Assembly (NCBI RefSeq): GCF_041381155.1
Contig: NC_091136.1
Coordinates: forward strand, 49,218,284 to 49,282,283
From: Argopecten irradians
Lineage: Eukaryota > Mollusca > Bivalvia > Pectinida > Pectinidae
Length of the DNA: 64,000 nt
Reading direction: 5' to 3'
Notes under the pieces: model-generated
Told to the model about the DNA's origin: nothing
The model's database searches: none
The model's input: only the letters and a program-made list of their open reading frames with translations
Shown: one piece after another, positions 1-64,000 of the stretch
How positions within the stretch are numbered: position 1 is the stretch's first letter
Layout of the letters: every line of letters begins with the position of its first letter
Program-made: the position numbers and the translations under genes

Positions 1-28
1 GAACCCCTGGAGTATCGAGGATGAGTAA
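1..28 (-). repeat. End of a dispersed inverted-repeat element cut by the window edge
   Basis: Read on the minus strand, the first bases match both ends of the inverted-repeat element at 17036-18260 (core CTCCAGGGGTT). Only the terminus is inside the window. Confidence 0.45.
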
Positions 29-369
29 CTACATGTAGTTATAGCTTAAATTTTATGTTGTCAACTTTGAAATTTTTATGTTTGCAATCGGTTTCTCTCC
101 AGATTTTTTTTTACAAATGTAAAAACACAAAGAGTATATAGTAAAAACATCACTTGCGTACAGTTTTATGACCACTGACTGAACATGTATATCCGTAAAA
201 CACCTTACCGTCATGATATGATCACCTGGTTCTAATTTTATGTTAACCCGGAAGTTTACATTAACACATGGAACAGGTGCTCGCAGACAAAATGTAGACA
301 GGTAAAAGTGGGAAAATAAGGGCGGGTATTGAAAATATTGTACCTGTATGCCTGTGACAATTGTCAGCT

Positions 370-3300
370 ATGAATATGAGACTCAACACGAAACGCATTG
401 CATGTTTAGTATGCATATGCTTTCTCGCGGTCACGATTTTGTTGATGTATAACTGGAAGCCTAGTCGTCATAAAAGTCCATTCGAAATCGACATCTATGA
501 CGATGGTGACTACGATGAAGAAGCAAAAGATGCGATAATGCGTCAACATTTGATAGACTATCCCCTGTTCAACGTCAAAGTGCAGGTAATGTATTGTGTA
601 TCAAGCGCCAAATGTTTTATTTTGTCGATTAAAAAGTATTTAATATAAATAAACTGTATATTACTATATTAAGTAGATATATTTATATGTCTAGGCGTAT
701 ATGGTCATTGTACAAGATACTAAGTTGCAATTGTACAATACAACTTTCAGCGTATATACAGTGTATATAATAATGTTTATATAGAACTTATTATCTTATA
801 TATATATAAAAGTTACATAGATGTATACATATGATGTATATAGGTTCTTGTAATATTTTGTGTATGTACGACTGTAGCAAACTTGTACATGTATCTTGTA
901 CATATAAATGATATCAAATACTCACTGCACCTTACAATGTAGTACAAAATTTGGAAATACACCTACATGTTCATATACATGTATATACAATGTATATGTT
1001 CATGTATGAGTAAGCTTTCAATATTTTATCAGTTTGTAATGTGTGAAAATAAGCTCTTTCAAACGGTCACCAATCTTAAGTGAACTTTTATATATGATAT
1101 ATCCACCATTAAATCATTATTATTCATATCCTAGACTGATTAATTATAATGCTCAATGTATGGATCCCCCAAATTATCTTCTCACCAATAATTTTACTGT
1201 ATATAATAATGATTATTAAATTTTAATTTATAAAATGTTATATTCTATAATCAAAGAACAATGCAATATATAACGAAAGCCAGCAATTTCATATAAATAT
1301 ATTATATTTATTAATGTTTCATAAATAATACAATATACACTGTCATGGTGATTATGTTATTAATGCTAGCTAGTACATATATAGCACTAGTATAAATACA
1401 TTAGTAATACATTACACAATCGATCACATAAATAATTAAAACAAATCTTTTTATTTTCACATTAAATTTCATGATGTTTACACGTAGAAAAAAAATAAGA
1501 AAGAAAACCATCAAATAGTAACATCAGGAGCAGTTAACATATATTTGGCTTTCAAAAACATGCCTAAATTATAATACACATACATTCACCTCTAAAAATG
1601 TGGAAACGACCAAACGCTCATAAAAAATATTTTTTGACTTATTATTTGCATTCTGAACTGTTAAGGTAACATTATTGATTTATCAGCAACAGGTAAGCTA
1701 AAATAGATAAATGAACATGTCCTAAATCTCATTCAACTTATTATAGGCACCACAGTTTTACTCGGATACATACATGTAGAGCCTCGCATGTATATGCATA
1801 CATTCAAAATTATATTTCACACAAATAAATAAAGTCTTAATAAATATGTTTTACATTACACATTTGTTTTACACAGGGATATATACTAGGACACACAGGG
1901 ATATGTGAAGTCATGCACAGTTTTGTTTTACACTTAATACACATATAATTTAATCCAATCCAATTTTTACTAGGCCTACTTATGTATATAACAGCAGTAA
2001 GTTATGTTTTGTTTCACACATACATAGATGTAAATCACATGTATTTGAGTCCAATGATGCAGTCAGTTCAAGTTTTATTTTACACATAATTTACATATAT
2101 TTGAATCCAATCAAATCTGCATTGCAGTAAACACATATATAAATAAGAAGTTCAACATCCAAACAACGTTGTGTCTTATAGACCAATTTGAGTCCTAATG
2201 ATTGACTTTCCCCTACACCTGTGGACATATCCAAACAACATTTTGTCTTATAGACAGATTTAAGTCCTAATGATTTACTTTCCTCCTACACCTGTGGACA
2301 TATCCAAACAACATTTTGTCGTACAGACAGATTTAAGTCCTAATGATTGACTTTCCTCCTACACCTGTGGACATATCCAAACAACATTTTGTCGTACAGA
2401 CAGATTTAAGTCCTAATGATTTACTTTCCTCCTACACCTGTGGACATATCCAACACCTGTGGACATATCCAAACAACGTTGTGTCTTATAGACAGATTTA
2501 AGTCCTAATGATTGACTTTCCTCCTACACCTGTGGACAATCCTGACTAGAGAGACTGGGTTTGGTAGTCTGTGTGTGTCGGTCACCTTCAGCTTCCTAAG
2601 TACCCCCTTCACTATAGCTGAGGCAGACAGGTGTGTCTCTGACAGTGCTCGACGTTTTACCTGGAAAAAATAGAATGGTGTAAGAGCTTCACATACAAAA
2701 TTAAATCATTATGTAATTATACATCTAGATTTGTATATACCGGTAACAATATCAGAGAGAAATGTATTATGAAGCTCTTCTATTGTTGCTGTTGAGTAAG
2801 TATTATATTTGTAGGGCAAGAAGTAAAATTTAGGTACAATGTATTACAATGTATCTTAAAAAGTACTATATACAAAGTTTTATAACATAGTTATAATGAA
2901 TGTCTTAGGACCAAAAAATTTACCTTGTTATAAGCATAGTTCTTACACACATATTAAAAGAAACCTTGACATGAATGAATATGTCTACATTAAAGTCATG
3001 AATTTGTTGTAAGTAAGTTTTCTATAAACATTTCCCACTAGACCTATATGTGCATAATAATATGTCTTGGTATGTTTTTAACAATACAGTATACATACCA
3101 TGCTGATTATGTTGAGTTTCTTGGCGAGGAAACGGTTGGGAGGGTGGATGTGAACTGCAATTCCCCTGGTGAAGCTTTCGCCTCTCTGTGTAACTGAAGC
3201 TGAACAATACACAGATTTGTTGCGGACACTGCATCCCCATGTTGTAGTTCCAGATGAAGATTTCTAAATAAAAAAAAGAACAGTTAATTTGTATCAACTA

Positions 3301-6300
3301 ATTTTAATGAAATAATTTCATTTATTCTCTGTTGCCAAGCAATTCTTACATTATAAATACATACATATGAAACTAAAAAGTACATTTGAACTTAATGCTT
3401 TGATAGAACCGAAGAAAACCACTGCATAACTTTATATATTGCAATCACAATTAGCAATGAATCAATACCATTTCGGTTTGTGTTTTGGTCATTTGACTAT
3501 GCACAATTACATCTTTTGTGACCTTGACCTGACCTAATTAACCTGATCACTGACCTGTAATGTGTAGGAATATCCTTCACTTGATATCAGTACCCTGTGT
3601 CGTTTGCTGTTCTCTATGATATCGTAAAGGATCCCATCCTCCTCCTCAGTTTCATCTGAACACATGTCTGTCCTCATATTGGAAGTCCTATTTACAATAA
3701 AACAATTCAATGAATGGTCTCATAGCTTAAAAAAGGTTTGTTGGTAAGGAAGTTGTTCTAATATTAAAAATTACATGTAGCTTGGGATAGTAATAAAAAC
3801 GCAAACATTTAAACACTATACGTATGCGTATATCCTTTAGGTTTGTGATGAGGGAAAATTTGAAAAAAATGCAAGAGCTGTGCTATGCCATTGTTTATAA
3901 TATATTGCATTTAATTTAATTGGAGATGTAATTGAAGATTTCTTTCTTTCTTTCTTACTTCACATATGGTATTGATTAATGAATTACACTCCTTACTTTA
4001 TTGATATCAGTTTATAAAAAGCAGCTTTGTAACTATAAAACTGATACCAATGCTGTAAAATACCCACAGAGGCAGAAACTGAAATATATTCTACAGTACA
4101 TACCACGTGTCCTCGTCAGAATCCTCCTCCAGGAAGGCTTTGTCCATCTGTCGCCGAGACTGGTCATCCAATCTGTGGTCATAAAAGCTGCACATTAAAG
4201 TCTTGTAATATGTCATGCTGATTACATTCTGATAAACAATTCAAAGTTTGAAATGGATAATTTCACAGCCAAAAGAATTATGGAAGTATGGTGTTATATC
4301 AGAAATTTCATTTAGATCTGTTGCCGCTAAAATTAGAACGATGCGACTTATTTGATAGTGGCCTGATTTATCATTATATGCTTTCATCCACGTTCATTTG
4401 AATAGAATTGGAAAATTTACTCAGTACTTTCAGTACTTTGACCTGATATTGCTTATTTTTAAGTACTTGAAGTGAAGTTATCTATGTCCTTCATGTATAT
4501 TCATTACTTTAAAAAATTTCTTTGTATATCCTTAAACATTTGCTAAAACTAGACACCTATTTAGTTAGCACTTTCAGAATGCTACCACAACATCCATGTC
4601 CTACTATAATTTGTGACTATCTTAACTTATTATTCTTATCGTCAGACTTATTTCAGAATCTTTACTCTCATTATAATTGACTTACATGTTGTGGTGTTCA
4701 GTAGTGTCCTTCCATGGAAAGCGGCTTACCAGTTTTAGGAAATCAAATGGTCTGATAATTGGGACTGTCTTGGGGTTGGTCTCATCTGCCTCGTCACACT
4801 GAAATTTGTCAAATCAATTTTTACATATATACACACAAATAGTGAATAGTGAATTCAAAGTGGAAGATAGTTCATCACAAATTTCTTTATATTAATGTGA
4901 GATATTTAAGAGCAATATTACAACATCTTCTCATTTTCCTTAATTCATATATTCCAATGAAAAACCATACATAGTGTACAATCGCAAAATTTATTTTATT
5001 GTAATTACTGCATTATCTTAACAATTTGTTTGAGAAATGATATGCTACAGTCACATGTTCTGTCTTCTAACTAGAAAATCTACTATTGCGTAATGTTTGG
5101 TGCACATGCTTGCTTATAGTTTATATGTCACCTTCCAGAACTTTATGTCATAGCGGCACATACTTCCAGCGGTGAGTCTATTATACCCTTACATAACAAG
5201 TTTATCAAAGTGACTCAAAATTGCATGTTGAAAAGTTATTGAAACTGAAGTTTATGCTCATTGAATACGTTGTAAAACTTTACCTCATCTGAACTTGAGC
5301 TGGAGTCCATCATCACTAGTCGCTTATCCACAGATGCAGCAGACACGAAAGTCGGTGTAACTGGGCTCACAGAAACTGTTGGGGTGACTGGCCACAGACT
5401 CACTGTCGATAATACACATACTGGGCTCACTATTGATAAAACTGGGCTCATTGTCGATGATGACGGGCTCACTGGCGATGATGCTGAGCTCACTGGTGAT
5501 GATGCTGGACTCACAAGCGATGATGCTGAGCTCACTGGTGATGATACTAGGCTCACTGGCGATGATGCTGGGCTCACTGGTGATGATGCTGAGCTCACTG
5601 GCAATGATGCTGGGCTTAGTGGTTTCTCCTTCCATGCAGGCCTGACTGCAGAGCTTTCTGTCAACCTGGGTGATCTCTGTGAAGATGTGGTGCCCGACGT
5701 TCCAGGGCACGGACAATGACTGCAGTACCATGTCTGTAAACCACACGGGTCTCCTCTCATAGTAGCTCTGTAGACTGTCTGGGAAATACCTGAATGGAAA
5801 GGTTTCTCATCGGAAAAATGTCAAAACAAAATACATGCTAAAACATGCTATACCCATAATCCAAAGGGAAAGACATGTGCAGGTTTATGTACAAGACTGA
5901 CATTTCAGATGCGTTGAAGCTTTTACATGTACCATACAACCATTCGACAAATCACAACTGACATGGATTTCTACCTTGAGGATGTACACCTTTGATAAGT
6001 CAAAATTATTCCATCTTAAACTTTTTTTCTTGTATAGAACTTTAGAAATTAGAGTTCAGAGCATAGAAGAAAATGGAAGAAAAATCATATGTCCATGTGC
6101 TCGCTTTTGAGCTACCGTAAAAACTTGTGTAATTTGTGCACTTTTTCTGTTTTTGTTTTAAGTTAGGGTGTGCGCAAATTATATTGATAGAGGAGATTTA
6201 AAAATTTCACGTATTCAATGCTACTCAAAGACAACAATATTTGACATAATTTTCCCAACGCGTTGTATGATAAGTATGGATATTTACAGAAATGGTTGTA

Positions 6301-9300
6301 CATGTACAATGGTTTTCTATAATGATATAGCAATTATGTTTATTAAGACTCTAATTTTTTCTTAGAATAGCAATTATTGCTATACCTCTACCCCTTCAGA
6401 TGCTCTACCGATGACAAACAGTATTTTTTATTTTTTTCTCTATCAAAAACAGGAGCAGACAAATTATTACTTTTCTCCAATTATATAAAAGTTACTTACT
6501 TTACAACATTACAACTATTGAAAGGTTTGAGATTCTAATTTTACTTCAAGATAAAGATATTGAAGGCTAGAACTGTCGCCAGAGTGGACGACTTATTAAT
6601 AGAAACAGATCCATTGATAAGGGACATTGCAGAACCCTATATAGTTTAACTTCTCTATATGCCAGGGTTCTGTATATCAAATTTTATCAAAATCTTTTGA
6701 GTTGTTTTTTATACAGGGATTTCAAGGAATGACCCATTTGGCACATTTTGAAAATGTGTTTTTCTTAGCTTTGTGTAGATCAAAATTTTCACCATTTTTT
6801 ACTTACTTGTTTATACTTAAATCATCAGTGCACCATCATTTTTAGCTGTAAATTTTACTAAGCTTATTTTAATTGAATTATATACTAATGTGGAAAATAA
6901 TACACTTGAGCACATTTATTTTCACTCTTATCCTTGGGGGAAGGGGAACAGAACTTGGCTCCGACACCCCCCCCCCCCCCCCAAGCCCCCCCCAAGCTTA
7001 ATGAAACTTTGTATGTAGACTAACATCAAACGAGTTCAAAAATCACTTGATTCGACTCTTAATTAACTCAATTACAGAGTTATAAGCCTTTGCGATAATA
7101 ATTATTGAACCTTGTGAACACGATACTGTGAGTTAATATGCACCAATCTTAAGTATATCTTTGTATGTAGACCTATCAGATATATGTTCCTATTTTGTGA
7201 ACAAAAGACATCGGTTGGCTAGTTAATGACATAACTAATATTTATCAAATATGAGGTGACCATTTATTCTGAGAACAAAAAATGCCTACAGAAAGAATTA
7301 ATAGCCTAGCTAATGACTTAATTAATGAAAAACATATATGTTAATAAAACTTTTAAAGGCTCACTACCTCTCCAAATAAAAAGTAAAAAGTTTCTGAGAG
7401 GCAATTAACATGAGAATTTATATTGATGGCCTATGATTGGGTTGAAACTCCAAACAAATGCAAGATTTTCTGAGTAATCTATGTTACCAATAAAGATTCA
7501 TTTCGCTGTTTTGTCGTCTGGTGCAGTTATAATCAACAAATGCAGTAATTAGGGCGATTAATTAATTACGGGAAAAATAAGATGACCCACTTATGAAAAT
7601 CAACATTTAGTTTACAATGTATTTTAATTCAATTGTTCAGAATATGATGAAATTGTAGCATTTATAATATAAGCAGATAATATTAGCGACCCTGCAAAAT
7701 TATCAGTATTGTTTTACACTAATTTTGTTTAAAGAAATAAAATCTGTTTCAGAAAAGTATTTTAAGTATATATATTTCAATATCTTAATATTTAATAGTC
7801 AATATTTTAAGTTTGTGTTGCCACAGCTCACTACATGTACCTTTTGGTCTGAGATATGTTTAGTGCAAGGCATCAGTTTTACACAGATTTTTTTGATTGA
7901 TAATATATCAATTTAGGACCACTCCAAATATTCTCGACAAGATTTGATGTGTGTTAATGGAAAGCAAGCACTGTATGTACATTTTCTTAACATCTTCATG
8001 TCAATAACTAAGAGGCTTAGAAACCTGATATTGGGTATATAGCAAGCTTGGATGAAGGATTATCAACTTTGTTCTATGTAATGATGCAGATTGACCTTTA
8101 CCTTCATTCAAGGTCACAATAAATATAAGCTAATTAAAACACTTTAAAACTTCTCTAGAGACCTGATTGTGGATATAATTAAGACATATTCCAGGATAAA
8201 TGGTTACCAGGTTTGTTCAAATGAATGTCCTTGGCCTTCATTCATTTCAAAATATTTTTTTGTGTTATACACAATGGGATTGGGTAACTGGCAGTGCCTA
8301 TATCAACCCTTTCTCATTCAAGGTCTCAAGGTTCAAATTAGCTAAAATATTTAATAGTTTCTTGTCGATAATTGAAAGGCCGAATGATGGGCATGTGAAA
8401 TGTTGGGATAAATGGCTACTACGTTTGTTGAAATGAATTACCTACACCTTCATTCCAGTTCACAAGGGTCAAATAAGATAAGATATTTAAAGAGGCCTTA
8501 ATAGACCATACATAAAAAATGTATTTTAGGCATGCAACATAAAGGGAATAATTAAGAACTAGCAAGTGAATTATCTTGACCTATGTTCAAGGTCAGATTG
8601 GTGAAATATGTGTATACATTTATAAATCAGAAACTAACTTCTAAATATTAGTAAATTACATATATGTAATGACAAAGTATCTCCAGGTTATAGGTACTTT
8701 CATCAAAATGTAACTTTAGAAATGATGAGTAGACAGCAACCTTCATATAATAATATGGTATTGAACAATATACATGTAACAGATACTGTATCATGCATAT
8801 TAAGTAATTTAATTGAATTGATTAAAATACATTTATTTTAATCTCTTGGTTTTTGAAAAAGCTACAATGAGCAACTTTTCATGAGTAAATGAAATATCAA
8901 AATTAATGTATTGTGTTTTTATCTATCATATGACTTTATTTGAAAAAAAATGAATAAAACAGCAATTTACACATATTTAAATCAATATTTGTCAGAATAA
9001 GATCAAACAGAATTGTAATTATGTCTTGAAAAGAGTTGATAATCAATGTTCTTATTTGGTAGGTAATATTGAAATAGACTATAACTATACAAAGTTGTGT
9101 GTTTCTGATATTTGAAAAAAATATTTGATGATCGGAAGCTTGCATTCTTGTGCATTTTATTAATTTGTTTGATATGAATAAGAAGAAATACATTTGAACA
9201 CTGTAAAGTAAGCTCAATTAAATACAAAGTAAATTTGCATTGGCCTACCTGTTTTACATAATCGGTGCTGCCATTGGTCACAGCCATCACACTGTAGGGC

Positions 9301-12300
9301 CTGCTGTCTGGTGGTCACAGGGCGTTCACACTCAATACACAGGGAGGTATCCATATAACAGAATGTAGCACAAGAGTCAATATAACTTGCAGAAGTTTAA
9401 CACATGTAAAAAATCACAATAAAGTCAAAATGATGTTGACAGCTAGAGTGTTTTATACAAGTGTGATGTATATCTAATTTACTATTTCTTAAGTTACCAG
9501 TAAAATTTTCCATATTGAAGTCTGATTGGTTGAAAATCAGCACTCATTATTTGAGGAGCTCCAATTAAACAACAAAGGCCTCAGAACAACACCTTGTAGA
9601 GGAGGGGGCTTGGGGTGTGTGGGGTATGTACACCTGTACAAACATGATAGTGTACACTGTACAGTGGATACCTGTAATTAGCGTCGATACAATGTAGTAT
9701 CTAATTACAGCCCTTAACCTTACAAAAACATCATTTGTTTCTGTGATTCAATATATGTATGGCTTTTTTTTGTGCAAAGAAAAAAAGAAACTTTTGTATC
9801 AAAAGAGTTTTGTAATTCCATTGCATCAAAGCAATTGATGGACTAACTTCCAAGTTATGTTTGCAATATAAGACCCTTAATTTACAAATATACATATCTA
9901 GAACAATCAAGGTTTAATTCTACACCCAAAATTAGTAATATCTTATATTGGAATTTGGTAAAGAATTTGAATTAAATGTACAATAAATTTTAAGCCACAT
10001 TAAAGTTAGAAATCTAAAAAACAATGAAACATAAGGAAATCTAAACTTTCTGCACACAGAATTGATTTTATTTTCAAATAAATATTACATAGTATACTAT
10101 ATATGTCATAAAATAGAATGTACATCTTTTACGGGACTTAAAAAGTTAAGATGGTTTTTTGTGTGTGCTATCATTTCTTATTTTCTCATTTCAGAAAGAT
10201 GTTATGCGTCCCCCGACCATAGTACCACAGATACTGGTGAGGAAGATAGACCCCATTCTCATCACGTCATCCATGTCTGATGGTGAGGTCGAAAATAACT
10301 TTTTCAGGTGAGCTGATGTTAAGGTGAACCATTCCTGGATCATTTAACATTTGAATAAAGCAAGAATTAAGGCCATGTATATATATATACATATTAATAT
10401 TATTTTCTTGAAATCAGATAAAGCCATGCTTGGTAACCTAACACTAAGCATCCGATTTAACCACTTTAAAAAAATTAAAGATATGCTGGTACATGTAATG
10501 TATAATTCTTTTTGGATGAACATGTAAATCTGATAAAAAAATCTTACTTTCTGTATTTTAGATAAATCTAAACCTTAATTTGATACTATTAACAGATAAA
10601 TTTAGAAATTTACTGTAGATAAGTTTATAATATACTTATAGAATTTTTTTTATCTAAATCTTAAGTTAATTGTACATAATTTGACAATAATATTATAATG
10701 TATACCATAGTACCGGATTCAGGAAAGGATCAATATAGGCATTGCCTGTTATCCAATCCTTTTGTTGATCAATAAAATATTTTGAATGGAATTGAATTTT
10801 AGATAAAACTATCAACATTTTGTAGCAATAACACTGTAAGCTTTAATTAGACAAGGTAGTTGAATGTTTCAATTAATCATATTATTCTACAAAATCTTGT
10901 TACAGGTACATTGAGACGAAGGATGTGATCTGTAAAAATGACAAGCGTCTAGGATTCCAGCACGATGGCGGGTACAATGTGTGCTTCGCTCCACCCTTTG
11001 GTCTCAAGAAGCCGTGTATAGTGTATTCATTTGGGTAAATACTCAGTTAAGTGAGCATATATGAATGGGAAAGGGCTATGTATTTTGATAAGTTGTCTAT
11101 AATTTGTAACATTGAAACTGCTGAATCGTTTAAAAGCTTGTATGGCTATACATGTAGCTGATGACTAACTCGCAAAGCAGTTAGGGTGATGTCTTGCTTA
11201 TATTAAATATTGACACATGCAAATGTACCGATACTGTAACTGAGAGGTGCATTGGCTTAAAGGTACATGCCAGTAAGAAATGTGTAGTATGTTGCATACA
11301 TGTATATACAGAAATGACGATTAAATGAAGAGTACTGGGGACATGTAAATGTTTGCACCAAAGACACATAAAGAAGTAATATACATGTATACTTTTTCTC
11401 TTCTCTAGAATTTATGATGACTGGAATTTTGATGATGCTGTGTCTAAAATCTACAAATGCAATGTTTTTTCATTTGATCCATCGTAAGTATGAATGCCAA
11501 CACTTGAGATATTTTCTCCTCTACAATGCAGTCTGAAGAATGACCATCAATTAAAAAAAAGAAAAATCATTCTTATGTTTATAATGTACACTGTTAACTA
11601 TTTTAACCCTCAACAGGATTTTAACCTTATGCAGCAAATATCCATTGTTGTTTAATATATAGCTTCAATGCTGCACTTGATCCCTAAGTACTAAACCATG
11701 ACTGATCTAAAAGATGATATACATATGTAAAAATGCTTCTAACAAAACTTCTATATTTTGTGCTTTACAGAATTGACAAACCTGACCATAACCGGAGTTC
11801 ATTGATCAAGTTCCAGAAGATTGGCATCGGAACTAAAGATGAGGTCAATAAGAAGGGCTGGAGGCTGAAATCCTTGGGATCTATCTTACGTAGCAACAAC
11901 CATGAAAAGGTATCACACAGGTGTAGGAAGTGATGATTATGTATGGGGAGTCTAATATTATAATGTCAGGTTACCTAAGCTTGCTTTATGTCATGAAACT
12001 GTACATGTTTTAAGAGGAAAACCGATTTGGAATACAGTATATTATAAAAAAAAAAAGTAATTCGACATTGATAGCTACGATCTAGTTTTTCTGCCATCTA
12101 TACATTTATACTTTTATTGTTTTACCAGGCGGTCATCGATTACCTGAAGTTTGATATTGAGTTCAGTGAGTGGGCAGTGCTGGTGGCTTTACATGAGGAA
12201 GGTGCTCTTTGGAATGTCAAACAAATCGGCTTCGAGATCCACACACGAGAGTTGTTCCGCCGAAAAGAACATCCAAATCTGAAAACTTCTAAAGAGGATT

Positions 12301-12485
12301 ACATCCGTATGTACAAGATCCTTCGCACTCTGGATAGGATGAACTTTAAACAATTTAATTATAGAATGAATCCATTCGGGATGTTTAAATCCAAGGTCAC
12401 GAACATGTCAAGGTCGTGTTGTTATGATATACATTTTATGAATATGAACTTTGTTAAAAAGAACCATACTCTTGTTGAAAGCTGA
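370..12485 (+). CDS. METTL24-like membrane-anchored methyltransferase, 6 coding exons
   Basis: Coding exons are 370-585, 10195-10307, 10906-11034, 11409-11483, 11771-11909 and 12129-12485. All junctions are GT/AG, phases agree throughout, and the product is 342 aa. The ATG at 370 is the first in frame. Residues 10-27 form one hydrophobic segment after a short basic N-terminus, which fits a signal anchor with a lumenal or secreted domain. The METTL24/Methyltransf_22 pattern is clear: YSFG (150-153), FDPS (175-178), YLKFDIEF (229-236) and GFEIH (258-262). These are the SAM-binding and core motifs of that group. The substrate is unknown and cannot be read from sequence. Intron 1 is 9.6 kb and contains an intact antisense gene. 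A symbol is withheld because molluscs carry many METTL24-like paralogues. Confidence 0.88.
586..2149. other. AT-rich intron sequence, no gene seen
   Basis: This is the start of METTL24-like intron 1. It is rich in TATA and ACATGTA words and runs of A. No exon, RNA gene or clear transposon was recognised. Its right part may hold the 3' UTR of the antisense PHD/FLYWCH gene, but no polyadenylation signal could be assigned with confidence. Confidence 0.5.
2150..2537. repeat. 73-bp tandem repeat at the 3' end of the antisense gene
   Basis: The word CACCTGTGGACA recurs at 73-bp spacing (about 2218, 2291, 2364, 2437, then 2456 and 2529 after a short duplicated piece). Units share a body about a gacagatttaagtcc word. 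The stop codon of the minus-strand gene (2505-2507) lies in the first unit met by that gene, so the last codons are repeat-derived. Confidence 0.85.
2505..9354 (-). CDS. PHD-finger / FLYWCH zinc-finger protein, 7 exons, nested antisense in an intron
   Basis: Exons on the minus strand are 9354-9249, 5789-5284, 4798-4686, 4172-4104, 3687-3555, 3263-3099 and 2660-2505. All are GT/AG and in phase; the product is 415 aa. A PHD finger is spread over exons 1-2, with ligands C6, C9, C22, C25, H30, C33, C58, C61 and W56 before the last pair. Residues ~80-170 are low-complexity Ser/Pro heptads, followed by an acidic DSSSSSDE stretch. A FLYWCH-type finger crosses exons 5-6 (~295-352): W318, C320, C329, H347, H349. 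The last exon resembles the segment that in bivalve FLYWCH/MULE proteins precedes the transposase domain (from memory), but translation stops there. A chromatin- or DNA-binding role is inferred; the function is unknown. A paralogue lies at 47237-50276. Confidence 0.82.
5440..5625. repeat. 21-bp coding minisatellite in the PHD/FLYWCH gene
   Basis: Roughly nine units of 21 bp (plus-strand core CTCACTGGTGATGATGCTG) code for Ser/Pro-rich heptads of SSPVSPA type on the minus strand. The unit is a multiple of three and lacks stops, so several other frames are open too. Those frames are side effects of the repeat. Confidence 0.85.
6112..6192. repeat. Dispersed short repeat, also near 52157
   Basis: The words taccgtaaaaact and gtgcgcaaatta, separated by a variable T-rich middle, recur in the same order at 52157-52225. 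One copy is in intron 1 of the first PHD/FLYWCH gene and the other is upstream of its paralogue. Confidence 0.5.
6394..6507 (-). mobile_element. MITE-like repeat, family 1
   Basis: It carries the family core ctctatcaaaaacaggagca and the flanking word aaaagttacttactttac. Other copies are at 28754-29006, 35127-35200 and 51632-51735. The end that matches the family terminus is diverged here (gatgctctaccgatgac). Confidence 0.6.
6963..6996. repeat. Poly-C tract
   Basis: A run of about 20 C, then a second shorter C run, inside an intron of the minus-strand gene. Confidence 0.9.
6997..9248. other. Intron sequence, no gene seen
   Basis: AT-rich remainder of the intron between exons 1 and 2 of the minus-strand PHD/FLYWCH gene. 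Short open frames are present but lack domains and splice support. Confidence 0.5.
9355..10194. other. Upstream of the nested gene; rest of METTL24-like intron 1
   Basis: This must hold the promoter of the nested minus-strand gene, but no TATA box or initiator could be singled out in such AT-rich sequence. A GT-rich and palindrome-prone patch lies at 9600-9670. Confidence 0.35.
10680..10800 (+). mobile_element. LINE 3' tail remnant in METTL24-like intron 2
   Basis: The segment ending in cctgttatccaatcc, an AATAAA and a TTGAA-type tail closely resembles 31100-31170. That second copy follows LINE coding fragments, so both look like 3' ends of one LINE family. Only the tail is present here. Confidence 0.5.
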
Positions 12486-12546
12486 TAAATGTTATAGTTA
12501 TAGTTTATAGTTTATTGTATAGTTAAGGATGATGTTTTTTAATTGT

Positions 12547-12552
12547 AATAAA
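12547..12552 (+). promoter_or_regulatory. Candidate polyadenylation signal AATAAA
   Basis: An AATAAA stands 62 bases after the stop codon of the METTL24-like gene and is the first good signal there. AT-rich sequence makes chance matches common. Confidence 0.5.
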
Positions 12553-13596
12553 TTAATTTGTTTTAATGTTTCATTCCAAAGGTTATGCAAGCATTGTTAA
12601 ATTTGATTGCTATAATTCTATTTTGTTTGAATTTTGGTTGAAAATTCAAGTTCTGCTAGTGTATTTCGGATCTGGAAACAATTACTGATAGGGTTGTGAG
12701 ATTATTATTTGTGTAACAAATGTATGTTATTGTATAGATTTATCGTAAAAAAACACATACCAATTTTTCATGCACTTTTTTGTATACATAAATGTTTTCC
12801 AATCAATCTACAATTTTACAATTTCAACAAATTTTATTTCATAGAAAAAATATGAAAAGAGATTGAACAACAGGTAAAGCCTATAACACAGTGATTTAAT
12901 ATCATATACATGTAATTTAAGAAATATTCTCTTTTAATATAGATTTATAGTATCTGAAGTATCTGTTTTCCAATCAAGGGCTTTCTGAATTTATATTACA
13001 GCTAGTACCAGATATTTGTTATTTGATTGGATTATGTTACCAATTATATGGCAAATTAACGTTGTGACATGTTCATATATTTATAAACAGAATTTTTCAG
13101 GTGTAATGTTTTGCTTTAGGATATAGATATTATAGCTAAGAGCATTTTAAAGATAATTTAAAACAGATTTGATCTGGTTTGATGGTGAATATGTATCATG
13201 ATAAAATTAAATTAGCACTACATATCAAGCAATAATCAAAAGTACATATCTTAGAATTTTATGATCACTTTTAGACAATGTTTAATAATTATAGTCAAGA
13301 TGATGTGTTTATTTTTTTAACTGACAGTTAATACAAAGGCATTGATAGTTACTTTTTTTCAACAAAGTATTCAAGGCTTTCAAAATCAATGGCAACCATG
13401 TTTCAATTAAGGAAATATTCCTTTGCAAAAGATGTGACAAAAATGTGCATTGGAATTTTACACATTAATGGATCCAAAAGTGCTGGCTTAAATTAAATTG
13501 GTCCTAACATTGGGTCTCCTGTTTCTTTCTAAAGAGGTGTAAAGTTGACAAAAGTTTATTTATGGATTTTCCTTGTATTATTCAATGAAGAATTAG
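12553..13596. other. Intergenic AT-rich stretch, nothing recognised
   Basis: No exon, RNA gene, tandem array or inverted repeat was found in this kilobase downstream of the METTL24-like gene. Confidence 0.5.
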
Positions 13597-13738
13597 AGGT
13601 TATTATATGTCAATTTTGATATCGCACCCTTTATCAGCTCGTGACCGCCATATCAGCCCAAGGGCCGCAGGCCCGAGGGCTGATATCAGGTCAAGGGCTG
13701 ATAAAGGGTGCGATATCAAAATTGACATATCATAACCT
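13597..13738. repeat. 142-bp foldback palindrome with a GCA triloop centre
   Basis: The two arms of about 68 nt are nearly perfect inverted copies; the outer 35 nt are almost identical. The centre reads GGGCC-GCA-GGCCC, with loop 13667-13669. A DNA strand from here could fold into one long hairpin. Confidence 0.85.
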
Positions 13739-14661
13739 TTTTATCACACATTTTGAAAAAAAGGAGAAAGAAATTTTAACAATTTAAAAACATGTATAAA
13801 AACGTATTGATCAATGACCGATATTCCACTGGTCATATTGTAGGCCAATTTAATGTTGAAACAGTGGAAAAACTTCATTACATGTACATGTACACAGTAT
13901 AGGTTTTTTTACAAATACATAATCCCCGGTTCAATGGACGAGCTGAAACATACATTTTAAGGAAAATTAACAAGATCCTAGTGAATGTTAACTATCACTT
14001 TAAAATGATAATGTTCAACAAATTCCAGCAAAGCTGGTTCATTTCAGAATGATCGGTTTTACGACGGACAAGAAATAGGAATTATGAATTCGACGGGAAA
14101 ACTGCACGTACATGTATTAAACTGTCTAATTTATTCCTGTGTCTCTTCTTGTTGACGAACGCATGTCGTTGATTTATTTATACCGAATACATTCTTTTTG
14201 TGTTATAATTATGTGAATTGCGATGCTTTGTTTCCGGCGCTGTGGACAAAACTCATTTCAACCTGATCTTAGTGAAGACATTTATCTCCAGTAAAATCAT
14301 CACGAAACAGACCATTTCTGATTTCTGATATCTTTCTCAATACGTTTACCCGAGAGCTATTTTGATATTGAAAATTGTATCCGTTATTCAACTTATCGTC
14401 TGTAGGAAACTGAATCGAAGCGGCAACTCTAAAATCCGGACTGAAAACTCCGGATGACGTGATATCAGCCCGGGCCGATAACTGATATCAGTCCGGGCCG
14501 ATAACTGATATCAGCCCGGGCCGATAACTGATATCAGCCCGGGCTGATATTAAATTATGACGTCATAATGTGATATCAGCCCGGGCGCTGATATGACGGC
14601 GCGGACAGCACCAGTATCGCATGGGCAAAACGTTCATTATCAAAGACAAAAGTGTGATAAT
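13739..14661. mobile_element. Inverted-repeat element next to the foldback
   Basis: ttatcacacattttg near 13741 and its inverted relative caaaagtgtgataatga near 14647 face each other about 920 bp apart. Near the right end a 23-bp motif (gatatcagcccgggccgata) is repeated. The same gatatcagccc words occur in the adjacent palindrome, so the two probably form one non-autonomous element. No coding sequence was seen. Confidence 0.5.
14461..14550. repeat. 23-bp GC-rich tandem repeat
   Basis: Four units built on gatatcagcccgggccgata. Each unit is itself nearly palindromic (tgatatca, cccggg), and the GC content stands out from the AT-rich surroundings. Confidence 0.85.
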
Positions 14662-14889
14662 GAGTTTTATACTCCTACATTTCTAATAGGGAAATACCAT
14701 ATTCAACCCATAAGCCCCCAGGATGCTTAAAAAATTGATAAAAAATAAGGGGATGCTGAATAGGACCAAATTTGGATAAGCTGAAAAAATTATTGCAGAA
14801 AGTAAGCAATAAATCGATTTGTAAAAGAAAGCAAATAAAGAAACAATTGGTCTGTATTGCATATGAGGATGAGGCCTCATAGAGGGGAA

Positions 14890-15225
14890 GGGGTTCTTAT
14901 AGGGATGGGAGTACTTATTGGCTCGAATATGGTAATATGGTTGTTCTTGTCACTAGGGGTTCTTATAGGGATGGGGGTACTTATTGGCTCGAATATGGTA
15001 ATATGGTTGTTCTTGTCACTAGGGGTTCTTAGAGGGATGGGAGTACTTATTGGCTCGAATATGGTAATATGATTGTTCTTGTCACTAGGGGTTCTTATAG
15101 GGATGGGAGTACTTATTGGCTCGAATATGGTAATATGATTGTTCATGACGCTAGGGGTTCTTATAGGGATGGGGGTACTTATTGGCTCGAATATGGTAAT
15201 ATGATTGTTCATGACGCTAGGGTTG
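14890..15225. repeat. 66-bp tandem repeat, five units
   Basis: ggggttcttatagggatgg starts at 14890, 14956, 15022, 15088 and 15154. The units differ at only a few bases, so the array is young. It is open in a frame on each strand only because 66 is divisible by three. Confidence 0.92.
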
Positions 15226-16346
15226 CGAGGTACACAATGTAAATTAGTTGTGTAACAAATTTTTATTGGTTAAAGACATAATTTTGTAAAGATGGGCCAG
15301 TTTGGTTATACATTTAGTATGATTATATATATACTTGTATGTCATATTTTCACTGATGAATGCATAGCCTGGGTGATAGTTGCCAAGTAGTCAAGATGTT
15401 AGACTTTAAACCACTACATTTGTCTATCTCGGTGTTTTGAGTTTGAAACCTATGAGATTGAAGCAGGTCACTGCTGCTTCTCTGAGTATACTCAGGCATT
15501 AGTTCACCTGGCATCCTTAAATGACCTAATTTAATGTAATTTATTACATGATGAGAAAAATAAGTCAAATTGGATGATGTGTTTTAGAACCTCTGTGACG
15601 TTGAGACAGTAAATACATATATAAGACCCTTTTGGTTACTTTACAAACAATTTACAGTTAATGATGTTATAAACAAAATCATGTGTTCTGTGATAGACCT
15701 TGTGATGGGTAATTTCATGCTTTGATATTCTATCACACTGATTTGAATATTACTTGTCTATTACGTCTTTGCATATTACAGTTATTTTACTTGCAAGAAG
15801 GTATTGATTCTGACATCAATATTTTGTGAGGAAAATTCATGTTGTTTTTTTCTGAAAAATATGACATAACACTTGAAAACACATGACGTCAGAACTAATT
15901 CCTTTCTGATGGGCAGATAACTCTGTAATAGGCAAAGATGGATTATCATCATCAGTCATGCATGGGTTTTTTTCTTGTTCTTTAATTTCAGGTTTGTTTC
16001 ATAAAGGATATAACAATATCCCATTAAAGGCAATCCTCTATATAATGATCTTCACATTCACCGTGAACTTTGATATACTCCCCGTGCATTGTCTCTAATT
16101 TGCTATTTTCACCTGCAGAGCAACTTTTGTCACAGCATGCATAATTATATACATTGTACTTGTATACTTGTTTGGCAATGTTGGGCGAGATTGACTTTAG
16201 ATAGATACTGCAAACTCTGTCGACACGCTTTAGAAGATGTATGTAAGATAGGCACTGTTTTGAATTGACAATCCAAAATGTCACTTTAAAAGTGGTGCCT
16301 GATAACAAACTCCGAGATCCTGTATGAAGTGAAGTGTGATTTATTT
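15226..16346. other. Intergenic, nothing recognised
   Basis: AT-rich sequence without a supportable exon, RNA gene or transposon terminus. Confidence 0.45.
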
Positions 16347-16744
16347 AATCTGATTAAAACACAGATCCTTATAACCACTCAGTACAATAGAGGATCTGAT
16401 AATACCCCATAAGGGGTCACGTCCAGATGACCTTTATACCACGTGTACTTCAGAGCAAATGCAGTTTCTACGACTTACAACATCAATTGAAAATGTCATT
16501 TCGCCCCAGTATACATATACAATTAGCTTTGTTGTGCTCTATGGGTGAGAGGACGAGTAGGTCCACGAACATAAATCTGACAGCTTTTTCATACTATTTC
16601 GTCCCCTGAAATTCAGTCAAAATTTTGCAAGTAGCAATTTGATTGGCTATTTTCAAAGGTCACCTGGACATGACCCCTAATGGGATTTTCTCAGATCCTT
16701 TTACCCAACGTAGTGATAATAAGGATCTGTATTTTAATAAGATT
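16347..16744. mobile_element. Foldback MITE with arms of about 90 bp
   Basis: The left arm (from AATCTGATTAAAACACAGAT) and the right arm ending at 16744 are inverted copies through the matching blocks acagatccttat, ggatctg, aggggtca and ggtcacctggaca. About 200 bp of unique spacer lies between. No protein is coded, and the family is not identified. Confidence 0.8.
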
Positions 16745-17035
16745 GGGTATTATTCTTCTTTGTTATATTCATTATAAGGGGAGATAAACCTGACCATGGC
16801 ACGCTAGCTGTGTCTCTGATTAAATTATCATCTTTTTGTTATCATTATTATTCATATAGAGCTATTTAATGTCATGAAATTAAAGGCAAGGTACCGTAAA
16901 GCATTTTATGCATTATCTTCCAATTTTGTTTATCATTTATTGCTATTGTACTTCCCAGAAAGCTTTGAAAGGCATATCATATTTTTATATAATTTCAATA
17001 TTGTACAAATGTATATCATATATGTATTAAAATGT

Positions 17036-18260
17036 ATCCTGAATACTCCAGGGGTTACTTTCACAGACATTAAGAATGTAGTCTCATGGTAAAGGAGACA
17101 GATCATGATTTTTTCATACAGACGCTTGAGTTATGAAAGTGCCCCAAGCTCTTCAAGCATTTGAATGACCGCGATTTGATTAATACCCCTTTTCTGAAGT
17201 TTGAATTTATGAATAAATTATTTTATTATTTTTAAAAATAATAACACAAATAATCCTATTAATCTTAAATTGCTATTTCATGGTAAATATATATTGATTA
17301 AACATTGTTAATCATTTTAAAACTAAAACTATTGACATCTAGACTATATTGTAACAGAAAATTCTGCAGTGAATGTATAAAAAATATACATAATAGGGGA
17401 GATAACTCTATTGTGAATCCCTTCTTTTTCAATGAAAAATGAAGGTTTTTTGGTGCTAAAAATGCTCTATCTTGACAAATTGTGGTTCAATTTTCTTGAA
17501 AATTGACTGATTAAAAGCAACTTTGTCACTTTTTAGTCTGTTATTTTACTATAAAAATTGAACTTCATAATTTTGATTTATTTTCATTTTGGTGGTGAGA
17601 ATGTTTAAGGTAATTTACTTGCGTCTCTTTTACCTAATTTCCTCCAAAAAATGATCATAGAAATTAATTATGACGAGAAGTAAAGCATTTTTTTTAAAGG
17701 ATTGATATATATCACGTTAATTAAACAGTATATATATCGTAGAACATTTTGTTAATTATTTTCATTCACAGGGCGGATTTAGTACAGACTAATGCTGTTT
17801 TTTCATGTGCAGAATCTACTCAAAAATGGCAAATTTGAATATTTATTTAGTAAAAATAGATGGTTCAATTTCTTCGAAACTTTGACAGAAGATGCATAAC
17901 AACATATTTACTTTATAAATCAAATATGAAAAATATTGAACAACAGAAAAATTTTGGGGAATGTGAGACTACCACCTTAAATCCACTTCTGGACTATCTG
18001 ATAGTAAAACTGGAGGCAGTTCAGGAAAAAAACCCTGACCAATCATAGGTCTACAGAGACTTCCTTTGAAGATTACAGAGTGAGTGATGTCCAACTTAAA
18101 AGACACACAGTTAACCACAGTGTAAATATTCTTTTGATGTACTGTACATCAAAGGATCAAATTACCAGCAACTTCTGTTGCCTTCAGTTTGACTATTGTA
18201 TGAGATAGTCCAGGGGTGGATATAACGTCAGAGATAGTAACCCATGGAGTATTGAGGATG
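17036..18260. mobile_element. 1.2-kb element with inverted termini
   Basis: Both ends, read inward, share ATCCT[GC]AATACTCCA and GGGTTACT. A third copy of this terminus is at bases 1-28. The interior is AT-rich with no coding sequence recognised. Confidence 0.6.
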
Positions 18261-19478
18261 ATTAAAATGAAGATATTGAATGAGTGTATGTGAGGATGAA
18301 CATTGTATATATGATCAAGATGGTGCTGATTGAGATTTTGTAAAACACATGTATAGGAACTGGATTCTTTATTATTGACAATGGTATGCATGACATACAG
18401 AAACTGAATTTGAACCTACATGGTATCATTATAACATGTGTTGGCGTTCTCATGGAAGGGTGGTACATGTACATGTCATGATCTACTGAAAAGTTACATA
18501 AAATGTACTTTAAATACTGCATTAAATATAGTCTATGTCATTTTAGTAATAATTATCTGTCTGCATTTTCCCATTGGCCAATAAAATTATATGTATAACT
18601 GCAGATTTAGGCATGCTTTGTAATGAATTATCTGTAATAGAATCTTTTATCAAAAAGAACTCCAGCTGCTATGAGTTTAAGGTGTACTTGTTCAGTAAAA
18701 GCTATATATAGTATACTCAACTACAATATGGAATGTTATAAGTTGAAATGTCTTATTTTAGCATAATGTTATTGATATTACTTTTCATTCTTTTACCATA
18801 AAATGTTTTCTTTATAGAAATTTTATAATAAAACAAATGATGATCAAACATTTTGTTTTATTGTACTTCAATTGTTCTATAGACAGAATAACCTGTTAGC
18901 TGTAGCTCTCTTACTATATTTTGATTTCAAACATTTTGTGAGGGTTGCCTCCCTTATCTTCCTTAGCAGTATTGGACACATGCTGTACTGCCTAACATCC
19001 TAGATTATTAGTGATTGACAAGGTCTAAGTAACCTTGAGCCTCATATTAGACATGTGTCCTGTAAGTCAGGACAAGGATAAAACATGTCATGGTTCGTCT
19101 TACTAGTGACATGGGTATGTTGTTATGTCTATCATATTCCACCTACCATGCATAATATTTTCATTTAAATGATTTCTTCTTATTAACTTTTAAGACCCAG
19201 GATACTGATATGTAGCATGCTTTGGTGAAGTCCAAACAATTTTGTTCAAATGACTAACCTTGATCTTCGTTTCGGTTACTGGGTCAGAAAGAGTCTTTTA
19301 AACAAAAAAAAACAAGGTAATAGGCCTAGAGACTTGGGTCTATAGCATACTTGGTGTGAAGGGCTTTCAAATTCGCTGCAATATTAATCAAAGCTGAACC
19401 AAAGGTCAAGACTGGAATCTAACATTCCCCATTCACCAGTCTCCCAATAACTCACGCCGATACCTTGCACTGCCCACC
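18261..19478. other. Intergenic, nothing recognised
   Basis: No exon or repeat structure could be supported here. Confidence 0.45.
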
Positions 19479-19625
19479 GTAAATGGTCATGTACATTTTG
19501 TAAATTTATAAATGTACAACTACTTAAGAGTAAATGGTCATGTACACTTTGTCAATTTATAAATGTACAACTACTTAAGAGTAAATGGTCATGTACACTT
19601 CGTAAATATATAAATGTACAACTTA
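19479..19625. repeat. 51-bp tandem repeat, three units
   Basis: gtaaatggtcatgtaca recurs at 19479, 19530 and 19581, with the shared tail aatgtacaactacttaag. The third unit is the most diverged. Confidence 0.88.
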
Positions 19626-19791
19626 TTCAATAACGCAGTTGTAATTTGACAGGCTCAAACGGGACATCGTAAGCCAGCGATGCTATTGACAACTCCATCA
19701 CAAACCAATGTGACAGATTAATGGCTGGTCAGCACGAGGGTTAATTGACATATGCTGATCAGTCCTTTCTTTCATTGTTTTTTCCCACTAT

Positions 19792-20502
19792 TGAACTAGG
19801 TCTCTTTACCGGATGTGATGCACTGTCCATGGCGGAAGCACTTTGGGTAGATGAGAAGGTGGTCACATGCATGTGAGGTACATGTGTATCGCAGTATGTG
19901 GTAGACATTTCGAGAAAACCGGTGGACGAATTGCCTTACGGAAAGAAAATTGAAATAATGATAGGTGGATAAATTAAAGTCATCGGATGGATTTCCTACT
20001 GGAGTTACATTTGTATGACCAAGCATTTTCGTAAAATGGCTGCCATTTTCCACCGTCTCGTAGATTTATGGCATATCAACCATCATTGACGGCGATATGT
20101 ATAAAATGCAGCTGGGGAATCCATGTAAACATAGAAAAGCTATGAATGGTCTGATATCGTTTCTAAAGTTTACCGGGTGTATATGGCAAAGCTTCACCTG
20201 TTTGTCTTGGCTGCGTTAATGTTTCCATTTCAACAATGAAAGGCTATTTAACTGGCAGACTTTCTGTGGCTGCCATTATACCGAAAATAGAGGAAGCCCA
20301 TTGCTTCCATGCCATATGTTTTAGAGGTATTGGAATGAATGAATATATGCATGTAGAAGAGAAATACATGCATGGAATCATGTTTCCCTTGTATCCCCAA
20401 AGGTCCCGGTAAAACAGCCTTGAGCAATTTGCCAAAGAAGAACAAACGTTCGACTTGTTTTTCATAGACGCTAACAAGGAGGATTACTTAGACTGTTACA
20501 AG
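19792..20502 (+). pseudogene. Decayed CCoAOMT-like O-methyltransferase, exons 3 and 4 only
   Basis: 19792-19970 aligns with exon 3 of the methyltransferase at 42839-43048, and 20403-20502 with its exon 4. The coded words LGLFTGC and ANKEDYL are still legible. Exon 3 has lost its frame after the VTC word (TGCATGTGA), and exon 4 is 100 nt against 101 nt in the better copy, so the frame is broken. The splice edges remain recognisable. No copies of exons 1, 2, 5 or 6 were found nearby. This is an older partial duplicate of the downstream gene. Confidence 0.8.
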
Positions 20503-20539
20503 GTACAGAAAAAAACCCGATTATTTATTGTCATTAATT

Positions 20540-21580
20540 GTCTACAGTGAACCACACAACCAAGTCTTAGTTTTCTATTGTCTTCAGTGAACCACATCAC
20601 CAAGTCTTGTTTGCTTTTGTCTTCAGTGAACCACATCACAAAGTCTTGTTTGCATTTGTCTTCAGTGAACCACATCACCAAGTCTTTATTTGCTTTTGTC
20701 TTCAGTGAACCACAACATCAAGTATTTGTCTTTTGTCTTCAGTGAACCACATTACCAAGTACTTGTCTTGTTTTGTCTTCAGTGAACTACATTTCCAAGT
20801 ACTTGTCTTCTTTTGTCTTCAGTGAACCACATCACCAAGTCTTTGTTTGCTTTTGTCTTCAGTTAACCACATCACTAAGTCTTGTATTCTTTTGTATTTC
20901 TTTTGTATTCAGTGAACCACATCACCAATTCCGTGTTTGCTTTTGTATTCAGTGAACCACATCACCAATTCTGTGTTTGCTTTTGTCTTCAGTGAACAAC
21001 ATCATCAAGTACTTGTCTTCTTTTGTCTTCAGTGAACCACATCATCAAGTACTTGTCTTTTGTCTTCAGTGAACCACATCACCAAGTCTTTGTTTGCTTT
21101 TGTCTTCAGTGAACCACATCACCAAGTATTTGTCTTTTGTCTTCAGTGAACCACATTACCAAGTACTTGTCTTCTTTTATCTTCAGTGAACCACATCATC
21201 AAGTACTTGTTTTTTGTCTTCAGTGAACCACATCACAAAGTCTTTGTTTTCTTTTGTCTTCAGTGAACCACATCACTAAGTCTTTGTTTTCTTTTGTCTT
21301 CAGTGAACCACATCACTAAGTCTTTGTTTTCTTTTATCTTCAGTGAACCACATCATCAAGTTCTTGTCTTTTGTCTTCAGTGAACCACATCACAAAGTCT
21401 TTGTTTGCTTTTGTCTTCAGTGAACCACATCACTAAGTCTTTGTTTTCTTTTGTCGTCAGTGAACCACATCACCAATTCTTTGTTTGCTTTTGTCTTCAG
21501 TGAACCACATCATCAAGTACTTGTCTTTTGTCTTCAGTGAACCAGATCATCAAGTACCTGTCTTCTCTTGTCTTCAGTGA
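20540..21580. repeat. Large minisatellite, units of ~33-41 bp
   Basis: About 26-28 copies of a unit beginning cagtgaaccacatcaccaag and continuing with a TTTGTTTGC/TTTTGTCTT variable part. The array starts 38 bases after the donor of the pseudo-exon 4, so it grew within the old intron. Variable spacer lengths (33 to 41) suggest repeated slippage. Confidence 0.95.
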
Positions 21581-22411
21581 AGTTCATCACATTGATGTTG
21601 CACGTTATTTAAGTTCATTGAAAAATTGGTTTTAAACCGCACCTTTCGTCTTTCGTTCAGTTTGTTTCATCATGTTCACCCTATTAGTGCAAGTTGCCAA
21701 AAGAGAGTTATTCCATAAAATCCACCGCCGTTAACTTTCTTTAAAAACTTTTTGTCATTTGTTGAGGTGCCACGCCGGGACCATTAAGGCGTGACGTCAT
21801 CATTATATGCATCGCACAATTCTAGTTTGACGTAGTTTCTGTTCATTTTTACAATTTAAGTTACTTATAATCAATCATCGGAATTATTAGTATGATTTCA
21901 GCCAAGTTAAAGGTTGTCGGTTTTCGCTGCCCTTGTTTTTGCCCCAGCATTGGTTAAAAGTAATGTGCTTTCGATTTATCTTCCCGTCCTCTTCTTCAGA
22001 AATGAATTGACAGCAACGGAAATCCTTTCTTTGAAATTGCAATTTTGCAAGTGTGGACTCGCGCGTGTCTTGTTGTAGAAAAACACCTTTAGAGAATTAT
22101 CATCTGCTAATCGCCAAGGAATTTGAGGATTCAACAGGAGATGTTAGCTTGCTTCTAAATGATTGTATTATTGAAACTCTACTATGTGTTTCTTCTACGT
22201 GAATTCGCTTTCATATGTTACCATATCTTAGTTTGGTCGGTGTAGAGTGGTGTGGCCAGATCTGTGACAGGCAGTTCCTGATAATTCCGCATTCGCACCT
22301 TTGATCAACTTTGATATGTTCAACTGTAACAAAGACGTCATTAATTGGCAATCTAAAGTATCATTGATTTATACATACCAGGAATAGAACCTAAACCAAT
22401 GTATATCTTAT
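21581..22411. other. Intergenic, nothing recognised
   Basis: No coding or repeat structure could be supported. Confidence 0.45.
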
Positions 22412-23300
22412 GCTAGGTTTACACTATGTTCCCGGCGACCACGGTAGCCCCGTTTTCCCGAAACGTGTTGCGCCGTGGAATTTTGGGTATTTTTGTCGAT
22501 GTATTCAAGTTGAGTTAGGTCTTGTGAAATTTTGCCACGGTCTTTTACGGATTACGTGGTGGACCGTGGATATAGGGGAAAGTGCTGTTCCCGGAGCTTA
22601 AAGGTACACTGCGGCTTTCGCACGATCTATTAAGGATACCACTACGTTCTACGATCTGAAGAGGTCTGCTACGTTTTACACGCTTTGATCAAGCTCCGAT
22701 ACGTTTTTCACGGTCCGCCAAGGTTTACTAGGGATGAAAGTCTGATGTCGGGCTTTTTTGGAGCAAATGAAACAATATTTATTGCCGAAAATGTCATTTC
22801 AAACACGTTTTAATTACAAAATGTGTTAAAAGAAAAGAAAATCTTAACTATATTTGGTATAAATATATAATTATTATTTCCAAGTGTTTCTACGCAAATA
22901 TTTTTTCTATAATGGTTATCCCTTAATCTGCCTTTTGCAATAATAGCTTTGGTATAATTTGATGGTTTAAATATGTTTGATAATGACTATTTTTATTTAT
23001 TTATACAAATAACTCCATGAAGTAGCAAATATGTACCAGACCAGACAATGATGCCCCATTATATATTGCTTGCAACGTAAGACCGTAATAAGACGTAACA
23101 CGCCATATCACTTCGGGCTTTCCACCGCTACAAGCCGTGATGTGCCTTGACAGAACGCATCGAAACGGCTATCATCCACCTTGGCTTGCCGTCAAAACCT
23201 TGACAAACCTGGACAAAACGGCACAAAACGTGCAGCCAATCACCACGTGTTGTCCACGGTGGTCTAAACGGGGCTGTCGTGAACATAGTGTAAACCTAGC
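22412..23300. mobile_element. 889-bp non-autonomous DNA transposon with 20-bp perfect TIRs
   Basis: GCTAGGTTTACACTATGTTC at 22412-22431 is repeated exactly in inverse at 23281-23300. Further inside, both ends share agccccgttt. The subterminal regions are GC-rich while the centre is AT-rich. No transposase is coded and no target duplication was clear. The superfamily is unassigned. Confidence 0.85.
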
Positions 23301-25289
23301 CTTGGGGTTATATTAGAGTACATTGTGTTTACAATTAAAATATTATAAATTACCGATTGATTTGTTAATTGATATACAATGTTGTTATTGTCTGTTGTTT
23401 AGAAATGTGCTTCACTTGTATAGATTAACGGTTTTGCTCAAAACCGCTGGATTTTCTTTGACAAAAAGGAGTGGGGAATCTTCCTAAGTATGGATGTCTT
23501 TGTTATTGTTTCTAGTATCTAGATATATTTTAAATACAAACTTGTGAGTTGACTTGTTTAAGGTACTCATATATTTAAATCTAATATCAATTACAAGTAA
23601 ATGCATATCGAGGATACTGAGATGTGGTTTTTCCTAAGAAATTGGAAAACCTCTATTCGGGAACTGTAGCTGAATATATGGGCCTATCAAATTTTTCTTT
23701 GGGAGTTGTGATGTCAAGATTACCGTATGATATCTTGCACTAACATATGTTAATGCTACTTAATATGTCGTTCTGTCTTGTAACATTTTTGAGATGACAG
23801 AATAATATCACCTAAATCGTTGTTAACAACTATTTAATTTGCTATTGAAATATTGTTCATTTCCACATTAATTGATTTAATTTACTTACATTTAAAAATG
23901 TGTTCATAACAGATGACTATTTTCCATCCAATGTATATGCAAGATTTCGAAATTTGTGTTTTATTCGGAATTAGTAGTGTTTTGCAAGATGTTGTGTTTA
24001 AGGTATGTTCATTTGTATGCATTTATGTGTACGATCTAGACAGTACTAGCGTTGTCCTAGCGAAGTACGGTGTTTAACAGTAACACAAATATAGTACACC
24101 TTGCTGTCACTTTGAGATTATTGTAAGTATGAGCAGGTTCTAGACTATAAAAAGACGTATACAGTCACTAAGTCTTATAAATATATTATATATCGTATTG
24201 TGTACGATGTATCTGTATTTGGCTTTTATAGTTCTCCTTCTAATTTTAGTCACTATACTGCTTTTCCTTCTTATAAATGTTAAAAATTCATTACAATATA
24301 AGCATATATGAAGCGATTGCCATTGAAGAAAGCGAAGGTGTTGTAAGGTATGCAATGTACGTATTGATTATGCTTTATTTTCTCTAAAGCATATTTTTGG
24401 GCGATACCATGTCCACATATGGCATTTACATCTTTAATATTATCCAAATAAGAACCAGTTCAATTTAGTTTAGTAAGCTGACATAGGAGAACAGAACATT
24501 TACAAACATTTTTCATCAATCTTATATCACGCATGATTATGACGTATATATATCGACATTAATTTTTTTTTTTCAGATGCAGGTATTATTTCAGACCAGC
24601 TATCAGTCGTAAAATACTATGATAGACAGTTGCCAACAGTGATAGTAAAGATTATTTTCACTTTCAAGTGCAGTTTTTAAATCAATAGGTATTCTATTTT
24701 TACCAGACATCAATGTCAATCTGTTACCAGTAACGTGTTTCTGGGCACTATGAATAAAAGATGTTTAGATACGTCTATATCAGTTTATGATATTTATCGT
24801 ATTATATAATGTCCTGGACATCATCAGTATAGCAGACATATCTCAACAAAGACATTCCTCTCAACACACAAACTGTCACTCACCTAAGGCTATTTACAAC
24901 GTAACGAAAAAGGTATGTACCTTTTATTCTAATTAATAAACTAGTACGTTTTGAGCTTTCAATAAAATCTTCCCATAGTTAAATACTTGCACTTTTGTTA
25001 ATTATTGAATAAAATGTTGCGAGTCGATCAGAGCACTCGGGTATCTAACTGTCAGTGGCTGCGCTTAAATGATCAAACATTGATATTATGACAAAGTTAC
25101 CGTATAATTCACTTAATAATTAAATATTGGTAACACATGTCAATTTTGATTTAGTCCAGGGGTCAGTTGACAACTCCTAAAGAGAACATTACTGTAGATC
25201 CATCGAAAGAGTACTCTGTCCTTGAATAAAATATAGTTACCATCCATGCATCGCAATTAAATTCGTTTCATTTCTCCACCAAGCCGTGT
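23301..25289. other. Upstream of the CCoAOMT-like gene, no certain exon
   Basis: A 5' non-coding exon ending at 24911 (acgaaaaag followed by GTATGTACC) is possible for the gene starting at 25324, but only the donor-like site supports it. The rest is AT-rich and unremarkable. Confidence 0.3.
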
Positions 25290-26160
25290 AAGTGTTCGAC
25301 CCTAAGAAGTATTTGTATTGTAGGATTTAACCCGGGTACCAATATGGAAAACATTTTGCGAAGAAATTGTTGGATTGACCCTGTTCCACGCCACATTGTA
25401 AAACTACAGAATATGGCAAAGATGCGAGGAGTTCCGGAGAACATTCGGGAACAAATAAAGACATCCATAGACTGTATTAATGTAAGTAGTTTTACTTATC
25501 TGGTAGTTGTCTGAAATATTCACCTCTCAGTAGCGTCCTTTCGAAACTCACTCGTACCAGCTAATTATCTGTAGATCAGTGTTTCCCTGGGTGCCTCTAA
25601 ATGACCATAAATGACCATGTAGATTTTGAAAAAAAAATAAAACAAAAAATGAATAAATAAATAAATAAAATAAACTCCACTTGAAAAATTAGAAAAAAAT
25701 AGATTTAACGTTCTGCAACAGTTGTTAAAAGTTATACAATCTATTTAAGTATGAATGTCCCAAAAATAAAAGCTATGAGACCTATAAATGCATTTATATT
25801 CCAACTATTAATCTACAATGTAAATTGCAAGTGAAAATTAGTCAATCTATTTACATTATTATTAGTTTCCTTGATGTAAAGACCTGTCCTTTGTGTAACC
25901 TTTATATAGGCACGGGATGACTACTGTGAAGCTATATCTAGCCCTATCAGTAAGGACCTTGACAACCTCATCACAGAAACCAATAACTTTCCGTGGACGG
26001 AAGCACATGATCACGGCAAAGTTAACTGGGACATACTGCCTACTATCAGTTCCGGTTCTCTGGAAGGTACATGAATCATTTAAAAATGCAAAATATTTTA
26101 TTTCTCTTACTTGGAAGAAAATAATGAAATTCTGATTGTTTAGAACCAATTTTGCTTAAC
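25290..26160 (+). repeat. 871-bp direct duplication, copy 1 (exons 1-2 of the CCoAOMT-like gene)
   Basis: This is nearly identical to 41911-42785. Differences are a few substitutions and A-run length changes. It contains two coding exons and the intron between them. Homology stops abruptly at both edges. Confidence 0.93.
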
Positions 26161-29100
26161 TTGTTGTTTATTATGTGTAATAAACTTTGTTTAGAAACAA
26201 CCAGATTGTTTGGGTATTACCTATATGCCATCTTTCTATATTCTGTTTTTTAGTAGAACTAAATATCATAATACATTTTTGTACTTGTAGTTTTAATTGT
26301 TTTTCTCTTGTTTAACTTTTACTTTTTTAGTTATAAATAGTTTGTTTATATATTTAAATATATTAGGAATTTTTCCCTACTGTGTGCACGTGGTTATGAT
26401 CAACAGTAACTCATCTGCATGTGTGTTAATACATAGTAACATATACCCTTCACGTGATCGTATGCTAATTACATCCGGGATGAAGCTACTGATTGGTAAT
26501 CTCATCACTAGGCAGCTATATATAGATAAGAACAATTTGATTGGTCAAGCGTTAAGCAGTCTTGCATAATTAATGAGGTCCGGCCACGGGTCAGCGTCAC
26601 CTAGCGCGTCACCTTCATTAGAGTGACCAGCAGTACTAGTGCCTGCAGCAACATTTAATAGCGATTCGTTTAAGCCTTTATTTCTAGGTACTTTTAGTAC
26701 AAACTTCATAAACCACGCTCTGGTGAAGTGTACGATATGATTAACATTGAACACGTCGATTCAGGCCTACGTTTTTTGTACTAGGCTCCTGGAAAATTGT
26801 GTGTAAACAATCAACATCGTCATCAACATGCCTCGAGAACGGAGACAAAGGAACGTGCCTTCGTCCCTTCCATACGATCCAAATGACGACAAGAATTGGA
26901 CCATTGCCAAGTTTCGTGATGAACTCTCACAAGAGAGGAATCAATACCAGCAATTCCATGTCAAAAACTGTGTTACGTTTAATTTATCGTGAAAATGTGA
27001 ACAAAACTATTCAGAATGAACCATCTACATCTGAAGTGATTAATTCCGGGAATAATCAACCCTCTCATTCGCGTCATGGTGACGACATTATTCAGACTGA
27101 ACGGTCTAGAATACAGACGGATATGGCTACTAGTACTATTCCTACGGAGGGATTATTGAATGAAAGCGCCCATTCTCTTTTTCCACCTCCCAGCGCATGT
27201 CCCGGAAGTGATCGTCCTGTTCAAACTTTCTCCCCGCGGAGCAATAACCCTGTGTCACTCTGCGCAACTACAGGAAGTGCTTCCGTAAATTCCGGTAACA
27301 ACAACTCGATGGCGGACATACTAAACCTCATGCAGGGAATGCAACAACAAATGCTGCTCATACAACAGTCTATGGCCCTGCAGCAGAACAATCAAGTGCT
27401 CCCGACATCGGAACTTAATAATGGGAGTTTACGAAGTGCCTACGAAAATATTGAGAGAGTGACGCAGAATGACAGGGCAACAACATCTGCCGGTGAGTCA
27501 AATGTTTTTATAAATCAACATATGGGCCCAAATGGTATACCTCCAGATCTAATGCCCCATCTTGATATTGTTACGCCTTCACTTAGGAAACACATTCTAG
27601 AGGGGAGGGATATCAACCTTTCAACGTTACTTATCCCTGGATACGAAATAACGCCATCTTCCCATAGCGTATGCCATCAACACAGGAATGTTGACAAACG
27701 TTTAGCAGATAGACTTACCATCGCGGAATTCATCTTGGCATTCGGCAAATATAGGAGGATAATTACAGATGTGTTCAAACAAGAGACAGAAAGAATTAGA
27801 TATGTATGAGAGTCTAATCATACGCATCCAATACTTGTTACGGAGAACAAGCTTTCAATGACTATCACAAGTTGTTCTCGGCTAAGGCAGCTGAAGCCCT
27901 CAGGGTAAACAACACAAAGTTGAATTGGGGGCCTAACAGACAGCGCCATCTACGGCATGGTGACAGCGGGATGTAAGGCTAAAGTGTGTGATCTATGTCA
28001 ATCCATCACCCATTCAACACAACAATGCGAGAAGATAAATAACGTAAACGCTACAGCCCATCAAAAACATTCAAAGCCAAAGGGAAAGAGAAAGTTTTCC
28101 ATTGGGATTGAGATTTGCAGGAACTTTCAAAATGTTAGGGATGTTCATGGTCCTCATGCCGGTATTATTAAAGTATGTATGTTCAGCATGTAAATCCTTT
28201 CGTATCTCACATCAAAAGGATTTCACATATTAAATTTTTACAAATCACACACAATAAAAATTAAAGAGTACAAATAAATAATTAAAATCATGTCAAACAA
28301 ATCAAGTACCAAAGCTTCGAAAAGAGAAACAATCCTGTATGATATATGTAATGGCATTCACATTAATTGTATACATCTGCCCCATTATTTTCATATTGTT
28401 GAGTGTAACCTTGGTATTAATCTTCTATTTTAATCAGATTTCTGTCTGAATAGAATTTTAAGTGCTTTGATAGTCAAATATAAACCTTAATCATAAGATA
28501 GCTTCAAAAGTTGTTATAATATCTTGTGCCTATTATTATGTTTTGACTAAGTTCATGTGCATGTCCATTTGATTACAGCTCTAAACAGCGATATTTTATT
28601 TTCTACTCAAAAATAAATTGAGAAATATTATTACATCTACTGACAAATAAACGACATTGATGTCAGTTGTTCCGAGCGATAATTTTCTGAAAGTGCTTGT
28701 TTTATTTATATATCGACTATTTTAAGCATCAAAAACATTTAATCAATGAATTCAAAGATACTCCACCGCCGACAGCTCATAAATGATACTCATCATTTGA
28801 ACAATAATTGGTGTTTAATCGTGTATAGGATACAGAGCCACTGGTTTTTTTCGGAAGCAATAAATTATTTTTGATATTGTTTAATTGGAAGTAAATTAGA
28901 TGCTGTAACTTTTAAATGGTGGTAATAGTGTAAAGTAAGTAACTTTTGTAACTGAAGAAAAATGCTTAATCGTCTGCTCCCGTTTTTGATAGAGACAAAA
29001 TACCAGTTTCAGTACTGTATAATGTGAATATATCTCAATAATTCTGATGATTCGCTTCAAATGACGATCCCATTATCTTCCTGAGAATATATTTAATCGA

Positions 29101-30939
29101 TAATATAATTTAGCGAATGGACAATAACTAATAAAATGGAATAATTGTTACTATCATTGCGAGTTACTGATAAGGGGAAACAACTCTTAGATGACAACCT
29201 ATCTCGGTATCCCTATGCTATCAGGGCTATTTGAAAAAATAATAAAATGAAATGTTGATTTTTTACACGTATAATCATTACTTTCTCACAAAACAAAAAC
29301 AATTATGAATTCTCATGATAAATATGAAGCAAAGAAAGCTGTATGTATATTAAAATTATGAATTCAAAACATATAGATGTGAAAAAAAGAATAAATTTCG
29401 TACGATTTAAAAAAAATTATGTTTGATACTGCTAGGTACAATAAGCTTTATCGTAACACATGGTGTGGATGTATCCAGTATAATTTCTTATGAAATGGAA
29501 AAATAAAATCTCTCGACAAAATCTGTCTGCGTACGAAGAAATTAATTTAAAGTATGGAAATTCTAAAACGTCCTCCCGGCTCACTATGTCCGTGGTTACA
29601 TTTCCACGCAGCCTCGCTTTCAATGCTTTCAACTTCTCTTTACTTTAATGGTCAGAACTGGGAAACTAAGCAGAACTTGACCGTCGTATTGATATGTCAG
29701 AACTTTTAGAAGGCCAATGAACGCATTTAAACTGGTTTTCTTTGCCCGACTATTCACTTTAAGCTCTTTGCAGATGACACCTCCCTCTATGTGATTATAG
29801 GCAATGACCCTGCACAAGCGGCAACATCCGACCTAACTTACATAAGTAAATGGGGACAAACATAAAATATGATGTGAAATTAATGCACAATAAATCCTCA
29901 CAGTACGTACAAGATTTACTATTCATTTTCCTACTAATACTGAGGATAATCACCACTCTCTTCATCATACTAGAAAGTGTTTCCCCAATATGTAAGACTA
30001 ATAATTACTATATTAAGAATATACCAAGAAAAGAGTACGTGTCCATGTAGAGTTGAATATATAGAAATAAAAGTCAACGACTTTCCTCTTGTTATTAAAA
30101 AATAAAGTCAACGAAATCATGAAAATGGTGAATGTACAAGAGGAAAGTCGTTGACTTTTATTTTTTTTATATATAATAAATATATATATTCTTTCCTTTC
30201 ATGTGCCGCACAGTTAATGCCTGGGATCTTGCAAGTTTCAAACATTTGTTAGATATAGATGGTGTTACTGATATGATCTCTGTAGTAACCTTTAAATGTG
30301 AAGGGAAAAGGAGGCCAGATATCATACTTAGTCAGCTGACAAATAATTATAGTGATTTAAGATTTGATATAAACCCTGATTACCTAAGTTATATCACATC
30401 ATGTAGGTACTCTGGTTCATTAGAAACAGTTTCTCAATTGTTTTTTCTTGAATGTCCCCTCTACATTCCTCTCTGCAGTGAAATATTCCAAAACAGCAAC
30501 ATGTACAATAATACACATACTTATATTAGTATTGATACATTTTCTATATGGATGGTACAACTGCGATGTTAATATAAATAGACAAGTGCTTCATGATATT
30601 CATCTCTACATTGGAACGTCAGAGCGTTTTAACCAATATCAATTTGATTAGTTTGTGTTTTGTTTCAAGCATTTCTACTGTATCAACTACTTATTAATCA
30701 TATTAATTATATGTAATTAACATGCAACTAGTTCATATTTATACAAAGTTAAGTTCAGACATTAACAATTAGGATGGTTACGACTCGTGTATCTGTGATG
30801 CACATGGACATATGGTCAATTGACCAAACCGTTTATTAATTTTCACAAAAAGTTATACGTATTCCTCATGTTTTATATCTAATATGATATCTTAGATTAT
30901 AATCGCTACATATATATTTAGTTTGTATATTTGTAATGA

Positions 30940-30985
<46 letters not shown>

Positions 30986-33900
30986 CAAGTATATAATATG
31001 CATATGTGACCTAAGTATAATTAGTTAGCTGCACTGTGTTTGTTGTTATAAGATTATGCATTTAAAGTACGTGTAAATATTATCACTTTATCCACTAAGG
31101 TAGAAAATATATATAGGCTACGCCTGTTATTCAATCCTTTAGACATAAGATCTCTTCAATAACATTTTTAAAATGAAAAAAAAGACTATTACGTGTTTTG
31201 GCTAGGGAATAGAAACAAAGCTTTCATTACAGCGGCAAATTCGAGAAAAAAATGTATGCAATGTAAATGGAGAATAAAGTCAGATAGAAAGAGAGAAGAT
31301 GATTTCGATCATGTAATAGAGATTGAGAAAGACACAGCTGACAATGCAAGAGGTTTTTTTTTTTTATTCAAAATTCGAATTTTGAAAAAAAAACAATATT
31401 GAGTTTTTTTTTTATGTCAAATGTTTACCTTTTAACTTGCATTGTCAGCTTTAAGTGCATTGTTGAAGGGGTAGGCCTATAGGCTAGCGTTCGACATTTA
31501 AGAGCCATTCTAAACTCTTTTATGCATTTCACAGTAGTAATCTTGCAAGCACATTGTACATAACTATTTACTTGTATGGATGTCCTCAGTGAGCAGCTCT
31601 TTGATATGATTGATTTCATATAAGGATAATATATCAGCTTACAAATTGTTAAGTTATAAAGGCTGTTTTAAGCATTATACACCTATTTGTTAAGTAAGAG
31701 TCTCTTGTCTCATTGAATCTTAAGAATCCCTTATGCAGTAATTTGATAGAGTAATTGACTTGTCGAAAATGTTTTATTTTATAATTGTCAAGCCTAAACG
31801 TAAATGTTATTTTATCAAAATATGAAAATGCAACGTGAACGAGTTACCTCCCCTACAACAGAAAATGTTAAACATATCTTCCTAATGGCATTAGTTGGTT
31901 ATAGTCTAAAAGCTTCTAAGATAACAAGATAATTTTGGCACTTGTCCTCGAGAGTTCGGCTTCCGAGATTTCTGTGAGTTTGCTTTGGTGAAGTTCAAAC
32001 AGATATTTTATTTTATTTTAAGCGATTTTGTCGATGTATGACCTTCTAGACATTGACCTAGATTTAAGATAATCTCAAACACGTATTGTCCCCAAGCTGG
32101 TGTTCGTATCTTTATGGTTTCATAAAGAAGTTGGTGTATTTATTGAGACACAAAATACCAAGGCATGATATTATGTACTTTTGTTTTAATATAACTACCT
32201 TCCTTTTCAGTAGTTCTACTCAGCATTATTATATACATTAACATTGTTGTGTTTCCCACTAAACAGGAATCTGGCGTTACTAATTTCGTATCATAATTCA
32301 TGGATATAGCTCATCCCGGTGGACACTTAAATTGTAAGTTGCACTTCCTGTTCTAGTTATTGTTAAGATACTTCCACTGCGGGTACCAGCATTCGCCCTT
32401 ATACTTACAGTACTTTTAAAACCTTTTGTGCGCTTCAACTGACAGGTAGTTCATGCAATCAAATACGTCGAAAGACTAGTAGATTCTGAGAACTTGAAGA
32501 CTAAGATAATCAATACTGAGAAATGTAATATTACTATGACATCAGAGCAAATTCAAGATTAGTTTTACTTAGTTGGGTTTTGATTCTGTGTGCCTGAGGA
32601 TGACCAAGAAGGCGATAATTTTCAAAAGAAGAGATATTCATATTTATTTGATTAACTAATTTTATGAAAATCGGAATATTGCTTGAATCAACCAGACGAT
32701 TACTGATAATATTTTGCTAAAATATCCATCCATGTTTTACATCGACATCATACAACTTTATAATTTACTGTTCAGATAATACATTTTGGAAAGTTTCCAA
32801 ACTGTCGATTTTTAACTGGTGCCCTTGGGATATCGGTTAACGGTCGACACATAGCTTGTGAAGAGCTACTGTCGTATTCCACCCACATCCAGGCCATCGG
32901 AAAGTGCCATTCATATCGTGTCACCTAGATCTATTATCCTATAACACTCGAATATACTACCGTGGACATGGTCTAATCGAATACAAAGAGCTGTTGACTT
33001 GACTGTCCAAACCAAATTGCTTTGAGCGAGGCCATTTTTTTCTAAAAGCTCTAAGGTCGTATTATCCATAACTTGGAGGCATCCTGAAGTCGCCCCTTTG
33101 GCCTGATTTTCTGTAATAGGTTATTTCAGACAGTTTTGCTGGCAATATAACTGACCTATTTTCCGAGACTTAGCAGTTAATACACTAAATAAACCTATTC
33201 CTGGGTCTACAATACCGATGTCCAATAACAATTCATTCCTGACTAAGATTATAGCAGTACGCTAAGTTCAAACGATCAACTTCTTTCAATTTTAAATGCA
33301 TATAAAAACAATATGAAAAAAAGATAAGAAAATAATAAAAACAAAAAATAAACAAATAACTAAAAATAGCAAAAGTACAATATGGTCTATCATACTCACA
33401 ATTACATTATGAAAATAGCAGAATAAGTAAAGTTTGGGAAAAGAAAATTAAGAAACGAAATCCGTACTGGAAAAAAGTCAAATCCATAAGCGACTCAATG
33501 TGAGATTTAATTTTTTTCTAGCCTTCTTATTTCTTCCCGATGTCTCCTTATTACATTTCATCGCTTGTGATATTGGACTGAATGCTCGCCCATGATGACA
33601 GCTTGTTTCTGTCCACTTGCTAGGGCAAATTGGTAGATTCCTCTCCTGCTATATTAGCAAGCTTGACACAAACAAAGTGGGACTTGTGGTTTTTGACCGT
33701 TGTTAGTATTAAATTCATTATGAATTATGCTCCCTGTTACATGTATATATATACACTTATTTTTGCATGATAATTTGAGAAAATAAAGCGATACATGCAT
33801 AGAGATGTAATGCTTCCTTCATTATACAGTTTAAATTATCTATTTTAATGTTAATTTGTAGGTCGTTCATTATTTTAAAAACAGAAAAAAATATTATATC

Positions 33901-36900
33901 CGAGGCATGTCCATTATGAACGCTGTTTAATTGCATAACTGACATATTATTCGAACCGTGATTTACTGAAAGCATTAGTAAACAACGCTGTGTAAATATT
34001 TCTGTGTAAAATGAAACACTAACGATTCCCCCAGATGGAAAATAATAATTCGAGCATAACTGTGGAAAAAAATAAAATGTGAAATATGATACTATAAAAC
34101 GGCTCTCCTTGTTAAATGCCAATATTCAGACATGTGGACCATTGTTCGTGCCCGCTGCGCGTTAAGTAAAAGGGGATGTATATTCAATTAGTCTTGCTAA
34201 ATAAATGTGAATCAAGTCGAATACAGTATCCAAGCTCCGCTCAGACATAGCCAGCGTTAAACAGAAAACCGAAGCCGGACATAATATCCGGACATTACTG
34301 AGGTGTGTATTGTTTGTGATTAGTGCTGTAGCAATGACACAAATGCATACCGGGAACGGCCCTGCCGACATTAACCCCCTAGGGTGTGCTTACAACAGGG
34401 TAATGCCGTGACCAAAACATCATGTACGCAGGCCAGTTATCACAGACGCAAGTACCTTGTCAGATAGATATATCATTATATTTCTTCAGTAGTAATAAAA
34501 ATGACTGTTTTCCTTTCTCAAAACAGCATGTTGTAGCAATGTTGGAATTGCATGTGGGAGAGTCATAACAACATAAGTTTTGTCCGTCTGACAACCTGAA
34601 CTGTCTAGGAATAATGTAACAGATGGGCAATATGTCTTTCAAATAAAATAAAACAACAAATGTTACCGGGAAAGCAAAAGGGCTCACGCCAAAGCCAATG
34701 AGCAACAACTGCGTCTTAAGTTTGATAAATAAAACAAAATCATCTCGGGATATAAGAGGCTTATGTAACCATGTCTGGTATAGTGGATCGGGAGATTTAG
34801 CTGTCATGTTTTCAATGATATACAAACATTATTGCAAACACACGTTTATTGGTTGTAATGGCGGCAGATTCGTCCGATTTAAATAACCATGGCGACTTTA
34901 TTACAAAGCTGCCGTGCTCGTTCATTTTCAAATGAAGGGCACACATTGGCAATATATAGATTTATACGAAAGACTAACTTGAAAACAAATTCAATATGAT
35001 CGAAAATAAAATGTTAATGTTTTGCAGACAAAGTATAATTAAAAGCATGTTACAATGTAGACCAACATGCTTTGGTAACAATTTAAGCATAATATAGCAA
35101 TCTACTAATTATGTTCAACTGTTTGCTTAAAGATGCCGCTGACAAATGATATTTTTTCTCTATCAAAAACAGGAGCTGAAGAATTAATATTGTTCTTCAG
35201 GGCTTCCGGTGGCACTGTGAAAGCGTGAAGGCGTGAAGTATTTCTGTCTCTACAAAATGTGGTTTTAAACTCAGTTAGACAGAGTCTTTTGGAAATTACT
35301 TTGACGAACCACAATTTTGTGACATTATGGAACATTCGTAACTTATTGGATTTTGGAAAAAGTGACTATTTCTCGAGATATTTGAGAATATCTCCTGTGT
35401 GATGTGAGAAGTTTGTCATGCTTCAGTGACCACCATAGTGAACACTATCCACGCGCACACTGTTTCTTGAGATATACTACGTACAGGTACGTGTTGCCCG
35501 ATTTCGTTGCTGGCATTTATTTGACACGATATATTATTCACTGTACGGACTAGTAAATCTAGAAAATGCCGACCGGTAGGAGTACTAGTACCAGTAATAA
35601 GACGAAATCTGATCGTAGAGGTAGCGGAGTGTCAGTTAGTCAAATGGACAGTACCGATGATAAACTCGACCATATTAACCAGGTATTATTAACTCTCATG
35701 ACAAAAGATGATATGATTTTTCATATGGACAAATTGAGAGATGAAATCAGACAAGAAAACAAAGAGATGATTGAGAGACTTGAAGGAAAAATTTTTGACC
35801 TGGAAAATGAGAACGAGAGATTACGAGAAACAGTTGGTCAGTTAGAGACAAGTGTACAGATAGCTGAAGAGAGAATAGTTCATATGGCACGGCGGGATAA
35901 TGCACTGGAACAACAAGGGCGGAAAAATTCGATTCGAATTGTCGGACTAAACAGTGATCGCACTGAGACGGCTGAGGTTTGCGTTGAAAAATGTGCCAAA
36001 TTTTTCAGGAATAATCTTAAAGTCGATGTCAAAGTAACTGATATCGACATTGCCCATCGACTTGGACCTCGTTCCACTATTTGCAAATTTGTGCGCAGAA
36101 TGAAAAAATTCGAAGTTATGAAGGCCAGGAAAGAGCTCAAGGGTAAGAAGATATATATATTTGAAGACTTGACCCAGGAAAAACCAACAAATTCTGAAGC
36201 GCGCGTACGAGCTAGACTGTGTTGAGAACTCCTGGTCGATTGAAGGCAAGCTGTTTGTTAAGCTGAGAAACGGGAAAAAGCGAAGAATTTCTGATGACAC
36301 TATCTTAACAAGCGCGTACCTGCTGAATGACGCGAATTTCGCTAATTAATTAGCGTGAGTGATAAGACTAATGCGCTCATCATACGTGAGTATGATCTCC
36401 CTTGAGAGTGATGGACACGGAATTTTGCTCGGAAGAAAAACTGACAAGAATGAAGATTATTCTGATTCACAGGATTTGTACTATCGTGCAGTAACGGGTA
36501 TAAGTACTCTAGTTCACAGCTAATTACATTTTGTTGATGTGCCGGTATGCTATATGCTGAATAAAGCGTGATTTGAACTTGGGTCTCCTACAGTAATCAC
36601 TCGTGTATATCGGTATGTACGTGGACTTTGCACCCGGCGACCCGTCCTCATACACCGAGCCGTGCATACGACATTGACAATGTGCACGTCGTATACTGTA
36701 TACTGTGTTTGTTTGTATACTTTCCAAGCTTCCCAATAACAGTTTACTCAATAATATCCAGTTATTTGACTTTCGATCCAGATACTCCTGAATTACACGT
36801 TCAACATGGCTAGCCAGCAACATGATGACGTCACAAGCAAAGTTATGAGTGACGCTCATTCCGTGATATATGGATCCTCAGAAAACGACTTTATGAACAA

Positions 36901-39900
36901 TTTGGCTGATATGATGAACAGAATGGACCTCAGATTACAACATATAGAAACACATACACAGAAAATAGATCAAATTCAATCCTCTCTCGCTTCAGTGACC
37001 GACCAGGTTGGTCAACTTGACAGAGAGGTCCGTGATGTGAAGGCTAAAGCACAGGACATCGGACAAAGTGCTCAATTTGTTAGTGATATGTATGACGGAA
37101 TTAAATCGACGTCCAATGAGAATAAATCTAGCGTTGAAGCTCTACAACGTATGGTTAAAACTTTGACCGATGACGCCAAAATATTTAAAGCTGAAATAGC
37201 CACGCTGAAAAAGGAAAATCGTGACCTTAAAAATAAAGTCACTGATCAAACCTGTCGAAATATGAAGTATAATCTTATCTTTTCCGGCATAACTCAACAC
37301 CGTGATGAGAATACCGAAAATCTCATTCGTGACTTCCTGTACTATGAGTTAGGCATAGAACGTCCAATATCATTCGCTAACGTTCATCGTTTCAATAGCA
37401 AAAACAGCAGGAAAAGGAGGCAACCACGGCCAATTGTTGCCAAGTTTCACTTCTACAATGACCTCCAACTGGTGTTATCACGGGCTGGCGCCCTCAAAGG
37501 TAAACCGTTCTCCATCAATGAACAATTCCCGAGTGAAATTGAGGATAAACGCAAAAAACTTTACCCAATCAGGAAACAAAAGCGCGACGAAGGTTACAAA
37601 ACTAAATTAGTACGCGATCGTCTATATGTTGATGGTGATCTGTATGTTGTGGCCCCTGATGATGACGTCTCTGACTCCTCCTCTGATTCCTCATCTGACG
37701 ATGAATCCACATCCGGGAAACGACCGGCTCCTAACAATACTTCGCCGACTATCCGACGTAACAATTGCCCGCCGCCACGACGTAACAAAGACTCGTCCCG
37801 ACAAGGTGTTAGTGACGTGACGTCGCTACGTCATAACGGATCGCCACCACGACGTGATCTGTATGTTGTGGCCCCTGATGATGACGCCTCTGACTCCTCC
37901 TCTGATTCCTCATCTGACGATGAATCCACATCCGGGAAACGACAGGCTCCTAACAATGCTTCGCCGACTATCCGACGTAACAATGGCCCGCCGCCACGAC
38001 GTAACAAAGACTCGTCCCGACAAGGTGTTAGTGACGTGACGTCGCTACGTCATAACGGATCGCCACCACGACGTAACAGTGACACTCAACCGCAACGAAA
38101 CAACGACGCGTCGCCAGGACGTAACCCTCCCTCAAACAATAATAGGAGAAACTCCGGTGGTACCCCGCGTGCCCCTAATGCGTGGAATAAAAGGATGCGC
38201 AACCCTTCTACACCATCTGATCGGTCCGAGGACAGGGACAAACGCCCACACTTAATGCCCCCAACTCACTTATAGGGAAACGCCGAGAGTGTTACATGTA
38301 TTTCGTGGAACATATGCAGGAATCTCGCGCAAAAACTACAAGACCCCGAATTTACCGATATTATATGCCAATATGACATAGTCTGTCTGTACGAGTGTTG
38401 GGCGTCTTTGGATGATGATCTGTGTGTATCGAACTACATCAACCATTTTATTCCTCGCTCTCACGGGAGAGGGGGTGGTATTGCAATATATATTAAAGAG
38501 GATATTGGTGATTATTGTTCTATTGCTGAACATGTTAATGACAGTATTATAGTTTTGAAATTAAGTACACCTGCCACCAAGCGTTCAGATGTATTCATCA
38601 TAGCAAACTATATCCCTCCAATCAATAGTACTTATTATGATAATAATGATGTTGATTTATTTAACGTCCTTGAGGAGACCATAAGTCGATATCAGGATTT
38701 AGGCAACATTATGGCTATTGGTGATTTTAATAGCAGGACAGGGTTGAATGATGACTTTGTACAGAATGATCAACTGAATGAGGATTCTATCCAATTATTA
38801 TCCAATGTTGTAAACTATCAGCCTGATATTGAAACCACTGATAGGCGAAATATGGACAAACATGTTAATCAATTTGGTAGAAACTTACTGAACTTATGCA
38901 AAGCCACCGGCCTTCGTATTGTCAATGGTAGGCATGATAACGATGCAGAAGGAAATTATACATTTTATAGCAAAAAGGGATCTAGCCTAATCGATTACGT
39001 TTTAGTAGATAAAAATATTGCATGGAAGTGATAGAACATTTTGTTTCTGGAGAATTTACGCAATTCTCTGATCATTCTCCCGTGACCTTTGGCATCCAGG
39101 TAGAAGCCTATACGACCGTCGAATTAGTGCCAAATATAAATCAAACGATTTCTGATCAGACTGAAAGTACAACCATTGGATATAAGTGGATCCACGATAA
39201 TAAACAGGACATTATTTCAGCTATACAGAACAATATTGAACTTTTACATGATCTGTGTGACATTTCAGATAATACTGATGAAAATGTTAACAAATGTATT
39301 GATAATTTCTCTCAGACGTTAAATAGCATAATTATCCCTTTCTGTTCTCGCATGAAAATCCCTTCTGGTGATCACCAGAAAACACCTAAGGTGGACAAGC
39401 CGTGGTTTAATGACGTGTGCAAGTCCAAATACAAAGAATACAAACATGCTTTGAGCTCTTTCAATTCCTGTAAATCTCATGAAAATAGACTATTACTGGT
39501 AAATAAGAAAAGAGCCTATAAAATTTTGGAACGTAAACTGAAGAATCAATACAAACACCAGCAGGGTAATATGTTGAATTTCATGAGAAAAAAATAACCC
39601 CAGAAGTTTTTATAAGCAATTCCGTAAGAAGAAAAATACATCGAATAGTAAAATATCTCTTAATGAATTTTTTCATCACTTTTCTAGTGTAGCTAATGTG
39701 GATACTAACGTAAATGAAAATGTTCCTGAATTTTTCAGAAATTATGATCTTAAAGATGCGGTTTATGAAGAACTTGACTTAGAAATTTCTCATGAGGAAA
39801 TTGGTATTGCTATAAATAATCTGAACTCCAATAAGGCTTGTGGCATGGATGGCATCCAAAACGAGTACTTGATCCATTGTAAGGACATTCTAGTGCCATG

Positions 39901-42900
39901 TCTCTTCACACTATTCAATAATGTTTTCAAATCTGGTCATTTCCCCCATAACTGGTCAATTGGTAATATTATCCCTGTTTTCAAGAAGGGTGATATTGAC
40001 GACACTAATAATTATAGAGGAATCACCCTAGTCAGTTGTTTAGGAAAACTATTCACGTCTATCTTGAACCGTAGGTTACTAGCATTTGATAGTAAATACA
40101 ATATCATTACTGACGCACAATTTGGCTTCCGCAAAAATCTATCCACTGTCGACGCTATTTTTGCCTTACAGGCCTTAATTAATAAAAGTCTTAAAACTAA
40201 GAAAAGATTATACTGCTGTTTCATAGATTACCGTAAGGCATTTGATTTTATTAATCGACAAAACCTGTACTATAAACTAATAAAAGAGGGTATTGAAGGT
40301 AAGATGTTGGCTATTATACGCTCGCTATATCATAAAGTTAGAAGTTGTGTTAAATATAATGGGTCGAATTCTGACTTTTTCGAATGTAAAAACGGTTTGT
40401 TGCAAGGCGAAGTACTATCCCCTATATTATACTCCCTCTACGTTAATGATTTTGAAATGCAATTTATAAGTGACAATTGCCCAAGTATCGAATTACAGGA
40501 ACTGAATATGTTTCTGATCATGTATGCAGATGACACCGTTATTTTAGCTGAAACTCCTGAAGGCTTACAAAAACTGTTAAACTCGTTGCTTAACTATACC
40601 ATGAAATGGGCGCTAACTGTTAACACTGATAAAACAAAAATTATGATTTTCAGAAACGGTGGGGTAATTAGGGAAAATGAACAGTGGTTTTATAACGGTG
40701 AAAAATTAGAAATTGTAAATGAATTCAACTATTTAGGTATGCTTATGAATTACAATGGCAAATTTAGACAAACTCAGAAAAAAGTAGCAGATCAGGGACG
40801 TAAAGCATTATTTGCAATCGACAAAATTTGTAGAGAGAATTTTTTCAACATTGAAACTCAACTATCCGTTTTTGATACTTTCGTAGGTAGTGTTATAAAC
40901 TATGCCTCGGAAATATGGGGTTTCCACCAAGCACCTGATGTCGAAAAAATACAAATTAGGTTTTGTAGAAAGTTGCTAGGAATTAGAAAGAGTGCTTGTA
41001 ACAATTTTGTTTACAAAGAACTTGGGCGCTACCCTTTACACATCGTGCGAAAATTAAGAATTTTTAAATATTGGATCAAACTCAAAAACACAGATAACTG
41101 TATACTTCAGGCAAGTTATGAAAATATGCTACAGAACGGCGATAGTTGGGTTCTGAGTATTAAAAATGAATTGTATAGAAGTGGACTAGGGTTCATATGG
41201 GAGTCTCCCAATGTTGATAACGTAACATATTTAAAAATAAAATACAGAATCTTGGACATTTTTCAACAAAAATGCCACGAATCTATAATTTCAAGTCCGA
41301 AAGGACATATTTTTCAACATTTAAATAATTCGTTTACCCTCCAAACTTATCTGATCAAAATGAGCAGCCGAGTCTATCAGAGAGAAGTCACTAAAATTAG
41401 GACATCCGCCCACTTACTCAATATCGAAAGTGGTCGTTTTAGGAATATTCAAAGAACTGAACGAAAATGCCATGTCTGCGATAAAAATGATATTGAAGAT
41501 GAATTCCATTTTATACTTATTTGTCCTTTATACAATGATTTACGCCAACAATTAATCAAACTGTTCTATAGAAGAAACCCAAGTGTGTTTAAGTTAATCC
41601 AACTGTTATCTTCTGATAATGTAACAGAATTAAATAATTTGGGGAAATACATTTTCCGCGCGAACAAACGCCGAGCTGAATGTCTTGTGTTACAAAATGT
41701 ACAGCCGTAAATTGCCATCCATGCCATTAATGCCCTATCTTTATCTATATTATTATTTCTATGTTATTGATCTATCTTTATTTCATCATGTGTTTGTTTG
41801 TCACGCTCTCAAGGTTTTCACTCTCTTAATTGTTATGTTATGTATTTATATGATTTGTATAATCTGATTAGCGTTTGCTAAAGGAATAAAGAAATTGAAA
41901 TTGAAAATTGAAGTGTTCGACCCTAAGAAGTATTTGTATTGTAGGATTTAACCCGGGTACCAATATGGAAAACATTTTGCGAAGAAATTGTTGGATTGAC
42001 CCTGTTCCACGCCACATTGTAAAACTACAGAATATGGCAAAGATGCGAGGAGTTCCGGAGAACATTCGGGAACAAATAAAGACATGCATAGACTGAATTA
42101 ATGTAAGTAGTTTTACTTATCTGGTAGTTGTCTGAAATATTCACCTCTCAGTAGCGTCCTTTCGAAACTCACTCGTACCAGCTAATTATCTGTAGATCAG
42201 TGTTTCCCTGGGTGCCTCTAAATGACCATAAATGACCATGTAGATTTTGAAAAAAAAAAATAAAACAAAAAATGAATAAATAAATAAATAAAATAAACTC
42301 CACTTGAAAAATTAGAAAAAAAAATAGATTTAACGTTCTGCAACAGTTGTTAAAAGTTATACAATCTATTTAAGTATGAATGTCCCAAAAATAAAAGCTA
42401 TGAGACCTATAAATGCATTTATATTCCAACTATTAATCTACAATGTAAATTGCAAGTGAAAATTAGTCAATCTATTTACATTATTATTAGTTTCCTTGAT
42501 GTAAAGACCTGTCCTTTGTGTAACCTTTATATAGGCACGGGATGACTACTGTGAAGCTATATCTAGCCCTATCAGTAAGGACCTTGACAACCTCATCACA
42601 GAAACCAATAACTTTCCGTGGACGGAAGCACATGATCACGGCAAAGTTAACTGGGACATACTGCCTACTATCAGTTCCGGTTCTCTGGAAGGTACATGAA
42701 TCATTTAAAAATGCAAAATATTTTATTTCTCTTACTTGGAAGAAAATAATGAAATTCTGATTGTTTAGAACCAATTTCGCTTAACATTAAAATAATTATT
42801 ATCAGGGATAATATTTATTGTTTTGACCATAATTTCAGGCACTTTCCTGAAAACAATTGTTGGAATATCGAACGCGAAACGGGTCCTAGAACTAGGTCTC

Positions 42901-45900
42901 TTTACCGGATGTGGAGCACTGTCCATGGCGGAAGCACTTCCGGTGGATGGAAAGGTGGTCACGTGTGAGATATCACAATACGTGGCAAACATTGCAAGAA
43001 AATTGATGGACAAATCGCCACATGGAAAGAAAATTGAAATAATGATGGGTGGGTATTTTTTTTTGACGCAAACTGATTATTAGCCAGATAAATTTCCTTC
43101 GTAAAATGCTAATTGCTTCTCACGAAAAGAAAGTTTGCGTATCTTCTGCAAAAGTAGAGAACCCCTGTAACTTATCAGACATCTTTCCAATGGTTTCAAA
43201 GATTGTCGTAAATGGCAAATCTATGACACGGCTGTGCTGTCGTAATCTGCGTGTATTATTGCGTGTTTGAGTTAAGGAAATGTATGTACGGGGTAATATT
43301 AAATCTTTATTGTTAACGTCATCGTGACTACAAGTGAATGAATAGAATTTCAATGAGATGCTAAAATACCCTCACTTGAAAAAATAATGACTCGGAAAGT
43401 ACCCATAGTTTTTAAATTAAATTGAAGTAAGCAAAGAGACAAAATAATATATAATATTATATGCTTTCAGTTACAGTATGAACACAAATCATGGCAATCA
43501 TTCAATACACACTGTATATATTAATTCGCTTGGTTCTCCAAAGGTCCCGGTACAGACTCTCTTGAACAACTGGCCAAAAAAGAACAAACGTTCGACTTGT
43601 TTTTCATGGACGCTAACAAGGAGGATTATTTAAATTGTTACAAGGTATTTAATAAGTTTAAGTCTGTTTTATCAACCTTTTGTCTTTGGTACATTGTATT
43701 TACATGTATTTGTGTGTTCTCTACAGTAATTCAAAGTTGAATATCTTGTTGTTAAGACAATCTTGTGAAAGGTATTCCATAATATGATTAGTATAATTAG
43801 AATTATTTCTTGACATCCTACACAACAGATGAAATCCCGTGGCGGCAAAGTCATGACCATAACGGCTGTTTGTATTCTAATTTTTTTTTTGGTACGTTCA
43901 TTGTGCATCACATTTCTCGCAGTTCCTCTGACTTGTGAATGTCGGAATTAGAAGTATTATTTATTTTTGTTGATCCATGGCCTTTTTGTCAAGTCATAGT
44001 GATGTGTAAAATCTTAATTGTGGTGTTTACTTTAAAATTATTTATAAACGATTCGCGTAGATAGGTAGAAGAAAAACAATAGTTTTGTTGGTGTTTCATG
44101 TATACTAGATTTCTTCTAAATTATATCTTATATACAATAGTGCACGTCACCATATAATAACATGTTCAAATTTCTTTACGAACTTTGTTCGGTAAACACG
44201 GGACTTTTGTTATTTTCCCCTGAACTCTGAACAGATAATAAGGGTTTGGTTTAAAGGGGCAATTCACTCACGCTAATTCTTTTACATAACCAAGAAGCAA
44301 AATATGGCATAAATGTATTGTTCTACATTTCTTATGAAACACATAACATAAGATATTGACAAATTCCACGTCTTTGTTAAGTATTTTAATTGATACCGTT
44401 GTAATTACAAATCGTTGATCAATACGATTAAGCAGGTACAATACATATGTATGTACGCTGTACCAATATCCGAGCCAAAGTCACGCACGTTAAACAAATG
44501 AACTACACAACCACTGTGGAGGTGATATAATGATTTTTTAGGCAAGACAATTCACCTAATAAGGTAAAAACATTTCTGTCAGAGCGATTTGAGCTGTTCT
44601 AGACAAAAGTAGCATTACTCTACGAGCAAGGGACTGGGTTCGGCATACAAGATATTCGACCACAATTTGTAATGGCGGACAGCGAGTGAGTTTGAACATT
44701 TCACACGCATTTCACCACCATGGGATTTTCTGACATATCACAGTAAAACCGACTGATCTAATTCCCATTAGAACTGGGGGTTTTCCGATATATATACAAA
44801 TTTTAATGTTCTCGTAGAATGAATTGTCCCTTTAAACAAAAGGTTTCAATCTACATGTACTTTTAATTTGTAATTTAGAACGTAATCCTAGTATTTTAAA
44901 CGCATTCTTTTAATCAGTCGATACTGGTTACTAGTTCCATTTATTATAAACGTAACACCAGTTTGGCTTTGTTTAACGTAAACGAAATTCCGAAATTGCT
45001 ACTAACTCTCCTCTTTTTAATTCATAAATCAATTTGTAGTACTTAACTGTATTGTTTTGAATGGACGTTAAACGATGTTTTGATTTAAAGATAATAATGG
45101 ACAATAACATGCTGACTCCCCGAGGAACCATACTGGTAGACAATGTATTTCATGGCGGTATGGCCTACTTACCAATAGACAAACTAGAACTCGACGAAAG
45201 GCGGATTGCTGATTATCATGTGATGAGAGAGTTCAACGACTATGTCAGGAAGGACAGCAGGGTTTCTCAGGTGATAATGTGAAACGTTTTCACACATTAC
45301 ATATGCAATATCGTAACATATATACACATGTACACAGTAACAGACACTTTAAGTTGGATAACTGCACTAACATCACTTAACAGACATACCTAATATGGAT
45401 TATACGCTGTATATTATGCTCTTTGGTGAAACAGTGGTAATTTGTAATAAATTAATTACAAAGTCAATAATTATATGGCCCAAACAATTACAACTGAGAT
45501 TAACTTACCTTAAGATATTTTAGTTGCCGTGGCTAGTTTATGGTGTATGCAATAACTTTATTTTTTTATATATATATTTTATTATATAAAACATTTTACA
45601 TGTAAACAACTTGAACATGGTCATCATTCTCTGTTTACTTACTCGTCTTTCATTACTATTAATACTATTAGCATAATGTATATTGTATTTTTTTACATGA
45701 AACATTTTGAAATCATTTTGTCATATACACATCTTTAACTTAACATATTTTCATACCAATATTTCCATAATTATAATTTTACACTGCTTTCTTCCTTTCA
45801 TAATTGTAGACATATCTCAAATTCTATTATAATCGCACTTCATTTTCTAATATAATGTTTCAAATTATTGGTATTATCATTTTTATTGATGGGTAAGAAT

Positions 45901-45994
45901 AATATATCAATTTATGTTGTAATAGGTTCTAGTACCCCTCCGTGATGGAGTTATGATGATTAGAAGGAAGGAGGCATTCGAAGGGAAGGCCTAA
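25344..45994 (+). CDS. CCoAOMT/COMT-like class I O-methyltransferase, 6 exons
   Basis: The exon set is 25324-25481 (ATG at 25344), 25910-26066, 42839-43048, 43544-43644, 45091-45270 and 45926-45994. Phases agree and give 284 aa. The family (Methyltransf_3) is shown by the SAM loop ELGLFTGCG (116-124), E142 in VTCEIS, FMDANKEDY (metal ligand D191), LVDN (D219, N220) and the C-terminal word VPLRDGVMMIRRK. Enzymes of this kind move a methyl from SAM to a catechol-type hydroxyl using a divalent metal; the real substrate is unknown. There is no signal peptide or membrane segment, so it is probably cytosolic. Exons 1-2 exist twice, and only the first copy lacks an in-frame stop. With that copy, intron 2 is 16.8 kb. 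A weak point is the exon 5 acceptor (tttaaag), which has a poor pyrimidine tract. Confidence 0.72.
26799..28195 (+). mobile_element. Fossil of a DIRS-like (tyrosine-recombinase) retroelement, gag-like part
   Basis: An open stretch of 336 codons begins with a Ser/Asn/Gln-rich region. It is followed by a conserved-looking block containing LRKHILEGRDINLSTLLIP, and after it comes a short Cys/His word (CDLCQSITHSTQQC) of zinc-knuckle type. From memory this order matches the first ORF of DIRS-like elements in bivalves and corals. The copy is partial and broken at more than one place. No reverse transcriptase, RNase H, recombinase or terminal repeats were found. The age looks moderate. The assignment to DIRS is inference. 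Confidence 0.45.
28196..28753. other. Intronic/intergenic AT-rich stretch
   Basis: No feature could be supported. Confidence 0.45.
28754..29006 (+). mobile_element. MITE-like repeat, family 1 (longest copy)
   Basis: It begins with the family terminus aagatactccaccgccgac and later carries taactgaagaaaaa and the inverse of the core ctctatcaaaaacaggagca. The inverse of the same terminus closes the copy at 51632-51735, so the full element has inverted ends. The right end is missing here. Confidence 0.65.
29007..29739. other. AT-rich stretch, nothing recognised
   Basis: No exon, RNA gene or repeat could be supported. Confidence 0.45.
30069..30160. repeat. 24-bp inverted repeat with a 43-nt loop
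   Basis: aagtcaacgactttcctctt and its inverse aagaggaaagtcgttgactt are perfect. A third piece, aagtcaacga, sits inside the loop. Confidence 0.9.
30948..30982. repeat. (GT)n microsatellite
   Basis: About 17 uninterrupted GT units. Confidence 0.95.
31171..35126. other. Four kilobases without a recognisable gene
   Basis: AT-rich sequence with A-runs (31358-31412 and 33280-33430) and a small palindrome, attcaaaattcgaattttga, at 31371. Open frames such as 33757-34122 and 34460-34825 (minus) have no domain, no compositional signal and no splice support. Confidence 0.4.
35127..35200 (-). mobile_element. MITE-like repeat, family 1 (fragment)
   Basis: It has the terminus relative taaagatgccgctgac, then ctctatcaaaaacaggagc and ttcttcag, in the orientation opposite to the 28754 copy. 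Confidence 0.6.
35566..36348 (+). mobile_element. LINE ORF1-like RNA-binding protein (L1-type fold), one frameshift
   Basis: The 219-aa frame has a Ser/Thr-rich start, a coiled coil (~50-110) and an L1 ORF1-like RNA-binding core with RKNSIRIVG (~119-127) and ICKFVRRMKKFEVMKARKEL (~170-189). Near 36200 the frame shifts; the following frame continues with WSIEGKLFVKLRNGKKRR and ends at ANFAN, stop near 36348. The sequence differs from the ORF1 that starts at 36806, so this is a separate 5' LINE fragment with no matching ORF2. Confidence 0.65.
36500..36805. other. Probable 5' UTR of the next LINE
   Basis: This is non-coding sequence between the first LINE fragment and the ORF1 at 36806. The true 5' end of the LINE cannot be fixed from one copy. 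Confidence 0.3.
36806..38275 (+). CDS. LINE ORF1 (489 aa), L1-type nucleic-acid-binding protein
   Basis: Residues ~30-155 are a coiled coil. Residues ~155-275 are an L1 ORF1-like RNA-binding core (MKYNLIFSGITQHRDENTE, then ANVHRF and FSINEQFPSEI). The last 210 residues are disordered and rich in Arg, Asn, Pro and Ser. They include a 73-residue direct repeat caused by a 219-bp tandem duplication (37637-37855 and 37856-38074) that differs at only a few bases. Proteins of this class coat LINE RNA and act as chaperones. The frame is intact and ends in TAG, directly followed in the same frame by the endonuclease. Confidence 0.85.
   Translation: MASQQHDDVTSKVMSDAHSVIYGSSENDFMNNLADMMNRMDLRLQHIETHTQKIDQIQSSLASVTDQVGQLDREVRDVKAKAQDIGQSAQFVSDMYDGIKSTSNENKSSVEALQRMVKTLTDDAKIFKAEIATLKKENRDLKNKVTDQTCRNMKYNLIFSGITQHRDENTENLIRDFLYYELGIERPISFANVHRFNSKNSRKRRQPRPIVAKFHFYNDLQLVLSRAGALKGKPFSINEQFPSEIEDKRKKLYPIRKQKRDEGYKTKLVRDRLYVDGDLYVVAPDDDVSDSSSDSSSDDESTSGKRPAPNNTSPTIRRNNCPPPRRNKDSSRQGVSDVTSLRHNGSPPRRDLYVVAPDDDASDSSSDSSSDDESTSGKRQAPNNASPTIRRNNGPPPRRNKDSSRQGVSDVTSLRHNGSPPRRNSDTQPQRNNDASPGRNPPSNNNRRNSGGTPRAPNAWNKRMRNPSTPSDRSEDRDKRPHLMPPTHL
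37637..38074. repeat. 219-bp tandem duplication inside LINE ORF1
   Basis: gatctgtatgttgtggcccc begins both copies, at 37637 and 37856. The duplicated part codes the Asp/Ser-rich and Arg-rich linker and keeps the frame. Confidence 0.93.
38276..39597 (+). pseudogene. LINE ORF2, APE-type endonuclease part, one internal frameshift
   Basis: Directly after the ORF1 stop the same frame reads TCISWNICRNLAQKLQD, the start of an exonuclease-endonuclease-phosphatase domain, and then HGRGGGIAIYI, MAIGDFNSRTG and SLIDYVLVD. At about 39020 the frame shifts, and SDHSPVTFG, the terminal catalytic SDH box, is in the next frame. That frame ends at 39597 in a run of A where a second frameshift leads into the RT region. 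There is no in-frame ATG before 38408. The enzyme nicks target DNA to prime reverse transcription. Confidence 0.85.
39600..41710 (+). CDS. LINE ORF2, reverse transcriptase and C-terminal domain
   Basis: A 670-codon frame is open from 39698, and its sense continues back to about 39600 (SFYKQFRKKKN). RT blocks in order are SNKACGMDGIQNEYL, NYRGITLVSCLGKLFTSIL, FIDYRKAFDFINR, GLLQGEVLSPILYSLYVND and the catalytic YADDTVI. The C-terminal part ends in CHVCDKNDIEDEFHFILICP, a Cys/His motif common in LINEs. No RNase H domain was seen. Because of two frameshifts upstream this copy cannot make the full protein, but it is recent. The clade is not assigned; an L1/Tx1-type ORF1 with this RT is inferred. 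Confidence 0.88.
41911..42785 (+). repeat. 875-bp direct duplication, copy 2
   Basis: This pairs with 25290-26160. It starts exactly at the LINE 3' end and runs into the real intron 2 of the methyltransferase, 53 bp before exon 3. A-runs are slightly longer than in copy 1. Confidence 0.93.
41945..42691 (+). pseudogene. Second copy of CCoAOMT-like exons 1-2, with an in-frame stop
   Basis: Exon-1 copy 41945-42102 (ATG at 41965) and exon-2 copy 42535-42691 keep their splice sites. In exon 1, TGT (Cys) of copy 1 is TGA at 42094-42096, two codons before the donor. A transcript using this exon would stop after 43 residues. Copy 2 is nevertheless the one next to exon 3, so whether copy 1, copy 2 or neither is used needs RNA data. 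Confidence 0.75.
43645..44248. other. Intron 4 of the CCoAOMT-like gene, left part
   Basis: No feature recognised; T-rich tracts only. Confidence 0.4.
44249..44837. mobile_element. 589-bp MITE with TTAA-type ends
   Basis: GTTTAAAGGG[GA]CAATTCA[CT]TC at the left is matched in inverse at 44817-44837. The TTTAAA at both edges suggests a TTAA target duplication, as in piggyBac-like elements. The interior is non-coding. It lies in intron 4. Confidence 0.72.
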
Positions 45995-46063
45995 CCCGGA
46001 CGTTGATACTGTTCGAAGGGAGGGCCTGACCCGAACATGAAAAATGTGTTCGAAGGGCCTAGG
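45976..46063. repeat. Three imperfect repeats in the methyltransferase 3' end
   Basis: ttcgaagggaaggcctaaccc, whose first unit contains the stop codon, is followed by two shorter or diverged copies at about 46012 and 46039. Confidence 0.7.
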
Positions 46064-47236
46064 GTAAAGCGTGAATCTTACTGGACAGTGGGCAAAGACG
46101 CGAATTGCTTTTAAACAGAATATTCATCAATTAACTATTTTGCAATTGCTTTGAAATAATTTAATATGTTGTATTGCCTATCCAAGGAATTCACAAATTC
46201 TGATGTAGAAATGAATATGCAGTGAGATTTTTTGTGTGTGTTTGGTTTGGAAACTAAATGTAAAATATCAATTTGTGAAAGGTTGTAATGTATAACTTGA
46301 CCAAAATTAAACCGCCAATTAATATAAAGGATTGAATTTGTTATTTTAAGGAAAGTTAATAGAACATTTAATAGCGTTTATGCCTTTACCCTGATTCCCA
46401 TTTTGGACAATTCTGCTGTTTTGTTCTGCCATTTTTAACATTTAAGCTAGTTATCGAATAACTTAAAAATGTGTCTGCCATATAACAATCATTGATTCTG
46501 ACACTGAAATTTGTTACCACTTTTCCCTGTGTTGGAGGTATCTGTTGTTGCATGCCATTGGTTTCCAGATCATACTTTTTTCTTTTTGACATCACAAAAT
46601 AATATATTATAGACTTCTTTAATTTGGAAATTGAACTTGATTATACATATTTTTGAAACATAATATTTTTGCACGTTGCACTTAGCCCCGTACAATGCAT
46701 TAAATACTTATAATATTATGTAAATACAACATAACAAAAGCCACTGATATGGGACTAACATAATATTTATTTACTTCTCATAAATAATACACAATTTACA
46801 TAACAGAACTGCTATGATAATAATTCTTGTTTACATTTTATGGAATGTAGCACTAATATAGAGAAGTTAATATAATCTTTATATGCAGGATTCAGAAACA
46901 TTCACATAACAATCAGATAGAATAATATGGACGCAACACTTTCACCTACCCAACAGTTATAAAAGCATCATCTTGATACAATATGTTTTATCAGAAACAA
47001 TGCACATTGATTTTTTTCAATTGTAAAATCATTCCTTAATAATAAGAGATAACTTCCTATGTCCAAAGCAAAACATACAAAATCCACTGAATTTCTGCAT
47101 GGATATTGGGCTGATTTATATATATTGTTTCCTTTTAATATAAGTAATACAAAGACATGTTGCACCAACGTTTGCATATTACAAAAAATTGTGTCATCTC
47201 AGATTGTTTTATTTACAATGTAGCTGGGGTTAGATA
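46064..47236. other. Between two convergent genes, nothing recognised
   Basis: It should hold the 3' UTRs of the + strand methyltransferase and the minus-strand paralogue. AATAAA-like words are too frequent to choose among. Confidence 0.4.
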
Positions 47237-50200
47237 TTATTCTGTTGTGTGTAAAGTCCTAGAAAGCAGTGCCTTGTAATCGGACGTTCCTCCTGTATCT
47301 GTTGACGATCCTGACCAGGTTCCCTGGGTAGGAGCAGTCTGTAGAAAGCTGTGTCTGTTGCCTGACCTAGGTTCCCTGTAGTCTAGAAACGTTCCGTTCC
47401 TCCTGTGTCTGTTGACGATCCTGACCAGATTCTCTGTGTGTGGTAGTCCACGTGTGTCTGTCACCTTAATGAGTACAGCCCTTACCACTCCTGATGCTGA
47501 CAGGTGCGTCTCTGACAGTGCTTGACGCTTTATCTGAAACATACAGATAATGTATTATAAGTAATACAAACGTTGATACATAAACCATTTCATGGATAGA
47601 ATTATAATAAAGGGGCAAACATTGTTAAATAGCATACGATGAAGTAAAATTCAAATAGTTACTTATATTTTCCTTTTTCTAATATTATCTATATGTAATT
47701 CCTTTGCAATGATGAATACGGCATCCTTAGTTGAAGGGCAGTAAATGTAATGTAGGTCACTATGTTATCATAACGTTTACTGAAAGTCTGCCTCAATTTT
47801 TTTCAATTTATTTGTAACACATTTCAATGCACATTTTTTACTAAATCATTTTTTTCTATATACAAACTATTCTCTTAGAAACAATACAGTATACATACCA
47901 TGCTGATGATGTTGATTTTCTTGGCGAGGAATCGGTTGGGAGGGTGGATGTGATCTGCTATTCCCCTGGTGAAGCTGTTGCCTCTCTGTGTAATCAACAC
48001 TGAACAATACACTGAACCAATAATTTGTTCCGCACGCTGCATTTCCATGTCGTAGTTCTGGTCGAAGCTTTCTGATAGGATAAATAATAGAAAAGTTTGT
48101 TTTGTATTAAAATATTTTGCAATGAATAATTATCAGTTTGTCAAGAAAAAACTTCCCTATGAGACTAAATGCTGTTTAGTATTTGGCAACACATGACATC
48201 GATCCTTTAGATAATTCAGCATAATCAAATCTTTTTAACTCGAAATCAATAACTTTGTCCAGTTCAACCAAATTTATGACAAGACTGATTGGACCTTTAA
48301 GATTATGTCCTTGTTATTTTTACACCTTTGACACTATATATGACCTTGACCCGATCTTGACTCACCTTGACTGTGTACGAATACCCGTCACTTGATACAA
48401 GTTTCCTCTGTCCACGATTGGTGCTGTTCTCTAGGATTTGATATCGGGTCTCGTCGTCAGCCTCCTCATCGCTGTCGTCCGAGTAGATGTCTGTCCTCAT
48501 ATTGGGAGTCCTAAAAATAGAACGATTTACGTGATTAATGTTGTTGCTGCTAAGAAGGGTTTCGTTTGTTGCATTGTGAATCTAATTTTGTGAAGGAATT
48601 TTGATTTAACTATAGGTTTTCGCGTTAAAATATTTCAAAATAAATATTTTAATTATTCCCAGAATTTCTGTTCTTCATCTTATATTGATATTGCTAACCT
48701 AACATCGATTTGTGCATAGGTAAGCGCAACAAAGTCTTACCGTCGGTGATTGACATAGTACTTTTCAAATGATTGAGCCACTCAATGCAAAATGTATTGC
48801 TGCAAAGTATCCTTAAATTTAGTATACTACAATACATACCACGTGTCCTCGTCGGAGTCATCCACCAAGAAAGCTTTGTCCATCTGTCGCGGAGACTGAT
48901 CATCCAACCTATAGACAGAAAGCGGTCCATAAAATCATGCAATTTAAATTGGCTACTTATTTATGTTTAATTAGAGAACACAAAGTGTAACACAAATATA
49001 AGTGAGTGTATCCCTAGAGATCAATTTGGTTCCTGTATGGAATTCTCAACTTCCATGGAGACTATTTTTATTAAATCTATCAGCCAATCAGATAGTGTTT
49101 TTTTGTCGTTTTCACATTGTGAGATCTTAGCCAATAAATATGTTTGTTATGTTTAAAATGTGTTCGTTTTAGTATCTTGTGAATAGTAGATGAATTGTTT
49201 AAAATTAACATATTTTGAGAAACAACTTTTATCTTTGGACATTTCACGATCTGAACTATGCTTTACGTGTAGCTTCTGTGACGTTCAATGATAAAGGTAG
49301 CATCTGCAGCGGGAGAGGTTTGTCTATCTCGGCACGGAAAGCGGCGTATACTTCTCAGGATAGAAAATGGTTTGAAGTCTGTCTCATCTGAGTCACTGTA
49401 CTGAATTGCGAAAAGTTTACATGTTCACTTGACGAGATGTACATCATTATGGAATTCAGGATAAGACAACTTAAAATTGTAAACTGACGGATATTGTAAA
49501 TGATTTTATGGTACATTTGTATTTCACAACTTTTATATACAGATTTACAAACACAATATATATATATATATTGCGTTATTGTCATAATTTTATAAATTAG
49601 GAATGGGATATAAATGTCATCACACGCATACAAAAGTAAGTAAATATATAGTAGATATTTACCTCGTCTGAACTTGAGCTGGAGTCGGTCATCACAAGAC
49701 GCTTACGCACAGGTGAATTCGAAGCAGACACGGCAATCCTCTCGAGAGTCGGTGTAACTGGGCTCACGGCAACTGTTGGGGTGGCTGGCCATGGGTTCAA
49801 TATCGATGATGCAGATCTCGCCGACAAAGTAGACATGGCTCGAGTCTGTGTCAACTGAGGCGTGGCTGTTCTAGTCGACAAAGTGGGCATGGCTGGAGCC
49901 TGTGTCAACTGAGGCGTGACTGTTCTGATGGACAAAGTAGGCATGGCTGGAGTCTGTGTCAACTGAGGCGTGACTGTTCTGGTGGACAAAGTAGACATGG
50001 CTGGAGTATGTGTCAACTGAGGCGTGACTGATATCGTGGACAAAGTAGGCATGGCTGGAGTCTGTGTCAACTGAGGCGTGACTGATATCGTGGACAAAGT
50101 AGGCATGGTGGGGGTCTCGGACAAGTAAGGTGTGACTGGAGTCTCTGTCAACTGAGGCGTAGGTGATGTGGGTTGGACTAATGTCTTGTCGAATCTCTGA

Positions 50201-50276
50201 CACTGACTGCAGTACCATGTCATTAGACCACAAGGGTCGCCTCTCGTTGTAGCTCTGTAGACTGTCTGGGAAATAC
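47237..50276 (-). pseudogene. Paralogue of the PHD/FLYWCH gene, probably broken
   Basis: Exons matching exons 2-7 of the 2505-9354 gene are 50276-49663, 49400-49267, 48908-48840, 48510-48366, 48071-47899 and 47533-47237. Splice sites and phases are conserved. Exon 2 carries the last PHD Cys pair (WYCSQC), an 18-residue Thr/Pro repeat and DSSSSSDE. The FLYWCH exon is 173 nt instead of 165: an 8-nt insertion (tattggtt on the coding strand) shifts the frame and brings in a TGA just after VQC. The remaining finger (FTRG, HIHPPNRFLAKK) is intact in the shifted frame. No exon for the first six PHD ligands was found between here and the window end. The last exon is longer than in the other gene (98 codons), has an internal duplication of its own, and also lacks a transposase domain. 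Confidence 0.72.
49835..50125. repeat. 54-bp coding minisatellite in the paralogue
   Basis: Plus-strand gcatggctggagtctgtgtc returns every 54 bp (e.g. 49887, 49941, 49995, 50049, 50103), coding an 18-residue TPAMPTLS..VTPQLTQ unit. It occupies the place held by the unrelated 21-bp repeat in the other gene. Confidence 0.9.
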
Positions 50277-51631
50277 CTATTTATAAAGACAAATATGTGT
50301 AAATGTGAAAATTGTCTTATACCAGTTACAATATAAAACAAAGTTTCATCGATATAACTGAATTATGTTAAGTTGGGGTGAATTTAATACATTTTACTTT
50401 TATCGCTATTCGCTCCTTCTCTATGCATTCTTAACTGATTTTGATGTTTCTTATTTATTGAAGTCAAATAGCTATTGAAAGACACGAAATGTGTTAAATA
50501 TTCGCGAAACAAAGATGAACTAGACAAGGATCATTCGAATACAAGTTATTCATTAAATGTCATGAGGGACAACTTATATTGTTTTCTCAATTACTGAGTG
50601 GTCTGATCTTAAATACAAGTCTAGGTTATAGAAGTCAATTGCAAATAGGCGACAAAATAAAGAGGAGAAACAGTGGCTTGATCATAGGTATCTAACATTC
50701 TGGGAGAAAAAAAATGCACAAAAGAATTATATTGGCCTTCATGCAAGCTCACGTGGGGATTTGAGGGGCTAGGCCAAAGGGTAATTTTGTTTATTTGCAG
50801 ATAAACAACTTCTTCTCTGAAACTAAGCATATGGGATAACACTCATATATATTTCAATAGGCCTGAGGGGCTAAGGTTTAAATAGGCTATGTGCATATTA
50901 AAGATTTCTTTTCTGAACCTAAGCATGATATAAGACTCAATGGTAGCACCCTTACATGTTTTTTTTAGGGATTTTTGACACTACTGCCAAAAATCATTAT
51001 GCGTACATACGATCAGACCACGAAACAAGAGTTGTGGTCACAATTAAATTTATTTCACATTTTTACAATGTAATTATTAGTAATTATAGGTGATTTATGT
51101 AGGTATTTTATCTACATAAGGCGTAAGAAACAAAACATTTGGCAGTGCAGAAGCTCTGTGTTATAACTAATGTTTATCAGGTATCATACATGTTTGTCTG
51201 TCCATTTGAATGATTTTCACACCTTGATTTATCAAATCTCATGGTTTAAACATAACATGTCAAAAATTTCGCCCAGTTACGGCATATAAAACTTTTTTCA
51301 TGTATTAAATTCAACATTTCAATTGCAGCAGAATTACCTAAAGATCTTGGAAAAGAAAACTTAAACAAATTCTAGTGGAGGCTCCTCCCACAGCCTCCCA
51401 CGCTCTCCCCTTTTGGCGCTGCGCCCCATTAGGTCTTTGTCACATGTGCCTGCATGCAATTGTATGTAAGCCCCATCTGCGCTTGTACGTCCCCAGAACT
51501 TTTGCGTTTGCATGCACAATCAGTATTTAATTCCACATAGGGCATAGTGTCATGGATATTTTTTTCCGATACGCAATTAATTATTTTTAATATCTCATAT
51601 TGAATTGTAAGAAGCTCAAACTTTTCACTGG
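50277..51631. other. Upstream of the paralogue, no exon 1 found
   Basis: I looked for an inverse of the CDGCDQWQH codons and saw none. The sequence is AT-rich except for a GC-rich patch at 51380-51440. Confidence 0.4.
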
Positions 51632-51735
51632 TTTAAAGTAAGTAAATTTTGTAACTGAAGAAAAATTCTATTTCTTCTGCTCCTGTTTTTGATAGAGAAA
51701 AAATACCATTCGTCGACGGTGGAGTATCTTTATAC
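51632..51735 (+). mobile_element. MITE-like repeat, family 1 (right end)
   Basis: taaagtaagtaaattttgta, the inverse core (gctcctgtttttgatagag) and the terminus gtcgacggtggagtatctt are in order. Confidence 0.65.
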
Positions 51736-51852
51736 AGTATTGATTAAAATATGTGTACATGTATGTCTAAAATGTCTAGTAATGTGATGATATTACTAGT
51801 GAAGTGTATGCATAAAATACTGCTGTTATTTCCTTCGATATTTTACTGTATG

Positions 51853-51906
51853 ACAGTACGCTAGATGTAAACTTTGTGTGTATGACAGTACGCTAGATGT
51901 AAACTT
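51853..51906. repeat. Two-unit 27-bp tandem duplication
   Basis: tatgacagtacgctagatgt followed by aaacttt occurs twice in immediate succession. Confidence 0.85.
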
Positions 51907-53998
51907 AAGTCCCCTCATCTCGATTTTTATTTAAGATTTAGATGAAAAGTTAGTTTTCCCATTAAGATAGAGAAAAGTGATGGGGCATTAGCTCCTATCC
52001 GTTTTCATGCTAAAAAAGGAAACTTAAATGTATCTTACAATACGATATTATACTAATCGTTCACAAGTTTTGGGTGGGATATATATAAATTCTACTGTGG
52101 TATTATATATTTTTTTTAATTCTCTCGATAGAAAGGTAGAAAGGGATGAGATGATACCGTAAAAACTTTTGGTTAAAATAAAAAGTTTAGAGTTAGGGGT
52201 GCGCAAATTACACTGATATAGAAATTTGTCAATTTATTTCAATGGACAAAAAAGGATTTTATCCATAAAGTCCATTTTTGTTATTGTTAAAAATCATTCA
52301 TTTTTAGCCTTTTTTCAGCATTGATAATACATTGCAGGAGTATTAATCAGTAACTGTATTTTTACTTAACTAAAAAATGTCAATAATTAGACTCTGATTG
52401 GAACAATAATTGTCCATGCTTTTCCTTTGTTACGTAAATAATGTGCCATATAACTGGGCAAACAATTTTTCTTCAGTAATGTATTAAAAACCAACAGGTT
52501 TGATGTATTAAGCTATGAAAATGATAATAATAGACAAGACGGACAAACATGTATTTAATTTGTCTCAATTACAATCATTTGTTACAACACAGAATGTAAA
52601 ATTCTTGTTTTGTATGCCTAAGTATGTTTAGATGGAAACATACAACTGCACCTGTATAAATCACTTTACAAATACTAACAACACTGCAAAAATGTCAAAT
52701 GAAATTGGAAGACCAAAACTTCGACTTCCTGGATTTACCGTATATATTAATTTCACTGCACTGTAAATGTAAATATAATGACTTAAGCAGTACTGCCAAA
52801 AATCACTTACAATTTTTACTTGTATTTGTAAAATTAAAACGTATACATAGTAAGTATTGCATTTTTTTTTAAACTTTTGGCGTCAAATAACAAATAAAAA
52901 GTTCTTCTAAATTATAAAAAGTATGACACAAAATATACATGTAAATTTACTAACATGGATACAAAACGGCATGAAATTGCTGTTTGGCCAACTTAGAAGG
53001 TACAGTATCTTAAAAGCAACGATTCTAGACAAAAGGTATTTCCTAAAGAATATTGTATCATAACGATAGGGCCAAATATTAGTACATGATGTACTTTCTA
53101 GAATTTTGGTCAATATGATTGCTCAATGATTGGACTGGTATTTAGTTAATTTTGTACACCCAATATTACAACTGTCAGACAGAATTCTCTTTAAAGCATG
53201 TTGTTTGTGAAAGTAATATGTATGATTTGTGCCCTTTTTGGCCCCCAATTACATCGATTTTTTTTTTAAATTAAGATTTTTTTATTGCGTTTGAGATATT
53301 TAGTACATCGCTGATTTAAATAGTTTTCTAATTTTGCAGTTTTAAGTTGCCATGGTAACCATCCGAAGTATGCATAAATAAACTGAATTTGAAAATTTTG
53401 TCATTTTTTGCCTATTCTTTTGACTAAGAAACAGTAAAGCGAAATCTAAATATCTATTCAGAATATATAGACTAGATACATGTACATCAGACATCTTTAG
53501 GAGAAATATAAAGTTTGTTTAAGGATGCGCTCTATGTTTTCTAGATGAAAAACTTGGCCAAAATTTCCACATTTCAAAATTGTTTGCATATTTAGGATAG
53601 TTCAATAGCAAATGCAACTGCAATGATACCTTACTATCAATATTTAAGTTATCTAAGATGTACTCAATATTTGACATTCAACAATTTAATTACTAAGTAA
53701 CAGGTTTGAACATGATGGATTTGGGGGCCAATCTCCAGCTATATGTACAATGTATACATTAACTTTTCTCCTATTATTCCGATCTTTTAATTGACTAAAA
53801 ATGTATGATTCCTAATTTTGATTATCGTATATTTTTCCCTTACATGTATAATATTTACTTGTACGGTACCAATTGAAAATACAAAAAATCTTTAAATTAT
53901 GTTGCAAACATTTCGTTTATATCAGTTAGTTATTTTCATGGACTAATACCCAAATGTGATTTGTCATATTTTTGCTGTTGACACCACACCCAACAAAG
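51907..53998. other. AT-rich intergenic sequence
   Basis: Apart from the dispersed repeat at 52157-52225 (see 6112-6192), no feature was recognised. Confidence 0.4.
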
Positions 53999-53999
53999 G

Positions 54000-54648
54000 C
54001 AGTGGCGTAGGAAGATGAAACGTAATGGGGGGCAACGATCCTCAATATTTTGTAACAACCACAACCACCCCCCCCCCCCCACACACACACAGGAGATACT
54101 TGATATACTTATTACATATTATCCTCGTACACACAGTGGCGTCGTTAACAGGAAATTAATGAATACGCAAATTAGCATGCGAGTATGGGGGGTCCGAGGT
54201 ATCCCCTGGAAAATTATTAGAATTTAGAATGACTGAGGTGAGCTTTACAATGTATTTTGATGATTTTTCGAGCGCCGAAGGCGCGAGATTTTGGTGTTTG
54301 AGGGATCCGGGGGTCTCCCTGGGGAAAAAATATACGATTTAGAGTGGCAGAGAAAGAGTTTTACGATACTCGATACATTTTGTTGAATTTGCGAGCGCTG
54401 AAGGCGCCAAATTTTGGTGTTTGGGGGGTGCGGCGGTCTCCCACTTGGAAAAAATTTACGATTTAGAATGGCTGAAATGAGTTATACGATGTACTTTGAT
54501 GAATTTCCGAGCACCGAAGCCGTGAGATTTTGTTGTTTGGGAGGTCCTGGGTACTCCCCCGGGAAAAATTTTACGATTCAGAATGAATTGAGATGAGATT
54601 TACGATGCATTTTGTTGAATTAGCGAGCGCCGTAAGCGCGAGATTTTT

Positions 54649-54680
<32 letters not shown>

Positions 54681-54719
54681 GGGGGGTCTTCCCCCGTGAA
54701 AAAATATTACGAATTTGTA
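54000..54719. repeat. ~117-bp tandem repeat with poly-C and poly-G tracts
   Basis: A unit containing cgagcgccgaaggcgcgaga and ttttggtgtttg recurs near 54269, 54391, 54508 and 54624, linked by a tacgatttagaatg word. The left flank begins cagtggcgtaggaag and has a C-run (54068-54082). A G-run of about 30 lies at 54650-54679. The homopolymers may be mis-sized in any assembly. Confidence 0.8.
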
Positions 54720-55439
54720 TTTTGATGATTTTCTTCACATGGTATTTTTTTATTTAAAGTTACCTGCTATGAAATGATAATTGTGAGTGTCGGCATATAC
54801 CATTATGCAACCCAGCTCGTTCTGAACATACCGGATTCACACCATCGGCACTCAAAATAATAATGAATTGATTGTCTTGCTAAGACATATAAACAAATTA
54901 ATCTTTTAAGAAACATTTTTTGAAATAGTATAATCCCTTGATAGACATTTTCAGTCTAGTTCATGTGTATTGAATTTTCATTATTAAAGGTTTGAACATT
55001 ACTTGCTTGAACGTTTTAGGAATGAAACGCGCCACGCAGCGGAAAATTTTCTAAAATTAAGTACAAAAATGTGCAGGATATCCCTTTTTTCTTTCAAATG
55101 TCCATTTTAGAACATTTCACTCGGCGAAAATGGGGGGAGGGGGGGGGCAAAAAAACAAAATGGGACTTAATTAAACAGTGTACATTTGTGCTTTAATAAA
55201 CTTCAAATTCACAATATTATTTTCACCAATTTGATCTTTAATATCTTCACAGTTAAAATCATCATAGCTTCACTACTCTACTGAATTACAAAATGTATCA
55301 GAATAAAATATACAATTTATGCTTTTTCTTTAAAAAAAAAAAAAAAAAAAGACTATGGCAATACAAAACATTACATAAGATCTTTTTAAAGTTTAAAGTA
55401 CATGTACAGTGGTAGTAGACTAAAGGTTACACATTGTGC
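54720..55439. other. Intergenic, with a poly-A tract at 55332-55349
   Basis: No gene or element boundary could be supported. Confidence 0.4.
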
Positions 55440-55595
55440 ACACGGTGTGAACTACGTGTGGACACGGAGTGCACGAGGTTTAGACTACAGGTAGACACGG
55501 AGTGCACGAGTTTAGACTACAGGTAGACACGGAGTGCACAAGATTTAGACTACAGGTAGACACAGAGTGCACTACGTGTGAACACGGTGTCCACT
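55440..55595. repeat. 33-bp minisatellite, left half
   Basis: Units of ggtagacacggagtgcacga and tttagactaca end in gtgtgaacacggtgtccact. The order of variant units in 55478-55595 is repeated on the far side of the LINE insert. Confidence 0.88.
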
Positions 55596-56420
55596 TCAAG
55601 TTTCAAGTTTTTTATTTCATCCGAATGCATAACAAGCATATAGGGAACAGTACAACTATTATCATTATAATATGACATACAATGTATACAAGTATAAGAT
55701 GGCGGAGGACAATATTTCAGTATTTCAATATACTAATAAGCTACATATGTATAAAAGAGGTGATCACAACAGAACCTACGTTGATGCTGACGGCAAATAA
55801 AAAAGCAATTTTATCATTTAATTAATTGTGAGCAGAGTTTTTCTTTTCTCTGTTGCACGAAACAAAAAGTTACCCAACATATTCAAAATTTTAACATTTT
55901 TACTAGAGAATAATTCTATAAACTTATGCACGCTTGGTCTATGATAAAAATATCTGTTAATGTATTTTTCTCTTAATTCAGAATATGCCGGACAGAGAAG
56001 AACAAAATGTACTTCATCTTCGACGTCATTTTTATCACATAATGAACAAGTCCTTTGATTTCTAGGAAAAATTATTATAACGTCCGGATTCGATATTAAG
56101 ACTATGACATTGCATACGGAATTGGCTTAAAAACTTCTTGAATTTATTATTTACAGGCTTAATTAAATAGAACTGTGTACAAAAAATTATCAACAATATG
56201 TTTATACAAATAACATTTAGGAGATACATCAAACGCACTATATAATTCTTGAACAAAAACATCATTAATACGTTGGTGGTATATTTGCAAAAAATGATTT
56301 TCATTTAAAACACATTGATTTTTCCAAACATATCCAAATCCCAAACTACAAAGTTCGTGCTTAATATGATAGACCCAATTCGTTTTACAATGAGGTTTTC
56401 TGCTATTCAATTCGACTAGT
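55596..56420 (-). mobile_element. 5'-truncated LINE inserted in the minisatellite
   Basis: On the minus strand, frames read HELCSLGFGYVWKNQCVL and LNIESGRYNN, matching the C-terminal region of the LINE at 36600-41910 (ELYRSGLGFIWE, LNIESGRFRN). The 3' end has ATAAAAAACTTGAAACTTGAA as a short tail at 55596-55615. At least one frameshift separates the two coding pieces. About 800 bp of the 3' part is present. Confidence 0.82.
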
Positions 56421-56575
56421 GTTAGACTACAGGTAGACACGGAGTGCACGAGGTTTAGACTACAGGTAGACACGGAGTGCACAAGATTTAGACTACAGGT
56501 AGACACAGAGTGCACTACGTGTGAACACGGTGTCCACTATAGGTGGACATCGTGTCCAGGTAATATGTCCACTAC
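56421..56575. repeat. 33-bp minisatellite, right half
   Basis: 56421-56538 repeats 55478-55595 in the same unit order, then continues with ataggtggacatcgtgtcc. Confidence 0.88.
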
Positions 56576-59500
56576 ATTCAAACCACAGACAGACTAGATG
56601 ATGTGTTAGGAGATATGAGAAAAGATATATTTATTATGTAGTCTATATAGACTTTGACATATATAAGTATTTATTGTGATCAGAAACACAATATTTTACA
56701 CATGAAATTGCCGTTAATTACTGGAAATCATTCGTACTGTAATGTTTATTCGAATTGATACTTATAAAGTAAAATGTATCACTATATTATCATATAATTT
56801 AATTTATAAATGAGGGCATTTAATAGAAGTTATAATTAATATAAAAGCAAATTGATTGCGTACAGGTCGTTACGGTAAAATACTGCTGGTTATGTCTCAT
56901 CAATGGATAGTTCAACCCGCACTTTCCCAGTAAAAACTGTTTTTTCTTAGCTTGTGATATATAGTCAAAACATTGACTTTTATCTAATAAATCTTATTTT
57001 GGATAGTTCGAACAAATGACGTAGATGAAATTCTTGTTCGAACACATAAAGTAATGAACTAATGTGAAGTCAGAGATTTTCAGTGTTGGCAAATCGTCGC
57101 CCAAGAGATATTTTGATCAGCAAAATATTTTGATTAAAAAGGATATACTGATGGGCATAATAATTGCAAGGACATATAAACATAAACAGATTAAATGCTT
57201 CATAAAATGTTTAACTATGTAAGTATGGAATATAGTTTTCAAAACGGCATGGTGTGTGAAAAAGTTAAGCCCTGTCAAATGTATACTTTTGCTACATGGA
57301 ACCTGGCGCGTTGCAAAGCATTGGAAATATGAGAAGTCGTCCATAGACCTTAAAGGTCGGCATAACCGATTGAGCAAGAAATAATTTAGTATCGGGCATG
57401 TGGTTGCTCGCGAGCATCAACACTAGACAAAGGACGATCGCTAAAATGTCAGGTCACATGCCTGATAATAAATTAAACAGAGTCAAAATAAATCCAGCAT
57501 CTGCCAATTTAAACTGTAGATACATACATAATTGTTTATTAGATTCTGTATTTGTAGCAATTATTTTTATTTTAGAAACTCTGATAATTTGACAATATCC
57601 GATCTGACCTTCTATTACAAACCGCGTGAGTTACGTGGTAACAAAATGTGTGATCAATACATGGATATACTGAGATGGAGTACGTGTAATGAAATATTTT
57701 GATCGACTGCTGTACAGGTACAGTATATTGTACACTTAAAATATGCCTGCTCGAAAGGTAGACTGCAGTTGCCATGGTCACTTGGACTTCATACTGTTCG
57801 ATCAACTACACAGGTATGATAATGTAAATTACCTAACATTGGTCAGACTGGGGTCTGGGGCCTTCATTGAGCCCCTTTCAATGTGTTCAGTCAGGTGTAT
57901 CACCGATTAACAACACCTTATCCTGACCCCAGGAGGTCAGGAGGTCCATTTATAGCATGCTGTACTTATATAATTAGGTGGGTAGCATCTCTACATATAT
58001 ACATTATACTCATCACACCAATACGTACAATAAGCAACAATGCAAGTCAATAGGGATATGTATTTTAACTGTTTGTTGCATTTTAATTAATTTGATAATC
58101 AAGCTTTGTATACTAAAATAAAAAATAATAATAATCAAAATACCAGGTGTATAATTAACTAAAATATTTGTTTCTAGATTATTGGAACATCTAAATTTCA
58201 CACAATTGCTCTTTATTAATTTTATTATTATATTTTTTTTTGACACTGGCTTTATACATATATCAGAAACCTGATTATTCTGACTATGTATATAACATAC
58301 TATATTATGATCAAGGACGTATATTCTCATTTATAAATCCTTGATTATGATGATGAATAAGTACCTAAATTGATTTTGATCATTTATGTATATACACATG
58401 TATTATTGGCAAATGCATGGTTGTTACAGACATGCTTGATTTACGCACATAGTACATAAACAGCTCCCATCAGCTCCACTTCACGGCTGCCTGTCATGAC
58501 AATATAATCGAGGTGTAATCAGCATCACTGACTGTTTTACCCAATCTCCCCCACTTATAAATCCTTGCCCCCAGGATACGATGTACTCAGGCTTCGAAAA
58601 GATTTATTTGTGGTTTTGAAGAGAAACCAGAGTACCCAGGCTCCCCAACATGCATGTACATGTACCTAATTAGAATGGTATCTATGTGTTTCAAATTCAT
58701 ATAATCTTTTAAACGGTAAAGTATTTGTTTGTCTTAACAAACTTCCTACAAAGGTAAGAAAAGCCTCGTAAAGCCGTGAAATACAGAAGGCAACCGTTCT
58801 GCCCTCTGGCCATCTATCGATGGTCACCTTGAGGTACCTGTTAGCTGGATACTGTGCACGTGGCTTACCTGTATGTATCATCAACATATTGTGTTTACCG
58901 GTAATAAAAAAAATAATAAAATAAAAACAAGCTGAATTGGGTACTAGTCTGCAATAGGAAGACGTCACATAGTTTGAAGTTGATTTAATTCTGCATGATC
59001 TTTTATAAGCAATTACTTTTAATAAGGGATAATTAGGCTATTTTTACGTACACTACTTTTAGAACTTAAAACAGCAAAGGAAAATAATGAAAGACGATTT
59101 GCAAGGGTATCGCTAAATAACTGATTGATACGAATCAAATCTTTTTATTTAAAAGCTATGTATTACAAGGTATATGATTGTATTAATGATAGCTTATTAT
59201 AAAATTAAAAGTGTCTCAAAAGCACAACAGGACTGGTTTTTGCTGCAATTCAAAGCTATTTTTGACTGGTGAAAATGCTTGTATTTCATGTAAATAATAT
59301 ATATATATAATTCAATTATTCCATAAAATATTGACTTTTGAAAACGTAATCTATTCTAGATATGAAATGGAAGCTAATTATATAAAATTAAACAGACAGT
59401 CACACATACTTAATGAATATATATTAATCTTTGTTACTTTTGCAGTGAAAAGGTTTTATATATGTACAGAGATGTATTTACTAAGAATAATAGCGTATAT

Positions 59501-59644
59501 TATTTATATAATGTACACTAAATTGTAGATGTTATAATTAACAAATAAATACCTTAAAAATTATGTATTATTTCAAAGTGAAGGATGTATTTTTCCCCCG
59601 ATCCCTAGCTGTAACACGTCACCTTGTCTGTCTAGGTCTGAATG
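56576..59644. other. 3 kb between inverted GTGTCCAC repeats, no gene seen
   Basis: The open frames here (for example 58666-58968 minus) have no recognisable domain. The stretch is bounded by inverted copies of a ~43-bp sequence (56519-56561 and 59651-59694). Confidence 0.4.
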
Positions 59645-59694
59645 TGCCTGGACACCATGTCCACCTGTAGTGGACACCGTGTTCACACCAGATT
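59645..59694 (-). repeat. Inverted copy of the GTGTCCAC repeat
   Basis: Read on the minus strand it is gtgtgaacacggtgtccact, then a nearly identical aggtggacat[cg]gtgtccagg, as at 56519-56561. Confidence 0.8.
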
Positions 59695-61700
59695 TTATTT
59701 CACTCTCAGACATACAAGTATGTAAACAGGAGGTCACTATACATAATATAAACATACAAGTATAATGGGCCCATAGCGCAACAGTGCATTACAATATGTA
59801 TTAGTGATGTACATGCTCAATCAATAGTTTTTCAATTTTTTTTTTAAAAACTTATATTTGTCAGAACAGTAATGTTACATATAGTAAACAGGCCTTTCAT
59901 TTTGATAACACTATGGTTTCTATAATAGTAACTTGGTATATACATTTCTCGTAAACGTTTCACCATTTCATTACTGCATTGAAACAAATAATGATATTCG
60001 TTTCCAATATCAGTAAAACATAGATTACAAGTTCTATTTACTTCAGGGGTCCCAGTCCATCTTCCAGTTTCTATAGGTAAGTGCATGTTCGAGGTTCTGA
60101 ATTTTATGATGATTTGTCTATCTATTGGCTTTAGTTTCACAAGATACTTTTCAAATTCAAAATTGCTTTTAAAAATAGAATAAGTACGACCTCTTGATGA
60201 ATTCTCTATATCATTAAACCATTTTTGTACAAATTGATCTTGTAATCTTTGTTTTACGATAGATTTCAAATATTCTCTATTATATGTACATACATTCTGG
60301 AAGTCCCATATATAATTCAAACCAGTTTCTTCAAAAAAATGTTTTTAACATTTTGCATCCATTTGAATTCCATGATATTTATTTGTTTGCAAGTTTTAAC
60401 ATCAACTTATATATATTACTTGAAAGATTATCAGTAGTAATCGATTTATGCCAGAACATAATAATTCTGTTTTTAAACCTCTATATAGTGAGGGAATCTC
60501 CCTAATTCACCATATACCATGTAATTACACGTACTTTTCCTAACGCCGAGTATACGTTTACAAAACTGTAAATGAAGCTTTTCTATAGCTGTAATATTTT
60601 CGTGACCCCATACTTCTACTGAGTACATCAATATTGATAAAACAAGAGAATCGTACACTTTTAACTAGAGGTCGATAGGAAGAGGAATGTTTCTTATTTT
60701 CTTGTAAACAGCAAACATAGCTTTTCTTGACTGTTCCAACAGTTTCAATTTCGTTTTATGAAAAAACTCCCATTGTAATTCATCAATATTCCTAGATAAG
60801 AAAAACGAATCTACAATTTCAATCTCTTTGTTAAATAATGTGAAATGAGGACGAGTTCGAGACTTCCTCTTTGAAAAAATAACAATTTTTGTCTTATTTG
60901 TGTTTACTTAAAGTTTCCAATTTTCACAATAAATTTCAAATTTATTTTAAGGCTGACTGTAGATCGTTAGCTGATTCAGCCATTATAACTGTATCATCTG
61001 CATAAAGAATTACAAATAGTTTAATATACATTCCAATAGTATTACCTAAATCTTTTACATTCTTCAAACAGTTGACACCATGCTCTTCAAAAAAAGTTTC
61101 AATATCATTAAGAAAAATAGCAAATAAGAAGGGTGACAAATTTTCTCCTTGCTTTACACCGACGTTGCAAGTAAACATATCAGATACATCATTTCCATTT
61201 TTGACACAGGATTTTGTATTTTCATATAGATTAATAATTGCTTTTAAACATTTTCCCTGTTATATTGCTTCTTTGAACTTTTTGCCATAAACCGAGTCTC
61301 CAAACTGAATCAAAAGCTTTTCTAAAATCAACAAACGAACAGAACAGTTTTTTTACCAAGTGAGAAATAGATAGAAGTTAGAACATGTAGAATAAAAATA
61401 TTATCAGTTGTAGAATGGTTTTTCCTGAATCCTGCCTGGGCAGAAGTTATCAAATTTATTTCATCAGCCATTTTGTTTAGTCTACAATTTAATATGGATG
61501 TAAAAACTTTACCGAGACAAGAAACAAGACTTATTGCTCTATAATTATCTAAATTGTTAGGATCCCCTTTACGCTTATATATAGGTTTTATAACCCCTAT
61601 TTTCCATGAGCTTGGAATGAAGCCCGTATCAAATATGATATTAAATATCTTACAATATAATGGCATAAGAATTTCTGCGGTGGATTTTAAGTATTCATTT

Positions 61701-61855
61701 AAGGATTGATTGTCAATTTTTGTTGCTTGCATTGACTGATGAAGAAAGTTAATCTCGTGCAAATGAAGTGAACTGCGAAGCAGTTCATGTAACATTTGCA
61801 CGAGATTAACTTTCTTCATCAGTCAATGCAAGCAAAAAATTGATAATCAATCCTT
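61701..61855. repeat. 155-bp foldback palindrome, GCGAAGC centre
   Basis: Two 74-nt arms, inverse copies apart from a few bases near the centre and two small indels, surround GCGAAGC at 61775-61781. The outer ends are AAGGATT and AATCCTT. Confidence 0.92.
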
Positions 61856-63229
61856 ATATTTACGTTAACCAATTTAAATATCCCGCTTTTGAAAAAAAGT
61901 CAAATTATATGTATTCGGTATAAGATTATTATACAATTTGCAACATTGTACCAGTTATCGTACATGTATGTACAGCTACGGAACAGCCGCCAGTCAGTTC
62001 TTTTCGTCACCAAGGCAACATAAAATGTAGTTCCGAAAATAACTTCATTCTTTGCGCGTTGTTACAATTAAAAACGGCGATTTTGAAATATTGTTTTTAT
62101 GTACAAGAATTAATGGCTTAAATTTTATCATAAAAACATGATCATGTAACTTCAAATAAGAAAATACTGCGCAGTACTAGCAGTGCAGTCAACGTGTAAT
62201 CCGGTTGCTCGATTTAGCAGGGGTCCGGTTTTGAAGAAAATGACGATTGTGGTGAAAATGCTGAATAGGACCTAGTTGGTATCTAAACATAATCAAATCT
62301 TTTAAAAAATCAATTGCGATTTTTTTGGAATGTACCTGGGGTAATGTTGTATTTCCGTCTGGTAATTGTTTGTAGGCCTAGCTGGCAGTTAAATGTTTTA
62401 TTAACATAACCTGTTATGAATCCAACCCCTGTGTCTATGGTTATGCGATGCAGTCCAAGAACCATGCTTCAGGGCTCTAATAAAAGTGTGTTAAAATGTG
62501 GGATTTAGTCGCAGATCACTAGGAAGACTTGTGTGTTATTCTTGAAATGTGATAACTTTCTCTGTCAACTGGAGTTTTAGGATTAAAATTCTGTATAAAG
62601 TAAGTAGTGAGAAACATTGATTTTGAAATTTTTGGTGGTTTCCAACGACCCTCGAAAGCCGTGGGTCGTTTGACACTCGCAGAATCGTTTCGTCAGGCTT
62701 ATGTCACTGAAATCAGCCTGTTTGGTATTTGAGCGTATTTTTATGGAATCTATCGTTTCTAAAGCTTACATGTATGTCACCGTTTCGCATATAGATCTAT
62801 ATATTGTACACATTATCCTAACTATTTGCGTTCGATTATGCCTACTTCGATGAGTGATGAACATCGCTGCGCTCAGTAGCCTATGTTCAGCATTTTCCGG
62901 GGCTTGAGCCTAAGTCATCGTTTTTTCAAAATACGTGTAAAATATCTGTAATATCATATTACTAACAATTTCTAATATCACTTTATCAAACATTTCTGTC
63001 TGTGTTTCTAAATGTACAGCGATAGGCCACATCCCAGAAAGTTCATTCAAAACTGAAGCGGCGTAAAACTACAGAGCTCTGTAGGTTAAAATGTAAACAA
63101 TGTCAAAATGTATTCTCACGCCGCCGGTCAGAGGTCAGCGCGCTGTGACCAAGCATCTTCATTGGGAAATGAAGTGATCGAGAGTTTACTAGTTTCATTG
63201 AAGGCGGAGCGAAGTGAATAAATGTAAAT
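61702..63229. mobile_element. 1.5-kb hairpin-ended element inserted in the LINE
   Basis: ATTTA at 61697-61701 and 63230-63234 flanks it. Joining the outer flanks gives minus-strand ATTCTAAATGAATACTTA, i.e. ILNEYL, as expected in LINE RT. The palindrome forms the low-coordinate end. The other end (ATTTACATTTATTCACTTCG on the minus strand) is not an inverse of it. No coding sequence was recognised. Confidence 0.75.
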
Positions 63230-63435
63230 ATTTAGAATTCATCATGACCTGGAGCCTTATTATTACTTAAACCGGCAATAGAACAAGTTATTTCGTCCTC
63301 AGTATATTTCGTTATTTAATAAAATCATCAAATATCCCATCATACAATTTCGCCATCAAAGCTATTATTAGAGTTATCTCCCTTGTTTAAATTTTTGAAA
63401 TAATCATACAAATCTTCTATGGATATATCAATAAT

Positions 63436-63789
63436 TCAATTTTGCTTGTTACGAGCATTTTCATTGGCTTAAAAATTTACTTTATCAAGCCCATAAAGGA
63501 AAAAATGGCCCCGTCGACGTTTATAACGTTGCTTCTGATTGGCTGAGATGACGGCGTAATGATTTCATAGACAAAAGAGTCCCATAATGAATTTTGAATA
63601 TTGAAGAGATTATCTTTAGTAAATTGAATTATAAGGATTAATTTGAATATATTTTTTATGTTATGGAGATATAACACAAAAATCTGAGTGTACTCTCATC
63701 ATAAACCGCTTCGCGGTTTATTTAGAGTACACTCAGATTTTTGTGTTATATCTCCATAACATAAAAAATATATTCAAGTTAATCCTTAA
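63436..63789. mobile_element. 354-bp hairpin-ended element inserted in the LINE
   Basis: AATAAT at 63430-63435 and 63790-63795 flanks it. Across the junction the LINE reads KQNIIDISIEDLYDYF without a break. The high-coordinate end is the palindrome 63633-63787. Confidence 0.78.
63633..63787. repeat. 155-bp foldback palindrome, GCGAAGC centre on the minus strand
   Basis: Arms of 75 and 73 nt surround GCTTCGC at 63708-63714, which is GCGAAGC on the other strand. The ends are AAGGATT and AATCCTT, as in the 61701 palindrome, but the arm sequences are different. Confidence 0.92.
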
Positions 63790-64000
63790 AATAATATTTT
63801 GTTTACTAGTTCCGTCAATTTTATTGAGGATATTCCAAAATGTTCTGGGCTCTGATTTGGATACGTTTCATAATTCCCTTTCCATTTTCTCTTGGTGAAT
63901 TCTATAAAATTTATTCAGAGTTTTTCTGTATTCTTTACAAGTATTCTTAAGGGTAGTCTTGTTTGTCGAGGTTTTATCTTGATTATAACATCTTTTAGCC

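Follow-up and report, generated by a model that had tools for sequence, protein, structure and literature searches.

The window analyzed here is a stretch of 64,000 nucleotides (G000:C3:49218284-49282283) from an 846-Mb genome in 1508 contigs. Near its right end lie two palindromes of 155 bp each, at positions 61701-61855 and 63633-63787, whose outer sequence reads AAGGATT...AATCCTT, just as the original prediction had described them. Each palindrome forms the hairpin end of a non-autonomous transposon. The two transposons, which we call A (61701-63232) and B (63431-63787), face each other and are both inserted within a copy of a non-LTR retrotransposon. The features of the locus are arranged as follows.

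61201-61700, minus strand: host sequence, the reverse-transcriptase part of the non-LTR retrotransposon that is split by A and B
61701-61855, plus strand: terminal palindrome of element A, 155 bp, with host flank on its left and the element body on its right
61775-61781, plus strand: GCGAAGC apex of the A hairpin, with the GAA triloop on this strand and TTC on the opposite one
61856-61863, plus strand: inner inverted repeat of A, ATATTTAC, directly inside the palindrome
61864-63223, plus strand: body of element A, without an open reading frame of at least 150 amino acids lying wholly within it
63224-63231, plus strand: terminal inverted repeat of A, GTAAATAT, at the far end of A
63233-63430, minus strand: host retrotransposon sequence separating A from B
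63431-63442, plus strand: terminal 12-bp inverted repeat of B, ATAATTCAATTT
63443-63620, plus strand: body of element B (whole element 357 bp)
63621-63632, plus strand: inner copy (12 bp) of B's inverted repeat, AAATTGAATTAT, next to the palindrome on the body side
63633-63787, minus strand: terminal palindrome of element B, 155 bp, with host flank on its right (plus strand)
63708-63714, minus strand: GCGAAGC apex of the B hairpin, reading GCTTCGC on the plus strand
63788-64000, minus strand: host retrotransposon sequence past B

Open reading frames with matches to RVT_1 occur at 61328-61822 (E 3.3e-07) and at 39587-41710 (E 1.1e-35), and the bodies of the window's A and B hold no long frame. 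A single element spanning 61701-63787 with two unlike hairpin ends was considered and rejected, because the far end of A, at 63232, is distinct from that of B, at 63431, and host sequence separates the two.

Neither palindrome is perfect. In the fold predicted for each, an outer stem of about 60 bp leads through an asymmetric internal loop to an apical stem of 8-9 bp, which is closed by a triloop that reads GAA on one strand and TTC on the other. The sequence d(GCGAAGC) is a very stable mini-hairpin, a point already made in the original prediction, which placed this heptamer at the exact centre of both palindromes. That position is correct for the first palindrome, on the plus strand, whereas the minus-strand copy in the second lies one base off because the internal loop between the arms is unequal. 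With DNA parameters, an A hairpin (148 nt, the last 7 nt being omitted) folds with an energy of -71.7 kcal/mol (z = -19.5), and 0 of 200 shuffled sequences fold as well, which excludes a chance origin. A genome-wide search for the pattern AAGGATT-N-GCGAAGC-N-AATCCTT yields 410 + 449 matches (859), compared with 0 + 0 for the reversed control.

Thirty of the 859 matches, all on contig C1, were read as loci, and about 100 places were seen by their first 80 bases. The 30 loci comprise 29 hairpins and one non-palindromic chance match; L023, found by the pattern and once a candidate for a family D, was set aside as no palindrome, with 37 pairs and -15.6 kcal/mol (RNA parameters). The hairpins are 149-160 nt long with 60-74 predicted pairs, and they fall into three arm families: 20 B, 6 C, and 3 A. 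Searches for more families, which gave 11 matches (control 1), 13 (control 0), and 22 (control 2), returned a family E twice (L081 and L082) and a family F once (L083); the rest were variant copies of A, B, and C and a single unrelated sequence that came up two times. All five families have the GC-GAA/TTC-GC apex and the AAGGATT/AATCCTT feet, a conservation that is built in, as the copies were selected by that pattern. Fifteen stretches in IMG/VR contigs also match the pattern, and none of them is palindromic (self-complementarity 0.28-0.44, versus 0.83 for A). Thus, the proposed architecture of constant length, ends, and centre with differing arms is real and extends to more than two families. 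Clustering by arm gives neither the one dominant consensus of an ordinary MITE nor the many clusters that a hairpin-making mechanism had been expected to leave.

When each palindrome is oriented by the strand carrying GCGAAGC, the sequence to its left is unique host DNA and the sequence to its right is conserved within the family. In the A, B, and C copies read, this conservation continues for about 190-1350 bp beyond AATCCTT, and the family sequence runs to a sharp end at about 1.5 kb in A and C and at 0.35 kb in B. Some copies are incomplete: the alignment of L003, L025, L031, and L038 stops short of the far end, where L016 and L045 are themselves truncated. The palindromes are therefore terminus pieces of larger elements, and not the stand-alone foldbacks that they were first taken to be, because homology continues past each palindrome and makes it one end of something longer.

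The other end of these elements is marked by a short inverted repeat, which in A, B, and C is placed asymmetrically, with one copy at the far terminus and the other just inside the hairpin. The repeat is 8 bp in A (ATATTTAC) and 12 bp in B (ATAATTCAATTT) and C (ATATTTACAGTC). Among 20,000 random position pairs, 2 matched as long as the repeat in A, 1 in B, and 0 in C, a control that was fixed in offset while the observed repeats had a 3 x 3 choice of offsets. In E and F, the sequence just inside the hairpin is similar to that of the other families; for their far ends, the 1.7 kb fetched holds no repeat with two or fewer mismatches in L081 or L083 and one two-mismatch match in L082, which is at chance level. 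Thus, A, B, and C share one anatomy: an end hairpin of about 155 nt, a short inverted repeat inside it, and an inverted copy of this repeat at the other terminus.

The elements insert at TATTT-like sites. The base that precedes AAGGATT is T in 29 of 29 hairpins, and the left flank has the consensus TATTT at positions -5 to -1 (T 24, A 26, T 23, T 27, T 29; n = 29). Empty sites show insertion at T-runs for both A and B. When the joined flanks of A were used as a query, 40 of 40 scored matches span the junction, 32 of them at full length (158 bases), and five that were read by letter show TTCATTTAGAATTC or its complement in four cases and TTCATTTAGGATTC in one (L103). The filled site in the window reads TTCATTT-element-TTTAGAATTC, and the window's host copy lacks one C near this site. 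For B, 36 of 40 scored matches span the junction, the best 11 being three bases shorter than the query, and one empty site read by letter agrees with this junction. By the element bounds chosen here, a filled site equals the element plus one extra T/A base for A and three for B.

Of 48 loci, 41 allowed placement of both ends (L003, L016, L023, L025, L031, L038, and L045 being left out), and in every one of these the far end is followed by T or A. No target duplication is evident in these 41 insertions, as flank matches equal those of permuted pairs: three-base matches occur in 6 of 41, against a permuted mean of 4.6, and 116 of 500 permutations reach as high.

These observations bear on whether each palindrome could be a whole snap-back element moved by cut-and-paste transposition with a TA duplication, read as TA-AGGATT...AATCCT-TA. 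Fully palindromic MITEs exist, and both copies in the window are bounded by TAAGGATT...AATCCTTA, as such an arrangement would have it. Against this stand the conserved sequence on one side of the palindrome and unique sequence on the other, empty sites that lack the whole unit of 1.5 kb or 0.36 kb, and the lack of a target duplication. A MITE whose terminal repeats bound the whole element is excluded on the same grounds, as the palindrome occupies one end only. The MITE reading is refuted for A, B, and C, and we give it almost no credence overall.

A Crypton-like circle, integrated by a tyrosine recombinase through a short crossover, would account for the resemblance of the far end (AATATT / ATAATT) to the target, which is seen at both insertions in the window, and for the lack of any other target duplication. 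Crossover of this kind fits poorly with a far end that is nearly constant among copies and a palindrome-side flank that varies. To our knowledge, Cryptons do not carry a giant terminal hairpin, and we consider this origin very unlikely.

A closer likeness is found among Helitron relatives. HINE/DINE-1 elements are non-autonomous Helentrons (Thomas et al., 2014; PMC4067079). As described there, they are non-coding; of their short subterminal inverted repeats, one copy is close to a terminus and the other precedes a terminal palindrome; and their T-rich insertion sites, in which the number of Ts varies, are left unmodified (PMC4067079). The same order of repeat and palindrome is confirmed in A, B, and C, and asymmetric repeats of about 11-15 bp with the inner copy followed by a palindrome are matched by the 12-bp repeats of B and C, with A having only 8 bp. 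The proportions are different: mite HINEs have a palindrome of 5-10 bp and a 3' repeat placed 38-60 bp before the end (PMC4067079), a space that is here filled entirely by a hairpin of about 155 nt. Our elements also differ in that the T run lies on the opposite strand relative to the palindrome, and no partner was found for them. In the Pacific oyster, Cg_HINEs likewise have a subterminal inverted repeat followed by a palindrome at one end and T-rich insertion without duplication, but they carry satellite-like arrays and a right flank of about 60 bp, in place of which our elements have the hairpin of about 155 nt (PMC7492417). The A and B copies of the window showed no satellite-like array.

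Helitron2 elements of the FoHeli type offer a second comparison, having asymmetric terminal inverted repeats and terminal hairpins (PMC5148889). The 5' hairpin of FoHeli1/2 has a GAA loop, as we read it from the printed sequence, the 3' end is AT-rich (ATATTTT), and insertion occurs between TNAT and either T (figure legend) or A (text) (PMC5148889). Their hairpin stems are a few base pairs long and contain the inverted repeat, whereas here the repeat lies outside a giant hairpin (PMC5148889). Helitron2 elements have hairpins at both termini; A, B, and C have the asymmetric repeats, and the giant hairpin is seen at one terminus. The bat Helitron Helraiser is informative in another way, because its terminal hairpin serves as a transposition terminator that kept about 90% activity when the stem was exchanged, and behaved as if the palindrome had been deleted when the loop and one pair beneath it were altered (PMC4778049). 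This behavior recalls the differing arms and fixed apex of the hairpins described here, although Helraiser has a 19-bp palindrome, TC...CTAG ends, an AT target, and no inverted repeats, and is in these respects unlike our elements (PMC4778049). Canonical Helitrons (Helitron1), with 5'-TC and CTRR-3' ends and insertion between A and T, were also considered and set aside, the ends here being AATATTTAC / ATAATTC and AATCCTT.

We therefore regard A, B, and C as probable members of the HINE/Helitron2 group, because the lack of target duplication, the asymmetric short inverted repeats, the terminal hairpin, and the T-rich targets occur together. As a complete account, we favor, at somewhat better than even chances, Helitron2/Helentron-like rolling-circle elements in which the hairpin is an enlarged end signal that is kept complementary, and whose families derive from one palindromic end. 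Specifically, a RepHel protein would mobilize elements of the A, B, and C type in trans, and the hairpin would act as an end or terminator signal that has grown far beyond the described size. The families would descend from a single palindromic end whose sequence drifts. Its arms might stay complementary because copies with poor hairpins do not transpose; alternatively, one arm might sometimes serve as the template for the other during a single-stranded stage. In the cited papers, Helitron-type hairpin ends are palindromes of 5-20 bp, and none as large as these appears in the open-access literature searched (PMC4067079, PMC7492417, PMC5148889, PMC4778049, PMC7992393, PMC11136912). Among the papers listed for GCGAAGC, most concern oligonucleotides and aptamers, and none has a title on transposons.

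The polarity of the elements is less easily placed. The T-run target lies on the strand that begins with the palindrome, which is opposite to the HINE convention as we read it. By the asymmetry of the inverted repeats the palindrome would be a 3' end, whereas, read on the T strand, the layout resembles that of FoHeli, with its GAA-looped hairpin at the 5' end. An HUH transposon unrelated to Helitrons, either Y1/IS200-IS605-like or driven by another Rep protein, would transfer the T-strand with a left-end hairpin beside TATTT. IS200/IS605 elements have a left-end hairpin of this polarity, which fits better than the HINE convention does, and the invariant T at position -1 where the target adjoins the hairpin, together with the lack of duplication, also agrees with such an enzyme. 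We nevertheless judge this origin unlikely, since the asymmetric inverted repeats and the RepHel genes of this genome fit Helitron2/Helentron elements without the need for a new enzyme.

Genes for RepHel proteins are present. The genome has 104 matches to Helitron_like_N, some of which are pieces of one gene and many of which lie in long open frames, compared with none in any of 14 control genomes, and two of its RepHel elements terminate in an Exo_endo_phos domain. Helentrons end in a domain of this kind. On the basis of the Rep-domain matches and these two elements, a source of enzyme exists in the genome. No RepHel element with these hairpin ends was found in the downstream regions of eight elements, each read over 0.7-6.4 kb, and none of A, B, C, E, and F had a BLAST match among 32 RepHel-region loci. 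Searches for the inner end joined to a different body returned 7 places for the A/C type, which is near chance because the reversed control gave 4, and 2 for the B type (control 0); comparison by eye with the RepHel coordinates placed none of them nearby. No long palindrome lies downstream of the endonuclease frame in L079 or L093, and none was found downstream in L080, L095, L096, L097, or L098. A 79-bp imperfect palindrome does begin about 20 bases after the endonuclease frame of a Helentron-type element (L094:780-858, also in L119), and it was rejected as an element terminus because identity with the second copy continues past it.

Two truncated B copies (L016 and L045, 2 of 30 B copies) are counted against the rolling-circle model, which leaves them unexplained. 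In both, the far end is missing its last ~14 bp, with the break following the same bases (GCTCGTAACAAG), and 20-22 bp near-duplications of host DNA lie on either side, unlike in intact copies. Elsewhere, two A elements (L021 and L022) stand head to tail, an arrangement that could be a rolling-circle concatemer or could have arisen when one element inserted at the TT that ends an older copy.

Within families, the hairpin is inherited. Ten of 12 A hairpins are identical to the letter; the window's copy differs by two 1-bp indels, and L091 is older and divergent. The nine A copies with both ends show no substitution in any of their 36 pairs over 154-155 hairpin positions (gaps ignored), even though two A subfamilies are 6.1-7.5% apart in the body. 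Mean distances for hairpin versus body are 0 versus 0.033 in A, 0.024 versus 0.050 in B, and 0.013 versus 0.052 in C, and 7 of the 9 A copies and 9 of the 26 B copies in this comparison belong to the set L001-L018, chosen for similarity to the window's palindromes. For this reason A is a weak test of hairpin conservation; the four C copies were chosen by feet and apex only, and they agree with A and B that the hairpin is more conserved than the body. Over the far 60 bases the mean distances are 0.019 in A, 0.025 in B, and 0.008 in C. This pattern has the appearance expected of cis-acting ends.

The original prediction had proposed instead that each hairpin is made afresh by self-primed copying of a single-stranded end, and so is not inherited as a fixed sequence. 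Such copying would account for arms that vary in sequence on a common length, feet, and apex, and for arm differences that preserve pairing. Each family nonetheless has one hairpin, to the letter in most A copies; several families have arms that are alike in register; and 10 of the 11 positions that changed between the two E copies did so on one side only, with the remaining 1 of 11 two-sided. De novo formation at each insertion is thus not supported, and we hold it to be highly improbable.

The likeness of arms between families emerges when they are anchored at the outer end and compared in register. Over ten family pairs, identity of the 5' arm averages 0.404, against 0.288 +- 0.026 at other offsets, and that of the 3' arm averages 0.371, against 0.284 +- 0.025. 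The 5' arm identity peaks at offset 0 for A-C, A-E, A-F, C-F, and E-F, and not for C-E; for the 3' arm, 4 of the 6 pairs among A, C, E, and F do so. The clearest match is A-E (0.62 versus 0.27 +- 0.08; BLAST 70% over 104 bp). Shuffle tests of gapped alignments are weaker, with z of 2.6-3.9 for A-E, 1.9-2.7 for A-C, and 0.5 for A-B, and B-E falls below background. In the in-register comparison A-B reaches 0.36 versus 0.31 +- 0.06. The arms of B have no significant likeness to those of other families in either test. Thus, the claim that the arms do not match holds for A and B taken alone and fails for some other pairs, A-E above all. The 5' arm peaks in register, seen for every pair among A, C, E, and F except C-E, suggest that the different arms arose by divergence of one old palindrome; for B, we infer descent from the same palindrome from its feet, length, and apex.

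How such arms stay complementary can be approached by comparing changes on the two sides of the stem. Among stem positions 8-60 that differ between two families, those changed on both sides and paired in both number 29/30 for A-C, 19-20/26 for A-E, 27/32 and 29/35 for C-E, 20/34 for both A-F and C-F, 32/34 for A-B, 35/36 for B-C, and 25/40 for B-F. If two arms are unrelated, such 'coordinated' changes restate that each sequence is a palindrome; A-E bears most on arm evolution because homology is clearest there. Within B, covariation was scored in 23 ungapped rows of 155 bp, a 24th row having been excluded as an A copy (L092). Eighteen stem pairs vary, 17 of them through one or two copies, and one old copy (L087) accounts for most of the variable pairs and for both two-sided ones other than 18/138. 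That pair is at intermediate frequency (TA 9, GC 11, TC 2, GA 1; n = 23), with its TA share raised by the ten of 23 copies that were picked for similarity to the window's B. A MAFFT alignment gave 40 two-sided cells within B, many of them unpaired, and was distorted by divergent rows with indels.

From these comparisons, decay after insertion is mostly one-sided, and source lineages can change both arms, by selection, by copying, or by both. Differences between families that keep the arms paired could be produced either by selection for a hairpin or by snap-back correction. The stronger form of the latter, in which the terminal hairpin repairs itself through snap-back priming that recopies one arm from the other and thereby spreads mutations to both, seems to us rather unlikely. 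If true, a self-correcting terminator palindrome would drift freely with its feet, length, and GAA/TTC apex fixed. With hundreds of copies and with arms that vary among families and are still complementary, these hairpins of about 155 nt open two questions to test: which feature of a terminal hairpin (the length or sequence of its stem, its apex, or its feet) is recognized by the transposition machinery, and whether selection or arm-to-arm copying maintains palindromes in mobile DNA. Annotators should be wary of such ends, which can pass for isolated foldbacks or MITEs while the rest of the element goes unnoticed.

Other repeats were seen as well. Next to the F hairpin, L083:908-1955 contains two direct repeats of about 0.52 kb that are 95.5% alike. 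In the window, an imperfect palindrome of 142 bp with a GC-rich centre occupies 13597-13738, and 0.7 kb from it, at 14462-14586, is a cluster of inverted and tandem ATATCAGCCCGGGC units. A tandem array of ~37-40 bp repeats (TTGTCTTCAGTGAACCACATCACCAAG-like) spans 20528-21644, and a 219-bp direct duplication (37635-38072) lies within a long open reading frame (36770-38275) upstream of a reverse-transcriptase frame. Finally, the stretches at 25290-25992 and 41911-42617, 16.6 kb apart, are near-identical (99-100% over 300-bp pieces) and perhaps represent a recent duplication.
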